Source: Armatimonadota bacterium (GTDB lineage: Bacteria; Armatimonadota; Fimbriimonadia; Fimbriimonadales; Fimbriimonadaceae). From it: a stretch of DNA of 64,000 bases. Location of the stretch: the NCBI GenBank assembly GCA_027451905.1, contig DAIDHV010000010.1, positions 1 through 64,000 on the forward strand. The letters run 5' to 3'. The notes under the pieces are model-generated. The model was not told the origin of the DNA, did not search any database, and saw only the letters and a list, made by a program, of their open reading frames with translations. The position numbers were made by a program, and so were the translations under genes. Positions 1 through 64,000 of the stretch are shown in pieces (position 1 is the stretch's first letter; each line of letters begins with the position of its first letter).

Positions 1-269
1 TTGGCTAGTCGCTCGCAAGCAAAGTCCATGCACCATGCCTGGTTTGGAGCAGTAGGTACCAAATTCGGTATCGGCGCTACTTTAAGTCGGCGACGCACTT
101 TGCGAGAGAGCCGCAAGGATTCCTGTTTCCATATTCTGTGAACCGCCTTGAGATTAACTCCAGGGAGCACGGCATGCACACGCCTAAAACCATAGCGAGG
201 ATGTTCGTGGGCGAGGCGAAGAACCTGCTCTCGGCGGTCGGGATTGCGCTCCTTGTGGCGCCAACTTTC
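1..269 (-). pseudogene. IS3-family transposase (OrfB) remnant, cut by window edge
   Basis: Reading the minus strand from 269 down gives an open frame with the typical IS3-family OrfB core: HPRYGFRRVHAVL, then RIWKQESLRLSRK, a basic run, and APNQAWCMDF, which holds the first Asp of the DDE catalytic triad. The N-terminal 50-70 residues of a normal OrfB are absent. Directly upstream, in the same frame, is the TAA (270-272) of the cytochrome-like gene. No OrfA or terminal inverted repeat is visible on this side, so it is a 5'-truncated copy. Its other end lies outside the window. The family call is secure; whether it runs on intact to the left is unknown. Confidence 0.8.
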
Positions 270-587
270 TTAACGCCAAGATTTGTAAGAACCAGTATCT
301 GAACTGAGTTGAGGATGGAATTTACGGTAAAGCTCAGCCTCTTTTTGCATGTAATGAGGATCACCAGCCTTTTGTTGCATCATCTTCACCCCTTTCTCGT
401 CATAATGGCATCGAAGGCATTCTGCTGGAGTGTAGACAACTCGCTTGGTTTCCGTTGCCTTGGCGGCTAGGGAATTGTCGACAAAGAAGGCTCCAACCGC
501 GGTGAGAACAAGGCAGAGACCCATCCAAGGCTTTGTCTTTAAGTTGAGGGCACCTCGTTGTCTGACGTTTGAAAAAAGCTTGGGCAT
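270..587 (-). CDS. small membrane-anchored or secreted protein with one haem-c motif
   Basis: 105 residues. A hydrophobic segment at about residues 20-42 looks like a signal peptide or anchor. A single CXXCH (CLRCH, near residue 58) predicts one covalently bound haem c outside the cytoplasm. The start is 10 nt after the stop of the lipoprotein gene, and AGGAG overlaps that stop, so it is probably the third gene of a prepilin-lipoprotein-cytochrome operon. The reading frame runs straight into IS3 transposase sequence after the stop, so the natural C-terminus may have been lost to the insertion. No specific cytochrome family is recognised. It could be a fragment of a longer multihaem protein. 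Confidence 0.6.
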   Translation of the reverse strand: MPKLFSNVRQRGALNLKTKPWMGLCLVLTAVGAFFVDNSLAAKATETKRVVYTPAECLRCHYDEKGVKMMQQKAGDPHYMQKEAELYRKFHPQLSSDTGSYKSWR

Positions 588-597
588 GGGAACAAAG

Positions 598-741
598 TTA
601 CTCCTTGCCCTGTTTCATCGCTCTTTGTTGAGGGGTTATATCGGATTTGCGGTGCTTAAACGTAACGACGTGAGAGGACGAACATCCTTGGGTCAACAGG
701 ACTGATGCACCGAGGGATAACAGAATCAGGATTTTTTTCAT
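598..741 (-). CDS. very small lipoprotein downstream of prepilin gene
   Basis: 47 residues starting MKKILILLSLGASVLL, with a lipobox-like TQGC and only about 28 residues after the Cys, rich in Lys/Arg/Gln. A longer frame from 924 exists, but the ATG at 741 gives a textbook lipoprotein signal. It lies 64 nt after the prepilin gene stop, with a strong hairpin between them, and 10 nt before the CXXCH protein. A similar-sized lipoprotein follows the other prepilin gene at 25896-26081. The function is unknown. Confidence 0.65.
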   Translation of the reverse strand: MKKILILLSLGASVLLTQGCSSSHVVTFKHRKSDITPQQRAMKQGKE

Positions 742-758
742 AGGTTTGCAAAGAAGCG

Positions 759-786
759 GTGGATGGCGCCGATTGGCGCCATCCAC
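759..786 (-). terminator. perfect 12-bp hairpin between prepilin and lipoprotein genes
   Basis: GTGGATGGCGCC and its exact reverse complement are separated by GATT. The hairpin sits between the prepilin stop and the lipoprotein start. No clear U-run follows on the minus strand, so it may be an attenuator or an mRNA-stabilising hairpin rather than a full terminator. Confidence 0.55.
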
Positions 787-805
787 ACAGGGATCTACTG
801 GGTCA

Positions 806-1663
806 TCAGTTGTCGGGGAAGAACGTGAATCCATTGGACGGATTCTGGAACCATTGGGACAGCTGAGAACAAGTGATTCCGTTTGGAACCGGGGAACTAT
901 CTGTGTTACCGGAATTTCCAACATTCAGAGCGTAACTCGGATCGGCACAGTAGTCGGGAATCATGTTTGGATCGGAAGGAATTAAGAACTTGCCATTTTC
1001 GGCACCGCTTATAAATCCACCTTTCCACTTAATGACCTTGGCGTGGCCATCCACAAACGCGGTGGGAAGGTTTCCACCATATCGTAGCTCCGAATTGGTG
1101 TTGCCTGGGAACGTACAAAGCAGGAAGATAATTCCCATTGTAATTCTTGGCGTATCGTACGAGTTACCGAATGCAAACATATCGGCTGGACTTTGCACAG
1201 AACTCATCGAGATACCGGGGATGTAGTGTCCGCCAAGGCCGTCTGGCTGCTGGTTCAGTAGCAAACCGCCGCCTCTCCAGCCCACTGGGCCCCAGTTATA
1301 ACCGTATCCTGAGTACCGGCACTGATATTCGTCGGTGCTGGCAAGGGCGCCTGGAGAATTGGGGGTGCATCCGCCGTCAATGTCATTTCTTTCTGGATCC
1401 CAGAACATTGGCTTGCTCTTGACGTAAGGGTAAAGGTGGTCAGTCCAGTCTCCGCTGCTACCGCCAAGCGAAAGGCTGTAATCATCATTGTCTGTGTTGT
1501 ACATAACAAAGGCAAGGTTGATTTGCTTGACGTTGCTTAGCGAAACAGTTTTCTTGGCTGCTTCCTTGGCTTGGGCGAATACGGGGAATAGAATCGCAGC
1601 CAAAATTGCGATGATTGCAATAACGACGAGAAGTTCAATGAGGGTAAAGGCTCGCTTTTTCAT
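806..1663 (-). CDS. prepilin-like protein with H-X9-DG C-terminal domain
   Basis: 285 residues. It begins [14 protein letters not shown], a type IV prepilin-type cleavage and N-methylation signal with Ala rather than Gly before the cut, followed by the usual hydrophobic helix. The C-terminal half has [11 protein letters not shown], which matches the H-X9-DG pseudopilin-like domain (the DUF1559 type common in planctomycetes and armatimonads). It is expected in the envelope as a pseudopilin; the substrate is unknown. The first 45 residues are almost identical to the second copy at 24888-25796, while the rest diverges. It leads a small operon with a lipoprotein and a CXXCH protein. Confidence 0.88.
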
Positions 1664-1774
1664 TTATGCCTCCGAAGGCAAATGAAGTATTGCAATTGCA
1701 GATTAAGACAATGATAACGTTATGTTAAAATTAAATAACTTAACTTTAACTTAACCATGCGAAACTAACGCGGC

Positions 1775-4417
1775 TCAATTCGCCCTTTTTTGCTGATCTT
1801 GGTGACCCTTTGCCTTGGGAGGAAGGATGAATCCTTCTGCAACCTTTTTAATAAATGCGGGGTTGTCCATTTCCATTGACTGCTCGGTCCAACGTTTTTG
1901 GAAGGTGGGATCGTCAGGATCGAAGGTCGCCGCGGGCTGAAACACACGAGGATCAACAGGAACCGCATGGTAAGGGGTGAAGTCAGGATGGGTTGTGAAC
2001 ATGTCGGTCAAGGGCATGGCAGTGGCATCAAACAGATTGTTAGGGGGAAGGCCAAATATGCCGTAAATGGTTCGAAGCACACTCATCACGCAGGTGTGAA
2101 CGTGGGAAACATAGTGATGCTTGATCCAGGGACTTATAGCAAGTAAAAAGCTTCGATGGCGATCCACATGATCGTTATCTCCGCCGCAGTCATCTTCCAA
2201 TACAAAGATCGCCATATGTTTCCATTCAGGGGTATGGGTTAGGTACTGCACCAATCGGCCAAGGGCCAAATCATCATCCGCCAAATAGCTACAAAAGTAG
2301 GGGTAACCCTCTTTGGGCCTAGGGTCATCACCGTGATCATTAGAAAGGGCAATCACCGTGCACTGAGGCAACTTGGCATCACGGCTTCGGAAAGTCTTTT
2401 GCACGTCTTCTTCAAACCACTTCACCTTGGCAATATCGGGAATGTGCTCATTGAAGATTGGAAACTGGAAACACGTGTTTTTGAAAAGCGCGGCTGGCAT
2501 GGGGATATTGGTGTGTTCCACCGCACCGGTGCGAGAATAGGTTCGAGGTTCACCTTCATCAACGCCAGGAAACTCAAAGCCCTCACCGTAGTTCCGAAAC
2601 GAAACATGCCCTCTGATAAGCTGTTCCCAGATGGAACCATGCTCTAGGTAATCCTCTGGAAATTGGCTTGCGTCTGATCCAAAAGAAACCAGCCTTCCCT
2701 TGGTTTTGTTGGTTGGCTCCCAGTTCCAGCCTTTGTAGTACAGCCTTGTTGTCCAGATGCTGGGATAAACCCCCATGTCCCATCGGTGACCGTCACCACT
2801 CATGTGAGGCTCTAAATAGAAATTGTCGGAGATCGCATACTGCTCCGCAATTTTAATGTGATTGGGCATGATTGGCAAACGGGTTTGAGTTCCCTTCTCT
2901 CGAATCCACCCCTGATCTCCAAACTCGGCATATCTTGGCTGGCCGTTGACACCTGGCATGCCCCCAAAAATGCCATCAAACGTATGGTTTTCTTTGATAA
3001 TGTAAACCACACGGGTTATCTGCTTAGGAAACTTAGGGGCTGGAATTTGATTAGGAATGAGCCCATCATTCAGAAGTGTTTGATGGGTGTCGGCTTCCAA
3101 TTGATTTTGGCTGGGAACTGGAAACGTCTCCAGCATTCCCGGGGTTGGTGCCAAATCGTACCGCTCATCTTGAGGAGATCTGGCATTGAGAGGTCCCTGA
3201 GGTCCGTGCCCCAATCCTTTTTGTGTAGCAACCACAAGCGATTGAGTTTGGCGATTCAGCTTGATGTCCAGCGGATACCACCCTACCGGAATTTGCCCGA
3301 CAAGCTGGTCGGACCTCAAGTTGACAACCCCAACCGCGTTTAATCCACTTTCGCAGACATACAATGTGTGGTTGGCAGGGTCTATCACCAGTTGGCTTGG
3401 AATCACGCCGCGTAAGTGGCTGAGAGCCTTGACGGGGGCAAGCCGGATTGTTTTGCGGAGTCTTAAGGTGTCGGCGTCAAAATCCTGAATCGTATCGTCG
3501 TTGGCGTTGCTCACAAAAACCCGATTTCCCTCGATGGCTACCGCGCAAGGTGAGCTTCCTCCAACGACCTTCCCCCAATCCTTGTTTGTGCCAATTGGAT
3601 TGCCGGTTTTGACCTTGGCAAGAATCTTGGGTTGATGAGGATCGGCAACCGACGCACTCCAAAGAGAATCACCATTAAGCGAGCTTGCTTTGCCAATCCC
3701 TGGCACAAATTGGTTTTCGAATTGAGTTCCTTTTTCGGATTGCTTGCTAGGAAAGGCAAACGCAGGGTGGCTGATGCCTTTCTTTAAGAAGCTGTAGTCA
3801 AAAATGCCAAAGTTCACCCAATAAAGGCGGTTGGTGGCTGAATCCAGCGCTAACCGGTAAGGCTCATATCCGGCAAACGTTCTTGATAAGACCTGGCCGC
3901 TGTCAGCGTCTACAACATCAAGCTGCTCATGGGCAACGTCTAGGCAGTAGATCAGCTTTCCATCCGCGGAAAAAACAAAATCGTCAATGTAGCCAAGGCT
4001 GTAGCCATCGGTGTTGATCGAAATGTGCCGGTCAACTGTCCAGTCCGCTGTGTCCCAAAATGTGAGACCGCCTTTCTCGCCCCAGCTGGTCACAAACTGT
4101 TTTCCATCGTTGGTAAACCTGCCTACCGGATCGAGGTTATCTGCGTGAATAAAGCGCCTTATGCCATTTTGATAAACCGCCAGCGTATCGTTGCTTAGCC
4201 CAACTTTGAGACCGTTTGGTCCCAAAACAACATGCCAAAGATCTTTGCCTGTATATTGCCTTTTGCCAACTGGAGTGCAATAGCGCCCATCCGGCAAAAT
4301 GGTCACCCCTCCGTAGACAATTTTTGCCACCTGAGAACCGGCAGGATCGGCAAAAGTCTGCAGACTACTTTGAGAGGATTTGGTTGCCGTGAGTGCTAAG
4401 ACAAAGGTGAGGAGCAT
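1775..4417 (-). CDS. secreted beta-propeller / phosphoesterase-family protein
   Basis: 880 residues. A short signal peptide is followed by about 420 residues of YVTN/YncE-like propeller repeats (for example HTLYVCESGLNAVGVVNL). The C-terminal half is a phosphoesterase of the phospholipase C/acid phosphatase family (PF04185): KENHTFDGIFGG with the metal-site Glu and Asn, EPHMSGDGHRWD, SNDHGDDPRP and EDDCGGDNDHVDRH. It is probably an extracytoplasmic phosphodiesterase or phosphatase of unknown substrate. This propeller-phosphatase architecture occurs in several phyla. The gene is monocistronic, with about 150 bp before the next gene upstream. Confidence 0.85.
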   Translation of the reverse strand: MLLTFVLALTATKSSQSSLQTFADPAGSQVAKIVYGGVTILPDGRYCTPVGKRQYTGKDLWHVVLGPNGLKVGLSNDTLAVYQNGIRRFIHADNLDPVGRFTNDGKQFVTSWGEKGGLTFWDTADWTVDRHISINTDGYSLGYIDDFVFSADGKLIYCLDVAHEQLDVVDADSGQVLSRTFAGYEPYRLALDSATNRLYWVNFGIFDYSFLKKGISHPAFAFPSKQSEKGTQFENQFVPGIGKASSLNGDSLWSASVADPHQPKILAKVKTGNPIGTNKDWGKVVGGSSPCAVAIEGNRVFVSNANDDTIQDFDADTLRLRKTIRLAPVKALSHLRGVIPSQLVIDPANHTLYVCESGLNAVGVVNLRSDQLVGQIPVGWYPLDIKLNRQTQSLVVATQKGLGHGPQGPLNARSPQDERYDLAPTPGMLETFPVPSQNQLEADTHQTLLNDGLIPNQIPAPKFPKQITRVVYIIKENHTFDGIFGGMPGVNGQPRYAEFGDQGWIREKGTQTRLPIMPNHIKIAEQYAISDNFYLEPHMSGDGHRWDMGVYPSIWTTRLYYKGWNWEPTNKTKGRLVSFGSDASQFPEDYLEHGSIWEQLIRGHVSFRNYGEGFEFPGVDEGEPRTYSRTGAVEHTNIPMPAALFKNTCFQFPIFNEHIPDIAKVKWFEEDVQKTFRSRDAKLPQCTVIALSNDHGDDPRPKEGYPYFCSYLADDDLALGRLVQYLTHTPEWKHMAIFVLEDDCGGDNDHVDRHRSFLLAISPWIKHHYVSHVHTCVMSVLRTIYGIFGLPPNNLFDATAMPLTDMFTTHPDFTPYHAVPVDPRVFQPAATFDPDDPTFQKRWTEQSMEMDNPAFIKKVAEGFILPPKAKGHQDQQKRAN

Positions 4418-4566
4418 GGTTTTCGAAACTATTGTACAGAGTCGAACCTTAGCCTCGTGGAAAAAACATGATGATTCCGGTGAATCTACACAAACCTTAT
4501 TGAAAAGTTAATGATTTCTTTACAGTCGGTGGATTGTGAGAGGCAAAACCAGCCTCAAAAGACTTT

Positions 4567-5628
4567 TCAGGCTAGATTTTTGCTAAGGTTTGGCTGGCGC
4601 TCTTTGACGGGGGTGGGAACATCTCCACCGGCAGTAGAGTGCTGAATCTTCATGACTAAATCTTGATCATAAGACCCAAACCCCCTGCCAAAGATGGTAA
4701 ATCCTCCTTGATCTTCCGCATCTTCTTTGACCCCGATTCTCAGCCTTGTGGCTTGCCATGGGGCAACTTTGATATCGGCTATCGTGACGTCTGACCACGG
4801 CTCATCATCAACAAACGAGCCCGATGTTGTAACGCGAAAGTCCTTAAGATAGCCATGCTGGTTCATGTAGTCTTGCCACCAAGGAGGATTAAACCGGCCG
4901 CGCTCTCCTCCAGGATCGCCGGGACTGTTCCAAGTGCCCACTTCAACGTCATTGATCCAAAACGTGATGTCGGAGGGGTACTCGTTGGCATATCCTGGTG
5001 CCTCCGAGCTGACTTCTAACGTCAGATCCACTTCATTGATTTTGGCTCCTGCCGGCAAAGAGTTTGGAAAGACGTACTCCACGTACCCTCCGCCCGACCA
5101 AATAATCCCTGCCTCTGCCCTTTCCGGAAAAGAAAAAGACAAGGGGTCGTCAATGAGGCCAACAATGCGCTCTCTTGTTGCCAACCCACAGGTTGGCTTG
5201 ACCTGGGCTGCCACATACATTCCGACGGGGGTTGTTATCTCGATGGCATAGTCTTTTGACCCCTGTGATGACGAAAAATCAATGCTCAGACGGTCATGCA
5301 ATCGTCGGCAGAGTTTTTGCATACCCTGGGCAGCAGCTTGATATTCGCTGACAACAAGGCCCGCTTCTTCTAAGATTTGGATGTGTTTGGAAGTGCTAGG
5401 CTGAGCCAAGTTTAATGCGGCGCTAAGGTCATTGATGTTCATCTCCCGCTCTGCAAGAAGCTCAAATATTTTTGCGCGGCTTTCTGAGGCTAGTGCGCGG
5501 AAGACGGCAACCGTTGTTCGGCTAGAAAGATCGTGAAGATGAAGGGGGGTGGGTGAAGAAGCCCGAGAATGGCCATTCTCGGCGCCCATCGGCTGGGCTC
5601 CATTCCTTTTCGCACGATTCTCTTCCAT
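4567..5628 (-). CDS. ArsR-type winged-helix regulator with fused beta-rich domain
   Basis: 353 residues. After a 35-residue polar leader, residues 35-110 form an ArsR-like helix-turn-helix (ALASESRAKIFELLAE ... QPSTSKHIQILEEAGLV). No metal-binding Cys cluster is seen. Residues from about 120 to 335 are a long domain rich in aromatic and beta-forming residues (for example SGGGYVEYVFPNSLP and NPPWWQDYMNQHGYL). This looks like the beta-sandwich, possibly carbohydrate-sensing, extension found on some ArsR-like regulators. The ligand is unknown. It lies 57 nt downstream of the MBL gene on the same strand and may be the tail of that operon. Confidence 0.75.
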   Translation of the reverse strand: MEENRAKRNGAQPMGAENGHSRASSPTPLHLHDLSSRTTVAVFRALASESRAKIFELLAEREMNINDLSAALNLAQPSTSKHIQILEEAGLVVSEYQAAAQGMQKLCRRLHDRLSIDFSSSQGSKDYAIEITTPVGMYVAAQVKPTCGLATRERIVGLIDDPLSFSFPERAEAGIIWSGGGYVEYVFPNSLPAGAKINEVDLTLEVSSEAPGYANEYPSDITFWINDVEVGTWNSPGDPGGERGRFNPPWWQDYMNQHGYLKDFRVTTSGSFVDDEPWSDVTIADIKVAPWQATRLRIGVKEDAEDQGGFTIFGRGFGSYDQDLVMKIQHSTAGGDVPTPVKERQPNLSKNLA

Positions 5629-5685
5629 TCCTACTCAAGATTAGCCCAATTCAGGATGGATTGTTCCCGCCCACGCTCCTGGAAC

Positions 5686-6540
5686 TTACGGACCCGATTC
5701 TCGAACAAACTTGTGATTGACGTCTTTATAGAAAAGGTCCCCATCTTTATCGGTTCTTCTCAACTCAATTCCCGCATCTTGTAGCTTTTTCATTACGACT
5801 TTGGTGGGAAATCCATACTCGTTATGAAGGCCGCAGCTCGCAATTGCAATTTGAGGTTGAACCGCCCTTAACCACGCACGGCTTGTTGAATGGCGGCTTC
5901 CGTGATGGCCGAGGTGCAAGATTTGCGCCTTCCAGTTGAGAACCCCAATCATCGCTCTTTCATCGGCTTTGGGTGCGTCGCCACTGGTTGTCAGGGAAGC
6001 TCCGCCATCATGGATATGAACAAACATGCAACCTAAGTTATCATTGGTGGATGGATCATAAGGCGGGCATCGAACCTCGATTTTGAAGACCCCCAGATTG
6101 CCATCCATCGAAGTCACCCAGTCTATTGCCGAAGATTTGACCCTGGCGCTCTTAAACTCCTTCAGCATCTTTCTGTTGGTCTGGAAAACCGCAGACATGA
6201 TGATTTTGGCGCTAGGAAAGGCTCGATGAACCCCAACAAGTCCTCCAACATGGTCTCGATCGGGATGGGATAGCAAAATCCAATCCAGGTGGTTAACCCC
6301 CCACTTTTTCAGGTCAGGAACAATGATGTTTGTGCCCGCATCGGAGGAGTTTGTTTTGGGTCCTACGTCAATGAGGGCGGCGTGTCCTTCGCTGGTTATC
6401 AAGGTGCAATCGCCTTGACCCACACTGATAAAGACAACTTCATTACCGAGGGCTCGATTATGTCCCGCATACAGCCCCAATCCTCCGCCTATGACGGTGG
6501 CGATGGCGGCGACGCCGACGGTTTGCCAAGGGATTTTCAA
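5686..6540 (-). CDS. ComEC-like metallo-beta-lactamase domain protein
   Basis: 284 residues. One N-terminal membrane segment (VGVAAIATVIGGGLGLY) is followed by an MBL fold with SVGQGDCTLI, the metal motif LLSHPDRDHVGG and LHLGHHGSRHSTS. These are the signatures of the C-terminal domain of ComEC/Rec2, thought to be a nuclease acting on incoming DNA. Here it is a separate, membrane-anchored polypeptide. Its ATG overlaps the stop of the ComEC channel gene by 4 nt, so the two are translationally coupled. The role in transformation is inferred from family and context. Confidence 0.88.
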   Translation of the reverse strand: MKIPWQTVGVAAIATVIGGGLGLYAGHNRALGNEVVFISVGQGDCTLITSEGHAALIDVGPKTNSSDAGTNIIVPDLKKWGVNHLDWILLSHPDRDHVGGLVGVHRAFPSAKIIMSAVFQTNRKMLKEFKSARVKSSAIDWVTSMDGNLGVFKIEVRCPPYDPSTNDNLGCMFVHIHDGGASLTTSGDAPKADERAMIGVLNWKAQILHLGHHGSRHSTSRAWLRAVQPQIAIASCGLHNEYGFPTKVVMKKLQDAGIELRRTDKDGDLFYKDVNHKFVRESGP

Positions 6541-7910
6541 TTGGATTGCCTCCTCTTTCTAGAGGAGATCAGCCAAGCAAACAGAGTTCCATAAAGTAGC
6601 ACGAGCCAATATCCAGACACTCGCTGCAAATCGGTAGAAGAATAGGGAATAGCCGAACAAAAGTCCAACCACTTCCACATGATGGAGGCAAGCGCCTTTA
6701 TAGAAAGGCTAAGCGGCACCGCCAAGACCGGCACCAAAGAATGGATGAGATAGTCTAGCAAACACAAAACAATGGTTGGAGTCAGCAGCAAGATTGGCAA
6801 GAGGCACGCAACGGGTCCGATCCAAGACGCGGTTTTAAACCAAAAGGCACCGATTGGAGTTGAACCTACCCATCCCCAAAAAGAAGTGAGGGCAGATTGC
6901 CACTTTCCGGCCGGGGTTACCTCGTTTCCAAGGACCAGAGTGGTGACTGCAAGCATGGAAAGTTGAAACCCAGGCGAAAACAAGCTAGAAGGTTGCCAAG
7001 CCAGATAGAAGAGGCCGGCTAACGAAAGCGCGGATAAGCCATCGTACTTTCGGTTCCACAAGTAAGCAGATGCGGCGATTATGGTCATCAGTCCAGCCCG
7101 AACTGTGGCGGCGTGGTAACCAGTAGCCCCAGTGTAGACAACGATGAAAATCCCAAATAGCGCCAATCTTAGTGCTCTTGGTACCAAATGTGGCAAGAAT
7201 AGTGACATAAACAGCGCTTGAAAGACAAAAAGATGTAAACCAGACGCGGCTATTAAGAACATACAGCCCGTGGATTGCAACTCTAGCTTATCAGCCTGGC
7301 TAAGATAGGAAGAATCGTTAAAGGCAAGCCCTGCCATCAAGGCTCCGTCCCTGCCTCCAATGTCTTGGTCAATAAAGGCACGGATTTTTTCGGCAAAACT
7401 GTACTCGTCGGCATTGATTTTGCTTCCCGATGCCACCACGTGGCTGTCCCTTGAAGTTAATGAGACCTGTCCAGATAGCCCTTGCATCCGCGCCTGATTG
7501 ATATGCTTTTTGATGGGCTTGATCGGGGCAGTAACCTTGACTTGGTCGCCAAGTAGCGGAGGATTGGCTTCCTTTGAAAAGGCAAGAAGTTTTAGCTGGT
7601 GGTCTTGAAGGTTTAAGACGTAGCCGGCTGTGGTTCGTACGGGAACCGTGGTGACGGTAAAGATGCCATTGGCCACCGAGTTATTTTGCTGGGCTGCAAT
7701 CTTGGGAGGAGAAAGAAAAAGTCCAACCATAAAAAGGCCCCCACACCAAAGAATTGCGGTGCTCTTTCTGGACAAAAATGCGGTTAAGATGAGCACGGCA
7801 AAGAAGATGAGGAACGAATGAACGGCAATTCCACAGACAAGTCCAATAAAGCCAGCGAGTAAGGGCCGATGCTCAAATTCTGCCTGGATCGTACTGCTGA
7901 TTGAGTTCAA
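6537..7910 (-). CDS. comEC: ComEC/Rec2 DNA-uptake channel, lacking the MBL domain
   Basis: 457 residues. Two or three N-terminal membrane helices are followed by an OB-like extracytoplasmic part (about residues 90-160) and the Competence domain: MAGLAFNDSSYL, SGLHLFVFQALF, YTGATGYHAATVRAGLM, then several helices to the C-terminus. Full-length ComEC of 700-800 residues carries an MBL domain after the helices. Here that domain is the next gene. The start overlaps the end of the DUF721 gene by 4 nt. It is predicted to pass single-stranded DNA across the inner membrane. No other competence gene is present in the window. Confidence 0.88.
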   Translation of the reverse strand: MNSISSTIQAEFEHRPLLAGFIGLVCGIAVHSFLIFFAVLILTAFLSRKSTAILWCGGLFMVGLFLSPPKIAAQQNNSVANGIFTVTTVPVRTTAGYVLNLQDHQLKLLAFSKEANPPLLGDQVKVTAPIKPIKKHINQARMQGLSGQVSLTSRDSHVVASGSKINADEYSFAEKIRAFIDQDIGGRDGALMAGLAFNDSSYLSQADKLELQSTGCMFLIAASGLHLFVFQALFMSLFLPHLVPRALRLALFGIFIVVYTGATGYHAATVRAGLMTIIAASAYLWNRKYDGLSALSLAGLFYLAWQPSSLFSPGFQLSMLAVTTLVLGNEVTPAGKWQSALTSFWGWVGSTPIGAFWFKTASWIGPVACLLPILLLTPTIVLCLLDYLIHSLVPVLAVPLSLSIKALASIMWKWLDFCSAIPYSSTDLQRVSGYWLVLLYGTLFAWLISSRKRRQSN

Positions 7911-8251
7911 GTGGATACCCGAGCGGTTGGATCGTTATTAAGCTCTGCAAGTTTGGACTTCTTTTTGGGTCCCGAGAAACGTAAATCCTTAAACAGGATT
8001 TCGCCAGCTCTTTCATTGAGGCTTTTCAGAATTTGCTGCTTCTCCATTTGCATCTCCTGGGTCCATGCGGAACCTTGGGTATGAACAATCAAAGTGCCAG
8101 CTTTGAAGCTTTGAGGTGACGACTTTTGGCCTAGTCGAGGGCCAATGATGTCGACCCAATTCTTAAGAATGGAATGGGCTTTTGCATCCTTGATTTGCTG
8201 AATCGAAGGAAAAGACTGCTGAAGAACGTCGGCTATGGTTTTTATTTCCAA
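7907..8251 (-). CDS. DUF721 protein (DciA-like)
   Basis: 114 residues. It has the DUF721 pattern: ILKNWVDIIGPRLGQKSSP, GTLIVHTQGSAWTQEMQ, then KQQILKSLNER. Members of this family next to recF or dnaA include DciA, which helps load the replicative helicase in bacteria without DnaC. The start lies inside the recF 3' end (10-nt overlap) and the stop overlaps comEC by 4 nt. The DciA role is inference from family and neighbourhood; this is a short version. Confidence 0.75.
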   Translation of the reverse strand: MEIKTIADVLQQSFPSIQQIKDAKAHSILKNWVDIIGPRLGQKSSPQSFKAGTLIVHTQGSAWTQEMQMEKQQILKSLNERAGEILFKDLRFSGPKKKSKLAELNNDPTARVST

Positions 8252-9372
8252 GTCACTTCTCCATTGGAGACCTTCAACTCCGACGCGCGGCTCACGATGT
8301 GGTTACTGACCGAGCTTGCCTCGGTGCAGGTTAACAGGGCCTGGTGGCTTTGGTTAATCACAAGAGCCGCTAAAGCCGTGCGGCGGTATTCATCGAGATC
8401 AGAAAGCATATCATCCAGCAACAACAAGGGAGGAGTCCCTGATGTTTCACGTGAAACCTGAAAAGAGCCTGCCTTCAGGGCAATCGCAACCGATCTTTGC
8501 TGACCTTGGCTACCGTAGTTCTTGACATCCTTGCCGTCGATTTCCATGCCAAAATCGTCACGGTGGGGGCCGAGAGAGGTTGATCCCCTACGCATGTCAT
8601 GAGAGCGAGACAGCGCAAAAGCTTGCTGAAGGCTTTCCGTATCTAGTCCACCTTCCTCCTCTTTCAAAAATAGGCTTAGGATTTCTTTTTTTGCAATTTC
8701 CTGATAGGCGCTTGAGGCTAGCGGTGCCAGCTTGGCAAAATAGACTTGGCGCTGCTGGCGTACATAAGAACCGCTTTCCGCCATTGCAAACTCCCATGCT
8801 TCAAATTGGTCTTGATCAATCACGGTTTGCATTGCCATTTTGAGAAGCGAGTTTCTTTGCTCTAAGGCGCGCTTATAAATTGCCAATTTGTGAACATAGG
8901 AGGGCTGTAAAGCTCCGATCTCAAGGTCCAAAAACATCCTTCTGGAAGCAGGATCTCCCTGGGATAGGGGCAAATCAAAAGCGGTAATCGACGTTGTTGG
9001 CAGCCTCCCGAGCAGATCACTGGCTTTTGGCAGGCTCATTTTGTTGATCGATGCCACTTTCTTGCCGACTTCGGGAATCTGAATTGAGATTTCGGTTTGA
9101 GATGGAGACAAGATTCCCGACACCTCGCAGTGAGTTTCATCGGAACGCACTGCGTCACGATCCCGATGGCTCCTTAGCAGTTTGCCGGTTGAAATATAGG
9201 AAATTGCTTCCAAAAGGGTTGTTTTGCCGGAAGCATTTTGGCCGGTAAACAACGAGAGCCCTTCCGGAACATTGAGTTCTAGATGGTGAAAGCAACGGAA
9301 GTTCAACAGCTTTAGCTTGTCTAATAAAGTCAAGCCCGCTTCGCTGGTTGGTTTTTCCACATCCCTAATCAT
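8242..9372 (-). CDS. recF: DNA replication and repair protein RecF
   Basis: 376 residues, normal length. It has the SMC-like ATPase layout: Walker A GQNASGKTTLLEA near residue 45, LGPHRDDF, the signature YGSQGQQRSVAIALKAG and Walker B LLLLDDMLSDLD. RecF binds gapped DNA and helps RecOR load RecA at stalled forks. It leads the recF-DUF721-comEC-MBL operon. The 288 bp upstream hold a perfect DnaA box and other origin-like signals. dnaA and dnaN are not in the window. Confidence 0.95.
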   Translation of the reverse strand: MIRDVEKPTSEAGLTLLDKLKLLNFRCFHHLELNVPEGLSLFTGQNASGKTTLLEAISYISTGKLLRSHRDRDAVRSDETHCEVSGILSPSQTEISIQIPEVGKKVASINKMSLPKASDLLGRLPTTSITAFDLPLSQGDPASRRMFLDLEIGALQPSYVHKLAIYKRALEQRNSLLKMAMQTVIDQDQFEAWEFAMAESGSYVRQQRQVYFAKLAPLASSAYQEIAKKEILSLFLKEEEGGLDTESLQQAFALSRSHDMRRGSTSLGPHRDDFGMEIDGKDVKNYGSQGQQRSVAIALKAGSFQVSRETSGTPPLLLLDDMLSDLDEYRRTALAALVINQSHQALLTCTEASSVSNHIVSRASELKVSNGEVTWK

Positions 9373-9660
9373 GAAAAAGAATCACTCTTTAAATTACTTT
9401 TATTATTAAGCGGTTGGAAAAGTGGAAAAGTGGCACGGTGAGCGATTTTTTACCTTAAATTGAACCGAAACCAACCGAAAGAAGAACGTTCCATACAAGG
9501 AAAATATTGGGGATAAGCCAAACCGTCGGTGGGTAATTGGGGGCTATGAGCCAAGAGTAAACCCATTTGTGGACGAAACTGATGCCTTATCCACAAAGTT
9601 ATATTGATGCGGGGGATAAACAGCGATGGGATGACCGTCAGTCGGAATTTGTCCTGCTTC
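9373..9660. other. gap with DnaA boxes and AT-rich stretch: candidate oriC or DnaA-controlled promoter
   Basis: A perfect DnaA box TTATCCACA lies at 9587-9595. Near matches are TGGGGATAA (9508-9516, one mismatch), TGTGGACGA (9568-9576, two) and GGGGGATAA (9611-9619, two). An AT-rich run (9371-9410) borders recF. An 8-bp tandem repeat GGAAAAGT is at 9416-9431, and CCGAAA occurs twice near 9465-9479. Genes to the left run leftward, and from 10441 rightward. Together these resemble a replication origin next to recF. A DnaA-regulated promoter for recF would explain part of the same evidence. Confidence 0.4.
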
Positions 9661-10434
9661 TTAGAGAAGGCCATGGAGCCGTCCATATTTCATAACCATG
9701 GCCTCGGCAAGCAAAACAGGGTGAACGGACCTTGTATCGGGGACGTTGCATCGTTTGGCAATAGGCACCCAAAACTCTTCAATCATCTGTTCGACAAGGC
9801 TCTGGGGCAGCTCTGGGTACCGATCGCACAGTCGCTTGAGAACTTCGTAGTCTTGATGAGTCATGTTGGAAAGATCTCCCACCAAGCCCTCAAATTGATG
9901 GGTACCGATATGATGAGGGGCAGGAGTCAGCCTAGAATCAAGGCTTATGCGGCTGATAACAATTGTGTTCGAAGCGAGATCCCCTAGCCTTTGCGACTTG
10001 TTGGTGAGGATTATAGAAACCATCCCAAGGAAGTAAAACATGGGCAGCATGTCGGCTGGCCTGAGCAGATTTCTGCCAATCGCGGCCTGAAAAGTGATAG
10101 GAGAGCCATCTGCCATTGCCACATGCAGTCGCAGTGCCGATTTTCCTACCGTTTGACCCCGCCAAAGTCCTTCAAGAAGAATGAAATACAGAAAAGGAAT
10201 CGCTACCATTATCGGCAGCAGTATCGCGTTAGAAACCTCGCCTGTAGCAATGGCAACTAGGGAGACGATCCACATAAGAATCCCTTCCCCCAAGATAAGG
10301 ATGAACAGGTCTAGCAAGTGAGCGGTGACTCTTGTGCCTAATGAGGCAGTCGAAAGCTCCACGATCACTTTTTCGGGGGTTAGCAGGGCAACTTCCGTGT
10401 TCAATGAATTTACTTTACCAAACAGGTGTAACAT
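9661..10434 (-). CDS. RDD-family membrane protein
   Basis: 257 residues. The RDD domain covers about residues 25-160: GTRVTAHLLDLFILILGEG, two to three membrane helices, WRGQTVGKSALRLHV and AIGRNLLRPADMLP. The remaining 95 residues are a soluble tail without a recognised domain. RDD proteins are small membrane proteins of uncertain, possibly ion-transport, role. The start lies only 6 bp from the divergent DUF58 gene, so either promoters lie inside the neighbouring coding sequence or the true start is further in. Confidence 0.8.
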   Translation of the reverse strand: MLHLFGKVNSLNTEVALLTPEKVIVELSTASLGTRVTAHLLDLFILILGEGILMWIVSLVAIATGEVSNAILLPIMVAIPFLYFILLEGLWRGQTVGKSALRLHVAMADGSPITFQAAIGRNLLRPADMLPMFYFLGMVSIILTNKSQRLGDLASNTIVISRISLDSRLTPAPHHIGTHQFEGLVGDLSNMTHQDYEVLKRLCDRYPELPQSLVEQMIEEFWVPIAKRCNVPDTRSVHPVLLAEAMVMKYGRLHGLL

Positions 10435-10440
10435 AACCCT

Positions 10441-11751
10441 GTGCTTGTACCTACCAAAAGGCTTTGGCTGTTGCTTGGCTTTGGGGTCATTTTTGCGGGA
10501 GTGTCGGCTCAGGCTGGGTTTGGCTGGCTGATGTGGGCATTTGATGGGGTTTTGCTAGCGGTTGCCATTCTTTCTGCGCGGCTTGCACCTTCTGCTTCGG
10601 AGCTCTCGGTCACGAGAGAGTTTGACCCTGTTTTTAGCGTTCGAGCAGCCAATCTCGTGGTAATTCGCTTTGAAAATAGCTCGCAATACGTTCTCAAGGG
10701 CCGATTTCGAGACGAACCTGATGAGACATTTGAGACATCAGGGAACGAGCAGCCGATTTTGATCGGGCCCGATGAAACAAAGATTTACAGCTACAAAACG
10801 GTGCCTCCTGAGCGAGGAACTTATGAGTTTCGAGCGACCTTTCTGAGGCTCATTTGCCCATTGGGGTTGGTGGAAAAACAGGTCAGGCTAGAAACGGCTC
10901 AGGCGATTCGGGTTTATCCCAATCTCCTTGCCTTGCAAGAATTTGCCATTCTAAGCCAGAGAGGAAAGCTGAGGTCTCTTGGTGTGCGGAAGTCTCGAAC
11001 AAGAGGCTTGGGATCAGACTTTGAATCGTTGCGGGACTATCTGCCGGGGGATGACTACCGGAAGATGGATTGGAAGGCAACTGCAAGGCGAGGAAAGCCC
11101 ATTGTGAAGCAGTTTGAAGTGGAAAGGAATCAGTCGGTGGTCCTTGTGATTGATTGCGGCCGCCACATGCTAGGTGAAATTGAGGGGGTGACTAAGCTTG
11201 ATTCCGCCTTGGATTCTTGCCTTATGCTGGCAAAAGCAGCGATGACAATGGGAGATCAGGTGGGGTTATTGGTCTTTAATGATCGAGTTTTAAGGTTTGT
11301 GCCTCCTCGCAAGAGCAACAATCAGATTGGTGCCCTCATTGAAACCATTCATGATCTTGTTGCAGAGCCGGTTGAATCTGACCCGACGCGGGCCCTGAGC
11401 TATCTCAGCCAGAGGTGGAAGAAACGGTCCCTTGTTGTTGTCTTTACGGATGCGTCCGATCCGGAAATTGCAAAATCCCTATCCGCTGACCTCTCGGCCC
11501 TCAAAAACCGGCATTTGGTTATTGTGGTCCAGGTTAACGATCCTGCTATTGAGGTTCTTGCTTGCAGCATCCCTCAGAAAAAGCAAGACGTGTATGGTCA
11601 AGCCGCTGGTCTATGGCTGGACGATCGAAGAAAAGAGGCGATTGGCCGACTGAAGGCAACTCATGCTCATTTAGTGGCGGCAGAACCGCAAGAGCTAGCC
11701 AAAGAGCTGGTGTCGGCTTATTTTGATATCAAAGAGGGCGCCCTTCTTTGA
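10441..11751 (+). CDS. DUF58 domain protein
   Basis: 436 residues from a GTG start. Two membrane helices at the N-terminus are followed by an immunoglobulin-like stretch and then the DUF58 core: ESLRDYLPGDDYRKMDWKA. After it comes a von Willebrand A-like part (VVLVIDCGRHM ... VGLLVFNDRV). DUF58 proteins usually pair with a MoxR AAA+ ATPase and transglutaminase-like genes, but neither is adjacent. They probably act at the membrane as metal-dependent adhesion or chaperone partners. Confidence 0.85.
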   Translation: MLVPTKRLWLLLGFGVIFAGVSAQAGFGWLMWAFDGVLLAVAILSARLAPSASELSVTREFDPVFSVRAANLVVIRFENSSQYVLKGRFRDEPDETFETSGNEQPILIGPDETKIYSYKTVPPERGTYEFRATFLRLICPLGLVEKQVRLETAQAIRVYPNLLALQEFAILSQRGKLRSLGVRKSRTRGLGSDFESLRDYLPGDDYRKMDWKATARRGKPIVKQFEVERNQSVVLVIDCGRHMLGEIEGVTKLDSALDSCLMLAKAAMTMGDQVGLLVFNDRVLRFVPPRKSNNQIGALIETIHDLVAEPVESDPTRALSYLSQRWKKRSLVVVFTDASDPEIAKSLSADLSALKNRHLVIVVQVNDPAIEVLACSIPQKKQDVYGQAAGLWLDDRRKEAIGRLKATHAHLVAAEPQELAKELVSAYFDIKEGALL

Positions 11752-11794
11752 TTCAAAATAATGGTTTCGGTTTTTAAGAACCCTTTTGATAACA

Positions 11795-13525
11795 ATGGCT
11801 AACACAGAAAATTTAGAAGCCCCTCAATCCTTAGGCGCTATTTTGCTGAGGTCTTGCCAGCGATATGCATACTCGGCTGCCTATCTTGTTCCGTCCAAGA
11901 CGGGGGTCACCAAAATAACCTACCTTGAGCTTGAGGGTCATGTAAGAAGGTGGGCCAGTGGAGTCAAGAGCCTTGGTCTTGAAAGAGGCGATGTTTTATG
12001 CATCCTTAGCGAAAACTCCTTGGAGTGGGCCCTCTTGGATTGGGCTTGCCAGACCCTAGGGGTGGTTGTGGTGCCAATATATCCAACACTTCCCTCTGAC
12101 CAAGCCCAATATATTGTGGAAAACTGCCACGCCAAGGTTGTTGCCTGCGGCGATGAGGCCCAAGCAAAGAAGCTTTCAGAGATGCATAATATCCGAATCT
12201 TTTTATTAAAAAACGGGAACAATAGCCTTGAACTTATGAGTTCTCAGGCCCCTTTGATCGAGAAAGAGGAATGGATTAGGGAAATTAGCAAGACTTCTGG
12301 TGCAGATACGGCAACGATTATTTACACAAGCGGCACCACAGGTCCCCCAAAAGGGGTGGTGCTGACCCATAGCAACTTCCTATGGATGAATCAGGCGGTT
12401 GCGAAGGGGTTTGCGATTGGGGAAGGCGACGTTTTCTTTAGCTTTTTGCCACTGAGCCATGTTTACGCACGCGCCAATGATCATTTCTTACCTATTTCTT
12501 TGGGTTCTGCTATTGGTCTGAACCGAAGCCTCAGTTCACTTGCTGCCGATATTTCCCAAATCAGGCCGACACTTATGCTGGTTGTGCCTCGATTTTTAGA
12601 CTCGATGAGAGACCGCATCTCGGAAGGAGCCAGAAAGGGATCAAAAATCCAAACGAGGCTCTTTGAAATGACGGTCAATCAAGGTAAGAGGAAAGTCCAG
12701 GGGCAAAGTGCGCCGCTTCATTCATTTTTGAAGAAAGTTGTTGGGTCAAAAATCCAAGCAAGGCTCGGTGGCAGGCTCCGGTTTTTTGTCTCCGGTGGTG
12801 CGGCTTTGCCTTCTTCAACGTTTGCCTTTTATGAGTCTTTTGGCGTTTTGGTGCTTCAGGGGTATGGATTAACCGAAACCACAAGCGGAATCTACATCAA
12901 TTACCCCGATCGTCCCAACCGGTCCGATTCGGTTGGTGAGCCTTTAGACGGAGTGGAAACCAAAATTGCAGAAGACGGCGAGATTTTAGTGCGGGGACCG
13001 TTTTTGATGAAGGAGTACTTTGAACTGCCCACCGATACGAGAGCGGCGATTGATGAGGAAGGCTGGTTTCATACCGGAGACGTCGGGCGGTTAGAGGGGT
13101 CTCACTTAATAATTACGGACCGTAAAAAGGACCTCATCGTGCTAGCGAACGGGAAAAACGTGGCGCCGCAGCCTATCGAAAACCTTTTGAGGCAAGGAAA
13201 ATATATCAGTGAAGCGGTTGTTTTGGGGGATGGATTGGATGGATGCGTAGCTTTGATCGTTCCCAATTTCGAGGCGCTTAGGGCCGATCTTCATCTGCAA
13301 GAATCTACCTTGCACCTTATTGAGCTTGAGACCGTAAAACATGCAGTCAAGGCGGATGTGGACCTCGTCAACGCGGGTCTTGCAAGCTTTGAGAAAATCA
13401 AGCGCCATGCCCTGATTCCCGAGCCATTTACCATTGAAGGGGGAGAATTAACCCCATCCCTTAAAGTCAAGCGGAAGTTTGTTTCCGAGAAGTACCGAGA
13501 TACGATTGCCTATTTGGCAAGGTAG
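11795..13525 (+). CDS. AMP-dependent acyl-CoA ligase (long-chain fatty acid type)
   Basis: About 576 residues. It has ANL-superfamily motifs: the P-loop TIIYTSGTTGPPKGVVLTH, FLPLSHVYAR, QGYGLTETTSGIY, the hinge TGDVGRLEGSHLIITDRKKD and the C-terminal lysine region LKVKRKFV. The sequence around FLPLSHVY and DRKKDLIVLANGKN is typical of long-chain fatty-acid CoA ligases. A TTG three codons upstream (11786) also opens the frame, but the ATG at 11795 is more likely. It activates a fatty acid to acyl-AMP and then acyl-CoA. It is followed 39 nt later by the dgcA-like gene. Confidence 0.88.
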   Translation: MANTENLEAPQSLGAILLRSCQRYAYSAAYLVPSKTGVTKITYLELEGHVRRWASGVKSLGLERGDVLCILSENSLEWALLDWACQTLGVVVVPIYPTLPSDQAQYIVENCHAKVVACGDEAQAKKLSEMHNIRIFLLKNGNNSLELMSSQAPLIEKEEWIREISKTSGADTATIIYTSGTTGPPKGVVLTHSNFLWMNQAVAKGFAIGEGDVFFSFLPLSHVYARANDHFLPISLGSAIGLNRSLSSLAADISQIRPTLMLVVPRFLDSMRDRISEGARKGSKIQTRLFEMTVNQGKRKVQGQSAPLHSFLKKVVGSKIQARLGGRLRFFVSGGAALPSSTFAFYESFGVLVLQGYGLTETTSGIYINYPDRPNRSDSVGEPLDGVETKIAEDGEILVRGPFLMKEYFELPTDTRAAIDEEGWFHTGDVGRLEGSHLIITDRKKDLIVLANGKNVAPQPIENLLRQGKYISEAVVLGDGLDGCVALIVPNFEALRADLHLQESTLHLIELETVKHAVKADVDLVNAGLASFEKIKRHALIPEPFTIEGGELTPSLKVKRKFVSEKYRDTIAYLAR

Positions 13526-13564
13526 TCCCTGCCGATTTGAAGTTAAATCGGATAGGATGAATAG

Positions 13565-14605
13565 GTGCTGAAGGTTTCGTTTGCTAAGATTGAGTTGCAA
13601 AAACTGTATCCGCTAGCGATCAGTCGGGGGACGATGTCTTCCTCGCAGAATCTGTTTGTCTTTCTAACCGATGGCAAGCACACTGGTCTGGGTGAATTAT
13701 CTCCCGCAACGTCTTCTCCATGGACTGCAGACCGCGGCCAAGCTCAGATTGAGGGGTTAGCAGAAACCGGAATCCCCGAGAATCCTTTTGACTTAGACCA
13801 AAAAATGCGGCAGTTGCGAATGGATCCTCCTGCCATGGCCGCGCTTGACATTGCTCTGTGGGACCTTATCGGCAAGCGGGCGCAGATGCCTCTTTATGCG
13901 CTTTTGGGATTGCCGAACCGTGGTGTTCCCACCAGCGTGACCATTGGGATCAATCCCCCTGCGGTTACAAAAGAAAGAGTGCCGGATATTTTAAGAAGAA
14001 CCGGCGCCAAGGCCTTAAAGATCAAGCTAGGCTCCCCTGATGGAATCGAAGCGGACAAAGAGCATTTTATGGCGGCGTGGGAATCAAGCTCAATGTTTCA
14101 CGTGAAACTTAGAGTGGATGCGAATGGGGGATGGACTTGGCAAGATGCCCGCAAGATGATGAAATGGCTTTGGGAAAGGGACGTTGACTATATTGAGCAG
14201 CCATTGGTGGAAGGAAACGAAGACGAACTGCCGCTGCTGTTTGAGCGGCGAAAATTACCTATCTTTTGTGACGAATCGGTGAGGACAAGCCAAGATGTGC
14301 CGCCCCTTGCCGACCGAGTTGATGGGATTAACCTAAAGTTAATGAAAAGCGGCGGAATAACCGAAGCCCTCAGAATTGTGGCAACGGCAAGGGCTCATGG
14401 CCTCAAAACGATGATCGGCTGCATGAGTGAATCGTCGGTTGCGATTGCGGCGGGGGCGGCAATGAGCGCCCTTTTTGATCATATTGACCTGGATAGCCAT
14501 CTGAACCTGAATCCTGACCCTGCCTCAGGGGCACCCATCGTTGATGGAGGCATTGTTCCGACCGATCGCCCGGGCCACGGAGCCGAACTCATCAGTTCAT
14601 GCTAG
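13565..14605 (+). CDS. dgcA: enolase-superfamily epimerase/racemase (dipeptide epimerase or N-acetyl-D-Glu racemase)
   Basis: 346 residues from GTG, with AGGA about 7 nt upstream. It has the muconate-lactonizing/dipeptide epimerase residues: catalytic KIKLG (K-x-K), metal ligands in LRVDANGGW, YIEQPLVEG and IFCDESVRT, and the second catalytic Lys in INLKLMKSGG. It overlaps the DUF1611/DgcN-like gene by 7 nt. That pairing is known from a D-glutamate pathway in which DgcN N-acetylates D-Glu and DgcA racemises N-acetyl-D-Glu. L-Ala-D/L-Glu epimerase acting in murein peptide recycling is the main alternative. Confidence 0.82.
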   Translation: MLKVSFAKIELQKLYPLAISRGTMSSSQNLFVFLTDGKHTGLGELSPATSSPWTADRGQAQIEGLAETGIPENPFDLDQKMRQLRMDPPAMAALDIALWDLIGKRAQMPLYALLGLPNRGVPTSVTIGINPPAVTKERVPDILRRTGAKALKIKLGSPDGIEADKEHFMAAWESSSMFHVKLRVDANGGWTWQDARKMMKWLWERDVDYIEQPLVEGNEDELPLLFERRKLPIFCDESVRTSQDVPPLADRVDGINLKLMKSGGITEALRIVATARAHGLKTMIGCMSESSVAIAAGAAMSALFDHIDLDSHLNLNPDPASGAPIVDGGIVPTDRPGHGAELISSC

Positions 14606-15624
14606 AAAGAAGCCAAAAGCTGGCCTTGTACATGGAGGGCGCGGTACAAGGAGATGCCGGCAAAATGGGATTCGGCATCTTGCGTTACTCTCCCAACGAA
14701 GTCGCTTGTGTGATTGATTCAGCCTCTGCTGGCAAGGATATTCAAGAGGTTACCGATTCGCCACGATCGGCCCCCATCGTAGCTTCCGTTCAAGAAGCCA
14801 AAAAGTTAGGAGGAGACGTTTTTGTACTTGGCATAGCCCCACCTGGCGGTTTGATCCCTTTGGATTGGTTTGCGGCTATCGACGAAGCTTGGTCATGCGG
14901 AATGAGTTTGCTGAACGGGCTTCATGAACCGTTGGCAGGGCGGTATCCGGAGCGGCCTGGCCAGTGGATTTGGGATATACGCAAAGAACCGGCAGGCCTG
15001 AAACCGGCAACCGGAGAAACGATGAACCTCTCCAACAACCGCGTGTTGATGATTGGCACCGATATGGCTGTGGGAAAGATGACGGCAGGATTGGAGCTTT
15101 GGAAATCGGCTAGGAACGCAGGAGTTGATGCTGAATTTGTAGCAACCGGCCAAATTGGCATTACGATTACTGGAAAAGGCGTGCCGTTAGATGCAGTCAG
15201 AGTGGACTTTGCGGGAGGTTCCATCGAAAGAGAAGTCCTTGCCCTTGCCAATCATGATTTGGTCATTGTAGAAGGGCAAGGTTCTTTGATTCATCCCGGC
15301 AGCACCGCGAATCTGCCCCTGATCCGCGGCAGCAATCCGACTCACTTTGTGCTGTGCATTCGAGCCCATCAAACCCATCTGGCAAGGGTGCCATGGGTAA
15401 AAATCCCTCAATTAGACGCCTTTATTGGCATGTATGAGGACCTTGCCGAGGCTTGCGGGGTGTTCAAGCGGCCAAAAACAGCAGCCATTTGCGTCAATGG
15501 CAAAGATTTAGAGCCGGCTGCTGTTGATGAATACTGCGCAGAGATTGAAGCTAGGTTCGGCATCCCAACCGTGGATCCCGTATGTCATGGCTGTGACCGG
15601 CTGGTGCCACTGGTCATTCACTAA
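14599..15624 (+). CDS. dgcN: DUF1611 family protein, DgcN-like
   Basis: 341 residues. An N-terminal Rossmann-like half is followed by a P-loop-like domain: VLMIGTDMAVGKMTAGLEL, FVATGQIGI, VIVEGQGSLIHPG. Members of this family coupled to enolase-type racemases include DgcN, reported as a D-glutamate N-acetyltransferase. The start is inside the end of the dgcA-like gene, so the two are cotranslated. The substrate assignment rests on this pairing and is not proven by the sequence. Confidence 0.8.
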   Translation: MLERSQKLALYMEGAVQGDAGKMGFGILRYSPNEVACVIDSASAGKDIQEVTDSPRSAPIVASVQEAKKLGGDVFVLGIAPPGGLIPLDWFAAIDEAWSCGMSLLNGLHEPLAGRYPERPGQWIWDIRKEPAGLKPATGETMNLSNNRVLMIGTDMAVGKMTAGLELWKSARNAGVDAEFVATGQIGITITGKGVPLDAVRVDFAGGSIEREVLALANHDLVIVEGQGSLIHPGSTANLPLIRGSNPTHFVLCIRAHQTHLARVPWVKIPQLDAFIGMYEDLAEACGVFKRPKTAAICVNGKDLEPAAVDEYCAEIEARFGIPTVDPVCHGCDRLVPLVIH

Positions 15625-15645
15625 GCGTTGAATTTCAGAAGAGGC

Positions 15646-16902
15646 TCACAATGAGCCGGAAAAGAATAGCGATGGGTTCCACAGGGCAGAAAGTGGCAAG
15701 GCCCAAATGTTCTGGGCCAGAGGCATGCTTTCGAAGCCAGCATACAAAACCACTCCAAGCTGAAATTGACCGCCAGAAACGTCTTTGAGATACTTGAGGC
15801 CCTCGGTTTGGTGACTGGCAATGGCTCGAGAAGGGGTCACATCTATCCCAATGAGAGATCCATCTGGGAACTCTAAAACAAAGGGAACCGCATACTGCTT
15901 AACGGTTCGGAAATGGCTCAACAGGGGCTTAGATTCAAGTCCCGAAATCAGCCTTGCAAGTTCATTGGCAACAAAAGCATCGGTCATGGATGCTAGAAGC
16001 AACTCATCTTGCTGCAATCGGGCACTATCGCACCCAATAAGGGCGCAGGCTAGGCCGGTATCGACAACGTATGTTTTTGGAGACTTTAGCAGCCGATCCA
16101 CAAGCAAAGTCTGGTGAGAGGGGAGTTCTTGAATCAAAAAGAGGCGCCGGAGGACTTCAAGATAGCGATGGAGGGTTGTTTCTTTGATTCTGGATTCGCG
16201 GGCAAGAGAGGCAACATTGAGAAACTGACCACTTTTTGTGGCAATGAGGGAGATGAGTTTGGGGAGAGACTCGGTGCCCGTCACTCTTGCAATTTCCTTG
16301 ACGTCTCGATCCAGAATCGAGCGCAGGTAGGAAAGATGCCACGCACGGCGATTCGACGGGGATCTCGTTAACGCAGGCTCCGGGAATCCTCCTGTGATGA
16401 TCCTTTCAGAAAGAGGTAGACCATCAGAATCTTTATATTGTCTAAATGAGTGTTGCGTCAAGAAAGCCACAAAATTATGGTGATATTGGCCGGATATTTC
16501 CGCTTGACTAAGGGGTAAAAGGTCCAAAATCTCCATTCTCCCTGCCAAAGATTCATTGACGGTTGGCAGAGCCAGGATATTTGCAGAGCCAGTTAAAAGG
16601 TAGCGTCCAGAGGTTCGATCTCTGTCGACAAACAGTTTAAGAGGGGCAAGCAATGAGGGGCACCGTTGAATTTCATCAAGGATCAAGGGGGCGCGGTGTT
16701 CGGTAAGGTAGCCAAGGGGATTTTCTAAGGCAAACTGCAACGAAAGTGGGTTGTCAAATGAATCGTAGCTCCATTTGCCATCGATAGACTGCAAATCGAG
16801 GGCAAGAGTGGACTTTCCACATTGGCGTGGTCCCACAATCATGGTTACGGTAGAGCGTTCGATGCAAGCCTGAAGCAGGCTTTGGGCAGCACGGGTTTTC
16901 AT
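15646..16902 (-). CDS. AAA+ ATPase with DUF4143 C-terminal domain
   Basis: 418 residues from the ATG at 16902; an upstream start at 16959 is possible. Walker A VGPRQCGKSTLAL, Walker B PLILDEIQRCP, sensor-like YLLTGSANILALP, and the DUF4143 region VKEIARVTGTESLPKLISL through YVVDTGLACALIG. This very common family is of unknown role. Patchy distribution is typical, and such genes are often gained laterally. It stands alone between convergent and tandem genes. Two 16-bp direct repeats 22 bp apart lie just upstream (16965-17002) and may be its operator. Confidence 0.88.
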   Translation of the reverse strand: MKTRAAQSLLQACIERSTVTMIVGPRQCGKSTLALDLQSIDGKWSYDSFDNPLSLQFALENPLGYLTEHRAPLILDEIQRCPSLLAPLKLFVDRDRTSGRYLLTGSANILALPTVNESLAGRMEILDLLPLSQAEISGQYHHNFVAFLTQHSFRQYKDSDGLPLSERIITGGFPEPALTRSPSNRRAWHLSYLRSILDRDVKEIARVTGTESLPKLISLIATKSGQFLNVASLARESRIKETTLHRYLEVLRRLFLIQELPSHQTLLVDRLLKSPKTYVVDTGLACALIGCDSARLQQDELLLASMTDAFVANELARLISGLESKPLLSHFRTVKQYAVPFVLEFPDGSLIGIDVTPSRAIASHQTEGLKYLKDVSGGQFQLGVVLYAGFESMPLAQNIWALPLSALWNPSLFFSGSL

Positions 16903-16964
16903 CAGAGAATCACTATTAGGCTGAGCTGGGTCAGAATGACGTAAGCCTTCCCAAATCATATCCT

Positions 16965-17002
16965 AAATGGTGGATTATCCGCCACCAAATGGTGGATTAT
17001 CC
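16965..17002 (-). promoter_or_regulatory. two 16-bp direct repeats, 22-bp period, upstream of the AAA+ gene
   Basis: AAATGGTGGATTATCC occurs at 16965-16980 and again, identically, at 16987-17002, so the sites are about two helical turns apart. CCACCAAATGGTGG (16982-16995) between them is a dyad. On the minus strand each repeat contains GATAAT, which could serve as a -10. The placement directly before the ATPase start suggests an operator or promoter. The binding protein is unknown. Confidence 0.5.
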
Positions 17003-17050
17003 CCCAAATAACTGAAAGTTAGCTTCAACAGGCGGATTCGAGAAGGTCTT

Positions 17051-17746
17051 TTAGCGCCGAGCCGCAACCAGAATCTTGCGCCACGCGGGAGTTAAGTAGT
17101 CGGTTGCAACACCGTGGTGGTTAACGGAGGAATGGACAAATTGACCATTACCAATGTAGATGCCGGTGTGTCCGATCTTGCCTTCTTTGGAATCCCAAAA
17201 GTAAAGGCGATCTCCGACTTTTAGATCCTCGTACCGCGTGATGGGTTCGCCAACCAAAGCTTGTTCGGCAGCGGTACGGGGGAGATCAATGCCGATCTGA
17301 CCAAAAAGTCTCTTCACAAACCCAGAGCAATCAACTCCGTGGCGCAGGCTGTTGCCGCCCCACACATAGGGTGTTCCAAGGTACTGCAAAGCATCACTTG
17401 CCGCTGCATAACGGGCTCCATATCCGGCTACGGGGCCCTCATCAACTTGCCTTGTCACATTAAAGGGCAGGATCACAATCGAATCTTTGGGAACATATCC
17501 ACGGTGCCCATTTTGAAGCAGAACAGAAAGCCAATCTTTATTGGAAGAGGAATTGACAACCAAATACTCTTCTGGAGAGACTGTCCAATAGACGTGGGAG
17601 TTGGGCGAGAGCCAAGCATGAATTCCCATCTTCCGAGTCGCCTCGCCAAGGCGGCCAAGGATCACAACTTTAGCGGCACCAAAGCTTAATCCCGAAAGGG
17701 ACAAGCTTGCGGCTGCCATGCAAAGTTTTAACCCGATTCTCTTCAT
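17051..17746 (-). CDS. secreted NlpC/P60 cell-wall hydrolase
   Basis: 231 residues. It has a signal peptide (residues 1-23, MAAASLSLSGLSFGAA), an SH3-like middle part (LLQNGHRGYVPKDSIVIL) and then the C40 peptidase domain: YLGTPYVWGGNS, catalytic Cys in HGVDCSGFVKRLFG, catalytic His in GKIGHTGIYIG and a third His in FVHSSVNHHG. It is expected to cut peptide bonds in murein, often gamma-D-Glu-diamino acid, in the periplasm. It is monocistronic. Confidence 0.92.
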   Translation of the reverse strand: MKRIGLKLCMAAASLSLSGLSFGAAKVVILGRLGEATRKMGIHAWLSPNSHVYWTVSPEEYLVVNSSSNKDWLSVLLQNGHRGYVPKDSIVILPFNVTRQVDEGPVAGYGARYAAASDALQYLGTPYVWGGNSLRHGVDCSGFVKRLFGQIGIDLPRTAAEQALVGEPITRYEDLKVGDRLYFWDSKEGKIGHTGIYIGNGQFVHSSVNHHGVATDYLTPAWRKILVAARR

Positions 17747-17899
17747 AGAAAACGCCCTACCCTATCATTATTGCCGGAATGTCGCCCTGATGCATAGCTT
17801 GACGCAATTTTTCTGCAAAGAATTGATGTGAAATCTTTGATTTCCTGCCAAATCCATCCTCCAACAAGAAGCACCTTAGCAATCTGCTCCTTCTAGCGC

Positions 17900-19054
17900 A
17901 TGGTGACGGTGGAACTTGATACAGCCTTATTCCCCTTAAAAAAATACCTGGAAGCTATACTAGGGTTTATCTTGTTCATACCGATTCAAAACCATAAGAA
18001 AATGATGCGTCCCGGGCCCCAATCGCCGCCGTACTTTTCGGCAGTGGTCAAAAGGTGGAGGAATTTTTACAATAGTCATGGTGCTTTTCGGTGCCATGTC
18101 GAATACCTTTCGAACGGTAAAAAGGCGCAAACGGGCTGGTTTGAATTGGTAAGAAACACCAAAGACAAATCCATTGGTCGAGATTCACTTAAGATTGCTT
18201 ACCATTTAGAAGACGGTCATCGAACCTATTCCTACGTGCATAACGGAAATGTAACGCTGGAAGTGTGGCCCAACCAACAGGTGTATGATCGATTAACGAC
18301 GCCTGGATTCTTCTTGCCAGAGGCAAGGGAGTATGAAGGTAGCATTCTCTTCCCCCAGGAGCTCGCAATCGGGGCAATTGACCGCGCCTTCTTTACCAAG
18401 AACGTTAAGGTCACCTCCATTGGCCATGGGGAAACACAATACTTTGTAACCGTGACAACAATGACGGGAACAGCGGACAAGCGGGTGGTTCTAGGCTCTA
18501 AGGGAGAGATTCTTGCCAGCGAAGTGCGTCGAACCGGCACAATTCCTTGGTCTGGCTATCGGTGTTTTGATTATTCTTTCAGGCCCGATCCCTCCCAGAA
18601 ATTTGATGTTCGGCCACCACTTGGCTACTATCAATATGGGTTCGACCACACATTGGACGCAATCCAATACGGCAAGCCTCTGCCCAATGATTACTTGAAT
18701 AGTAAGGGAGCATGGGTTCCCGCAAGAAGTGTTCTCGGCGCCAAGAGAACAATGATTGTGTTTTTGGATCGCTCAATGCCTTACGGATTGTCATCAGTCT
18801 TAGCAACAATCAATAAATCGGTTAAGGTTGTAATTTTCTCGCGCCACAAGCCCGATTTCAATGTGCCCTATCCTGATTACATTGGCTCTTCTAAGGCGTT
18901 TAATGACTTTGGCATTGGCAGCTATCCCATGTTTTATCTGATGAAAGGCAAATTTCTGGATCAGGCATGGGTTGGGTTTGACCACAATCAAAGGGGCAAG
19001 TTCATCAGCCAAGTCCGAACCGTATTGGGTGGAAAGCATATTTCGGCACCCTAG
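17900..19054 (+). CDS. uncharacterised protein: LolA-like N-terminal part, thioredoxin-like C-terminal part
   Basis: 384 residues. A hydrophobic segment at about residues 15-28 may be an anchor. Residues 50-240 alternate short beta strands (LKIAYHLEDGHRTYSYVHNG, then VTLEVWPNQQVYDRL), as in lipoprotein-sorting (LolA-like) folds. Residues 280-380 contain RTMIVFLDRSMPYGL and GSYPMFYLMKGKFLDQAWVGF, with a cis-Pro-like turn as in thioredoxin folds, but no CXXC. No function is assigned. It stands alone upstream of ribH. Confidence 0.6.
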   Translation: MVTVELDTALFPLKKYLEAILGFILFIPIQNHKKMMRPGPQSPPYFSAVVKRWRNFYNSHGAFRCHVEYLSNGKKAQTGWFELVRNTKDKSIGRDSLKIAYHLEDGHRTYSYVHNGNVTLEVWPNQQVYDRLTTPGFFLPEAREYEGSILFPQELAIGAIDRAFFTKNVKVTSIGHGETQYFVTVTTMTGTADKRVVLGSKGEILASEVRRTGTIPWSGYRCFDYSFRPDPSQKFDVRPPLGYYQYGFDHTLDAIQYGKPLPNDYLNSKGAWVPARSVLGAKRTMIVFLDRSMPYGLSSVLATINKSVKVVIFSRHKPDFNVPYPDYIGSSKAFNDFGIGSYPMFYLMKGKFLDQAWVGFDHNQRGKFISQVRTVLGGKHISAP

Positions 19055-19137
19055 AACAGCCTCTTATTGAAGCCGTCACTTACGGTTGGAGCTGGGAATT
19101 GCCGACGTTTTTGGTGATTTCGTCATACTTTTAGCAA

Positions 19138-19608
19138 GTGAACGAACCAACTGTCATTGAAGGGAGCGCAATCGGATCGGGCAAAAGGGTTGCCATTGTT
19201 GTTTCTCGCTGGAACGAATTTGTAACGAAGGACCTATTAGAAGGCGCAGTTGACGAGCTGCGCAAGTGCGGTTGCCAAGACATGACCATCGTTTATGTTC
19301 CGGGAACGTGGGAGATGCCACCTGCGGTGGAACGGTTGATCAAGTCGGCAAAAAAGCCAGACGCCATCATAGCGGTAGGGTGTATTTTGATGGGACAAAC
19401 CGCTCATGGCCGATTGCTGAGCGGAGACGTTTCGGGAACCCTCATGCGGCTTCAAGTGGACTACTCGGTTCCGATCGGCTGGGCTGTGCTTACCCCCGAC
19501 AATACGTTGCAAGCGATTGACCGCGCGGGTATGAAGATGGGCAACAAGGGGAGAGAAGCGGTACTGGCTGCGTTGGAACTCTCCGAGGTCCTTAAGAAGA
19601 TTCAGTGA
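19138..19608 (+). CDS. ribH: 6,7-dimethyl-8-ribityllumazine synthase
   Basis: 156 residues from a GTG start. Lumazine synthase motifs: VVSRWNEFVTKDLLEGAVDE, VPGTWEMPPAVERL, VGCILMGQTAHGRLL with the catalytic-region His, IGWAVLTPDNTLQAIDRAG and GNKGREAVLAALEL. It condenses the ribityl-aminouracil intermediate with dihydroxybutanone phosphate in riboflavin synthesis. TAHGRLL replaces the usual TPHF motif, an unusual substitution next to the conserved His. No other rib gene and no recognisable FMN riboswitch is near. Its stop overlaps the next start. Confidence 0.9.
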   Translation: MNEPTVIEGSAIGSGKRVAIVVSRWNEFVTKDLLEGAVDELRKCGCQDMTIVYVPGTWEMPPAVERLIKSAKKPDAIIAVGCILMGQTAHGRLLSGDVSGTLMRLQVDYSVPIGWAVLTPDNTLQAIDRAGMKMGNKGREAVLAALELSEVLKKIQ

Positions 19609-20375
19609 TTTCGGGGCCAGTTTTTGCGCTTGCGTTCTTAGCTGGAATCGTTGCAAGCGGTGTGAATTCGGTTGCAGGAGGCGGCTCATTAATTTCGTTT
19701 CCTCTCCTTACGGCAGGGGCTGGGCTTACCAGCAAGATCGCCAATGCCACCAATAGTGTTGGGCTTTGGCCGGGATCGATGTCTGGCGCGGTTGCTTATC
19801 TGCATCTTTTTAAGGAGACTTGGCCAAAGCTTAAGAAACTGATTTTGCCGACTCTGATCGGATCTCAGGTCGGCGCCTTTTTGTTGTTGGCAACCCCTAC
19901 CCATGTCTTTGACGTCATTGTTCCGTTTTTGATATTGTTTGCGGTTGGCTTGCTAGGATTTCAGAAGAAAATCCGTAAATCCTTTGCCGCTTCTGGATTG
20001 CATATCAGCCATTTTTGGGGTTGGGTCATTCAGTTTTTGGTTTCTGTGTATGGGGGCTACTTTGGGGCTGGAATGGGCATTATGATGCTTGCTGCCTTTA
20101 GTTTGTACGTCGATGGCACCCTGCACGACCATAATGCGGTGAAAAACTGGCTTGGAATGCTCATCAATTTCAGCATCACGTTTACCTTTGTTTGGAAGGG
20201 GTTGGTGGTAGGTTGGATTGCAGTGCCCATGATTTTGGGCTCTTTGATTGGTGGCTATGGTGCCGCAAAACTATCTCAAAAAGTGGATCCCGATGTACTG
20301 AGGAAGTGGATTGTTGTTTATGGGTTATTAAGCGCAGTTTATTTTGCAACCACCTTGTTCAAGCCAGGAATCTAA
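19605..20375 (+). CDS. TSUP-family (TauE/SafE) membrane transporter
   Basis: 256 residues, about eight membrane helices. Typical motifs are ASGVNSVAGGGSLISFPLL at the N-terminus and the repeat YGGYFGAGMGIMMLAAF near residue 150. The TSUP family exports or imports sulfite, sulfonates or other small organic acids. The GTG start at 19605 overlaps the ribH stop by 4 nt, suggesting cotranscription. The substrate cannot be told from the sequence. Confidence 0.88.
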   Translation: MISGPVFALAFLAGIVASGVNSVAGGGSLISFPLLTAGAGLTSKIANATNSVGLWPGSMSGAVAYLHLFKETWPKLKKLILPTLIGSQVGAFLLLATPTHVFDVIVPFLILFAVGLLGFQKKIRKSFAASGLHISHFWGWVIQFLVSVYGGYFGAGMGIMMLAAFSLYVDGTLHDHNAVKNWLGMLINFSITFTFVWKGLVVGWIAVPMILGSLIGGYGAAKLSQKVDPDVLRKWIVVYGLLSAVYFATTLFKPGI

Positions 20376-20526
20376 CCAATGCCACAAAGTTACGCCTAGG
20401 AATTGGTTTGATAGACAACGAATCTTTTTGCCAAAAGGAACAAGTGAGAAAATCCGCTTGTCAAGTGCGTCATATACTAGAGAAGTCGTAAGGTTACGGT
20501 GGCTTGCCTAGGCATGGCGGTAACTT

Positions 20527-21531
20527 ATGAGTATCGGCAAAAGAGCAATGATTGATACCAACCGCACCCAGATGCTGCAAGACCCAAACAAAACCATGTT
20601 AGGAGGGCCACAAATGGACCCTAACAAGACGATCATGGGAGTTGGGCCCGGCGCCAACCTGAATCTGACTCAGACAATCAAGCCGGTCCAGTGTCCAGTT
20701 TGCAAGACATTCAACCCTGCTGGCATGATTTATTGCGTAGATTGCGGACTGATTTTTGAAAAGGCTTTAGAAGGGGATGCTTTCGGCGCCCCCGCCGTTC
20801 AAGTTCCCGTTCTAATCGATGAAAGCGGCAGGGAGTTTCCGGTGCGGCCGGGTGACAACATTATCGGCCGAGAAGGCGATATCCAGGTCCTCGATGGCAG
20901 AGTGTCTCGGCAGCATGCCTGTATCACGAATGCGGATGGGCAAATCTCAATCAAGGACCTTGGCAGTACCAATGGCACCAAAGTTAACGATCAAGCGCTT
21001 GTGGCTCAGGCCTCAACCTTGCTTTCTGGCGGAGAAAAGGTATCGGTTGGAGGTTTTGTGCTTGCTCTGCAAATGCCAGGAGGCAACAGTGCCAATGCAA
21101 CCCAGCAGATTGTGTCGAACAAAACATCGGCGATGGCTTCGAGTCCAACTGCACCGGTTGCCCCTAAGCCTCAAACTCCACCCCCTTCTGCAGAGCCAGC
21201 TGAGCCTGCCATTGCCTACCTTGTTGGCGATGGCGTGAATCTTCCCCTAAAACTGGGCATCAATACGTTTGGCAGAAAATCCGAGAATGATCTTTGCATC
21301 AGCGATCCCTACGTCAGTGGCAAACACGGGGTCATTGAAATTCAGGAGGCGGATCCCGGTGTACCCAATAGCATCACATTTTCTATCACCGATATTGGAA
21401 GCAGCAATGGGACGATGCTAAACGGGGTGAAGCTTGTGCCAAATATGAAGACGGTTATAACTCCAGACGACGTGATTCGCCTTGGCGGGATGGAGCTTAA
21501 GGTCCTTGAAGAGGGTGCAAATCAGGGTTGA
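20527..21531 (+). CDS. zinc-ribbon protein with two FHA domains
   Basis: 334 residues. The N-terminal tail (1-50) repeats DPNKTML and DPNKTIMG and ends TQTIK, giving several Thr with Met/Leu/Ile at +1 to +3. A zinc ribbon (CPVCKTFNPAG then YCVDCG) is at about 58-77. FHA domain 1 spans about 105-180 (NIIGREGDIQVLDGRVSRQH ... LGSTNGTKVN). A proline-rich linker follows, then FHA domain 2 at 245-325 (GRKSENDLCISDPYVSGKHG ... IGSSNGTMLNG). FHA domains bind phosphothreonine. The next gene is a PP2C phosphatase (4-nt overlap), so this is a phospho-Thr signalling pair. Confidence 0.9.
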   Translation: MSIGKRAMIDTNRTQMLQDPNKTMLGGPQMDPNKTIMGVGPGANLNLTQTIKPVQCPVCKTFNPAGMIYCVDCGLIFEKALEGDAFGAPAVQVPVLIDESGREFPVRPGDNIIGREGDIQVLDGRVSRQHACITNADGQISIKDLGSTNGTKVNDQALVAQASTLLSGGEKVSVGGFVLALQMPGGNSANATQQIVSNKTSAMASSPTAPVAPKPQTPPPSAEPAEPAIAYLVGDGVNLPLKLGINTFGRKSENDLCISDPYVSGKHGVIEIQEADPGVPNSITFSITDIGSSNGTMLNGVKLVPNMKTVITPDDVIRLGGMELKVLEEGANQG

Positions 21532-22388
21532 TGGAAGAAACAACCGCTCCTTATGAAGTTGAAGAACTAGTTCCTCCTGCGTCCCTCAAATCCCGGGTTA
21601 AAGTTCAAGTTGCTGCCAAAACCGACCTTGGCAGGGTTCGAGAAAACAACGAAGACAAATATGAGTTTTTTATTCCTTCAGATGACCAAACGCTTGCCAA
21701 CCGTGGCATGGCATTTGTGGTTTGTGACGGCATGGGTGGTGCCGAAGCAGGGCAGATCGCGAGTGAGCTGACCTGCAAAACATTTCTAGAAACGTACTTT
21801 CATCATCCCAGCTCCACGGTTTCCACCGCCTTAGAAGACAGCGTTAAAGCCGCGAGCCAGTACATTATCGATATCGGCAAGGCGGTTCCTTCAAGAAAAG
21901 GAATGGGCACAACCCTGAGCGCCCTTCTGTTGATCCAAGATGAGGCTTACCTTGCCCACGTTGGTGATTCTCGAATTTACAGATTGCGAGATGGCGAAAT
22001 CAAGCAGATGACAACCGATCACACCTGGGTGAACGAGATGATTGGTTTGGGTCAGCTTACGCCAGAGCAGGCAGAGACTCACCCTTACCGTCATGTGATC
22101 ACTAGGGCTATCTCGACGGAGGGGCCAGCGGTGCCGGATGTGATCTGCGAGCCTCTTTTTGCGGGTGACATCTTTATGCTGTGTTCAGACGGGTTAGTGA
22201 ACCATGTTGAAGACGATCAGATTAAGGACGTGCTAGGGCAAGAGGGCCCTTCTGAGGCGGCATGGAAACTTGTTGGTCTTGCCCTGCAAGGAGGTGGCAC
22301 CGACAACACGACGGTGCTGGTTGTTAAAATTTTAGGGATTGAGGATGTTGATAGTGATGGTGAGACTTTGGAAGCGCCGGTTTCGTGA
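21528..22388 (+). CDS. PP2C-family Ser/Thr protein phosphatase
   Basis: 286 residues. PP2C metal-binding motifs: GRVRENNEDKYEFF, VVCDGMGGAEAGQIAS, GMGTTLSALLL, VGDSRIYRLRDGEI, MLCSDGLVNHVEDDQI and GGTDNTTVLVVK. It is a cytoplasmic Stp-like phosphatase reversing Ser/Thr kinase phosphorylation. It overlaps the FHA gene by 4 nt. No kinase gene is in the window. Confidence 0.93.
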   Translation: MMEETTAPYEVEELVPPASLKSRVKVQVAAKTDLGRVRENNEDKYEFFIPSDDQTLANRGMAFVVCDGMGGAEAGQIASELTCKTFLETYFHHPSSTVSTALEDSVKAASQYIIDIGKAVPSRKGMGTTLSALLLIQDEAYLAHVGDSRIYRLRDGEIKQMTTDHTWVNEMIGLGQLTPEQAETHPYRHVITRAISTEGPAVPDVICEPLFAGDIFMLCSDGLVNHVEDDQIKDVLGQEGPSEAAWKLVGLALQGGGTDNTTVLVVKILGIEDVDSDGETLEAPVS

Positions 22389-22420
22389 TCGTTCTTAGGA
22401 TTGCAATCTAAAAAAAGGAC

Positions 22421-24580
22421 CTAAGCCGCTTTGCGCCGATCTGGAAATTCTGGTTTTTGACCATCAATCGTCACGCGGTTCCTGCCCGCTCTCTTAGAGG
22501 TATACAGGGCTTGATCGGCGCCGGCGATGAGGTCTTTAGAATTTGCCTTTTGGCATCTTGCCGAGATTACGCCAAGGCTAAGGGTGACCTCTCTCAGCGG
22601 CCAACTGTTCGATTCAACTGCAACTCGGATTCCTTCCGCAACGACAGAGGCGCTCTTAATGAGGCTCCCCGGCAAGATAACCGCAAACTCTTCGCCGCCG
22701 TACCTAGCCGCGATGGCTCCTTCTGGACAGGCGGATTTAATCAGTTGGGCTACAGATTTCAGAACGAAATCTCCCGCGGGGTGGCCAAAGCTATCGTTAT
22801 ATTGCTTGAAGTGGTCTACGTCCATCAGGATGAGGCTAACGTCTTCATACTCTTCCGATGCTAGGGTCTTCTCTAGTTTTTCGTGGAAGGTTCTATGGTT
22901 GTAGAGTCCGGTTAATCCATCGGTTGATGCAAGGGCTTCAAGCCTTGAGTAGGCTTCTAAAAGGGCCTCATCTTGGAGTCGCTTCTCGGTAATATCGGTG
23001 AAGCTCACCACAACGCCAGCGGTGCCTTCATCGGCGTGTCCGAGAACAGGAACCGTATTGATGTTGATCCATTGGCGGGGCAGCCCGGGATAGGTGACAC
23101 CTAGAACCTGATTGACAAGCGGCTTACCAGTTTTTAGAGTCCTAAAGATGGGCCATTTACTGGCTTCCATCGGCTCACCGCTATCGTTGCATGTGTCCAT
23201 CACAAAATCCTTTAAGTAAGAGCCCACTAGCACTTTGTGATCCATTCTTAAGAATCGGCATGCGTTTTCGTTGGCAATCACAACTTTAGAATCTTGATCA
23301 ATCATGATCAGGCTTTCTTCCAAAGAAGTGATAACCGATTTGAAGGTTTTGGCATTCCTTTCGATCTCATCTTGTCGGTTCTTGCTTTCGGTGATGTCCA
23401 TGCAAGCACTAATGGCTCCGATGACTTGGGAATATTGATCTCGGATGGGGAAGATGCTAATGAGGTAGTAGCGCAAATCACCATTGCGGTGAGGAAAACG
23501 CACTTCGACATTGTGATAAGCGCGTCCGCTGAACACAAGGCGTACGAGCTTGGTTGCAAAGTTGAGATCATCTCCAGAAAAGAATTCCCAAATGGTGCGA
23601 TGAAGAACCTCGAAGGCTTCATAGCCAAAGGATTTGGCCGCTTCACGGTTCCAGTCATAGATGATGCCTTCTCGGTCAAACCCCATACAGGCAACTGGGA
23701 TAGCTTGGAACAGCTCTTCGAATCTTCTTGCCGAGGCTTGGGAAGCGTCGGTCATGGCCTGAAGCTGTTCAGAGGCCTCAACAAGAGCTTCCTTTTGAGC
23801 AGTGAGCATCCGGTTTGTTTGCTCAATGCTGGCTTGAGACTCTTCCAACATCTTCTGCCGTTCCTGAAGCTCAACCTGATACTCGTCGGACTCTTTTTGG
23901 AGCCTACGCATCAAATCAACCATGGCTGCGACTCTTTTGATGCTTGGGTAGAAGAAGAAAAGACCAAAGGCTAGCACAAACACGAGGTTGGCGCCGAGAA
24001 TTGCGGTAGAGAAGCTTTGTTCTTGTCTTTCCCAATGCCTCAATCGGCTACCGAAATCAAGCATTGCCTTGTCAACCGAGGTGTCAAACTCCTCTTCATT
24101 TTTAAGAGTTTGGCGGTGATCCTGAATTCTCTGGGGCGTATCAAGGTCTCCGACTAAGGCTTGGGCGCTGGAATCGAAAGCACTAAATTTGGATTTAGTT
24201 TGGGCGTAGGCCTTCAGGAACTCAGTTCGGCTTGTGTCAGAGTTAAAAGTTTGCTTAGAGAACAGCTTCATGTTAGAGATTTCTAACTGAATGAGGGCTC
24301 TGCCCATTTTCTGTTGGGCTTGAATGATAGATTGAATTGAATTGGCCTTGACTAGTGCCTTGGCATCGTTCCTCACATTTTGACAAAGAACCCTTTGCTC
24401 CCCAACTTTTTGGAGGATTTCGATCTGATTGTTGTGGCTCTCCGAGATTTTGTGAGAAAGGTAAAGGTTTATAAGGCCGCTAACCGCCATCACCAAAGTG
24501 AGCGCTAAAAACGTCACTTTGAGTCCACGCTCCGGCCGAGTTTGTAGTCTCAGACGGTCTTCGGCAGATGCCCTCGCCAT
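22421..24580 (-). CDS. membrane PAS-GGDEF diguanylate cyclase
   Basis: About 719 residues from the ATG at 24580. A TTG at 24634 lengthens the frame but runs up against the tRNA gene, so the ATG is preferred. Two membrane helices bracket a roughly 160-residue sensor region (FLALTLVMAVSGLINLYL and ILGANLVFVLAFGLFFFYP). A coiled coil is followed by PAS domain 1 (FDREGIIYDWNREAAKSFGY), PAS domain 2 (DSKVVIANENACRFLRM) and a GGDEF domain with RYGGEEFAVILPG, an active-site version. No RxxD inhibitory site is seen before it. It should make cyclic di-GMP in response to a periplasmic or PAS-sensed cue. Confidence 0.92.
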   Translation of the reverse strand: MARASAEDRLRLQTRPERGLKVTFLALTLVMAVSGLINLYLSHKISESHNNQIEILQKVGEQRVLCQNVRNDAKALVKANSIQSIIQAQQKMGRALIQLEISNMKLFSKQTFNSDTSRTEFLKAYAQTKSKFSAFDSSAQALVGDLDTPQRIQDHRQTLKNEEEFDTSVDKAMLDFGSRLRHWERQEQSFSTAILGANLVFVLAFGLFFFYPSIKRVAAMVDLMRRLQKESDEYQVELQERQKMLEESQASIEQTNRMLTAQKEALVEASEQLQAMTDASQASARRFEELFQAIPVACMGFDREGIIYDWNREAAKSFGYEAFEVLHRTIWEFFSGDDLNFATKLVRLVFSGRAYHNVEVRFPHRNGDLRYYLISIFPIRDQYSQVIGAISACMDITESKNRQDEIERNAKTFKSVITSLEESLIMIDQDSKVVIANENACRFLRMDHKVLVGSYLKDFVMDTCNDSGEPMEASKWPIFRTLKTGKPLVNQVLGVTYPGLPRQWININTVPVLGHADEGTAGVVVSFTDITEKRLQDEALLEAYSRLEALASTDGLTGLYNHRTFHEKLEKTLASEEYEDVSLILMDVDHFKQYNDSFGHPAGDFVLKSVAQLIKSACPEGAIAARYGGEEFAVILPGSLIKSASVVAEGIRVAVESNSWPLREVTLSLGVISARCQKANSKDLIAGADQALYTSKRAGRNRVTIDGQKPEFPDRRKAA

Positions 24581-24638
24581 ACCTTTAGTTGTATAATCGG
24601 CATCTGCAACGTCTGTCCACACAAAAAAGGACAAAATG

Positions 24639-24711
24639 CGCCCCCGACACGGATCGAACGTGCGACCTAGTGCTTAGAAGGCACTTGCTCTATCCACTGA
24701 GCTACGAGGGC
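24639..24711 (-). tRNA. tRNA-Arg (anticodon TCT)
   Basis: On the minus strand the 73-nt cloverleaf has acceptor GCCCTCG pairing with CGGGGGC (one G-T pair). The anticodon arm GTGCC-TTCTA-AGCAC places TCT in the loop, and the T arm contains GTTCGATCC. The 3' CCA is not encoded; the bases after the acceptor stem are GCA. No integrase or attachment-site duplication is visible nearby. Confidence 0.93.
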
Positions 24712-24887
24712 AGGTTTCTTCATTTTACTTAGTCTGGCCCCGGCTTCTTCTGCCAAGCCTCTTTTTGGGTCTTGTTTCTAAGGAAATTCTTATACAGCAC
24801 AAGGCTTAACGTTCAGATAACTTTCCCTTAAAATTCAGAAAGCTAAATTACTTACTGTCGGAAGATAGATTTCGACAGGAAACACTT

Positions 24888-25796
24888 ATGAGATCAAGGA
24901 AAGCCCAAGCGTTCACGCTTATTGAACTGCTTGTAGTTATTGCAATTATCGCCATTCTCGCCGCTATTCTTTTCCCCGTCTTTGCCCAGGCTAAAGAAGC
25001 GGCAAAGCGCACCGCATGTTTAAGCAATGTCAAAAATCTCGGCCTTGCCTTCTTTATGTATGCCGGTGATAACGACGACAACACCCCGATTCAGTCCTAC
25101 GAGAAGTCGCCTGGTGGTCTTGATGGAACAGGACACTATGACTACTGGTATCTCAACATGGATACCTACGTCAAGGATTGGAATATGTGGCTGTGTCCCG
25201 ATCGAACAGACTCGTTCAGTGCAACGTCTTATGCCAACGATACGGCAGCCAACGACCCCTACGGATGCTTTGACAATGTCAACCCAACCGGAAAATGTTT
25301 GGGTTATGGATTAGAAGACGGCATTGCCAGCGATGCCGGCTTTGGACTTCTCCAGACCTCCACTGTTGACGCAAACGGCGTTACTCTCAGACCAGGCCGT
25401 AGCACGACCGAAGTTGTTGCGCCTGCCAACATGGTCGCCTTTGGCGATTCTTGGGACAGCCCTTCCATGTCGGTTGCGATGGATAACATCCTCTCTACTC
25501 GGCCAGACGGGTTTCCAACATCTGGTTTAAGGCACGCTGGTCACTGGAACTTCGTTTTTGTGGACGGTCACGCCCACAACATCGTGATGCAATCGGGAGA
25601 ATACGCGGGATTTGGAAGAGTTGCAAGGCCTGCAAACCCCAACGATGCGCTTGGATGGTGCTACGACCCCAACTATGCTCCAGCTGCTGGAACGTGGGGC
25701 GGACCTAACGGCTATCCGGCTCAGTCCACAACTCCTACGTGCTCTCAGGAAGTGGCCACCTTCTACGATCCAAACATCTTCACCCTCAATCCCTGA
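24888..25796 (+). CDS. prepilin-like protein with H-X9-DG C-terminal domain (second copy)
   Basis: 302 residues. It begins [17 protein letters not shown], again with Ala before the cleavage site, then the same 20-residue hydrophobic helix and [19 protein letters not shown]. The C-terminal part carries [12 protein letters not shown], the H-X9-DG feature. AGGAAA lies 7 nt before the ATG. The N-terminal 45 residues match the copy at 806-1663 almost exactly, while the body differs. It is followed by a small lipoprotein gene, as is the first copy. Confidence 0.88.
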
Positions 25797-25895
25797 GGCT
25801 GCCCTAAACTGACGGTTTTCGCAAGAACCTTCAGCAATCTAAAAAGGGCTAGGCTAGAAAACTGGCATGGCCCTTTCACTTACAAAATACGCAAT

Positions 25896-26081
25896 ATGAA
25901 ATTTCCCTTGCTTTTCTCGCTCTTCATTGCCTTCGCCATCATGGCAGTTGGCTGTTCGCCTAATCCGCCATCAGTGCAGACCAAGGCTAATCCAAACTAC
26001 CGCAAAGATATGGTGAAGTGGCACCAACAACACGACAAAATTGGCCAGAAATCAGCGGCAATGCCCGCAAACCAAGGCTAG
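25896..26081 (+). CDS. small lipoprotein downstream of prepilin gene (second copy of the pair)
   Basis: 61 residues. It has a signal peptide with lipobox AVGC and a mature part of about 42 residues rich in Lys, Asn, Gln and Pro. It follows the prepilin gene by about 100 nt on the same strand and is closed by a strong terminator. Size, position and composition parallel the lipoprotein at 598-741. The function is unknown; a pilus-secretion accessory is one possibility. Confidence 0.7.
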   Translation: MKFPLLFSLFIAFAIMAVGCSPNPPSVQTKANPNYRKDMVKWHQQHDKIGQKSAAMPANQG

Positions 26082-26096
26082 TTTCGGATCACTAAG

Positions 26097-26140
26097 AAAA
26101 AGAGAGGGGCGTGGCAGTCTTGCCACGCCCCTCTCTTTTT
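26097..26140. terminator. bidirectional rho-independent terminator, 20-bp perfect stem
   Basis: AAAAAGAGAGGGGCGTGGCA (26097-26116) pairs perfectly with 26121-26140 around a GTCT loop and ends in TTTTT on both strands. It closes the prepilin-lipoprotein unit and separates it from hsp20. Confidence 0.93.
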
Positions 26141-26244
26141 CCTCATTCTAGGTTCGAGCCAGATCGTTTTCAAGCCAATTTCAAAAAAATTTTGCAAAAT
26201 TGTGGAACATGATAGTACTAGGCTCACGTTATATATAGGTGAGA

Positions 26245-26258
26245 GTCGCAAGTGCGAC
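26245..26258 (+). promoter_or_regulatory. short perfect hairpin just before the hsp20 ribosome-binding site
   Basis: GTCGCA-AG-TGCGAC is directly followed by AAGG (26259-26262), the likely Shine-Dalgarno, 7 nt before the ATG. A hairpin abutting the SD of a heat-shock gene could act as a small RNA thermometer, or the dyad could be a protein operator. It does not match the CIRCE consensus. Confidence 0.35.
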
Positions 26259-26269
26259 AAGGATAAACA

Positions 26270-26770
26270 ATGAAAACAATCATCAGAAGCGCCAACTATC
26301 ACCCCGAAGTCAATTCGATCAACCAAATTTTCGAGAACCTTCTCGCCAATTCTAACTGGCAATGGCCCCAGTCTGATCAAAGATTCCTTCCAATTGATGT
26401 TTTAGAATTGGACAACCACTTGGTGGTCAAGGCGGCGGTGCCGGGGGTTGATCCAAGCCAGCTCGACATCACCCTTGAGGACAACATTCTGACCATCAAA
26501 GGGGAGACCACAAATGAGCATGAAAACTCCAACGCGAAGGTTTATCACCAGGAGTACCGCTATGGCAGCTTTACAAGAAGTGTTCGCTTGCCAGAGGGGC
26601 TAAACCTAGAAGGGGTTAGAGCCGACTTCAACAATGGCATCGTGACGATCTCGATTCCTAAGCTGGAAGAGCCAAAGCCGAAGCAGATCAAAATTGCGAT
26701 TTCAAGCACGGCCCAGGCATCAACTGAGGTCAATGCAACCCAAGGAGAAGGATCTGCGCAAAACAATTAA
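26270..26770 (+). CDS. small heat-shock protein Hsp20 (alpha-crystallin family)
   Basis: 166 residues. The alpha-crystallin domain spans about 42-135: PIDVLELDNHLVVKAAVPGV, DITLEDNILTIKGE, YRYGSFTRSVRLPEGLNLEG, ADFNNGIVTISIPK. It has a short N-terminal arm and a polar tail. It is an ATP-independent holdase that keeps unfolding proteins soluble. It is monocistronic, with a hairpin before its SD and a terminator after. Confidence 0.94.
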   Translation: MKTIIRSANYHPEVNSINQIFENLLANSNWQWPQSDQRFLPIDVLELDNHLVVKAAVPGVDPSQLDITLEDNILTIKGETTNEHENSNAKVYHQEYRYGSFTRSVRLPEGLNLEGVRADFNNGIVTISIPKLEEPKPKQIKIAISSTAQASTEVNATQGEGSAQNN

Positions 26771-26827
26771 CCGTAGTCGCGGCTGAGTTGAAGTTGCATC
26801 TCAGTTGGTTAGAACTCTGACATCAGG

Positions 26828-26856
26828 GCTGGCGCCAATCGGCGTCAGCTTTTTTT
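26828..26856 (+). terminator. rho-independent terminator after hsp20
   Basis: GCTGGCGCC, loop AATC, GGCGTCAGC (one G-U pair), followed by seven T. It lies 58 nt after the hsp20 stop. Confidence 0.85.
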
Positions 26857-26914
26857 AATGCAAGGCAAGCCGATCCTACTGATATTGCCGGTAAAGACTC
26901 GGTAATCTAACTTT

Positions 26915-29539
26915 GTGGAGGGGAAAAGACTTGTTTTAATTGATGGCTATAGTCTGCTCTATCGGGCGTTCTTTGCAACCCGGTACCTCACCACAACCGA
27001 TGGCAGGCCCACAAACGCCTTGTATGGTTTTTTACAAATGCTGTTTTCGGTTTTAGAGACGGTTCAGCCTCAGGCAATCGTGGTGGCGTTAGATGCGCCC
27101 GGCAAAACTTTTCGCCACGCCGAGTTTGTTGATTACAAAGGGACCAGAAAGGAGACCCAAGATGAACTCAAGGTCCAGCTTTCTGCGGCTAGAGAACTCA
27201 TCGAGTCGCTTGGGATTCCTGCCATAGAAAAGGTTGGATTTGAGGCCGACGACATCATTGGCACCCTGAGCCGACTTGCCGAAAGCAATGGCTACGACAC
27301 AACGATTGTCACCGGCGATTTAGATTCACTACAGCTAGTTGACGGCCATGTCACGGTCGTGACTCCACGCCAAGGGATGACAGAAACCACCACCTACACC
27401 CCCAAAGAAGTTCTTGAGCGATTTGGGGTTGGCCCCGAATTGATACCAGATTTTAAAGCGATTAAAGGCGACACGTCAGACAACATTCCCGGGGTTGCGG
27501 GGATCGGAGAAAAAGGAGCGGCAACCCTCTTGCAAGATTTTGGGACCATTGAAATGCTGCTGAACCGATTGGAAGAGGTTCCTCCTAAATTCAAGGCCAA
27601 GATTGAGCCGCAAATTGATCAAATGAAGATGAGCAAGTGGTTGGCAACCATTGTTCGAGATGTCCCCGTTGATTACAATTTTTTGCCCTTTCAACTAACC
27701 CAGGCAGAGTTTGAAAAGGCGCAAGCGTTTTTGGAAAGCTATGAGTTCAAAAGCTTGTCAAAAAGATTTGGAAGAGTCTTCGCTTCGTACCTAGAGGGCA
27801 GCGAGGAGACCGGTTCGGAGCCGAAAGCGGCGACAAGTTCGGTTGAGACGGAGAAGATTGAATTTGAGCTTATCAAAACAACAAGTTTGCAGCAGCTGGA
27901 GCAGGCGATTGGCGGCAACCACTACGCTGCCATTTTAAGCGCTCCGCTTCAAGCGGGACTTTTTGAAGCCGAGGAAAGCCCGGGCTTTTTGGCAATTCAA
28001 AATCGGGTTTATGAAGTCCCTGCCCAAATTGGCAGAGAATTCTTCTACAAAACTGCATCCCAAGCCATTCTCCACGATTCCAAGCCTTTGTATCGGGCCA
28101 AGGGGCTTGACGCCCCTGCTGCCTCTCCCTATCACGATACATTGCTATCGGGATTCGTTCTGCAGTCGGGGAGATCCCAGTATGGATTGGCTGATCTCAT
28201 CCAGGGCTACCTTGATGTTCAGCCTCCAACTCATCATGCCGAAGCTGCCAGTGCCCTCTATCGGCTTCAGCCTGTTTTGGAAGACCGGTTAGAAAAAGAG
28301 GGAGAAACCAAGGTCTTTCAGGAGATCGAGATGCCCCTCATCCCGATTTTGGCAAGGATGGAAACGTTGGGTATCTGCGCCGATCGAAGCGCGCTCAAAG
28401 ACTTTAGCACTCTGCTTCAATCGGAGATCGAAAAAACCCAAACCTCAATCTATGAGCAGGCCGGTAAAACCTTCCTCATTGGCTCGCCAAAGCAGCTGGG
28501 TGAGGTTCTTTTTGACGAACTCAAACTTCCAGGAGCCCAAAAAACCAAAACCGGTTATGCAACGGGGGTGGAGGTGCTTGGCGAATTGGCTGGCCAGTAT
28601 CCGATTGTTGCTCAGGTTTTATCTTGGCGAGAGCTCACAAAGTTAAAATCTACCTATGCTGACTCTTTGGAGAGGCTGATTCAGCCAGACGGCAGAATCC
28701 ACACCACTTACAATCAAGCGGGAGCCGCAACTGGGCGACTAAGCTCGATTGATCCTAACTTGCAGAACATTCCGATTCGAACCGATTTGGGGCGCCCGAT
28801 TCGGCAAGCATTTCATGCCGCGGAAGGGTTCAAGTTAGTGTCAATTGACTACAGTCAAATTGAACTGCGGGTGCTTGCCCACATGTGCGGAGAAGAGGCC
28901 CTGGTGCGGGCTTTTCAGGAACATGAAGATGTGCATAGGGTAACGGCTGCCAGTATTTTCAACTTAGGAGCCGACGCGCCTTCCAAAAATCAGCGCAGAG
29001 TTGCAAAGATGTTGAATTATGCAGTTCTTTATGGGGTTTCCGAATTTGGACTGGCTCAACAATTAGGTGCCGAATTTTCGGTAGCAGAAGCCAGGGAATT
29101 GATCAGACAATACAACGAGCGGTTTCCAAGCGTTCATGGCTTCACCCAAACCATTGTGCAAGAGGCCAGATCAAAGGGGTTTACAACCACGATGATGGGG
29201 AGGCGACGATTCTTTCCTGAAATCCACGCGTCTCGAATGAATGACCGCAAGGCGGCAGAAAGACAGGCGATGAACGCCCCCATTCAAGGCACCGCTGCAG
29301 ATATGTTAAAGCTTGCCATGATTCATGAAAGCAAGCTACTAGCCGGATCAGAAATCAGAATGTTGCTTACCGTGCATGATGAACTTGTGTTTGAGGTGCC
29401 TCAATCAGTGCCCCACCAAGAAATAGCTCCCCTTGCAAAGGCAATGACCGACGCCCTGCCGTTAAGTGTGCCGGTTGAAGTGGACTGCAAAATTGGGCCA
29501 AATTGGAACGAAATGAAGGAAACTCCGCTCGAGCAATGA
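26915..29539 (+). CDS. polA: DNA polymerase I
   Basis: 874 residues from a GTG start. The 5'-3' nuclease domain (1 to about 290) has LVLIDGYSLLYRAFFA, VALDAPGKTFRH, GFEADDIIGTL and KGDTSDNIPGVAGIGEKGA. The middle exonuclease domain (about 300-450) lacks the DxE and other acidic residues, so proofreading is probably lost, as in Taq. The polymerase domain has motif A SIDYSQIELRVLAH, motif B RRVAKMLNYAVLYGVSEFG and motif C LLTVHDELVFEVP. It fills gaps and removes RNA primers. Its stop overlaps the ClC start (ATGA). Confidence 0.97.
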   Translation: MEGKRLVLIDGYSLLYRAFFATRYLTTTDGRPTNALYGFLQMLFSVLETVQPQAIVVALDAPGKTFRHAEFVDYKGTRKETQDELKVQLSAARELIESLGIPAIEKVGFEADDIIGTLSRLAESNGYDTTIVTGDLDSLQLVDGHVTVVTPRQGMTETTTYTPKEVLERFGVGPELIPDFKAIKGDTSDNIPGVAGIGEKGAATLLQDFGTIEMLLNRLEEVPPKFKAKIEPQIDQMKMSKWLATIVRDVPVDYNFLPFQLTQAEFEKAQAFLESYEFKSLSKRFGRVFASYLEGSEETGSEPKAATSSVETEKIEFELIKTTSLQQLEQAIGGNHYAAILSAPLQAGLFEAEESPGFLAIQNRVYEVPAQIGREFFYKTASQAILHDSKPLYRAKGLDAPAASPYHDTLLSGFVLQSGRSQYGLADLIQGYLDVQPPTHHAEAASALYRLQPVLEDRLEKEGETKVFQEIEMPLIPILARMETLGICADRSALKDFSTLLQSEIEKTQTSIYEQAGKTFLIGSPKQLGEVLFDELKLPGAQKTKTGYATGVEVLGELAGQYPIVAQVLSWRELTKLKSTYADSLERLIQPDGRIHTTYNQAGAATGRLSSIDPNLQNIPIRTDLGRPIRQAFHAAEGFKLVSIDYSQIELRVLAHMCGEEALVRAFQEHEDVHRVTAASIFNLGADAPSKNQRRVAKMLNYAVLYGVSEFGLAQQLGAEFSVAEARELIRQYNERFPSVHGFTQTIVQEARSKGFTTTMMGRRRFFPEIHASRMNDRKAAERQAMNAPIQGTAADMLKLAMIHESKLLAGSEIRMLLTVHDELVFEVPQSVPHQEIAPLAKAMTDALPLSVPVEVDCKIGPNWNEMKETPLEQ

Positions 29540-31071
29540 ATTCAGTCATCTCCAAGAGAAGGCACCTGTTTCTGGCCTTCCTTGTTGGACTCTTTGCCGG
29601 CCTCGTCGCGGTTGTTTACCAAATCAGTGTGAAAAAGGCAGAAGAATTTGCCCTTGCCATGGGGCACTGGGGCAGTGCCCACTGGTATGGCTGGATATTG
29701 GTACCCCTTTTTGGAAGCGCGGTCGGGTTGACGGTGGCTAAGGCGACCGCGAAATTTGCTCCCGAAGCAGGTGGAGGCGGCATCGTGAACATTAAGGGCA
29801 CTCTGCTCGGGGTCAGAAAAATAAGGCCGCTACGGGTGCTTCCCGTCAAGTTTTTAGGCAGTCTCGGCATCTTTTCGGCGGGATTTGCGTTGGGGCCTGA
29901 GGCACCTGCCATTCAGATGGGCGGAGCCATGGGTCAGCTTGTTGGTGATGCATTTGGCATGGAGAAGAGGGACGTTCGGCCTCTCATTGCGGCGGGGGCT
30001 GGTGCTGGATTTGCAGCCGTTTTCAACGCTCCCCTGGCTGGCTTTATTTTTGTGATTGAAGGGCTGAAAAAGGAGATGAGCGCGCTAACCTATGGAACCG
30101 CTCTTATTGCCTCGGTTGCCTCGGTTTTTGTGCTTCGAGCCGTGCTTGGCCAGAAATCGGTTTTTCACTTTTCGGGGCTGAATGGGCTGCCTTTGCACAC
30201 TCTGCCAGTTGCACTTGTAATTGGAATTGCATCAGGATTTGTAGGCTATTTATTTAAAAAACTGCTTTTATTTGGGCTCAACTTTCGGTCAAAATACAAA
30301 ATTGGAAAGAGCACGGTGGGGGTTGTTGCAGGATTAGCGTCGGGGGTGATTCTAATGACGGTTCCCGATCTTGCCGGCTCTGGTCAAATTGCAATGGGCA
30401 ATATCCTGGCCGGGCGCTTTGACCTTCATCTGATCCTTGGCATCTCGGTTTTGTTTTGCTTTAGCAGGATGGTTTTGACCGCCCTAAGCCACACCTCTGA
30501 AGTCCCTGGCGGAGTTTTGGTCTCTACCTTGACGATGGGATGTTATATTGGCCTCTTTTTTAGCCGAGCCGTGGGGGAATTTGCGCCAGAATATCTTAAG
30601 CTGATGCCAGGACTGGTTGCGATCGGCATGGCTTCTGCACTGGCTTCTTCGATTCGTTCACCCCTCACCTGCACGGTTTTGGTTGTGGAAATCACGGGAG
30701 AGTACGGCCTGCTTTATGCCTTGCTTGTTGGCACTTTTGCCGCCTATGCCATTGGGGAGTGGTTGAAAGATGTTCCCCTTGATGATGCTTTGCTAGACCG
30801 CGATCTGCGCGATGATAGGGACATCCCTCATGGAGATAATTCCATGACGATATTGGACCTTCTCATCGAACCTGGAAGCCCCATGGACCAGACCTTAGTC
30901 AGGGAACTCCACTTGCCGGAAGGCTCTCTCATTATGAAGGTAGAAAGAGACAGCATGGTGATCGTGCCCAATGGAGGAACAAAGCTTAAAGAGGGCGATC
31001 GAATACAGGTTGGGATCGAAGCTGCCAAGCCCTATGATGCCCGCGTTATCGAAGAATTAGCCAGAAGTTGA
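29536..31071 (+). CDS. ClC-family chloride channel/antiporter with TrkA-C domain
   Basis: 511 residues from the ATG at 29536, which overlaps the polA stop as ATGA. A TTG at 29503 only extends into polA. About ten or more membrane helices with ClC landmarks: AGGGGIVNIKGTLLG in place of GSGIP, VLPVKFLGSLG, ALGPEAPAIQMGGAMG with the gating-type Glu, and AVFNAPLAGFIFVIEGL. A TrkA-C (RCK-C) domain forms the last 75 residues (LPEGSLIMKVERDSMVIVPN). Ion selectivity is uncertain because two filter motifs differ from the canonical forms. Confidence 0.9.
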   Translation: MNSVISKRRHLFLAFLVGLFAGLVAVVYQISVKKAEEFALAMGHWGSAHWYGWILVPLFGSAVGLTVAKATAKFAPEAGGGGIVNIKGTLLGVRKIRPLRVLPVKFLGSLGIFSAGFALGPEAPAIQMGGAMGQLVGDAFGMEKRDVRPLIAAGAGAGFAAVFNAPLAGFIFVIEGLKKEMSALTYGTALIASVASVFVLRAVLGQKSVFHFSGLNGLPLHTLPVALVIGIASGFVGYLFKKLLLFGLNFRSKYKIGKSTVGVVAGLASGVILMTVPDLAGSGQIAMGNILAGRFDLHLILGISVLFCFSRMVLTALSHTSEVPGGVLVSTLTMGCYIGLFFSRAVGEFAPEYLKLMPGLVAIGMASALASSIRSPLTCTVLVVEITGEYGLLYALLVGTFAAYAIGEWLKDVPLDDALLDRDLRDDRDIPHGDNSMTILDLLIEPGSPMDQTLVRELHLPEGSLIMKVERDSMVIVPNGGTKLKEGDRIQVGIEAAKPYDARVIEELARS

Positions 31072-31151
31072 ATCTTTGGCAATCTCTGCCTTTTTCTGGG
31101 CGCATTTGTGCCACACAACACCAAGACAAGAGGACTCTATAATAAAAGTGT

Positions 31152-32564
31152 ATGGAGCCCGCCGCCGTTCATAAAGTGCGCCCTTGTTGGGCCAAATTGC
31201 CTCCAGCCTTGATGCTATCTGTTATTTTGGCGGGTTGCGGGTCTAAACCTTTCTCCAAGCCAGTAAGCGGGACCGTTCTAGCGGAATTGGGGCAGGCAGG
31301 AACTGTCAAAGTCTTTGCACTGGGTGATATTACCGCTCAAGCCCCGAGCCAGATTTCAGTTGAATATGCTTCGGTTAATGTAAGCGACCCATCATCGCTT
31401 ACAGGGCAATCAAATGTTCAACGGCGCGTCATTGACAATGCATTTGCAGCCGCTCAGTCTCAGGGGCTCATTGCCAGTGATATATCTCAGAGTGATTGGG
31501 AATGGGAAGAACTAGCCAAGCATCCGGATCAATATCTTCACATTGATCAAACCTCGCCATCCACCATTCCCAATACCTTTGCCTATGAAGGAAGCGGGAC
31601 TGTGGTTTCTGCAGATGGGTTGATCCTAACCAATTCTCATGTGGTTTCTGATGCGGGAAATCCACAAGATATTTCTCCAGACTTAAATATATTTGGCAAG
31701 CTTATCAGTCTTTTAACGAGAGACCTAGGACCGCTTCCGTCTGATCCCAAAAAGGCGCAAAAGGTGCAATTAAGCCTCCTTTCATGGATTCTGAAAAACA
31801 CCAACGAAACATTTTCATTTAAGAGTGCAAGGGTGTATCTAGATGACCATAGCGATACGATTGATCAGCAAGAAAAGGATGCTTTGGCGGCTTCAAAATC
31901 CGATCCTACTGCGATGGACGAATTTGAAAAGTCTATAACCGTGCCAGCTCAAATTCTGCAAAAAGGCACGCCTTGGCCGGGCGACGACGTGGCGATCCTG
32001 AAAGTTGATGCATCGCACTTGATTGCCTTGCCCCTTGGCGATGCTTCCACAGTTGCGCCAGGCGAGCCAGTGGCATGCTTTGGATATCCGGGAGCGGCTG
32101 TGGTCCAAGGAATGGCGGCCGGAGACGAGTTTCGGGTCATCCAAAAGACAGGAACGGTAGGGCAATCCATGCCGATGCAGTCTGGCTACAGTGCCTACAA
32201 CATTTCAGCTGACATCAATCATGGCAATAGCGGGGGACCGGTGCTCAATCAGTATGGAGAGGTCATTGGTTTAGGAACAGCCGGAAATCCTCAAGACAAT
32301 GGTGAAAATTATGCGGTGCCGATTGAACTCATTAAGTCTTACTTAAACAAGGCAGAAGCCAACGTGGAGCTAGGCGATGATACCAATTTGTGGTATCGGG
32401 GCCTGCAAGATTTTGCCGCTGGCAAAAAAGTGGCTGCCCTCAAAGAGTTCCAGCAAATTGCCATTGATCAGGGGGCAACTCAGGGCTCGTCGGTGTACCC
32501 AGGCTCAGTGAATCGTTATGTGGTTGAATTGATTCACCGATTGCAGAGTCCAAACGGTAGTTAG
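31152..32564 (+). CDS. HtrA/DegP-like serine protease lipoprotein, without PDZ domain
   Basis: 470 residues. A lipobox VILAGC at about residue 29 predicts lipid anchoring. The trypsin-like domain has SGTVVSADGLILTNSHVV (catalytic His), PGDDVAILKVD (Asp) and DINHGNSGGPVLNQYGEV (Ser). An insert of about 100 residues separates the His and Asp parts. No PDZ domain follows; the C-terminal 80 residues look helical (WYRGLQDFAAGKKVAALKEF), perhaps TPR-like. It is a likely periplasmic quality-control protease. Confidence 0.85.
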   Translation: MEPAAVHKVRPCWAKLPPALMLSVILAGCGSKPFSKPVSGTVLAELGQAGTVKVFALGDITAQAPSQISVEYASVNVSDPSSLTGQSNVQRRVIDNAFAAAQSQGLIASDISQSDWEWEELAKHPDQYLHIDQTSPSTIPNTFAYEGSGTVVSADGLILTNSHVVSDAGNPQDISPDLNIFGKLISLLTRDLGPLPSDPKKAQKVQLSLLSWILKNTNETFSFKSARVYLDDHSDTIDQQEKDALAASKSDPTAMDEFEKSITVPAQILQKGTPWPGDDVAILKVDASHLIALPLGDASTVAPGEPVACFGYPGAAVVQGMAAGDEFRVIQKTGTVGQSMPMQSGYSAYNISADINHGNSGGPVLNQYGEVIGLGTAGNPQDNGENYAVPIELIKSYLNKAEANVELGDDTNLWYRGLQDFAAGKKVAALKEFQQIAIDQGATQGSSVYPGSVNRYVVELIHRLQSPNGS

Positions 32565-32614
32565 CCTGACGATTGAAGGCTACCGGCAAGAAGGGTGCAC
32601 CGGTGAGGTGAGCT

Positions 32615-33031
32615 TTATAGAGAAGATACGGACTGAGAAAACGGCACGGAATGAAAGAGTTTGGCAAGGGCAGAAAGTTCTTGCAAATGGCGGAGGGTTA
32701 AGCGGTCTAGCACTTCTTCGCCATCTTTTGTGACCCGCACTTGGACCGTCCTTCTATCGGTGGGATCGTGAGATCTGACCACAAGCCCTTTGGCTTCGGT
32801 TCGATTGACCAACTCTACTGCCGAGTGGTGCCTCAGCATCAAGTGCTGGGCAATCTCTTTGATGTTTAGCCAGTCTTTACCCTGGCTGCCTTTGATGCTG
32901 AGCAAAAGTTGGTGTTGCTGAGGGGCAAGCCCCTCAGCATTCGCAGCCTCTTCCGAAAAGTTAAGGAACTGTCTTAAACCATGCCGAAATTGAGCAAGCG
33001 CGATGTATTGGCTTTTCGTGAGCTTGTCCAT
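32615..33031 (-). CDS. MarR-family transcriptional regulator
   Basis: 138 residues. The winged-helix pattern spans about 45-105: GLAPQQHQLLLSIKG, IKEIAQHLMLRHHSAVELVN, GLVVRSHDPTDRRTVQVRVT (the wing with DxRR). It is divergent from the ClC-CBS gene. The 35-bp gap holds a 9-bp inverted repeat that probably is its operator, so autoregulation and control of the ClC gene are expected. Confidence 0.92.
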   Translation of the reverse strand: MDKLTKSQYIALAQFRHGLRQFLNFSEEAANAEGLAPQQHQLLLSIKGSQGKDWLNIKEIAQHLMLRHHSAVELVNRTEAKGLVVRSHDPTDRRTVQVRVTKDGEEVLDRLTLRHLQELSALAKLFHSVPFSQSVSSL

Positions 33032-33035
33032 ACTA

Positions 33036-33060
33036 TATTATATCGTATTAAGATATAATA
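33036..33060. promoter_or_regulatory. palindromic operator between marR and the ClC-CBS gene
   Basis: TATTATATC (33036-33044) and GATATAATA (33052-33060) form a perfect 9-bp inverted repeat with 7-bp spacing, centred in the 35-bp divergent gap. Size and symmetry fit a MarR dimer site. It also covers likely -10 elements. Confidence 0.65.
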
Positions 33061-33066
33061 AAGAGA

Positions 33067-34797
33067 ATGACGGAGAAAAGGCGATTTTGGGCGCTCTATT
33101 CCAAACGAACTTTTTTTTTATGCTTGCTTGCGCTACCCCTTGGTGGCCTAGCCTATTTGGTTTCGGTAGGAATGATTGACCTGATTAGGCTGATTACAAA
33201 CCTTTCTTTTTTTGGCGAGTTCTCCTTGGCTCATCAGGCTCCGATCCACGCTCACCTGGGGTGGTGGACGGTTTTGACCCCCGCCATTGGTGGGATCATA
33301 GTCGGCATCATGGCACGGTTTGGAACCGCCGCCATCCGTGGTCACGGCATTCCAGAGGCGATGGAGCAGATTTTGTTGAATAAAAGCAAGGTCCATTGGA
33401 GGGTTGCCGTCTTTAAGCCAGTCTCCTCTGCAATCTCAATTGGAACGGGTGGTCCATTTGGCGCAGAGGGTCCGATTATTGCCACTGGGGGGGCCTTTGG
33501 ATCGTTGTTTGGGCAAGTACTTCCGGCTACAGGGATGGAGCGCCGAATTCTGCTTTCGGCTGGCGCGGCTGCGGGGATGACTGCCATATTTGGCTCACCA
33601 ATATCCGCGGTACTTTTAGCGATCGAGCTATTGTTGTTTGAGTTTCGATTGCGATCGGTGGCTCCGGTTGCGGCGGCTTGCGCGGTAGCAATGACCCTAA
33701 GAACCGTCTTTCAGGGAAGCGGGGCAACTTTTCCTACCCATTCTTTGCCAGCCTTAAGCCCATCCAATTTGGTTCTTTCTGTGGGGCTTGGGGCGCTGAT
33801 GGGGGTTGTTGGAGTCTGGATTTCCAAAGCTGTTTATGGGTTAGAAGATCTCTACGAGAAGCTTCCAATCCATTGGATGTGGTGGCCCGCCCTGGGCGGA
33901 TTGTGTGTTGGATTGATCGGTTTGATTCAGCCTAGGATTTTTGGAGTGGGTTACTCTAACATCGATGGATTTTTAGAAGCTAAGTTTAGCCTTGCTTTCC
34001 TTGGGTCGCTTTTGGTTTGGAAGCTTGCGGCTTGGCTACTTTCTTTAAGCAGTGGCACGTCTGGAGGGACTTTGGCGCCGCTGTTTACAATAGGCGGCTG
34101 CATGGGCGGCTTGCTGGGAGGCGTCATTCATCAAGTGTTACCGAACAGTGGAATCAGTCCGGTTTTAGCGGGACTCGTTGGGATGGCGGCTCTCTTTTCT
34201 TCTGCTTCGGGAGCGTTGTTTGCGTCAGCCGTATTCGCCCTTGAAACAACGAGGCAGTGGCAAGCTTCGGTTCCTCTTCTTGCCGCATGCTCTCTTGCCT
34301 GCCTTATTGCCAAGAGCATGACCGATACGACAATCATGACTGAGAAAATCTATCGGCGTGGAGTGCAGGTGCCTGATGAGTATCGATCTGATCCTCTTTC
34401 TCAGCTTAAGGTGGAGGATGTCTATTCGGATTCACTATTTTCGATCCAGGCAGACATGTTGGTTGGGGAGGCAAAGGATTTAGTCTCTTGCAAGCCATGT
34501 TCAGTTCGTCACCATTTGCCAATTGTTGAAGCAGAGGGAAGACTTATCGGTGTTCTCACCCGCGCTGAGATTTTGGAGGCGAACAGCGATGGATTGGCGA
34601 AAGTCAGGGACTTGGTTTTGAGGGGGTCAGTGACCACCACATTGCGCTCTAACCTTCGAGACGCGGCAAACCAGATGATTCTGAAGAGGGTTGGATGCCT
34701 ACCGGTGGTTGATGAAAACCTTCGCCTGCTCGGAATAGTAACCAGGAGCGACCTTTTAGAGGCAGAGAAATATCAACTTGATGAGGAAATAATCTGA
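33067..34797 (+). CDS. ClC-family chloride channel/antiporter with CBS pair
   Basis: 576 residues. ClC landmarks: GHGIPEAMEQILLN, GTGGPFGAEGPIIATGG with the gating Glu, SGTSGGTLAPLFTIGGC, then about 130 residues with two CBS domains (HHLPIVEAEGRLIGVLTRAE and GCLPVVDENLRLLGIVTRSD) that usually bind adenine nucleotides. It is divergent from marR with a shared operator. It differs in filter residues and regulatory domain from the other ClC at 29536-31071. Confidence 0.92.
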   Translation: MTEKRRFWALYSKRTFFLCLLALPLGGLAYLVSVGMIDLIRLITNLSFFGEFSLAHQAPIHAHLGWWTVLTPAIGGIIVGIMARFGTAAIRGHGIPEAMEQILLNKSKVHWRVAVFKPVSSAISIGTGGPFGAEGPIIATGGAFGSLFGQVLPATGMERRILLSAGAAAGMTAIFGSPISAVLLAIELLLFEFRLRSVAPVAAACAVAMTLRTVFQGSGATFPTHSLPALSPSNLVLSVGLGALMGVVGVWISKAVYGLEDLYEKLPIHWMWWPALGGLCVGLIGLIQPRIFGVGYSNIDGFLEAKFSLAFLGSLLVWKLAAWLLSLSSGTSGGTLAPLFTIGGCMGGLLGGVIHQVLPNSGISPVLAGLVGMAALFSSASGALFASAVFALETTRQWQASVPLLAACSLACLIAKSMTDTTIMTEKIYRRGVQVPDEYRSDPLSQLKVEDVYSDSLFSIQADMLVGEAKDLVSCKPCSVRHHLPIVEAEGRLIGVLTRAEILEANSDGLAKVRDLVLRGSVTTTLRSNLRDAANQMILKRVGCLPVVDENLRLLGIVTRSDLLEAEKYQLDEEII

Positions 34798-35040
34798 GGT
34801 TGTCAGCCCATATCTACGAAGCTACTTCTAAACTTCATTTTACTATTAGTTGTCAAGGTTGGGTTTGACTTCCACGAGGTGTCAGGTAAGTAGTGAAACT
34901 TGCAGAGGGTACAGTGCGGGCAGTTTGGTTCTGCATACGAGTGTAAACCACTTTGGGACTTCCCTTGGCTGACTAGCTAGCCTCAAGCATCAGTTCCGCC
35001 GGGAACGACTCTGCTAAAGTTCTGCCCTCCGACGACGTGA

Positions 35041-35811
35041 TCACCATTGAGGGAATGTTGCAACTATTGGATTGTGATCCGAGATAGGAGGTTCATAGTT
35101 CATAGTTACGAAGCTTATAGGTTGTAGCCCGCTTCCACAAAAGATGTGATCAATACATTCTTCCGGTTGTTCGCCAAAGCCTTGGAATGTTGCTTGGGCA
35201 CGTTGATTAAGAACGCTTCGAGTGTCTTTTAGACCGAGGAAATTCAACGATTGAGAGCCCGGCTCGCAATTGAAGTCGCCAAAAACAATCACATTTTCAA
35301 TTGTCTTCGATTGATATGCTTGCATAGGAACCCACTCTCCAGGGCTTGGCGCGGCAAGAAAGGTGTGGATCAGTTTTCCGGAGCGATCTCTTGCCAATTC
35401 CGAGTCAACGTCCCAATGCGTATTGACGACAAGAAGTCTGCCGGCCGCACCTTCCAACTCCACCCAAGTGGCGATTCTTGTGCACGATGCACCCCAACTC
35501 ACGGAGCCAGGTTCAAATGGCTTCTCTGATAACCAAAACGTGCCCTTGTTCAAGACCCTGTATTTGCGTGAAACCATTATCAAGCAACTTTCGCCTTTAG
35601 AAACTCCGTCATCTCTTCCACACGCAACTTTGGTCATTTCCGGAAAAGCGCGGTGAATATCATCAATTTGGTTCGAAACTGCCTCTTGGAACCCAAAAAT
35701 ATCTGCGCCTATCGCACCGATCGCCTCAAGGCATCTCTGGCGGCGTTTTGACCAAACGAAGTCGCCATCTGGTGCCCCGTCATACCTAATATTTAATGAG
35801 GCTACTTTCAT
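35041..35811 (-). CDS. endonuclease/exonuclease/phosphatase family protein
   Basis: About 256 residues from the ATG at 35811 (MKVASLNIRYDG); a longer frame from 35862 lacks support. EEP-fold motifs: SLNIRYD, IFGFQEAVSNQI (metal Glu), LLVVNTHWDVDS, VIVFGDFNCEPGS and the C-terminal PISDHNPIVATF. It may be a phosphodiesterase or nuclease; the substrate is unknown. It stands alone with 243 bp of unannotated DNA downstream. Confidence 0.88.
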   Translation of the reverse strand: MKVASLNIRYDGAPDGDFVWSKRRQRCLEAIGAIGADIFGFQEAVSNQIDDIHRAFPEMTKVACGRDDGVSKGESCLIMVSRKYRVLNKGTFWLSEKPFEPGSVSWGASCTRIATWVELEGAAGRLLVVNTHWDVDSELARDRSGKLIHTFLAAPSPGEWVPMQAYQSKTIENVIVFGDFNCEPGSQSLNFLGLKDTRSVLNQRAQATFQGFGEQPEECIDHIFCGSGLQPISFVTMNYEPPISDHNPIVATFPQW

Positions 35812-35991
35812 AATTGGCACACGGTGGTTCCACTGGGTTGTTTCGATTTTAACGGAGTGCAATAGGACTTACAAGATTGGAAATTGAAAGTCTGCAAAAG
35901 ATTGAAGTCAAGGGAAGCTTTAAGTGATCTTCCGGATTCATCCAATCTATGCAAGAATTTTACCTAAATCTCCTTATTGTTAGAAGAAAAG

Positions 35992-36759
35992 CTAACAATT
36001 CGGAAGATCCCTAAGGTCTTGAGAGAAGGGAATACCGCTCGGTGCGGCTGAATCAACTCCGGTTAAGACCATCCAAACCTGGGCGCCTGCCGCGAGTCCG
36101 CTTGCAATGTCGGTGTCAAAGCGGTCTCCCACCACTAGGGTCTGTTGTGGCGAAGCACCAAAGGCCCTCATTGCCATTTCGATGAGGCGGGGATTGGGTT
36201 TTCCCATCACAATGGGTTTGACTCCACTGCATGCGGCGATGGCAGCAATTGCAGCTCCCGCGCCGGGGGCTAAAACCCCTTCCTCCAGCGGAAACGTTGT
36301 GTCTCGATTTGTGGCAATGAACGCGGCTCCTGCCCGAATCGCCTTCATTGCCGCCGCAATGTGCTGGTAACTGCACTGACGAAACAGACCGGCAACAACA
36401 AAATCAAGCGGATCGGGCCAAACTTCATCGGGGCCAAATACATAAGTGGATTTTTCTGCCAAGAGACTGATTAGTCCCGATTCGCCAAAGACGCCGATGC
36501 GGGCATCCGGCTTTGATCCGCAATAATCGGCTGCGGCGGTTGCGCTGGTGAAGACCTGGTCAGTTGAGGCTGCGAACCCGAGTCGGTTGAGCTTTTCGGT
36601 GAAAAAAGCGGGAGTTTCGGTTGCATTGTTGGTGACGTAAGCGATTGCGGCTCCCGACGCTTTGATTTTTTGCACCGTTTGGGCTGCATAGGGAATCGCC
36701 TCGTCGCCACGGTACAGGGTGCCGTCTAGGTCAAAAACATAAAGTTGGTAACGGCTCAA
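35992..36759 (-). CDS. HAD-superfamily phosphatase (NagD/class IIA type)
   Basis: 255 residues. Motif I VFDLDGTLYRGDEAIP, motif II AYVTNNATETP, motif III Lys in VMGKPNPRLIEMAM and motif IV LVVGDRFDTDIASG. The cap lies between motifs II and III, as in NagD and phosphoglycolate/p-nitrophenyl phosphatases. It overlaps the VOC gene by 4 nt. Confidence 0.92.
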   Translation of the reverse strand: MSRYQLYVFDLDGTLYRGDEAIPYAAQTVQKIKASGAAIAYVTNNATETPAFFTEKLNRLGFAASTDQVFTSATAAADYCGSKPDARIGVFGESGLISLLAEKSTYVFGPDEVWPDPLDFVVAGLFRQCSYQHIAAAMKAIRAGAAFIATNRDTTFPLEEGVLAPGAGAAIAAIAACSGVKPIVMGKPNPRLIEMAMRAFGASPQQTLVVGDRFDTDIASGLAAGAQVWMVLTGVDSAAPSGIPFSQDLRDLPNC

Positions 36760-37145
36760 GTTGGATCATCCTTTTTGGGGGAGGAATCATATTCCAGCAA
36801 TTCGATGCGATTGTCAAACGGGTCTCGAAACTCGATCCGGTCGCGGCCGGGGATGGGGATTGACGGATCGATGATACCGCCTCCCTCGACTATTTTTTGG
36901 CGGTAAAAGTCGAGGTTGGTGACTTCAAAAGCAGGGTGGGCGTTGGTTTTGCGCCGTTCGATTCCCTCTTCGTATCCAATATGAAGCTGGGCACCCCCCG
37001 CTTGCAGCCAAAAGCCAGGAATATGATCTAAGGTAGCCGGCCGGTGAGTGATTTCAAAACCCAGGTACTGAATGTAAAATGCTTTTGCCTTGTCAACCTG
37101 ATCGGGTGGGACTGTAATTTGGGCGTGGTCAATCCGCTTGAACAT
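36756..37145 (-). CDS. VOC-family (glyoxalase/dioxygenase-like) protein
   Basis: 129 residues. A single VOC module: IDHAQITVPPDQVDKAKAFY at the start, QLHIGYEEG and HPAFEVTNLDFYRQKI in the middle, and IEFRDPFDNRIELLEY with the last metal Glu. It may be a lyase or dioxygenase; the substrate is unknown. It is cotranslated with the HAD phosphatase. Confidence 0.88.
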   Translation of the reverse strand: MFKRIDHAQITVPPDQVDKAKAFYIQYLGFEITHRPATLDHIPGFWLQAGGAQLHIGYEEGIERRKTNAHPAFEVTNLDFYRQKIVEGGGIIDPSIPIPGRDRIEFRDPFDNRIELLEYDSSPKKDDPT

Positions 37146-37286
37146 GGGTTGGTTTAGTTTACAACTGGACTAGTGAAGAATCTAACCAAGTCACTTCAGC
37201 CTAGATAGTTCTTGGACGCCCAAACTTGCCAAGAAAATGGGGAGTGGCATAACAACCACCCCCCAAGTACGAATGATGGAGAGAGT

Positions 37287-38414
37287 TCAACGAGAAAATC
37301 GGCGCAAGAAGGTGGGGATGTCCAGATCAATCTCTTCGGGGCTGATCTGAGTTCCTGCCTTGTCCGCTTCTGGCTTTACTGCTGTATCCGTAACTGCCTT
37401 TTGTGGAGTACCGGGTCGAGAAGCAAAAACATCGGGATTAGGGTTCGATTTGGCCCTTGAGTTTCCCGTCATACCAGCCGCAAGGAGGGTGATCTCAATT
37501 TCGCCGTTCATTTCTGGCTTCAAAACATGGCCAATGGTGATGTCGGCATCGTCCACATCCGTAAATTGGTTGATGTATTCCATCGCTTCGTAGGCTTCTC
37601 CAATTGCAAAATCCTCCGCGGCGGTGAAGTTCACAAGAACTCGTTTGGCACCATCCAAGGAGGTTTCTAGGAGCTTGCTTTTGGCTGCATTCTGGGCTGC
37701 CATCCTTGCGCGGTGCTCGCCCACGCCTCTGCCGATACCCATCAGAGCGGTTCCTGCATTGCGCAAAATAGAGGTGACATCGGCAAAGTCCGCATTCATG
37801 TTGCCAGGCTTCATGATAAGGTCAGAAATTCCTTGCACGCCTTGGCGCAAGATATCATCAACAACTTGAAAGGCTTCGTTGAGAGACATTCTGCTTTCCA
37901 CAAAGCTCACCAATTTGTCATTGGGAACGCAAATCAGGGTGTCGAGATGTTCTGCCAATTTCTTGGCGCCTTCTTCGGCCTGACGGATGCGCTTGGGGCC
38001 TTCAAAAACAAAGGGCTTGGTGACCACGCCAACGGTTAAAATGCCTTGCCGTCTTGCCATTTCGGCTATAACGGGGGCAGCGCCGGTACCTGTGCCGCCG
38101 CCCATGCCAGCAGTAATGAACACCATATCGGTGTTCGAAAGCAGCTCGGAAATGGCTTTTTCGGATTCTTTGGCTGCGTTTTCTCCTCGGCTTGGGTCAC
38201 CGCCGGCGCCAAGTCCTTTTGTGGTGGTTTCTCCCAACTGAATCCGGTGCTTGGCTTTGCTCATCGCCAAAGACTGAGCGTCGGTGTTGAACGCATAATA
38301 TTCCACTCCCGCAACCCCAAAATCAATCATGCGGTTAACGGCATTAGATCCGGCCCCGCCTACACCGAGGACTTTGATGTTGATGTTATATTCGAAGAGG
38401 TTGTCTGGCTGCAT
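37287..38414 (-). CDS. ftsZ: cell division protein FtsZ
   Basis: 375 residues. GVGGAGSNAVNRMIDFG at the nucleotide site, tubulin signature GMGGGTGTGAAPVIAE, T7 loop NADFADVTSIL, a short variable linker and the conserved tail IDLDIPTFLRRF. It polymerises with GTP to form the division ring. Unusually for ftsZ, no mur/ftsA/ftsQ cluster is adjacent. nadA lies 111 bp upstream on the same strand. Confidence 0.98.
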   Translation of the reverse strand: MQPDNLFEYNINIKVLGVGGAGSNAVNRMIDFGVAGVEYYAFNTDAQSLAMSKAKHRIQLGETTTKGLGAGGDPSRGENAAKESEKAISELLSNTDMVFITAGMGGGTGTGAAPVIAEMARRQGILTVGVVTKPFVFEGPKRIRQAEEGAKKLAEHLDTLICVPNDKLVSFVESRMSLNEAFQVVDDILRQGVQGISDLIMKPGNMNADFADVTSILRNAGTALMGIGRGVGEHRARMAAQNAAKSKLLETSLDGAKRVLVNFTAAEDFAIGEAYEAMEYINQFTDVDDADITIGHVLKPEMNGEIEITLLAAGMTGNSRAKSNPNPDVFASRPGTPQKAVTDTAVKPEADKAGTQISPEEIDLDIPTFLRRFSR

Positions 38415-38525
38415 GATGGAGATCTTATGGCTAGTTGCGCCGTGCGCACTATGCCTTAATGGAAGATGACGAAGCAGGGGGGCAAAAAGAACCTTTGGCT
38501 TGAGCAGAATTGCAAAGGTCTCTTT

Positions 38526-39626
38526 TTAACCTGCGATGACTAACATTTGGTCCAACGCGGCTTTTGCCAAAGTTCTTACCGGATCATTCACCACAATTTG
38601 ATTCACAACGTTGCCTTCAACCAAGGATTCTAAAGTCCACAGCAAAAAAGAAGGGTGAATGCGATACATGGTGCTGCAAGGGCACACTTGGGGGTCTAGG
38701 CAGAAAACGGTTTTATCGGAGTGAGTTTTGGCAAGTCGGCTCACCAAATTGATTTCGGTGCCAATCGCCCATGTTGATCCAGGAGGGCTAGATTCAACTT
38801 GCTGGATAATGAATTCGGTGCTTCCATTAAGATCAGCGGCTCTTACCACGTCCAGCGGGCATTCTGGATGGACAAGCACCTTAACATTGGGAAACTCTCT
38901 GCGGGCTTGTTCAATTTGGGAAACTGAAAACCGCTGATGAACCGAGCAGTGCCCTTTCCATAAAAGGAACTTGGCGGATTGAATAGCTTCCGGTGTATTT
39001 CCTCCGAGCGGTTTTGCGGGATCCCACAAAATCATCTGAGAATCGGGGTCAAACCCCAATTTCACGCCTGTGTTTCTGCCAAGATGCTGGTCCGGAAAGA
39101 ACAAAACCTTTTCACCCTTGCTCAATGCCCACTGAACCGCAGCCGGTGCATTCGAGCTGGTGCAAACCGTTCCTTGCCGCTCCCCTACAAACGCCTTGAG
39201 GCTGGCAGCAGAATTAATATAGGTGATGGGGACAACCGTAGAAATCGCATCGCCAAGCACAGATTCCAACTGTTTCCAAGCATTGCGGACCTGGAAAATA
39301 CCGGCCATGTCTGCCATCGAACAGCCCGCCGAAAGGTTCGGCAAAATGACTTTTTGATGGGAGGCGGTTAGGATATCGGCACTTTCGGCCATGAAGTGAA
39401 CGCCGCAAAAGACAATAAACTCGGCATCGGGCAAAGACGCCGCATTTTTGGCAAGTTTGTAACTGTCGCCGGTGAAATCGGCGTGAGCTATGATTTCGTC
39501 CCTTTGGTAATGGTGGCCCAGAATCACGAGTCGGTGGCCAAGCCGAGATTTTGCCACGGAAATCCTCTCTGCGGTTTCCTGGGCATCCAGTTCAGAATAA
39601 GCGCGTGCCAATGGAGCCTGAACCAT
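38526..39626 (-). CDS. nadA: quinolinate synthase
   Basis: 366 residues. NadA motifs: VILGHHYQRDEIIAHADFTG, VFCGVHFMAESADIL (first cluster Cys), CTSSNAPAAVQWAL, VHPECPLDVV (second Cys) and DPQVCPCSTMYRI (third Cys). It condenses iminoaspartate with dihydroxyacetone phosphate to quinolinate using a 4Fe-4S cluster, in NAD synthesis. nadB and nadC are not in the window. Confidence 0.96.
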   Translation of the reverse strand: MVQAPLARAYSELDAQETAERISVAKSRLGHRLVILGHHYQRDEIIAHADFTGDSYKLAKNAASLPDAEFIVFCGVHFMAESADILTASHQKVILPNLSAGCSMADMAGIFQVRNAWKQLESVLGDAISTVVPITYINSAASLKAFVGERQGTVCTSSNAPAAVQWALSKGEKVLFFPDQHLGRNTGVKLGFDPDSQMILWDPAKPLGGNTPEAIQSAKFLLWKGHCSVHQRFSVSQIEQARREFPNVKVLVHPECPLDVVRAADLNGSTEFIIQQVESSPPGSTWAIGTEINLVSRLAKTHSDKTVFCLDPQVCPCSTMYRIHPSFLLWTLESLVEGNVVNQIVVNDPVRTLAKAALDQMLVIAG

Positions 39627-39755
39627 GGTTATCTAATCCTTACGCAAACTATCGTCAAATTGTGGGCATGCGCAATGTCCCAAGAGCCCAAAAACCTGCT
39701 GCAAGACGTGCCCAATCTGCCCAGGGCACAAGTGGATTTGAATCTAAGGAGCAGG

Positions 39756-40805
39756 TTAACCTTCATCCACTAAGAATTCAGCCACCATTTGGGCAGTATC
39801 GATCAAGGCTTCAATGTGGGTTCTTTCGTAGGCGTGGCTTGTATCAATGCCGGGGCCTATAAGGGCAATCTGGGCGCTTCCGCCGGCTCGAGAATAGGCG
39901 GAACCATCGCTTGCATAGAAAGGGTAGATATCGGGCCGCAGATCAATGCCGCGTCGTTCGGCAATGGTGCGAATCCGCTGGCTGAATCGCTTATCGTAGG
40001 GTCCCGATTGATCGGCCATGCCGATCGAGCAATGGAACTCATCTCCATTTTGCCCCCCGCCGATGCAACCCATATCAAGGACTAACAGCTCATGAAGGTT
40101 GGCAGGTAAGCCGTCGATCCCACCATGACCGACTTCCTCGTGATTAGAAATGACAATCGTGGTTGGAAATGCGGCCCTGATCCCTCCTTCTGCCATGGTT
40201 TTGAGGGCAGCAAGTATGCAGGCCACGCAGGCCTTATCGTCCAAGAATCGGCTACGGATGAATCCGCTTGGGTTAGTTTCAACGCGGGGATCAAACGCAA
40301 CAAAGTCTCCAACATCAATGCCCAGAAGTCTGGTTTCTTCTGCGCTTTGGGTGCGCTCATCAAGGCGGATTTCCATCGAATCGGCATCTCTTTTTTGGGT
40401 CAAAGCCTCTCGGTTCACATGAGCGGAACCGTTGACCAGCACCAAAGATCCTCGGACCTGTCTGCCCGCTTGGGTTGAAATCGTGACTGCTTCGCTTTCG
40501 ACGGCTGCCCAATTCAGTCCGCCAATCGCCTTGAGTCGCAATCTGCCACTGGGCTTAACCTCGGCAACCATCGCACCAAGGGTGTCCACGTGGGCGGTGA
40601 TGCCCCTTGATACGGATTTGCCAAGCCCTTCAAGGTGAGCGACAAGGGCGCCTTTGTTGGTGAGAGCGGTCTTAACCCCAAGGCCATTCAGTTCGGCTTG
40701 CACTAAGGAAATGGCATACTCTGCATCACCAGTTGGGCTAGGCGTATTGAGCAAGTCAACTAGAAATCGGTTGAGGTAGGCGGAATCAATATCAAAACGG
40801 GCCAT
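39756..40805 (-). CDS. M42-family metallopeptidase
   Basis: 349 residues. Metal ligands and catalysis: ITAHVDTLGAMVAEV (His), SRFLDDKACVACIL (bridging Asp), VISNHEEVGHGG (Glu-Glu), LLVLDMGCIG (Asp) and DTSHAYERTHIEAL (His). Family members are tetrahedral aminopeptidases (FrvX/PepA-like). Phrases such as HVDTLGAMVAEVKPSGRLR resemble the M42 subgroup linked to NAGGN osmoprotectant loci, but no such locus is here. Confidence 0.9.
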   Translation of the reverse strand: MARFDIDSAYLNRFLVDLLNTPSPTGDAEYAISLVQAELNGLGVKTALTNKGALVAHLEGLGKSVSRGITAHVDTLGAMVAEVKPSGRLRLKAIGGLNWAAVESEAVTISTQAGRQVRGSLVLVNGSAHVNREALTQKRDADSMEIRLDERTQSAEETRLLGIDVGDFVAFDPRVETNPSGFIRSRFLDDKACVACILAALKTMAEGGIRAAFPTTIVISNHEEVGHGGIDGLPANLHELLVLDMGCIGGGQNGDEFHCSIGMADQSGPYDKRFSQRIRTIAERRGIDLRPDIYPFYASDGSAYSRAGGSAQIALIGPGIDTSHAYERTHIEALIDTAQMVAEFLVDEG

Positions 40806-40953
40806 CGCAATTTAAGCTCACCATAGTTTAGCCTCTTCAATCAAATTGCACTGGTTAAGGCACTGCTTAATTTCTAGAAGCTGCCATCGTTTTTGCCGAA
40901 AGGCGGCTAAAGCCAGCCGGACATTGCCAACGTCTAGGGCTGTTATGATGAGG

Positions 40954-41709
40954 TCAGAAGATGATCTTGGCAAGGAAGAAGTCTGCCACATAGATCAGAA
41001 CTATAGAAAGCACCACGGTGTTGGTAGTGGCTTTTCCGACCCCAACTGCACCTCCCTTGGTTCGAAAACCCTGTTGACAAGCAACAAGGGCAATGATCAA
41101 GCCAAAGGCAGGGGCTTTGAGTAGCCCGCCGACAAGATCATGCATTCCTGTGTATTGCTGAAGCCCGTTTAAGAAGATCATTCCCGGAACTCGGCTGGCC
41201 TGGGCCACCAGGTAAGCCCCAAAGACGCTGGCAAAAACGCCGCATAGTGTGAGAGCGGGCATCATGAGCACGGCAGAAACAATGCGTGGTCCCGTTAAAA
41301 ACTTAGTGGGTGGTACCCCCAGCATTTCAAGGGCATCCAACTGTTCGGTAACCGCCATGGTGCCGATTTGGGCGGCCATGGCGCTTCCACACCTTGCCGC
41401 TACTGTGACCCCTGCCAAAACAGGAATGATTTCTCGAGTTGCGCTCAGACCGATGGTTGCCCCCAAGTAAGACGTCACGCCGTATTGCCTCAAAAATTCG
41501 GCAAGATAAAGGCATAAAACGGCGCCAGAAAAAAAGCTGGTCAAGAGAACAATGGGAAGGCTGGAGACCCCAATAAACGCCATCTGAGCGAGGGTTTCCC
41601 GCCATTCAACGGGAGGAATAAAGAGCCGTCGAAAGGAATCAATGAGAATGAGGGTGCATTCTCCAACAAAAGTCAGAGTGGAATCCCAAATCTCCCAAAC
41701 CGCCTTCAT
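40954..41709 (-). CDS. mlaE: MlaE-family ABC transporter permease
   Basis: 251 residues, five or six membrane helices. The MlaE signature region is GATIGLSATREIIPVLAG, AARCGSAMAAQIGTMAVTEQ and LDALEMLGVPPTKFLTGPR. It forms the permease of lipid-transport ABC systems that maintain outer-membrane asymmetry, which supports a diderm host. The ATPase (mlaF) and MCE protein (mlaD) genes are not adjacent in the window. Confidence 0.93.
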   Translation of the reverse strand: MKAVWEIWDSTLTFVGECTLILIDSFRRLFIPPVEWRETLAQMAFIGVSSLPIVLLTSFFSGAVLCLYLAEFLRQYGVTSYLGATIGLSATREIIPVLAGVTVAARCGSAMAAQIGTMAVTEQLDALEMLGVPPTKFLTGPRIVSAVLMMPALTLCGVFASVFGAYLVAQASRVPGMIFLNGLQQYTGMHDLVGGLLKAPAFGLIIALVACQQGFRTKGGAVGVGKATTNTVVLSIVLIYVADFFLAKIIF

Positions 41710-41790
41710 TCAACTCAATCTACCTTGTTGAAGGGGTTCGTTGTTCTCGCCAATCGGTCGTAAGGGATCATTGCGATCATACTAAAAGCT

Positions 41791-42255
41791 GTGGAAGAAA
41801 AAGAACCAGAAGCTTTGACTCGGGCCGCTCCTGCCCCAAAACCTTCCCGCCCCACCGGTGGCAAGGGTTCTTTTTCGAGGCGCAATCGAACAGTGTTTCC
41901 GTGGCTGCCGTTCGTCTTGCTTTTGGTCAGCATCTATGTGTTTTGGATTTATCCTCAACAGCATCGGCCAAAACCGGTTAAAGTGATCTTTTTAGGGGGC
42001 AGTTCACCAGCCAACTTGACTGGCACAAGAAAGGCGGCAACGGTCAGTGCCCCCGTAGGGGCCAGCAACGGTCAGGCGCAAGGCAAGGCTTCCGGCGTTG
42101 AATCTGAGCCTTTTCAATCTGGTGGCCAAGGATTGATGTCGCCTCAAGGAAAGATGCTGGCAAAGAAGCGGACTCCTGCCAAGCCGATCAAAGAAGGGTC
42201 TAATGTCCAAACTACTCAGCCCCACAATTCAGCTAATATAAACCCACATCCGTAA
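41791..42255 (+). CDS. hypothetical single-pass membrane protein
   Basis: 154 residues from GTG. A cytoplasmic, Pro- and Arg-rich leader is followed by one membrane helix (VFPWLPFVLLLVSIYVFWIY, about 35-55) and a low-complexity Gly/Ser/Lys-rich tail predicted to lie outside the cytoplasm. No domain is recognised. It is divergent from mlaE, with an 81-bp gap. Confidence 0.5.
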   Translation: MEEKEPEALTRAAPAPKPSRPTGGKGSFSRRNRTVFPWLPFVLLLVSIYVFWIYPQQHRPKPVKVIFLGGSSPANLTGTRKAATVSAPVGASNGQAQGKASGVESEPFQSGGQGLMSPQGKMLAKKRTPAKPIKEGSNVQTTQPHNSANINPHP

Positions 42256-42360
42256 GGGCACTAGCTGAATAGCTGTTTCTTTGGCGGAAAAGTGTCCAGC
42301 CAGCACTGGGAGAAGCCAAGACTGGGACAAGCCAGAACGTTCTTGCCGGTTTAAGGCTGA

Positions 42361-42972
42361 CTAATGGCCGCCCTGAGCTGCCATTTCTGCCTTCACCCTT
42401 TTGACGTTGGCGATCGCGGCAAGGTCATTGGGAGACCAAGCCAAGTAGGCGTCGTAAACGCGCAAGGCATCTTTAAATCGCTTGAGGCGATCGTAGGTAT
42501 GGGCAAGAATCCGGTAGGTATTGGGGCCCGGGTGAGGCTTGGAATTGATGGCCTTTTCAAAGAGTCGAATTTCGTCGTTGTACCTCTTCATCCGAAAGTA
42601 AAAGAAGCCTTCCGGAAATGAGGCGTCGGGGTTGCTGCTGTTCTCCAAACGATATTGTCGGTAGACGTCAAGCGCCTCGGAGTACAGGTGGATATTTTCC
42701 ATCATCCAGCCTAGATTTGTGGCGATGTCGTTGCTGTGAGGGTTGAAATCGTATTGAATACGCAGGCTTTGGACCACGGTGGGGAACCGTCCGTTTTTGA
42801 ACCACATGTTTTGCTGATTTCCAAGGCGGAGGTTGATGGCACTAAGAATGGCGGCTTTGCGGGAGGATTCTGACGGCGCGGCGAAGCGATCAACCGCCGT
42901 GGCACGTTTGCTTGTAAGGTGCGTTAACGGTTGGGGAACCGCGGTGATTGAACACAGTAAAAATGCCAGCAT
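42361..42972 (-). CDS. secreted TPR-like protein
   Basis: 203 residues. A short signal peptide (MLAFLLCSITAVPQP) is followed by three or more helix-turn-helix repeats, clearest in YSEALDVYRQYRLENS, EIRLFEKAINSKPHPGPN, then TYRILAHTYDRLKRFKDALR. This suggests a periplasmic protein-binding scaffold; partners are unknown. Confidence 0.7.
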   Translation of the reverse strand: MLAFLLCSITAVPQPLTHLTSKRATAVDRFAAPSESSRKAAILSAINLRLGNQQNMWFKNGRFPTVVQSLRIQYDFNPHSNDIATNLGWMMENIHLYSEALDVYRQYRLENSSNPDASFPEGFFYFRMKRYNDEIRLFEKAINSKPHPGPNTYRILAHTYDRLKRFKDALRVYDAYLAWSPNDLAAIANVKRVKAEMAAQGGH

Positions 42973-43037
42973 GGTTGTAGTTTAGATTATTGGCGGAAGC
43001 TTGTGTGCCGTTATGGTCAATTTATGATCAATTTGCT

Positions 43038-43760
43038 TTAGGGTGCGCTTGTGGATTGGCTGTTGATGAAAACAAAGACGATGCTCCAGGCTGCCTCTGC
43101 CAGCATAGCAAAAACAAGTTGCAAATTTACGGGCAACGAGTAGGTGCAAAGCAACACGGGGGTCCAAAACGCCCAACAGGGGATCAACCCAGCGAGGACT
43201 TCTTGCTTGTAGAAGTTAGAAAAACCCGCTTGAAAAACCAATCCGCTTTTAAACTTGTGTCGGCGCCATGCAAGGAGAAAAGTTGCAAGCGGAATAGAAA
43301 GTAATGGAGAAAACACCAGCATGTCCACCGTGGTTTTCAAGAGAACCACGGTCAAGTTAGGAGTGGCTCCAAACAGGTCAGCCTGAAGCCGGTAGAAAAT
43401 GTCTACCAAAATACCGATGACGCCATAGACAAATCCATTAAAGGAGGAATGGGCGATCCAAGCTGAATTGGCCCGATTAACTTTGCCTGTGAGCAGTTTG
43501 GCAATTTCTGGAATAACTCCGCCTGCTGCAAATCCAATTGCAAAGGCAAAGGGAAGGCCATATCGGACTTTGGCGCTTGCGATCCCTGCAAACGAGCTTT
43601 GGATCGCGAAAGATTGATAGTAAACAATCACGATTGCAAGGGCAACGGCTTGGATGAAAAGCAACGATGGCCAATATAGTTCGACTCCTTCCAAGCCAGG
43701 AGCAATGGCCTTTTTGAAAGACCATTGTGATGCTGATCCCGACTGCAAAGTACTTACCAT
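43038..43760 (-). CDS. multi-pass membrane protein, possible distant Mpv17/PMP22 relative
   Basis: About 240 residues from the ATG at 43760; a start at 43853 would add 31 residues without clear coding character. Five or six membrane helices. The C-terminal half reads KTTVDMLVFSPLLSIPLATFL, a Lys/Asn-rich loop, then GLIPCWAFWTPVLLCTYSLP and EAAWSIVFVFINS. This follows the Mpv17 layout (D-Q-l-x-x-P helix, W-P helix, final W helix ending in a short polar tail). The resemblance is by eye only. Otherwise unknown. Confidence 0.5.
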   Translation of the reverse strand: MVSTLQSGSASQWSFKKAIAPGLEGVELYWPSLLFIQAVALAIVIVYYQSFAIQSSFAGIASAKVRYGLPFAFAIGFAAGGVIPEIAKLLTGKVNRANSAWIAHSSFNGFVYGVIGILVDIFYRLQADLFGATPNLTVVLLKTTVDMLVFSPLLSIPLATFLLAWRRHKFKSGLVFQAGFSNFYKQEVLAGLIPCWAFWTPVLLCTYSLPVNLQLVFAMLAEAAWSIVFVFINSQSTSAP

Positions 43761-43853
43761 TATGACTTCTGGTGGATGCTTTGCAGTCGGAAATGGACTT
43801 CCTCCTTCGCCAAACAATAATATTTGGAGAGGGATCAAGGGTGAGGAAAGCAT

Positions 43854-44029
43854 GGGATCAAGGGTTAGGCTTGTCAGGGAACGGCATTGGGCATTGAAGT
43901 CATCTGCCCATCAGTATTTGGCCTCATCCGACCCCGATAAATCGGGGCCACCTTCTCCAAATTTCATTTGGGGAAGGATTTCTCCTCCCTCTCCAAGCAG
44001 AGTTTGGATAAGGACTTTCCGCCCGCCCT
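43854..44029. other. noncoding stretch with short hairpins
   Basis: It contains CCCCGATAAATCGGGG and two further CTCCAA...TTTGG-type inverted pairs with runs of CCTCC. It resembles the intergenic repeat at 50375-50735. It separates the membrane gene from the RhuM remnant. No gene is supported. Confidence 0.5.
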
Positions 44030-44341
44030 AATCGCAGCCGGTCGCAGGCGGTATCCGACGCTGATGATGACGCCGAGGTTGTAGTGGGTGATGCCCCGTT
44101 GAACCTACCGCTAGCCTTCCTGCCGAACTTGTAAGACTTCCTTACAGGTTCCCTCCTCGATGAGTTCGCCCTTCTCAAACACGTTGCGGATGTGCAGGCT
44201 TACGTTTTGTTTGCTGGTCTGGAACATCTCCACCATTTGAGCCTGGGAGAGCCAGACCGATTCGTCCTCAACCCGAACCAGAATCCGAGTGTGCCCTAGT
44301 GCGCTTTCATAGAGGAGAAAGTTCAGATCCCTCATAGACAC
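44030..44341 (-). pseudogene. RhuM-family (COG3943) gene remnant with two nonsense codons
   Basis: Residues 1-76 match the RhuM N-terminus: ALGHTRILVRVEDESVWLSQ, AQMVEMFQTSKQNVSLHIR, VFEKGELIEEGTCKEVLQV. After a TAG, one codon and a second TAG, the same frame continues VQRGITHYNLGVIISVGYR, the next conserved RhuM block, then is lost. Two stops and a missing C-terminus mean it is decayed. RhuM genes travel with phages, plasmids and defence or virulence islands, so this marks the left side of an accessory region. Confidence 0.82.
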
Positions 44342-44499
44342 GAGTCAACCTCTCTAGTAACTCACCCCTCTTGCGGGTCCTTATGAGCCGAGACGCTGCA
44401 GGCGAGAGGGAACAACTCCCCGACCTATAGCCAAGCAAAATGAGAAGTTTGTCAAAAGTGCCGATTCGCTCAGGGATGAGCGATGGTACACTGGGAGCA

Positions 44500-45225
44500 A
44501 TGGAGAATCCATGGCTATCGCTTATTGCGAGTGATCAGGGGGAAGCTGTAGCGGACAAAGATGGGAAGTTCGTCCTCAAAATAGATAGTGCTGCGATAAA
44601 TTCTTGGTGTGGCACTCCTGATAGAAAGAGAAAGTCTGATGCTAGCAAGTTTAAGAACTTTTTTTTAGAAATATTGCCACAGCCCTACGTGGGGAATCGA
44701 GATGCTCCAGTGGTGATTCTTGGACTAAATCCGGGCTTCTGCGCTAAGGACCTAGAGGATCATAAATGTAAGGCTTTTCAGAAGGCGCAGCTCGAAAACT
44801 TTCAAAGTCAAGCTGAAGTTCCGTTCTATTTTCTTGACGAAAACCTTAAGGACACTGCAGGGAGCCAATGGTGGAAAAAAAGGCTAAGAGTAGTGATTGA
44901 AAAGGCGGGTCTAACGAATGTACAGAATAACCTGCTTTGCGTCGAGTGGTTTCCATATCACTCTAAAAAATTCGCGCCCCTCCACAATGTACTGCCATCC
45001 CAAGAATATGGCTTTCAACTCGTTAGAGGCGCAATGAGAAGGAACGCCCTTATCATCGGATTACGAAGTAAGCAGATATGGTACAAAAGCATTCCAAAAC
45101 TGGAATGTTACGAGAAGCACTGTTTTCTCAAGTCACCTCAATGCGCCTATGTGACGGAAAACAATTGCCCGTGTTTCTGCGATGTGATAAAAGCCTTAAG
45201 TGCAGGCGGTACTACAACAGGTTGA
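44500..45225 (+). CDS. uracil-DNA-glycosylase-like protein of unknown role
   Basis: About 241 residues from the ATG at 44500 with GGGAG just upstream; starts at 44440 and 44476 are possible. APVVILGLNPGFCAKDL resembles motif 1 of the UDG superfamily fold. Later come LLCVEWFPYHSKKFAPL, SQEYGFQLVRGAMRRNALII and KSPQCAYVTENNCP, a conserved-looking C-terminal third. No exact family is named. It is convergent to the TcmP operon, with a 98-bp gap holding a GGGGACT/AGTCCCC hairpin. It may be a DNA-acting member of the island. Confidence 0.55.
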   Translation: MENPWLSLIASDQGEAVADKDGKFVLKIDSAAINSWCGTPDRKRKSDASKFKNFFLEILPQPYVGNRDAPVVILGLNPGFCAKDLEDHKCKAFQKAQLENFQSQAEVPFYFLDENLKDTAGSQWWKKRLRVVIEKAGLTNVQNNLLCVEWFPYHSKKFAPLHNVLPSQEYGFQLVRGAMRRNALIIGLRSKQIWYKSIPKLECYEKHCFLKSPQCAYVTENNCPCFCDVIKALSAGGTTTG

Positions 45226-45289
45226 TTATAACTTGGCCATGCTCTCGCCAATTCTCCAGCGAGTTGAGCTTGGCAAGTCGCATACGCTC

Positions 45290-45310
45290 GGGGACTCGAC
45301 CGGAGTCCCC
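45290..45310. terminator. hairpin between convergent genes
   Basis: GGGGACT, CGACCGG, AGTCCCC: a 7-bp perfect stem between the UDG-like gene (+) and the small minus-strand gene. A T-run occurs only about 20 nt later, so termination strength is uncertain. Confidence 0.4.
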
Positions 45311-45323
45311 AGCACACTCAAGC

Positions 45324-45641
45324 CTAACCCTTTTTTGCGGCTGGCTTCTTAAGCTCAGGGTCTTTGACTTTATCCTCGTTGATGGTGATGCGGTTAGAAT
45401 CGGTGAAAACGCAAAGGTTGACCGCGCTTGCCTTGCCTTCCTTCGTGTTCCGGTTGTATCCGTTCAATTTGCCTAGAATCTGCATGAGCCCAACATGGAG
45501 CTTGAGTGCTTCCTCGAATGAGAGCACAACATTGATTCCTTTGGGAGTTCCTTCAGGCAATGGTGGACTGAAGTGGTCAATCCGCACAGTTCCAAACGAA
45601 GACTTTGTTTTGATTTCTTTTGCCATAGTGAATTTTGGCAT
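45324..45641 (-). CDS. small conserved-looking protein at the end of the TcmP operon
   Basis: 105 residues. A basic start and a Lys/Pro-rich tail flank a central part with FEEALKLHVGLMQILGKLN and VNLCVFTDSNRITINEDK. The organisation is somewhat like DUF3467-type proteins, but I cannot confirm this. The gene starts 24 nt after the DUF5131 stop, so it is in the same operon. An internal ATG at 45626 is an alternative start. The function is unknown. Confidence 0.5.
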   Translation of the reverse strand: MPKFTMAKEIKTKSSFGTVRIDHFSPPLPEGTPKGINVVLSFEEALKLHVGLMQILGKLNGYNRNTKEGKASAVNLCVFTDSNRITINEDKVKDPELKKPAAKKG

Positions 45642-45665
45642 TCCTAATTAGGGCAAAGGCTCAGG

Positions 45666-46436
45666 CTAGGCTGACGCGACAGGTAGAGCCGTCAATTTGT
45701 TCGCGGGGGCTAAAGGAGCCCAACTCCGGTGCGTCGGAAACTCGTCGTAGGTCTTGCCGTCAAGCTCGCGCCCAGTTACGTGCTTGCGGACACCTCCCCA
45801 TTGCTTGAAGAAGAAGGCGACCTCTTGAGATTTGCAAGCCTCGTGGATCTCGCGCACCCACTCGGGCTTCATCGGGCGCGACTTCGGTCCAGACTCGCCG
45901 CCTGCGATAACCCAATGGATACCTTCCAAGTTTAGATTCGGAAGGGGGCCGATTAACGGTTCGCAAGACAGGAATCGAACGATGGCCGGGACGCTCCGAA
46001 GGTCATCGATCCGGTGCATGACATGTTCGTCCTCCACACTGACCCCCATCCATATGTTGTCGGTCCAGGTGAACTGGTCAGCGACGCTTGCGACTCGCTC
46101 GCTACGTTTGGTAAGGATCTGAAAGACGTGATCCGGACAATCATTCATCGTCTTGAAAACGCGCTGAACGAACTCGATTGGCACGTCCGGATGGAACAAG
46201 TCGCTCATCGAATTCACGAAGACAAGCCGTGGGCGTTTCCATTGTCGCGGCAAGTCCACCAAATCCTCATGCAGAGTGACCTTGAAGCCGTCCCGGTATC
46301 GCTCCATCCCCATTGCTTGAAGCCGCTTCGCCATTCGCTCGGCATAGCAGTGCTTGCACCCCTGGCTGACTTTTGTGCAGCCGGTCACGGGGTTCCAGGT
46401 CGTGTTCGTCCATTCGATTGAGGTTTCCTTAGGCAT
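45666..46436 (-). CDS. three-Cys-motif protein (DUF5131, phage Gp37/Gp68 family)
   Basis: 256 residues from the ATG at 46436, chosen because it overlaps the TcmP stop by 8 nt and begins MPKETSIEWTNTTWNPVTG, the family's N-terminus. The cysteine motif GCTKVSQGCKHCYAE (CX6CX2C) suggests a radical-SAM-like Fe-S site. Other blocks are FVNSMSDLFHPDVP, ILTKRSERV, WMGVSVEDE, CEPLIGPLPNLNL and VIAGGESGPKSRPM. The family occurs in phages and mobile islands with TcmP next door. The chemistry is unknown; a nucleic-acid modification is plausible. Confidence 0.9.
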   Translation of the reverse strand: MPKETSIEWTNTTWNPVTGCTKVSQGCKHCYAERMAKRLQAMGMERYRDGFKVTLHEDLVDLPRQWKRPRLVFVNSMSDLFHPDVPIEFVQRVFKTMNDCPDHVFQILTKRSERVASVADQFTWTDNIWMGVSVEDEHVMHRIDDLRSVPAIVRFLSCEPLIGPLPNLNLEGIHWVIAGGESGPKSRPMKPEWVREIHEACKSQEVAFFFKQWGGVRKHVTGRELDGKTYDEFPTHRSWAPLAPANKLTALPVASA

Positions 46437-47571
46437 TCTTGACTCCATTGAATCTGATTCCGGCCAATTTCGCATCTGGAAATTGACCCTTAGGAATGCT
46501 AAGGCCCGGTTTCGGCACTGCCGTGGCAAGGCCGCGTTCGGATGCGGGCTTTAGGATGCTTTTCTTGAACGTGAAGAAGGGAGTCTCGTTGAGAACCCAC
46601 TTTGTTACTTCAGCGAGTGAGACGGTTCGACCAGCGAAGTGATTCACCATCGGCTCAATCCAGAGCTCGGGCTGATCGAACCGAAAGAGCTGCTCTTGAC
46701 CGACGCACGAATCGTAAAACTTGAAGTCGCCAGTCTGGTCGATCTCCTTCATCACTTCCTTCATCTTCTCCAGGCCCTTCGCATTCTGGGATGCAAAGAT
46801 GAGGAAATAGTCGAGACGATTCGACGCCTCTCCAATTTCGAACGTGAAGGCATATTCGACGTTCGGGATTTTAAGCAAACACTGCTTATACAGGCGGGCG
46901 CACGCTAGGCACCGCCCGCGATGATCCATCTTGTCCCAGGCAATCGACTTCCAAATATCGCTTCCGAAGATCGCGGTCAAGAGCCGGTCAGCGTCTGCCG
47001 CTTGACCTGCGCTCCATATCCGGGCCACACCGTCTGCATCGAAGTTGATGATCACTTCGCTTGTCTTGGAGGAGAGAATCTCCTTGATCGTCTTGAATGG
47101 TGCTCCGGTTGCGCCGAACGGATCAACAAACACGAGCAGCGGAGCACTCGTGACGAAGGCACTTCCAAATTTGGTCTTGGCTGCATTGATGCCAGAAACG
47201 AAGTCGGTGCATTGGTGCTCTACTCGGACTCCAGAAGGGATTTCGAGTTGGGAACACAGGCCGCCAAGGTGGTTGCATCGCTTGTCGTCCTTCTCGATAA
47301 AGAGCAGACGAGCCCCACCTGCTTGCCAAGGATTTGCCCGCTCTATGGCGTCCTTGAATGCTTGGATCGCAGCGAGTGGACTACCCTCGCCGTGGTTCTT
47401 GTACTCGCCGGGACCAGCGAAACCGTCGATGTACGTGAGAGGAACTCCTCGAAACGTCTGCCCAAGGATCATCGCCCATCGAAGGGCGTAACGCTTCACG
47501 ATCTCTATCTTGGCGATCGTGTGATGCTCAGCGGGCCAGATCACGTCCTTTGGATTCGCACTCACTGGCAC
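46429..47571 (-). CDS. tcmP: three-Cys-motif partner protein TcmP
   Basis: 380 residues. TcmP signatures: EHHTIAKIEIVKRYALRWA, YIDGFAGPGEYKN followed by GEGSPLAAI (methyltransferase-like glycine loop), LLFIEKDDKRCNHL and LLVFVDPFGATG. The fold looks like a Rossmann SAM-dependent enzyme. It is the named partner of the radical-SAM-like three-Cys protein, and the two reading frames overlap by 8 nt. It stands between that gene and a HerA-like ATPase fragment. A role in DNA/RNA modification or defence is inference from context. Confidence 0.88.
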   Translation of the reverse strand: MPVSANPKDVIWPAEHHTIAKIEIVKRYALRWAMILGQTFRGVPLTYIDGFAGPGEYKNHGEGSPLAAIQAFKDAIERANPWQAGGARLLFIEKDDKRCNHLGGLCSQLEIPSGVRVEHQCTDFVSGINAAKTKFGSAFVTSAPLLVFVDPFGATGAPFKTIKEILSSKTSEVIINFDADGVARIWSAGQAADADRLLTAIFGSDIWKSIAWDKMDHRGRCLACARLYKQCLLKIPNVEYAFTFEIGEASNRLDYFLIFASQNAKGLEKMKEVMKEIDQTGDFKFYDSCVGQEQLFRFDQPELWIEPMVNHFAGRTVSLAEVTKWVLNETPFFTFKKSILKPASERGLATAVPKPGLSIPKGQFPDAKLAGIRFNGVKNA

Positions 47572-47619
47572 AGTATACTCCCGTCTACGTACTATCCAGT
47601 TCAGGACCGGCTTTGTCCT

Positions 47620-48735
47620 TCACCAGGAGTCTTGATAGCGCGGGCCTGTTGATTCTGGAGCCTGCTCAGGCGGTTGAATCTGAAGCGAAACTGGAATCGG
47701 AAAGTCGATTCCGATCAAGACCGCTTGTCCAGCTGAAAGGGTTGGAATGAAGGATGCGGCTGAACGGTCAAGATCACCCGCCGCCTTCTCGACCATTTCT
47801 CTGTCCTCCGGGTTGGTTAGGCGATGAACGAGAAATGTTCCCATCTGGCTGAGAATGCCCTGCCCAATATCCCGTGGACGTTGCGTAGCCAGGCAAACGG
47901 TGAGACCATATTTTCGCCCTTCCTTTGCAATTAGCTCGAATGCGTCAAGCGGAAACCGGCTGAAATCGTCGCCGACAGTTCGGCCTATGAACTGATGGGC
48001 TTCGTCTAGCACCACTATAAGCGGCTTGCTCGTGAACTTCTTGAGACGAGCCAGAACAAGGAGCGTCCTTCCGACGGCATTCACAAATATCTCTCGAAGG
48101 TGATTCGAAAACGAGAGGTTCTTCAAGGAGAGAACCAAGATAGTCTTGTCTTCTCTATCGAGGAAGCTTTTCAACGACGAAGCAATCAAATCGGTTTTCT
48201 CTGCCACTCGAAAGAGGCAGGCGTGCTCCGCTGAAGCTACATGTTGCTCGACTCGGAGAATCAGAGTCGTACAGTAACCTTGTTCGCCAGGGTTCACGTC
48301 TCCGTACTTGCTGCCATCATACCTGTCTGTTGGATAGCAGCATTCAAGATTGATTTGATCTGCGATTCTGTTAGCCGCGAACTCGCTCCCAGTTCTGTCC
48401 AGGCGTTCGCCAAGGATCCGAACGGCCGTCTCGTAGAGGTCTCGTTTCTTTCCTGCCTTCGATATGACACCGTTATTGCACCAGGATGAAAGCTTTGCAA
48501 GTTCATCCCAGTCTTCTTTCTCCAAGTTCATTTTTTCGGGTCTATCCCCAGACCTCTCCACCCAATGGGCAACCTTCAAAGACTTTATTGCCGACCTAAG
48601 CCTTGGCTGCTGATTCTGAGGGCTTGGCGTGAACAGAGCAAAGAAGTCCTCTTCGGTAAGATGCTTGCGGGGCAGGGCAACCTCTACGGAACCTCTTGCT
48701 GACGCTTCGTCATCTTTGTTCACGTGCACGTGCAT
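47620..48735 (-). pseudogene. HerA-like (DUF87) ATPase, 5'-truncated
   Basis: 371 codons matching only the C-terminal part of HerA/DUF87 ATPases: RLRSAIKSLKVAHWVE, ILVLSLKNLSFSNHLRE, Walker B VVLDEAHQFIG, VCLATQRPRDIGQGILSQ (arginine-finger region) and RLTNPEDREMVEKAAGD. The N-terminal barrel, the Walker A GxGKS and the DPHGEY block are missing. An in-frame TGA lies a few codons before the ATG, and gatB ends only 96 bp upstream, so there is no room for them. The frame is otherwise open. It is probably a fragment cut at the island boundary, unless a shortened protein is still made. Confidence 0.8.
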
Positions 48736-48831
48736 GACGTGATCTCGCTGTTCGCCAGGTGATCATCGCCATTAGCGGTGTGGCTAGGGCCTGAGTGCGG
48801 CGAGTCCTGCATCAATTTCGACAACGAGATT

Positions 48832-50277
48832 TTACGTCTCTAAGGCAGATTTCACGGCTTGCTGGACCATGGGAGGGTTGGCGCGTCCCTGAGTTTCTTT
48901 CATAACCTGCCCTACCAAAAAACCAATGACGTTGGTTTGACCCGATTTATACTTCGCCACGATGTCGGGGTGGGCACCTAACACTTTTTGGACCGCCGCG
49001 TCTATAGCACCGGAGTCGGAAATTTGAGTTGCACCTGATTCTGCAACCAGATCGGAAGGAAGCCGTCCGCTTTGGAAGCTCTCTGCGAACACGGATTTGG
49101 CAGTTTTACCGTTGATCGAGCCAGATGACAAGAGCTTAAGCAAGTCTAAAATGTGGGATGGTCGGATCTTGGTTTCGGTAATGGATTGGCCGCTTTCGTT
49201 GAGCAGCTTTGCGAGTTCGCCGGTCATCCAGTTGCAAACAAGTTTGGGATCTCCGCCCATTGCCACCGTTTCTTCAAAATAAGCAGCAAGCTCTTTTTCG
49301 CTGGTCAGCACTCCCGCGTCATAAGGGCTAAGGCCCAGGCTCGACTGGTATCGTTCTCTTTTCACGTGGGGCAGCTCGGGCAAAGAGGCTCGCAATTCTT
49401 CGATGAAGGCTTCTTCAAATTCCATCGGCACCAAGTCCGGATCAGGGAAGTAGCGGTAGTCATTTTCAGCTTCTTTGATCCTCATGCTGTAGCTAGCTTC
49501 TTTGGCTTCATTCCAGCCCCTGGTTTCTTGCACCACTCTTTCACCGGCCTCAATGGTGGCAATCTGCCTTCTGACCTCAAAAGCAACTCCTAGGCTCACG
49601 CTTTTGAACGAGTTCAGGTTCTTGAGCTCAGTTTTGTTGCCCAGCTTTTCATCGGTCTCTTTTCGGACGGAGATATTGGGTTCGCAACGCAGTGACCCTT
49701 CCTCCATTTTGCCATCACACACTCCTAAGTAAATAAGGATTTGGCGGAGGGTTGCCAGATACTCCTTGGCTTGCTCGGGGTTCGTGATGTCGGGTGGAAA
49801 ATCGGTGACGACTTCCATCAAGGGAACTCCAGCCCGATTGTAGTCAACTCCGCTTCCTCCGCCGGGCAGGTGGATCAGCTTTCCGGTGTCTTCTTCTAGG
49901 TGGACGCGCCTGATTCTCACGCGATGAAGCGTCCCATCTTGCATCGGCACATCAAGGTAGCCGTGGTATCCAATCGGGTTTGTTTCTTCGTACTGGCTAA
50001 CCTGATATCCCTTTGGCAAATCTGGATAAAAGTAATTCTTGCGATGAAAAATAGAGTGCATCGCAATTTTGCAATTGAGGGCAAGAGCGGTTCTTAAAAC
50101 CGCAATGACGGCTGCCTTATTGGGTTTGGGCAACGTACCTGGCAGTCCTAAACAGATGGGGCAAACGCGCGTGTTGGGCTCACCACCAAATGCGACAGGG
50201 CATCGGCAGAACATCTTAGAATTGGTTGAAAGTTCAGCATGAACTTCCATCCCCACGCTGGCTAAATAGGATGCCAT
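48832..50277 (-). CDS. gatB: Asp/Glu-tRNA(Asn/Gln) amidotransferase subunit B
   Basis: 481 residues. GatB motifs: [86 protein letters not shown] and the C-terminal YqeY-like tail with [13 protein letters not shown]. It transamidates misacylated Glu-tRNA(Gln) or Asp-tRNA(Asn) with GatA and GatC, which are not in the window. It is the first conserved gene to the right of the island. Confidence 0.97.
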
Positions 50278-50758
50278 CCACCTTGAAGTTTACCGAGCCA
50301 GCCATGAACTTGATTTTCCCTTTCTACGCAGGCCATCCTGGTCATGACCAAGTACGGATCTCAAATTGCCAATCCTAGACAAAAAGTTGAAGAAGGTGGC
50401 GCCGAGTTAGCGGGGTCGGAAGGGGAAGATTATTTCCTGGTTGGGGAATTGACCTCCCTTCCTTTCCACCTTGTTGGAGAGGAGGCGCTAGGGGAGGAGA
50501 GCAAAATTTGAACCTAGATTCCCTCCGTCTCACTCCTGCCACTACCCCGCCCCCCCGTTTTAACGGGGGTGCACCCCTCCAGCTGAAGGGAATGGATATC
50601 TGCTCTCCATCCCCGACCCTTCCTCTCAACGCTTCGCGATGAAAGGAAGGGAGCCTAAAATTCCCCTCCTCTCCAACAAGTCGGATACATTGACAACATC
50701 TCCTGCCCTCCCGAGCAAAGCAAAGCAGGATCAATTGGCTGTTGAGGTACCGGTGGGA
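50278..50758. repeat. 481-bp intergenic region with C/G-rich inverted repeats
   Basis: It holds CCCCCGTT-TT-AACGGGGG (50552-50569), the palindrome GGGGTGCACCCC (50566-50577), and two widely spaced inverted pairs: TTGTTGGAGAGGAGG (50471-50485) with 50665-50679, and TCCCTTCCTTTC (50455-50466) with 50641-50652. An open frame (50375-50734, minus) across it is simple repeat translation. It looks like a dispersed intergenic element; a related stretch is at 43854-44029. Confidence 0.55.
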
Positions 50759-51742
50759 TTAGGAGCTTACGGCTTCTGCTTCCGAGTGAGCGGGAGGAAG
50801 AACCTTGCGGGCTCCAACGCCCTTAAACCGAAAACAAGGAACTTTTTGAAGCTGTTCGGCGAGGTCCTTTCGTCTTGGAAAGAGAATTTCTGGCTCAAAG
50901 TGGCCCAAATCAAGAGTTTCTAAATAGCTCAATTCATCTCGGCTAAAGGCAAGCAACTGGCTCAGAGCGGTTTGAGCACGGCTGATCAGCCCTACAGTGC
51001 GCACCGATTCCCCCATTTTCATAGCCGGTAACAGGCCACCATCCACCTCACGTTGACCAACAAAGCTAAGCCGATTTGGAGAATAGGAAAGAAGCGGCTT
51101 TGGAAGTGAGCTTCCCACAAGCGCAAACATTTTCTTCATGTCGGCACTCGCCCATTCCGCTCCAAAGCGGTCAGCAAGCAGAATCAAGTCTTGCATCGCC
51201 TTAGCGCTAACGTTGCCAAGCGCGTCTTTGGCTACATAGGCGGCGTGCTCGATTGGGTCCAGAGTTAAGGCATTAAAAGCGCCGTTGCCAAGCGGAGTCC
51301 AAGCCACTTTGCGGATTGTTGGGTTAATGGCGGTTCTTTCTGCCCAGTTGATATCTACAAAAACGTTCTCTTCTTGCCGCAAATTGTTCTGCCAGTAAAA
51401 AGAAAAAGTTGTTCGGTCCTGAAAGTCTTTGAGGCCAATGCTAAGCCCAAATTCTTTGCCAATCAGGTTAATGCGGGCTAAAGATTCACCGCGGTCGGCT
51501 ACAAACTGCTTCCAAGTATTGTCTCCAACATAATGCAAGGCAAGGGTCTGGGGTAGCCGCACTGGGCTTGCTCCCAACAAATGGACAGCTGCCTCGCCGC
51601 GAATGGCAAACCGAGATTCCAAAAAGGGATCCAAAGTGATTTCACCAAGAACATCAGTTAAAACTGCACATTTCGCCAAGGCTGATGGGCGAAACCCAGT
51701 CTTTTCGGACCAAGATTCTATGGTGTTGAGTTCAAATCGCAT
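50759..51742 (-). CDS. AbiEii-type nucleotidyltransferase-like protein with degenerate active site
   Basis: 327 residues. The first 200 follow the AbiEii/AbiGii layout: LDPFLESRFAIRGEAAVHLL where active members have an RGGTAL loop, LPQTLALHYVG where they have S-x-D-x-D, then EENVFVDINWAERTAINP and PIEHAAYVAKDALGNVSAK. The GG-T/S and D-x-D catalytic elements are replaced, so nucleotidyl transfer is unlikely. No AbiEi-like antitoxin is adjacent. The match is by eye; it could be a retired toxin or a binding protein. It lies 180 bp downstream of glcF. Confidence 0.55.
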   Translation of the reverse strand: MRFELNTIESWSEKTGFRPSALAKCAVLTDVLGEITLDPFLESRFAIRGEAAVHLLGASPVRLPQTLALHYVGDNTWKQFVADRGESLARINLIGKEFGLSIGLKDFQDRTTFSFYWQNNLRQEENVFVDINWAERTAINPTIRKVAWTPLGNGAFNALTLDPIEHAAYVAKDALGNVSAKAMQDLILLADRFGAEWASADMKKMFALVGSSLPKPLLSYSPNRLSFVGQREVDGGLLPAMKMGESVRTVGLISRAQTALSQLLAFSRDELSYLETLDLGHFEPEILFPRRKDLAEQLQKVPCFRFKGVGARKVLPPAHSEAEAVSS

Positions 51743-51922
51743 TTAGATCAATGCGGCTTTTTCCGCCTTTAGTAAAACAGTTATCGGTACTTAGAAGTTC
51801 ACTCAGTATAGCCAAGTTACCAGGTTCTTATTTGCATTTGAACCTAAATGAATGTGAATTCTTAATAAGACTCAAGCCACCCCATAGCTTGTTCCCAAAC
51901 GCTAGAGAGTGAGTTTGAAGGC

Positions 51923-53140
51923 TTACAGAAACTCTTGCAGTCCAATAAAGCTGGCCTCTAAAAACTCGGCAATGTGAAGAACCTGAATCCGATCTTTGTG
52001 CCTCTGGCGGACACCCTGTGCAATCCAGGCATGGCATCCAGGGTTGCCAAGAACGATGATTTCCGCGTGGGAATCTTCAATATGATCTACCTTGCGGTCC
52101 AACAAATCTTTTGATAATTTAGGTTGAGTGAAATTATAGACACCCGCGCTTCCGCAGCATGTGTCCGATTCAGGCAACTCAAGATATTGGATGTCGGGGA
52201 CGGCGCGAATGAGGGCCCTTGGATCTTCTTTGCTTTTTTGGCCGTGAGCCAAGTGGCACGCGTCATGATAGGTTGTTGGCTTAAAATCCACCCCCTTTGA
52301 ACTGGCAAGCACGGCTTCTAAGCCTTGCTTTCTGAGGAAGGTGCTGATGTCAACGCATCGAGCGGCAAACTCTTTTCCGCGGGGACCCAAAAGGTCTTGG
52401 TAGTGGGTCATGGTGCTGCCGCATCCTGCCGAATTCACAATGACGGGGCTAGAGCCAGGCATCGACGCAATCAAGGCATCGGCTTTGGCACGGGCCTCAC
52501 TCAGATAGCCATTGTGGGCATCCATGGAGCCGCAGCAGCCCTGTTGAACAGTCTTGACCGTATAGCCGACCCTCCGCAGAAGCCTTTTGCTTGCTTCGTG
52601 AACGCGGGGGTAAAGCACCCTCATCGCGCAGCCTTCCAGAAAATAGACTTCACCCAAAACCGCGGGCAAATCTCGATCCTTAAGAGGGGGCAGTTTATTA
52701 GATTGGATATGAGGCAATTCTGCCTGAGAAGGGCTGCCGTCTTCAGAAACATCCAAAAACTTGGGCAATTTGCCCTTTGGTAGAACTTTTCCAAGGCTTA
52801 TGGCAGCCTTGAAAGGACCCGGCGATGTGGTGAGGTGGATTAAGTTTTTTAGCTTATGGTTTGGCTTTTTAGCGTTGATTTGCTCTCGAGCCAGCTCAAG
52901 GATTTGGCCATAATGGACTCCGCTGGGGCACGAAGTTTCGCAGGCAAGGCAGCCAAGGCACCGATCAAAATGGGGCTGAACATCTTGCCAATCAATTTTG
53001 CCAGCTTCTGCGCTCCTTGCTAGGTAAATTCTGCCCCGAGGGGATTCAAGTTCGCTTCCAGTGACTTGAAAAGTCGGGCAATCTTCTAGGCAAAACCCGC
53101 ACCGAATGCAGTGGACAGCAAGTTCTTCTAGCTGCTTCAT
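51923..53140 (-). CDS. glcF: glycolate oxidase iron-sulfur subunit
   Basis: 405 residues. Two 4Fe-4S ferredoxin motifs (CIRCGFCLEDCPTF and CLGCLACETSCPSG) lie in the first 70 residues, then two CCG (cysteine-rich) domains: EGCAMRVLYPRVHEASKRLL ... GCCGSMDAHNG and YHDACHLAHGQ ... SDTCCGSAGVYN. It passes electrons from the flavin subunits to the membrane quinone pool. The start overlaps the glcE end by 4 nt. It is the last gene of glcDEF. Confidence 0.95.
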   Translation of the reverse strand: MKQLEELAVHCIRCGFCLEDCPTFQVTGSELESPRGRIYLARSAEAGKIDWQDVQPHFDRCLGCLACETSCPSGVHYGQILELAREQINAKKPNHKLKNLIHLTTSPGPFKAAISLGKVLPKGKLPKFLDVSEDGSPSQAELPHIQSNKLPPLKDRDLPAVLGEVYFLEGCAMRVLYPRVHEASKRLLRRVGYTVKTVQQGCCGSMDAHNGYLSEARAKADALIASMPGSSPVIVNSAGCGSTMTHYQDLLGPRGKEFAARCVDISTFLRKQGLEAVLASSKGVDFKPTTYHDACHLAHGQKSKEDPRALIRAVPDIQYLELPESDTCCGSAGVYNFTQPKLSKDLLDRKVDHIEDSHAEIIVLGNPGCHAWIAQGVRQRHKDRIQVLHIAEFLEASFIGLQEFL

Positions 53141-53982
53141 AGCGGAAACCTCAATGGAAATTGATTGCGTCCAAATTGTAATTCAGGGTCTATCATTTTC
53201 TTGATTTTCTTCCAGAAGATTTCTTGATCTTTTTCGAGCGGTTCTAGGTTCTTAGGGCCGAAGCCCTTACCAATTATCCAATCTCCCGGAAACCGCTTGA
53301 GTGCGTCTAAATTCGTGTTTGGCAGGCAAAGGGTCGCTGAAGCGGCATCAAAGGGTGCGTTCTTGTAAAAGGGTAGGGCCTCTGCCTGAGAGCGGAGCAC
53401 CCGCTGATAGATCAAGGATTCTGGGGCTTCATCCAACCCCTTGCAGTGGGCGGCAGGCAGGGCTCTAATTGGGTAAGTGCGCAAAATAACGGTTGCGATA
53501 ACGCCAAGGCTCCCTCTTGTTCCTGCTATAAATCGTTGAAAATCAAAGCCAGCCACATTCTTAACAGCAGAGGTGCCGGCCTTGGCAAGGCTTCCTCCTG
53601 GCAAGACAATTTGGATGCCTAGAATCCAATCTTGCCATGAACCGCACTGAGATTGGAGCCGATGGGGAAGATTTAATGAAATGGCACCCCCAATCGAGGC
53701 ATCAACTGGTTCAAATGGTAACCAAGGCAGGCACTGGCCTCGTTTGCCAAGCTCAATTTGGAGGGCTTCCACCGAAAGCCCCGCTTCAACTTCGCAAATT
53801 TGGTCAGCGGGCTCAATACGGAGAATGCGATTTAGGGCCTTAGTTGAAAGCCTTTCCCCATCTGGGTCTTCGCAGCGATAACCCTGGTGAAGGTCCAACC
53901 CAGTTATAAACAGGCGTGACCTTGCGGATGCAATTTCAACAATTTGGGCGACGGTTGTTGGCTCATGAACCTCGGTTACCAT
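53137..53982 (-). CDS. glcE: glycolate oxidase FAD-binding subunit
   Basis: 281 residues, shorter than the roughly 350 typical of GlcE. PCMH-type FAD domain with EVEAGLSVEALQIELGKRGQ, DASIGGAISLNLPH and VKNVAGFDFQRFIAGTRGSL. The C-terminus ends soon after the FAD part, so the substrate cap is reduced. It overlaps glcD by 7 nt and glcF by 4 nt. Confidence 0.9.
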   Translation of the reverse strand: MVTEVHEPTTVAQIVEIASARSRLFITGLDLHQGYRCEDPDGERLSTKALNRILRIEPADQICEVEAGLSVEALQIELGKRGQCLPWLPFEPVDASIGGAISLNLPHRLQSQCGSWQDWILGIQIVLPGGSLAKAGTSAVKNVAGFDFQRFIAGTRGSLGVIATVILRTYPIRALPAAHCKGLDEAPESLIYQRVLRSQAEALPFYKNAPFDAASATLCLPNTNLDALKRFPGDWIIGKGFGPKNLEPLEKDQEIFWKKIKKMIDPELQFGRNQFPLRFPL

Positions 53983-55442
53983 GCGTTACCCCTCCACCTT
54001 GCTTTGTGTTCGATACATCCCTTTTGATTAGGAATCACCTTGCAAGGATTACACAAATTGCCGGGATTCAAGGCAAAACGAATGGAGGATTGGAGCTTGA
54101 GCCCTTCTTCGCCAAACAGCTCTTCCATGAGGTCAATTTTCTCGACCCCAACGCCATGCTCTCCGGTTATGCTGCCTCCTAATTCGATGCACTTTCTAAG
54201 GATCAATTCTCCTGCTTCCACAACGTGGTCCACCACCCCTGGCTCTCGATCATCAAAATAAAAGCACGGATGAAGGTTGCCATCTCCGGCATGAAAGATA
54301 TTGGCAACCCCGATTTTGTATTGGTCTGCAACTTGATAAACAAGGTCTAGCATTTCTGGCAATTTAGACCGAGGAATCACCCCATCGTGGGTCACAGAAG
54401 AGGGGGCAATTCTTCCCATAGCGCCAATCCCTTGCTTCCTAGCTCGCCATAGCTCCTTTCTGCCCGCTTCATCGGCCGCTTCTCGGTAGTCGTATCCTCC
54501 AAGGTCCTCGGCAATGCGCTTGACTTCTTCCATTTGCTCTCTTGCCGCTTGTTCAGAATCGCCATCACATTCCACAAGGAGGAGGGCTGCGCAATCGTCG
54601 GGAAACTGAAGGTTAAACGCTAATTTTAAGGCTCTTAAAATATACTTATCCATCAACTCAAGGGCAGCGGGGATGATTCCTGCCTCGATGATGGAAGAGA
54701 CAGTTCTGGTGGATTGGCCCACTTCCCGAAAAGCGAGCAGAGATGTGATGACGTGAGACGGCATCGGGACCAGATTGACAGTGGCTTCTGTGACAATGCC
54801 AAGGGTGCCTTCGCTTCCCACCAAAAGGCTCAGAAAATCGGGTCCGGGCAGAGAGTGGTTGGACCCTCCAAATGTTCTCATCGTCCCCTCATAGTCCACC
54901 AAGGTTAAACCGAGAACATGGTTCACGGTGACCCCATATTTAAGGGTGTGGGGGCCTCCTGCATTTTCGGCTATATTGCCGCCAAGGGTCGATACCTGGC
55001 CGCTAGATGGATCGGGCGCAAAATGAAGCCGATGGACAGCGACTGCCTCGGAGAGCGACTTGTTCGTTGCGCCAGTTTGGGCGGTCAAGAATCGGTCGTG
55101 CACATCAATGTGGAGGATTTTGGTCATCTTTTTGGTAGATATCACCACCCCTCCAAGCGCGGGCAAGGCGCCTCCGCTCAATCCAGTTCCAGCTCCTCGG
55201 GCGGTAAACGGGATGCTTCGTTTGGTGCACCAGGTCACAACTTTTGCCACCTCCTGGGTGGTGATGGGCAGAACAACCGCGGTCGGAGCCGATTTATCCA
55301 CCGTGTAGGCATCGCAATCATAGCCTCTTCGGGCAGAGGGCCCGGTGAGGACGCGATCCGCGCTTAGGAGGTTGCCTAAATCTGCCGCAATGGCGTCGTT
55401 GCCCACAAGTGATAGGATAGCGAAAGTTTTGCATTTCGACAA
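53976..55442 (-). CDS. glcD: glycolate oxidase FAD-linked subunit (D-lactate/glycolate dehydrogenase type)
   Basis: 488 residues. FAD domain: PTAVVLPITTQEVAKVVTWC, TARGAGTGLSGGALPALGG, FAPDPSSGQVSTLGGNIAEN, SEGTLGIVTEATVNL. Substrate domain and C-terminal His motif: FHAGDGNLHPCFYF and GSITGEHGVGVEKIDLM. With GlcE and GlcF it oxidises glycolate, or possibly D-lactate, to the 2-oxo acid. It is first in the operon. Confidence 0.95.
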   Translation of the reverse strand: MSKCKTFAILSLVGNDAIAADLGNLLSADRVLTGPSARRGYDCDAYTVDKSAPTAVVLPITTQEVAKVVTWCTKRSIPFTARGAGTGLSGGALPALGGVVISTKKMTKILHIDVHDRFLTAQTGATNKSLSEAVAVHRLHFAPDPSSGQVSTLGGNIAENAGGPHTLKYGVTVNHVLGLTLVDYEGTMRTFGGSNHSLPGPDFLSLLVGSEGTLGIVTEATVNLVPMPSHVITSLLAFREVGQSTRTVSSIIEAGIIPAALELMDKYILRALKLAFNLQFPDDCAALLLVECDGDSEQAAREQMEEVKRIAEDLGGYDYREAADEAGRKELWRARKQGIGAMGRIAPSSVTHDGVIPRSKLPEMLDLVYQVADQYKIGVANIFHAGDGNLHPCFYFDDREPGVVDHVVEAGELILRKCIELGGSITGEHGVGVEKIDLMEELFGEEGLKLQSSIRFALNPGNLCNPCKVIPNQKGCIEHKARWRGNAW

Positions 55443-55608
55443 GGGGGAAATGTTAAGGAATTAATCGCAGTTTGGTGGATTTCCTCCAAAACCTTTAGGT
55501 TTTCGACCGGCACCCACGTGTTGACATAGGTAAGAGCAAAATCAGGACATTGAACACTATCCACTGAGAGGGTGCCAGGCAGCGGCAAAGGGAAATTCTG
55601 ATCACACT

Positions 55609-56070
55609 CTACTTAGCCTGCTGGGAGTTTTGTATCATTCGGCGAGACTTCTTAACCAATTCCCTTGCGTGTCCATCAACCCAGGTTATCCCCCTCCAGA
55701 TTGGGCTGATCTTTTCGAAGTTGGCAACGGCTGCTTTTGCAAATTCTAGGCTAATGTCCCACTTACGCTTCGCTGCAACTTGGTAGGCAAATTCGAGGGC
55801 ACTTAGTCCGGGAGCCGCATTCAGTGCTTTGATGGCAAGGTCACTTAACCCGTCCCACTCGCTGTAAAACTTTAGGAGGAATTCCCCGCACCCTATTAGC
55901 AAGTAGGAGTCTTGTTGATAAGCCTCAGACTCGGTTGCCTTAATTACAACTGGAATCCATAACCTGTCTATCTTCTTTAAGGTGGACAGTTCATTGCCTA
56001 CGAAGTCAGTTGCCGCGGCATCGCCCTCGCCCGCCTCTGCTAAATACCCTGCCAGTTCTTCAGCCGTCAT
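55609..56070 (-). CDS. small helical protein, candidate immunity to RHS tip 3
   Basis: 153 residues, all soluble and predicted helical, acidic N-terminus (MTAEELAGYLAEAGEGD), with LIGCGEFLLKFYSEWDG and ALEFAYQVAAKRKWDISL. The gene starts 11 nt after the stop of the orphan RHS C-terminal module, the standard position for a cognate immunity gene. No family is recognised. Confidence 0.55.
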   Translation of the reverse strand: MTAEELAGYLAEAGEGDAAATDFVGNELSTLKKIDRLWIPVVIKATESEAYQQDSYLLIGCGEFLLKFYSEWDGLSDLAIKALNAAPGLSALEFAYQVAAKRKWDISLEFAKAAVANFEKISPIWRGITWVDGHARELVKKSRRMIQNSQQAK

Positions 56071-56081
56071 GCTCGATACCC

Positions 56082-57017
56082 TTACTCTTGGCTCACTGGA
56101 TCATGGAAGGTTTGGTATGTTGCCTCCCATGCGATTCCTGCTTCATAAACAATCCAAAACTCAACTTGGGAATTTTTCACTTGCTTTGCAGAGTCCTTCA
56201 GCAACCTATACCAGGGTTTTCCGCGGGAAGCTAACTGTGAAATCCTCATTCCCGATGTATAAGGGCTGTTGTCATCTGTGCGAAAAACCCTCAGCCCCAG
56301 CTTGGCCGCGATTGGTTTTGGGACCGGTCCAAGTGTAGCGAGACCAACTGGAGCTGCAACTCCGTTGTCCTCTGCAAAGTGTTTTCCCCAAACAAGTAGC
56401 GTGCGCCTTGCCTGGCTTAAGGCGGCGCTGTACACCTCGTTCGAAGCGTTTCCATCACCTGTATACAGCCACTTGTACAGCGACCACAGGCCATAAGGGT
56501 CTAGCCATCTAAATGGGTTGTTGGCGCAGTAGTCGTACCAGTTGTTTCCATCTTGAGCGGGGTCTTGGGTAAGAAAGCGGCCGGTGGAAGGATCATAGTA
56601 CCGATATCCAAGGAGCATGAGACCAGTGTCGGAATCGGTTTGATACCCATAACCTCCTGCAAACCCAAGTTGACCAGTGAAAGTACCACTGGAAGAGATG
56701 GGATTGCCAAAGCCATCGGTCTGGGCCGTTGCATCGATATTGCCAGCTGAATCCACTTGAGACACATTAGAAGCTAATCGGTCTTGGATATTAAACACCG
56801 ACCTGCTTGCTCCATTCACCATGACTCCAGCCGTGTACTCATTATGCCCATCATTGATCAAAATAGATGTTGGCATAGCTCCTAAGCGGTTGTAGCTAAA
56901 GGTTCCAGATAAACCAGATTTTGAAACCCTTGCCCCAAGCCCATTATAACGAAAACTATCGGAAAGCCCATTGGGACCCGTGATTGAAGTCAAATCGCTT
57001 TCATAATCATAAGCCAA
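56082..57017 (-). CDS. orphan RHS C-terminal module (tip 3)
   Basis: 311 codons. Residues 1-175 are the terminal RHS core: SDLTSITGPNGLSDSFRYNG, FSYNRLGAMPTS, YGYQTDSDTGLMLLGYRYYD, PSTGRFLTQDPAQDGNN. They are nearly identical to the end of the large RHS protein. After DPYGLW comes a unique tip of about 135 residues with ALSQARRTLLVWGKHFAEDN, TDDNSPYTSGMRISQLASRG and NSQVEFWIVYEAGIAWEATY, a candidate toxin of unknown fold. There is no signal peptide; it is probably silent until recombined onto the full-length gene. Confidence 0.8.
   Translation of the reverse strand: MAYDYESDLTSITGPNGLSDSFRYNGLGARVSKSGLSGTFSYNRLGAMPTSILINDGHNEYTAGVMVNGASRSVFNIQDRLASNVSQVDSAGNIDATAQTDGFGNPISSSGTFTGQLGFAGGYGYQTDSDTGLMLLGYRYYDPSTGRFLTQDPAQDGNNWYDYCANNPFRWLDPYGLWSLYKWLYTGDGNASNEVYSAALSQARRTLLVWGKHFAEDNGVAAPVGLATLGPVPKPIAAKLGLRVFRTDDNSPYTSGMRISQLASRGKPWYRLLKDSAKQVKNSQVEFWIVYEAGIAWEATYQTFHDPVSQE
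56503..57008 (-). repeat. about 500-bp copy of the RHS core end (orphan module 3)
   Basis: Nearly identical to 59450-59955 inside the main RHS gene, with scattered substitutions. It spans the repeats up to the DPxG junction, after which the sequences diverge completely. Confidence 0.85.
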
Positions 57018-57026
57018 ATAGCTCGG

Positions 57027-57419
57027 CTATTTCCTACCTTTAGCATCTTTTTGACGGCGGTTCTTTATGGATAACTTCAGCTCCGATCTTCTCAACCAAG
57101 CTACGTAAACTCCCACTGTACCGATCGTTATCCAGGCCACGTTCAAGTGTCCCTGAATTGTTGAAGTAGATAAAGGTAAGGTGAGAGAAAATACTGCGTA
57201 CAAGCAAAGTAGGGCTAGCCCCATAGCCTTGGTTCTGAACTGGAACTTGTCTTTTGGACGGAACTTCCTCTCGACCGCTAACCAGCCCTGAAGCGTGGGG
57301 AGGCAGTTACTGGCAACCCAACCTGCTATGAACGGACCAATAGAAGATAACAAGTATAGCTGGACGCCATAGAGCGTAGCTCCAAGCAGAAAGTCCGGCA
57401 AAGTCAATAGCGATTTCAT
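57027..57419 (-). CDS. small membrane protein, candidate immunity to RHS tip 2
   Basis: 130 residues. Four hydrophobic segments (for example LLGATLYGVQLYLLSSIGPF and ALLCLYAVFSLTLPLS) and a basic C-terminus. It lies between orphan tip 2 and orphan tip 3. A membrane immunity protein would fit a pore-forming or membrane-acting tip. No family is recognised. Confidence 0.55.
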   Translation of the reverse strand: MKSLLTLPDFLLGATLYGVQLYLLSSIGPFIAGWVASNCLPTLQGWLAVERKFRPKDKFQFRTKAMGLALLCLYAVFSLTLPLSTSTIQGHLNVAWITIGTVGVYVAWLRRSELKLSIKNRRQKDAKGRK

Positions 57420-57501
57420 TGGCTCCCTAAACCGGTGTGTTTTTGCCTAAATCCACATGACTTCCCATTTGCCTGTACCATAAATTGAATCCATTATATG
57501 C

Positions 57502-58137
57502 TTATTCAAACGGGGGCCAGTCTCCTGGTTTGAAGAGGCTCGGTTGTTCGTCGACTGCTCCAGGAGGCTCTACATAGTGTTGCCTGCCCGTCCCACCCCC
57601 TAGCTGCCCGGATTCGGTTCCGCCGTCACGACCAGACGGGTTCCCATTATCGCCGCTTTTACTGTTTTTAATTCTTTTTCCAAGTGCTGCTCCCGATCCG
57701 CCAAAGGCACCTTTCAAACCATCTTTAACCCATTGCGGCCGCTTATGATCCAAGATTTCCGAAACACCATCTCCAACCCCCTCGAAGAGAGCGCCGCCCA
57801 GTATGGCGGCTAGACCCGCTTCTGGTGCCAATGCGAATGCAAGCCCAGTACCGAAGCTTATCAAGAAGTCGCCGATCGCCCTGTAGGTTGATGGAGAACC
57901 TACGGGGGCAGGTGGCTGATAAGAGTTGTAAATGCCAGGATCTGTTCTAGCGGATGCTGGGGCGTGACCAGTAGGATCAGCCCAGCGGAGTGGGTTGTTG
58001 GCGCAGTAGTCGTACCAGTTGTTTGCATCTTGAGCGGGGTCTTGGGTGATGAAGCGACCTGTGGAAGGATCATAGTACCGATATCCAAGGAGCGTGGTAC
58101 GGGAATATGTTCTTTTGCAGGGAAGCAAGTACCTCAT
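57502..58137 (-). CDS. orphan RHS C-terminal module (tip 2)
   Basis: 211 codons. Only about 30 residues of the terminal RHS core remain (LLGYRYYDPSTGRFITQDPA ... ANNPLRWADPTG). A tip of about 155 residues follows, with a glycine/alanine-rich hydrophobic stretch (ISFGTGLAFALAPEAGLAAI, then LGGALFEGVGDGVSEI) and a polar end with GTGRQHYVEPPG. The first residues before LLGYRYYD do not belong to the RHS core. The hydrophobic tip is consistent with a membrane-acting toxin, but this is inference. Confidence 0.72.
   Translation of the reverse strand: MRYLLPCKRTYSRTTLLGYRYYDPSTGRFITQDPAQDANNWYDYCANNPLRWADPTGHAPASARTDPGIYNSYQPPAPVGSPSTYRAIGDFLISFGTGLAFALAPEAGLAAILGGALFEGVGDGVSEILDHKRPQWVKDGLKGAFGGSGAALGKRIKNSKSGDNGNPSGRDGGTESGQLGGGTGRQHYVEPPGAVDEQPSLFKPGDWPPFE
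57966..58096 (-). repeat. about 130-bp copy of the RHS core end (orphan module 2)
   Basis: It matches 59444-59565 of the main RHS gene and the corresponding part of module 3, covering GYRYYDPSTGRF through DPxG. The shared block would allow recombination of tips onto the full-length gene. Confidence 0.8.
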
Positions 58138-58140
58138 TCC

Positions 58141-58842
58141 TCAAGTCTGTCCATGAAAGACAGCCATTAGCTTGCGGTCGCTTTTCAAGTTTCCGCGTTT
58201 AAGTGTGGTTGCTAGGCCGCCTAACACCCTCGCTAGGACAACTCTGTCATTTAGAGAGTCAACTGTCGCAATTGAGCACTTACCGCTCGGAAGGCACAGG
58301 GCCGCCACCACGGTTTGGTTGGGGTTGGCAGAGCTCCCCAACTCCACCTTGACCTGCTGCAGCTTTACCGTCAACCTCTGTCCTCGCTTAGGAACGTGAC
58401 CGTACAGCGCTTCAATGTCCTCACTATTTTCGGTGCCTGGATTGAGATGAATCGATTTTTTGCCTAGGAACAGGGTAATTGTGCTGTTGAAAGACCAGCT
58501 CCCAGAAACCATCACTTGGTATCCGTTAAACGGCGCCTTCATAAAAACCTCACCATTCAACCAAAGGCACGAAGTCGCCCGAAAATTCTTGGTGCCTACA
58601 AATTTGCAACACAACTGAGGCGGCACTCCATCTATGGTGACCGAGCCGCGAGCAGACGCGTTGAAGCGCCCCAGTGGTACCTTGAGAGCATCAATAAGTG
58701 ATAATTCGAGTAGTAAGGAACGGCTGTTCAAAAGTCCAATATCCATCTTTCTTGAGAGGGTTCTGACCTTCAGATAAAATACACCAGAAACCGCTAGGAA
58801 TAGACCAAGAATCCCAAATAGAACGAGCCATGCTCTCTTCAT
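58141..58842 (-). CDS. hypothetical membrane-anchored protein, candidate immunity to RHS tip 1
   Basis: 233 residues from the ATG at 58842; a GTG at 58887 is possible. One N-terminal membrane helix (WLVLFGILGLFLAVSGVFYL) is followed by a periplasmic or extracellular beta-rich domain with paired Cys (GVPPQLCCKFVG, SCLWLNGEV, LCLPSGKCSIATV). It is placed between the main RHS gene and orphan tip 2, the position of an immunity gene. No family is recognised. Confidence 0.5.
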   Translation of the reverse strand: MKRAWLVLFGILGLFLAVSGVFYLKVRTLSRKMDIGLLNSRSLLLELSLIDALKVPLGRFNASARGSVTIDGVPPQLCCKFVGTKNFRATSCLWLNGEVFMKAPFNGYQVMVSGSWSFNSTITLFLGKKSIHLNPGTENSEDIEALYGHVPKRGQRLTVKLQQVKVELGSSANPNQTVVAALCLPSGKCSIATVDSLNDRVVLARVLGGLATTLKRGNLKSDRKLMAVFHGQT

Positions 58843-58968
58843 TTTTGGGGTGGTTTGACCCACCAAGATGCGCTTCCCCTCAGCCACGGTCTTCTTGTCC
58901 CACGCTTACTGGGCTCTTCAGTGCGGTGCAACGCTTGTACTTAATCATAATATAATGCCCAGTTATAG

Positions 58969-61017
58969 TCAAGGAATACTGTAGCCTCCTATTCCAACTG
59001 GGCCGTTCAAATTACTATTGCTGCCCGCTCCACTGTCGGAGCCTTGCATAGTTTCATGAGCAACTTCTGCTACCTTGTGCAATTTCTCTAGCTTTTCTTT
59101 TAACTCGTACGAGTCCTCAAGCATATCAGTATCTGCAGCAGCTGGGACTGGAATAATTGTGTCGTCCACGCCTTGCGTCGGGTTGCCGTACACGGTTTCA
59201 ACTCCCGTTTTGTAAGCGTCAGCTGCCATACGTATCCAAGCAAGGGTGTTTTGACGCTGCTCGGTTCCGTCGTACTCGTTACGAGCTATCTTCATTCTTG
59301 CTAATTTTGCCTCCATCTCTTCAATTTGCGTCTTGAGATTCAGCTTCAGTATGTACAAGTATCCCCAAACGGCGACCTCTGCAAGCCCATATACAGCAAG
59401 GGCAACCCCAAGGACTGCCCAGATGAACTTTCCACTGGGATCAGCCCAAGCCAGTGGGTCATTGGCGCAGTAGTCATACCAGTTGTTTCCATCTTGAGCG
59501 GGGTCTTGGGTCAGAAATCGACCGGTGGAAGGATCATAGTACCGATTGCCAAGGAGCATGAGACCAGTGTCGGAGTCGGTTTGATACCCATAACCTCCTG
59601 CAAACCCAAGTTGACCAGAAAAAGGGCCACTTGATGAGATTGGATTCCCAAAGCCATCGGTCTGGGCCGTTGCACCGACATTGCCTGCTGAATCCACTTG
59701 AGACACATTAGAAGCTAATCGGTCTTGGATATTAAACACCGACCCGCTTGCTCCATTCACCATGACTCCAGCCGTGTACTCATTATGCCCATCATTGATC
59801 AAAGTTGATGTTGGCATGGCTCCTAAGCGGTTGTAGCTAAAGGTTCCAGATAAACCAGATTTTGAAACCCTTGCCCCAAGTCCATTATAACTAAAGGTGT
59901 CGGAAAGCCCATTGGGCCCGGTGATTGAAGTCAAATGGTTTTCGTAATCGTAAGATAAATTGGTGGTTCCGGCAGAGGAAGTGATTGAAGTTGTTCTTCC
60001 TGCCCCATCGTAGGTGTAGCTTTTGATAGTGTTCGCCCCTTCCGTGATCGAGTTCAACTTGTCGGCTGACCCATAGTTGTAGGTTTGCGCAGCCCCGTTG
60101 AGGGTCTCTGATGTTCGATTGTGGTTGCCGTCATAGGTGAAAGCCTCTGAGTAGCCATTGCCATTTTCCGAAATCAGCTGATTGTCAGCGTCATAGGCGT
60201 AAGTGGTTTCCACGTTGTTCACGAATTTATCGATGAGGTCTCCGACGGCGTCATACGAGTACGACTCAGATTCAAGCAACTGGTTGCTGGGGGAGATAGT
60301 TGAGGTCGCACAAACTCGCTGGAGGGGATCATACTGAAACTGCTCAGTAACGCCGTTTCCCGCCCCGATCGGTAACGAATTATTGGAGTATTGTTCCGTA
60401 ATAAGATCATCATCCGCATCGTAGTTCATGAGTGCGAGGAAATTACTTGGACTCAATACAGTCTTAACGTTCGAGTCCCGATCGTACGAGTAGCTGGCTT
60501 TTCCCGATGCATCCGTGTAGGAAGTGAGCCGCATGGCTCCGTCGTAGGTAAAAGACTCGCTGCCAGCTGGGCTGGTATACCCAGTGACCTCGTCATCCAC
60601 ATTATATGTCCAAGTGCTTGTGCCGGTTGAATCTACCATCGAGGTCAACCTCTCCCTCGAATCGTAGGCAAAAGACACGCCGGTACCATTTGGGTAAGTT
60701 TTTGAGATGAGCTGCCCATCGCCGTCATAGGCTAAGCTGATCAGTTGGTTTAGCGGGTTAGTGAAGCTTTTAACATTTCCATTTCCGTCGTAGGTCCACT
60801 TTTCGACACTTCCGTCGGCAAGAGTCATGTTGGAAACCTGTCCCATTGGAGTGTAGGAATAATTCCGCGTTTCGCCATTGCCGTCGGTAACAGAAACCTC
60901 ATTGCCGGCGCGGTCGTAGCTACGAGTAACGGTGTGCCCAAGTGGATCTTTTGTGGTCAACAGATTGCCGTCTTGGTCGTACCCGTAAATTGTAATGTTG
61001 CTAGCCGGATCTAGCAC
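58969..61017 (-). CDS. RHS-repeat protein, C-terminal part with tip 1
   Basis: 682 codons counted from GTG at 61017, but the frame is continuous upstream to the TAG at 61072-61074 and is really the second part of the larger RHS gene. It holds about 20 RHS/YD repeats (for example GRTTSITSSAGTTNLSYDYE), the conserved terminal core GLMLLGNRYYDPSTGRFLTQ with DPSGKFIW, and a tip of about 140 residues. The tip has one membrane helix (GVALAVYGLAEVAVWGYLYI), a coiled coil (QIEEMEAKLARMKIARNEYD, then KEKLEKLHKVAEVAHETM) and a Gly/Ser end. Confidence 0.85.
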   Translation of the reverse strand: MLDPASNITIYGYDQDGNLLTTKDPLGHTVTRSYDRAGNEVSVTDGNGETRNYSYTPMGQVSNMTLADGSVEKWTYDGNGNVKSFTNPLNQLISLAYDGDGQLISKTYPNGTGVSFAYDSRERLTSMVDSTGTSTWTYNVDDEVTGYTSPAGSESFTYDGAMRLTSYTDASGKASYSYDRDSNVKTVLSPSNFLALMNYDADDDLITEQYSNNSLPIGAGNGVTEQFQYDPLQRVCATSTISPSNQLLESESYSYDAVGDLIDKFVNNVETTYAYDADNQLISENGNGYSEAFTYDGNHNRTSETLNGAAQTYNYGSADKLNSITEGANTIKSYTYDGAGRTTSITSSAGTTNLSYDYENHLTSITGPNGLSDTFSYNGLGARVSKSGLSGTFSYNRLGAMPTSTLINDGHNEYTAGVMVNGASGSVFNIQDRLASNVSQVDSAGNVGATAQTDGFGNPISSSGPFSGQLGFAGGYGYQTDSDTGLMLLGNRYYDPSTGRFLTQDPAQDGNNWYDYCANDPLAWADPSGKFIWAVLGVALAVYGLAEVAVWGYLYILKLNLKTQIEEMEAKLARMKIARNEYDGTEQRQNTLAWIRMAADAYKTGVETVYGNPTQGVDDTIIPVPAAADTDMLEDSYELKEKLEKLHKVAEVAHETMQGSDSGAGSNSNLNGPVGIGGYSIP
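59444..59955 (-). repeat. RHS core end in the full-length gene (parent of the two copies)
   Basis: The segment of the large RHS gene that is duplicated at 56503-57008 and, in part, at 57966-58096. Confidence 0.8.
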
Positions 61018-61071
61018 CGACAGCAGGTTACCGTCTCCGTCGTAGGAATAGTTGAGGCTCGTTCCATCCGC

Positions 61072-61074
61072 CTA
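61072..61074 (-). other. in-frame amber codon splitting the RHS gene
   Basis: TTA-TAG-GCG interrupts one RHS repeat, and the reading frame is intact on both sides. Ordinary genes nearby end in TAG (for example at 13525, 26081 and 32564), so TAG is a real stop here. Confidence 0.9.
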
Positions 61075-62853
61075 TAATACCTGAATAGGTCGTTCCCAGC
61101 TATCGTATGCAATCGCAGTGCGATTATTAAGCGGATCAGTGACCTGCAACGGCATTCCAAATGAATCAAAAGAAAGGGACGTTGTATTGCCATTTGGGGA
61201 AGTCTCTGAGATTGGATTGCCGTATTGATCGTATGAATAAGTGGTTGTGTCGCCGGCGCCATCAGCTGTTGTAGCTAGGTCGCCGTAAGCGTCGTATGTG
61301 TTTGTAATAAACGTATTGTTTAGTGCGTCGTTTACCGAGAGCAAGTTTCCAGTTGAGTCATAAGACATGGCAAAAACCGATCGATCTGGAAGCATTTCAG
61401 AGGTTGCTTCCGCAAAGTTGTTATAGGTAGCCGACCAGCTATTTCCCTTGGGGTCAACGAGAGTTACGGGGTTTCCGTTGGAATCAAAGGTAAATGACCA
61501 TGTGTAACCATCTTTGTCCTTTATGTTTGTGGCTTGGTAATTAACGTTACGTTGAGTGATGCTTATCGAATAGCCACTAAAGTCCACCCTGCTTGCCAGC
61601 TGCCCACTGCTGTAGTTATCGGTCATCGAATAACCCAGCGGATTCTTGATTGATGTTGACGGGGCGGCATACGTGAAGTAGGTGGCATTTCCCAGCGGGT
61701 CGACTACGGAATAGGTAGATTTATCGGTTGCATTGAGGTAGGCAACCGACAAGTTTCCGTTTCGGTCAGTGTGAGAAAATGCCGAAAGCGCCCCCGCAGT
61801 TGAGGCGGCCGAAGAGCTTACGGAACTGCCGTAGCCAAATTTGTCCACGTTACCATCACCGGAAATGGGGGGCCGAGTTACCGAAATGAGATTGCCGTAT
61901 GAGTCGTAGCCAAAACTGTATACATTGCCGGCTTGATCGGTAACGGTGCCAAAGTCCCCATTAGAGGCCCTCGTAAAATTAATCTGCCTCCCATCGCTGG
62001 TTCGAAGGCCAGTCACAAGAACGCCTCCTTGCTGCCTTTGCACGGCTACAAAATTGCCACTCCTATCGGAAACTTTCTGCAGATACCCGCCAGAATCGAA
62101 TGAGAACTGTTCGCCGCTTGGAGTTAAAAGGAACCAAGTGCCATCTGGGTTGTTGGTGAGGGTATCAAAAATTCCTGACGCGGTGAATTTGGTGGTTCCG
62201 GCGATATCATAGCCAGGTGTGAAAGGGATGACGAGGCCGTTTGCGCACTCCAATTCGGCAGGGTAGCTGGGTCCAGAGTTGTAAATGTGCATATCGTAGC
62301 TCCAAGACCAGCCGGTACCGAGGTCGCCAGTGTACTTAGATTCAGTATTGTGAAAGATTGACATGCTGAAGTTCATACCGCCCCGCACCCTAAAGCTAAA
62401 CAAGTTGAGGGTTGTTAGGAGATTGCCGTTGGCTGTATTAACAAGTCCCATGGCGGTTTGGTAGCCACCCTCCCAGGGGAGATTTGGGCCCGCCGCTGGC
62501 GAAGCGCTAAGCGAGTCCCCTCCGCCAATTGGTGGGGCCATCGCGACAAGTGAAGCATCCTGAAAATATTCAAGAGAGTTTTTCGTCCATAATCCGCCCC
62601 TCAAGTGACCCTTGCCAGGGTATTTACCAAGGAACGGCTTCTCTTTTCTATTGGCAACCCCGGACCGAGCTTTGCCCTCTGTTGAGAGAGACTTCACTAA
62701 ATGCCTTCCCGACTTCACTCCTGCCGCGATTGCCTGAGAACTGGCAGAAAGGACCATGACACCGGCAATCCCAAAGGCGACGACCCTAAAAACAAGCGAC
62801 TTGGAACGATGGTTGCTAAATAGTAGACTTCTGTCTACAAAATGGGGGGGCAA
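61072..62853 (-). CDS. RHS-repeat protein, N-terminal secreted part, ended by an in-frame TAG
   Basis: 593 residues. A signal peptide (VVAFGIAGVMVLSASSQAIA) precedes a DUF6531-like entry region (GMNFSMSIFHNTESKYTGDL, GTGWSWSYDMHIY) and the first RHS repeats. It stops at TAG (61072-61074) in the middle of a repeat: YDSWERPIQVL-stop-ADGTSLNYSYDGDGN continues in the same frame. Without the stop the protein would be about 1,294 residues. RHS proteins form large shells that encapsulate a C-terminal toxin. A nonsense mutation, a read-through site or a sequence error could explain the stop. Confidence 0.85.
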   Translation of the reverse strand: MPPHFVDRSLLFSNHRSKSLVFRVVAFGIAGVMVLSASSQAIAAGVKSGRHLVKSLSTEGKARSGVANRKEKPFLGKYPGKGHLRGGLWTKNSLEYFQDASLVAMAPPIGGGDSLSASPAAGPNLPWEGGYQTAMGLVNTANGNLLTTLNLFSFRVRGGMNFSMSIFHNTESKYTGDLGTGWSWSYDMHIYNSGPSYPAELECANGLVIPFTPGYDIAGTTKFTASGIFDTLTNNPDGTWFLLTPSGEQFSFDSGGYLQKVSDRSGNFVAVQRQQGGVLVTGLRTSDGRQINFTRASNGDFGTVTDQAGNVYSFGYDSYGNLISVTRPPISGDGNVDKFGYGSSVSSSAASTAGALSAFSHTDRNGNLSVAYLNATDKSTYSVVDPLGNATYFTYAAPSTSIKNPLGYSMTDNYSSGQLASRVDFSGYSISITQRNVNYQATNIKDKDGYTWSFTFDSNGNPVTLVDPKGNSWSATYNNFAEATSEMLPDRSVFAMSYDSTGNLLSVNDALNNTFITNTYDAYGDLATTADGAGDTTTYSYDQYGNPISETSPNGNTTSLSFDSFGMPLQVTDPLNNRTAIAYDSWERPIQVL

Positions 62854-63342
62854 ACAACAGACTGTACTCGGCGATGGCCTGAACTGCGAAACTTGAACGA
62901 TGTGAAATCCCTCATTTCCAACTCTCTTCAGCTTTGCACCAAGAGTTGCCTCTTTGCAAACCTGTGAAAACTACTATAACACACTTTATTCAAAACGTGA
63001 CTATTTTCGGAAAACTTTTGTGGTAATTTTGAAATTCTTAACATTTGAACCAAATAACCGATCCCCGAGGCCCTATCCGCCCCATTGCGCATAACTATCT
63101 GTTCCTGCATTTCAAAAGCTGGAATGGGCCGCAATACCTTACTTTGACCGACGAAAACGAAGAGTTGTCCCTACCGGGCGACAGGACATCCCAGGTTGCC
63201 CTGCGAAGGCAAAGTGTCCGATTCTTGAGGCTGGACTTGAGACATAAAAAGGGCAAGCCCGTCTTAACTTATGTGCCTTAGGTACGTTTAGATCCGCATC
63301 GATCCGGAGGATGACTACAGCAGCTTATAATATTCGAATCCC
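62854..63342. other. 489-bp gap without a supported gene
   Basis: AT-rich near 62965-63055, probably the RHS promoter region. Open frames on both strands (for example 63045-63281 plus) have no coding character or recognised domain. No RNA or repeat is identified. Confidence 0.5.
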
Positions 63343-64000
63343 TTATTTGTCAAAAAAAGCCGGCACAGGATCAAGAAGGAGGTTGTGAACCCGTTGGGAG
63401 GCTTCTTGAAGGGAGGGAAGGATATTGGCGTCTCCAATATGGCGGTGAAATTCCGCCTGCTCCATTAGCTTGGCAGGTTGATCTAATGCTCCACACAGCA
63501 CCAGCTGCCTACCGCTTTGATGAAGCGTGTCGGCAAGTTCTTCTAGGGCTTGGAGGCCAGTTGCATCAATTGCATTCATATTTCTTAGCCGAAGCAAGAC
63601 AACTTTGTCGAGTGTATCTAGCTGATCGGTGATGACAGAAAGTTTGTCACTTGCCCCAAACAAAAAGGGACCATGAATCCGGAACACGCTGACTCCAGGT
63701 GGCAGTTTCACATGCTGCAGGCTATGTTCCAGCCCTTTTTGAATGTATTGAGGGTCCACTTGGCTGACGGTTGTGGTTGCGGTGACCTTTCTAATATAAA
63801 GCAAGGCCGCTAAGATCATTCCCGCTTCCACTGCAACGGTTAAGTTTGCAAAAACGGTTAATGAAAAGGTAATGAGCCAAACCGAGATATCGGCTTTTGA
63901 GAGCTTGAGGATTTGGGGGATTTCTTTCCACTCACCCATGTTATAAGACACCACAAACAAGATAGCAGCCAGAACCGAAAGTGGAATTTGGTCAGCAAGA
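63343..64000 (-). CDS. SulP-family anion transporter, C-terminal part (runs off window)
   Basis: The frame is open to the window end, reading LADQIPLSVLAAILFVVSYN on entry. The last membrane helices (ISVWLITFSLTVFANLTVAV, then EAGMILAALLYIRKV) are followed by a STAS domain of about 110 residues (GVSVFRIHGPFLFGASDKL, VVLLRLRNMNAIDATGLQAL). SulP proteins carry sulfate, bicarbonate or dicarboxylates. The N-terminal two-thirds and the start lie outside the window. Confidence 0.93.
   Translation of the reverse strand, partial: LADQIPLSVLAAILFVVSYNMGEWKEIPQILKLSKADISVWLITFSLTVFANLTVAVEAGMILAALLYIRKVTATTTVSQVDPQYIQKGLEHSLQHVKLPPGVSVFRIHGPFLFGASDKLSVITDQLDTLDKVVLLRLRNMNAIDATGLQALEELADTLHQSGRQLVLCGALDQPAKLMEQAEFHRHIGDANILPSLQEASQRVHNLLLDPVPAFFDK

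Follow-up and report, generated by a model that had tools for sequence, protein, structure and literature searches.

An RHS locus with two orphan tip modules and candidate immunity genes in an Armatimonadota genome

Described orphan modules and how the locus compares

Rhs proteins form a shell that encloses a C-terminal tip, cleaves at a DPxG site and releases the tip into a neighbouring cell; a partner protein protects kin. Tips that have been displaced from their carrier gene are known from several bacteria. For the orphan rhs-CT/rhsI modules of Dickeya dadantii and Yersinia both toxicity and immunity have been demonstrated (Poole et al. 2011, PMC3150448), and in the rhs and cdi loci described there orphan pairs proved functional and orphan immunity genes were expressed (PMC3150448). 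Orphan Rhs tips of Salmonella also act as internal toxin–antitoxin modules (PMC7043789).

We analysed a locus in a stretch of 64,000 nucleotides (the window) from an Armatimonadota genome. It resembles the Dickeya and Yersinia rhs-CT/rhsI loci in that an RHS gene is followed by repeats of a truncated core, each joined at a DPxG boundary to an unrelated tip and followed by a small gene. In Dickeya and Yersinia the RHS genes are full length and the tips have relatives in other bacteria (PMC3150448), whereas the main gene of the window is interrupted, its tips have no family, and its toxins and immunity proteins are putative. As for the main and orphan Rhs of Salmonella Typhimurium (PMC7043789), a single RHS gene adjoins an orphan tip with its candidate immunity gene. 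The Salmonella system is associated with a type VI secretion system (T6SS) and has mapped internal promoters; in contrast, a search for the T6SS sheath protein VipB/TssC (PF05943) gave no match in the window's genome, with an E. coli control matching, and the N-terminus encoded by the window's RHS gene is signal-like. These two observations favour Sec export over T6SS delivery. The orphan cdiA-CT/cdiI arrays of E. coli EC93 and EC869 likewise hold displaced pairs of tip and immunity gene, usually with poor translation starts for the tips (PMC3150448), but their carrier protein is a different one, CdiA, and their boundary motif is VENN.

Further counterparts lie in the same genome (G000; its contigs are C1, C5 and so on), in an array at 172-189 kb of C1, and in other arrays of the order (loci L027, L029 and L048-L066). 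They share with the window the core domain, the alternation of tips and small genes and a similar tip size, but contain more modules, and some of their tips have recognisable toxin domains. The layout is already well known and is routine in the order, but no described family was matched by the tips and partners of the window.

Architecture of the locus

The locus reads, on the minus strand, RHS gene with tip 1, partner 1, module 2, partner 2, module 3, partner 3 (Table 1). One flank is formed by genes at 51923-55442 that we take, by eye from their sequence, to be glcD/glcE/glcF-like, and the other by what is presumably, again by eye, a SulP/STAS-like transporter gene from 63343 onward. The ORF map of the window bears out the first-pass annotation in its claim that three small ORFs alternate with three tips; each tip ends 11-82 nt before its small ORF.

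Table 1. Features of the RHS locus, in positions of the window
Feature	Position	Strand	Basis
RHS gene with tip 1, whole interrupted frame	62853..58969	-	
RHS gene 5' part, 593 aa: signal-like hydrophobic N-terminus, DUF6531, YD/RHS repeats	61072..62853	-	ORF, Pfam
RHS gene 3' part, 682 aa from GTG: RHS repeats, Rhs_assc_core, tip 1	58969..61017	-	ORF, Pfam, NCBIfam
In-frame TAG splitting the RHS gene	61074-61072	-	
Tip 1, starting at DPSG, 157 aa with a single TM-like segment	58972..59442	-	
Partner 1, 248 aa, candidate immunity gene	58141..58887	-	
Repeated core piece in orphan module 2: 42 codons (~129 nt)	57968..58096	-	
Orphan module 2, 211 aa	57502..58137	-	
Tip 2, 158 aa from DPTG	57505-57978	-	
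Partner 2, candidate immunity gene; 130-aa hydrophobic membrane protein	57027..57419	-	
Repeated core piece in orphan module 3: 180 codons (~500-540 nt)	56503..57017	-	
Orphan module 3, 311 aa	56082..57017	-	
Tip 3, 139 aa from DPYG	56085-56501	-	
Partner 3, 153 aa, candidate immunity gene	55609..56070	-	

The core repeats, which had been put at about 500 bp and 130 bp, are real. Compared with the main core, the 180 codons of module 3 are 89.6% identical in nucleotide sequence and the 42 codons of module 2 (about 126-129 nt) 85.7%. The differences are mainly synonymous, with a dN/dS of 0.19 for module 3 and 0.16 for module 2. Homology to the core starts within about 10-50 nt of the stop codon of the preceding small gene. 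Up to the DPxG codons the in-register identity is ~73-100%; directly after them it drops to 20-33%, the random level, so that in all three modules a DPxG(L)-type motif (DPSGK, DPTGH and DPYGL) coincides with an abrupt loss of homology. Rhs_assc_core (NCBIfam) scored above its cut-off in all three modules, and Pfam detected RHS_repeat. As in a polymorphic toxin, RHS/YD repeats and Rhs_assc_core precede a variable C-terminus; as in an orphan array, the unit of truncated core, unrelated tip and small gene recurs after the RHS gene, here in two modules.

The description of the RHS gene as full length proved wrong. A TAG codon cuts its frame in two (Table 1), and the locus thus has no intact carrier gene. 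Both halves have RHS repeats (Pfam), and the 5' part has a hydrophobic segment at residues 20-38. TAG terminates 6 of the 29 long ORFs in the window, as well as partners 2 and 3, which makes it an ordinary stop here; recoding was rejected on this ground. Since the genome is a 37-contig assembly, the TAG is possibly an assembly error. Elsewhere in the genome, at G000:C1:443458-447066, a related RHS gene with a core of the same family is open over 1202 aa.

The orphan modules had also been called promoter-poor. Three promoter-like sites were found, compared with 7.5 expected in shuffled sequences, which is compatible with that description but is weak evidence for it. Module 3 begins with TTG and has no clear ribosome site, and in module 2 a Shine-Dalgarno-like motif lies too close to the ATG. 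Plausible ribosome sites precede partners 2 and 3, that of partner 2 being AGGGAG upstream of an ATG.

Tips, partners and RHS arrays of the order

By blastp the three tips (157, 158 and 139 aa) are mutually unrelated, as the first-pass annotation had stated. Searches of Pfam, NCBIfam and PHROGs with the three tips and three partners gave no significant family match outside the RHS core, and family profile searches detected no toxin signature in the three window tips. The remark that they belong to no recognised family is thus true of tips and partners, but it does not set the locus apart, since unassigned tips are the norm in the order.

Relatives were sought among 113 genomes of the Armatimonadota order, in which the window's genus is represented by a single genome. 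Tip 1, partner 1 and partner 2 have no convincing relatives in this set; the tip 1/partner 1 query returned one borderline match at 26%, and tip 2 gave marginal matches only. A single full-length relative of tip 3 occurs in another genus (G039, contig JAEURO010000059; 34-38% identity), and the matches of tip 3 in G034 and G078 have mainly the N-terminal motif YKWLYTGDGNAS..VY in common. No match to tip 3 was found among plasmids by tblastn. The alignment search for tip 3 returned no viral contig, and its single genome contig was that of G039. An AlphaFold model of tip 3 from a three-sequence alignment had a pLDDT of 40 and was unusable.

Partner 1 has one N-terminal TM segment and a domain that is probably exported. 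The soluble partner 3 was all-helical in a single-sequence model (pLDDT 77 for the best of five, 37-62 for the others); a fold search returned nothing at E <= 0.001, the nearest solved folds being TPR-like or generic helical repeats, and a PDB sequence search gave no match. Whether the same tip is followed by the same partner in other genomes could be checked for tip 3 only. A small gene does follow its relatives (a 143-aa ORF in G039 and a 104-aa ORF in G034), but the similarity of these ORFs to partner 3 is at chance level, not above that of shuffled sequence.

Other tips of the genome and the order support tip-partner pairing in general, not for the window's own pairs, which we infer to be cognate pairs of toxin and immunity protein. 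In another tip family, picked after the data had been seen and with members 28-55% identical across 8 genomes, the gene after the tip was small in 8/8 (~110-160 aa as called) and its product had exactly one hydrophobic segment, near the N-terminus, in 8/8, compared with exactly one segment in 16/50 sampled partners overall. A profile test did not recover these partners as one sequence family, with held-out members ranking 2-12 of 48. In the window's genome the C1 array holds two clearly homologous partners (z 17), and one C1 and one C5 partner are similar (z 7.6). Kinship of partner 1 with the two homologous C1 partners was rejected (z 3.0 and 1.5; hhalign probability 0.5%). In G053, tip-partner pairs have been duplicated together. 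These pairs (G053:C1:2598351-2625274) are 100% identical, lie ~11-12 kb apart beside a frameshifted copy and represent a recent module duplication in one chromosome.

Rhs_assc_core was present in 100 of the 113 genomes, with up to 30 matches per genome and 29 in that of the window. Several RHS matches lie near the ends of G000 contigs C1, C3, C8, C11 and C15; RHS repeats are probably where the assembly breaks, and the genome may have more than the 29 core matches counted. The C1 array (172000-188700) comprises ~eight modules of the same core family as the window, and its tip at C1:185410-186339 resembles an NlpC/P60-CHAP peptidoglycan hydrolase. Transposase-like fragments and internal stops also occur in this array. 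Two further RHS modules are found at C5:31.8-34 kb.

A motif search of 27 sampled stretches of the order yielded 66 modules. Sixty were shorter than 700 aa: 59 orphans, and the window's interrupted main gene. In the sampled arrays, too, orphan modules alternate with small genes; the median tip is 137 aa long and the median distance from tip stop to partner start is -4 nt. About six of the 64 distinct tips match toxin-like families (Tox-REase-9 (2), Ntox44, CHAP/NLPC_P60, SitA6-type/DUF2380 and SLATT). Among the others many are simply hydrophobic or without family; ~90% of tips have no known family, and such tips are the rule in the order. By eye, we take the tips of contig G039:C272 (L027), which consists almost wholly of RHS orphan modules, to be GIY-YIG-like, PD-(D/E)XK-like and Hint plus HNH-like, and those of the array at G034:C1:2740000-2757000 (L029) to include two phospholipase A2-like tips and one metallopeptidase-like tip. 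Taken alone, the window locus is one more locus of a known kind. The order, with its near-universal dense orphan arrays, is a rich source of candidate toxins and immunity proteins. It also lends itself to the questions of why displaced modules persist and how fast immunity genes diverge from toxins.

Interpretation of the orphan modules

We consider it probable that the window contains an Armatimonadota RHS polymorphic-toxin locus with a C-terminal displacement array, whose three partners most likely encode immunity proteins. The architecture, the Rhs_assc_core match in each of the three modules, sister arrays with recognisable toxin tips and the published orphan modules all lend good support to the proposal that the layout is that expected for tip replacement. 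The product of the once intact RHS gene would have been an exported shell of YD repeats with Rhs_assc_core and a variable toxin tip. Recombination inside the core would have replaced the tips and left the old ones downstream as orphan modules, each made up of a core piece, a tip and a partner gene. The core pieces could act as homology arms through which another tip is loaded onto an RHS gene, and partners that are kept may protect against relatives still using the displaced tips. For the window we infer toxicity and immunity, the shell and its cleavage, recombination as the origin of the modules, and exchange. Against this account stand the lack of a toxin signature in the tips, the chance-level likeness of partner 3 to the genes after the tip 3 relatives, the want of convincing relatives of tip 1 and of partners 1 and 2, and the interrupted main gene.

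Because the local RHS gene is broken by a stop, the locus probably no longer launches toxins; it is more likely to be decaying, or to serve as a store of tip and immunity genes. That it is decaying, with the downstream modules as remnants without present function, we judge unlikely, though well worth weighing. The TAG in the main frame, internal stops in other RHS pieces of the genome (C1:178383-178817 and C5:31787-32248) and the want of convincing homologues of tips 1 and 2 would all fit decay. However, the five downstream frames are all intact, partners 2 and 3 retain plausible ribosome sites, the core pieces differ chiefly by synonymous changes, and the TAG may itself be an assembly error. 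Open frames and a dN/dS below 0.2 in the core part would suit orphan modules that are translated as they stand, as intracellular toxin–antitoxin-like pairs, and are hence kept despite the broken delivery gene. Main and orphan Rhs tips of Salmonella provide a precedent (PMC7043789), and across the order the first 20 codons of 18/60 orphan frames include a start codon with a Shine-Dalgarno-like motif ahead of it, compared with 11% of internal control windows. We nevertheless hold this to be quite improbable: the starts of modules 2 and 3 are poor, no internal promoter was detected beyond chance, and the low dN/dS is no proof of orphan translation, as the divergence may predate displacement and stem from the stage of an intact gene.

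There is only a slight chance that, instead of being toxins, the tips provide surface or structural variation in a wall-associated YD-repeat protein, with the small genes accessory or unrelated. Three window tips without a toxin signature, and the many hydrophobic or unassigned tips of the order, would fit such variation, but nuclease-, NlpC/P60-CHAP- and SitA6-like tips stand behind the same core domain in similar arrays, and topology-matched partners follow one tip family in all eight genomes. Returning to the toxin-immunity reading, we advance a further set of claims tentatively and with more doubt than confidence: that the tips and partners are new families, in a lineage with RHS orphan arrays in almost all genomes and here without a T6SS, and that partners diverge much faster than their toxins, which stay 28-55% identical while of the partners only length and membrane topology can still be recognised.

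The intact 1202-aa RHS gene on C1 has the same signal-like N-terminus as the window's gene and adjoins IS3-like transposase fragments (G000:C1:440659-447066). The tail of its tip is strongly hydrophobic, a feature shared by a tip on C5.
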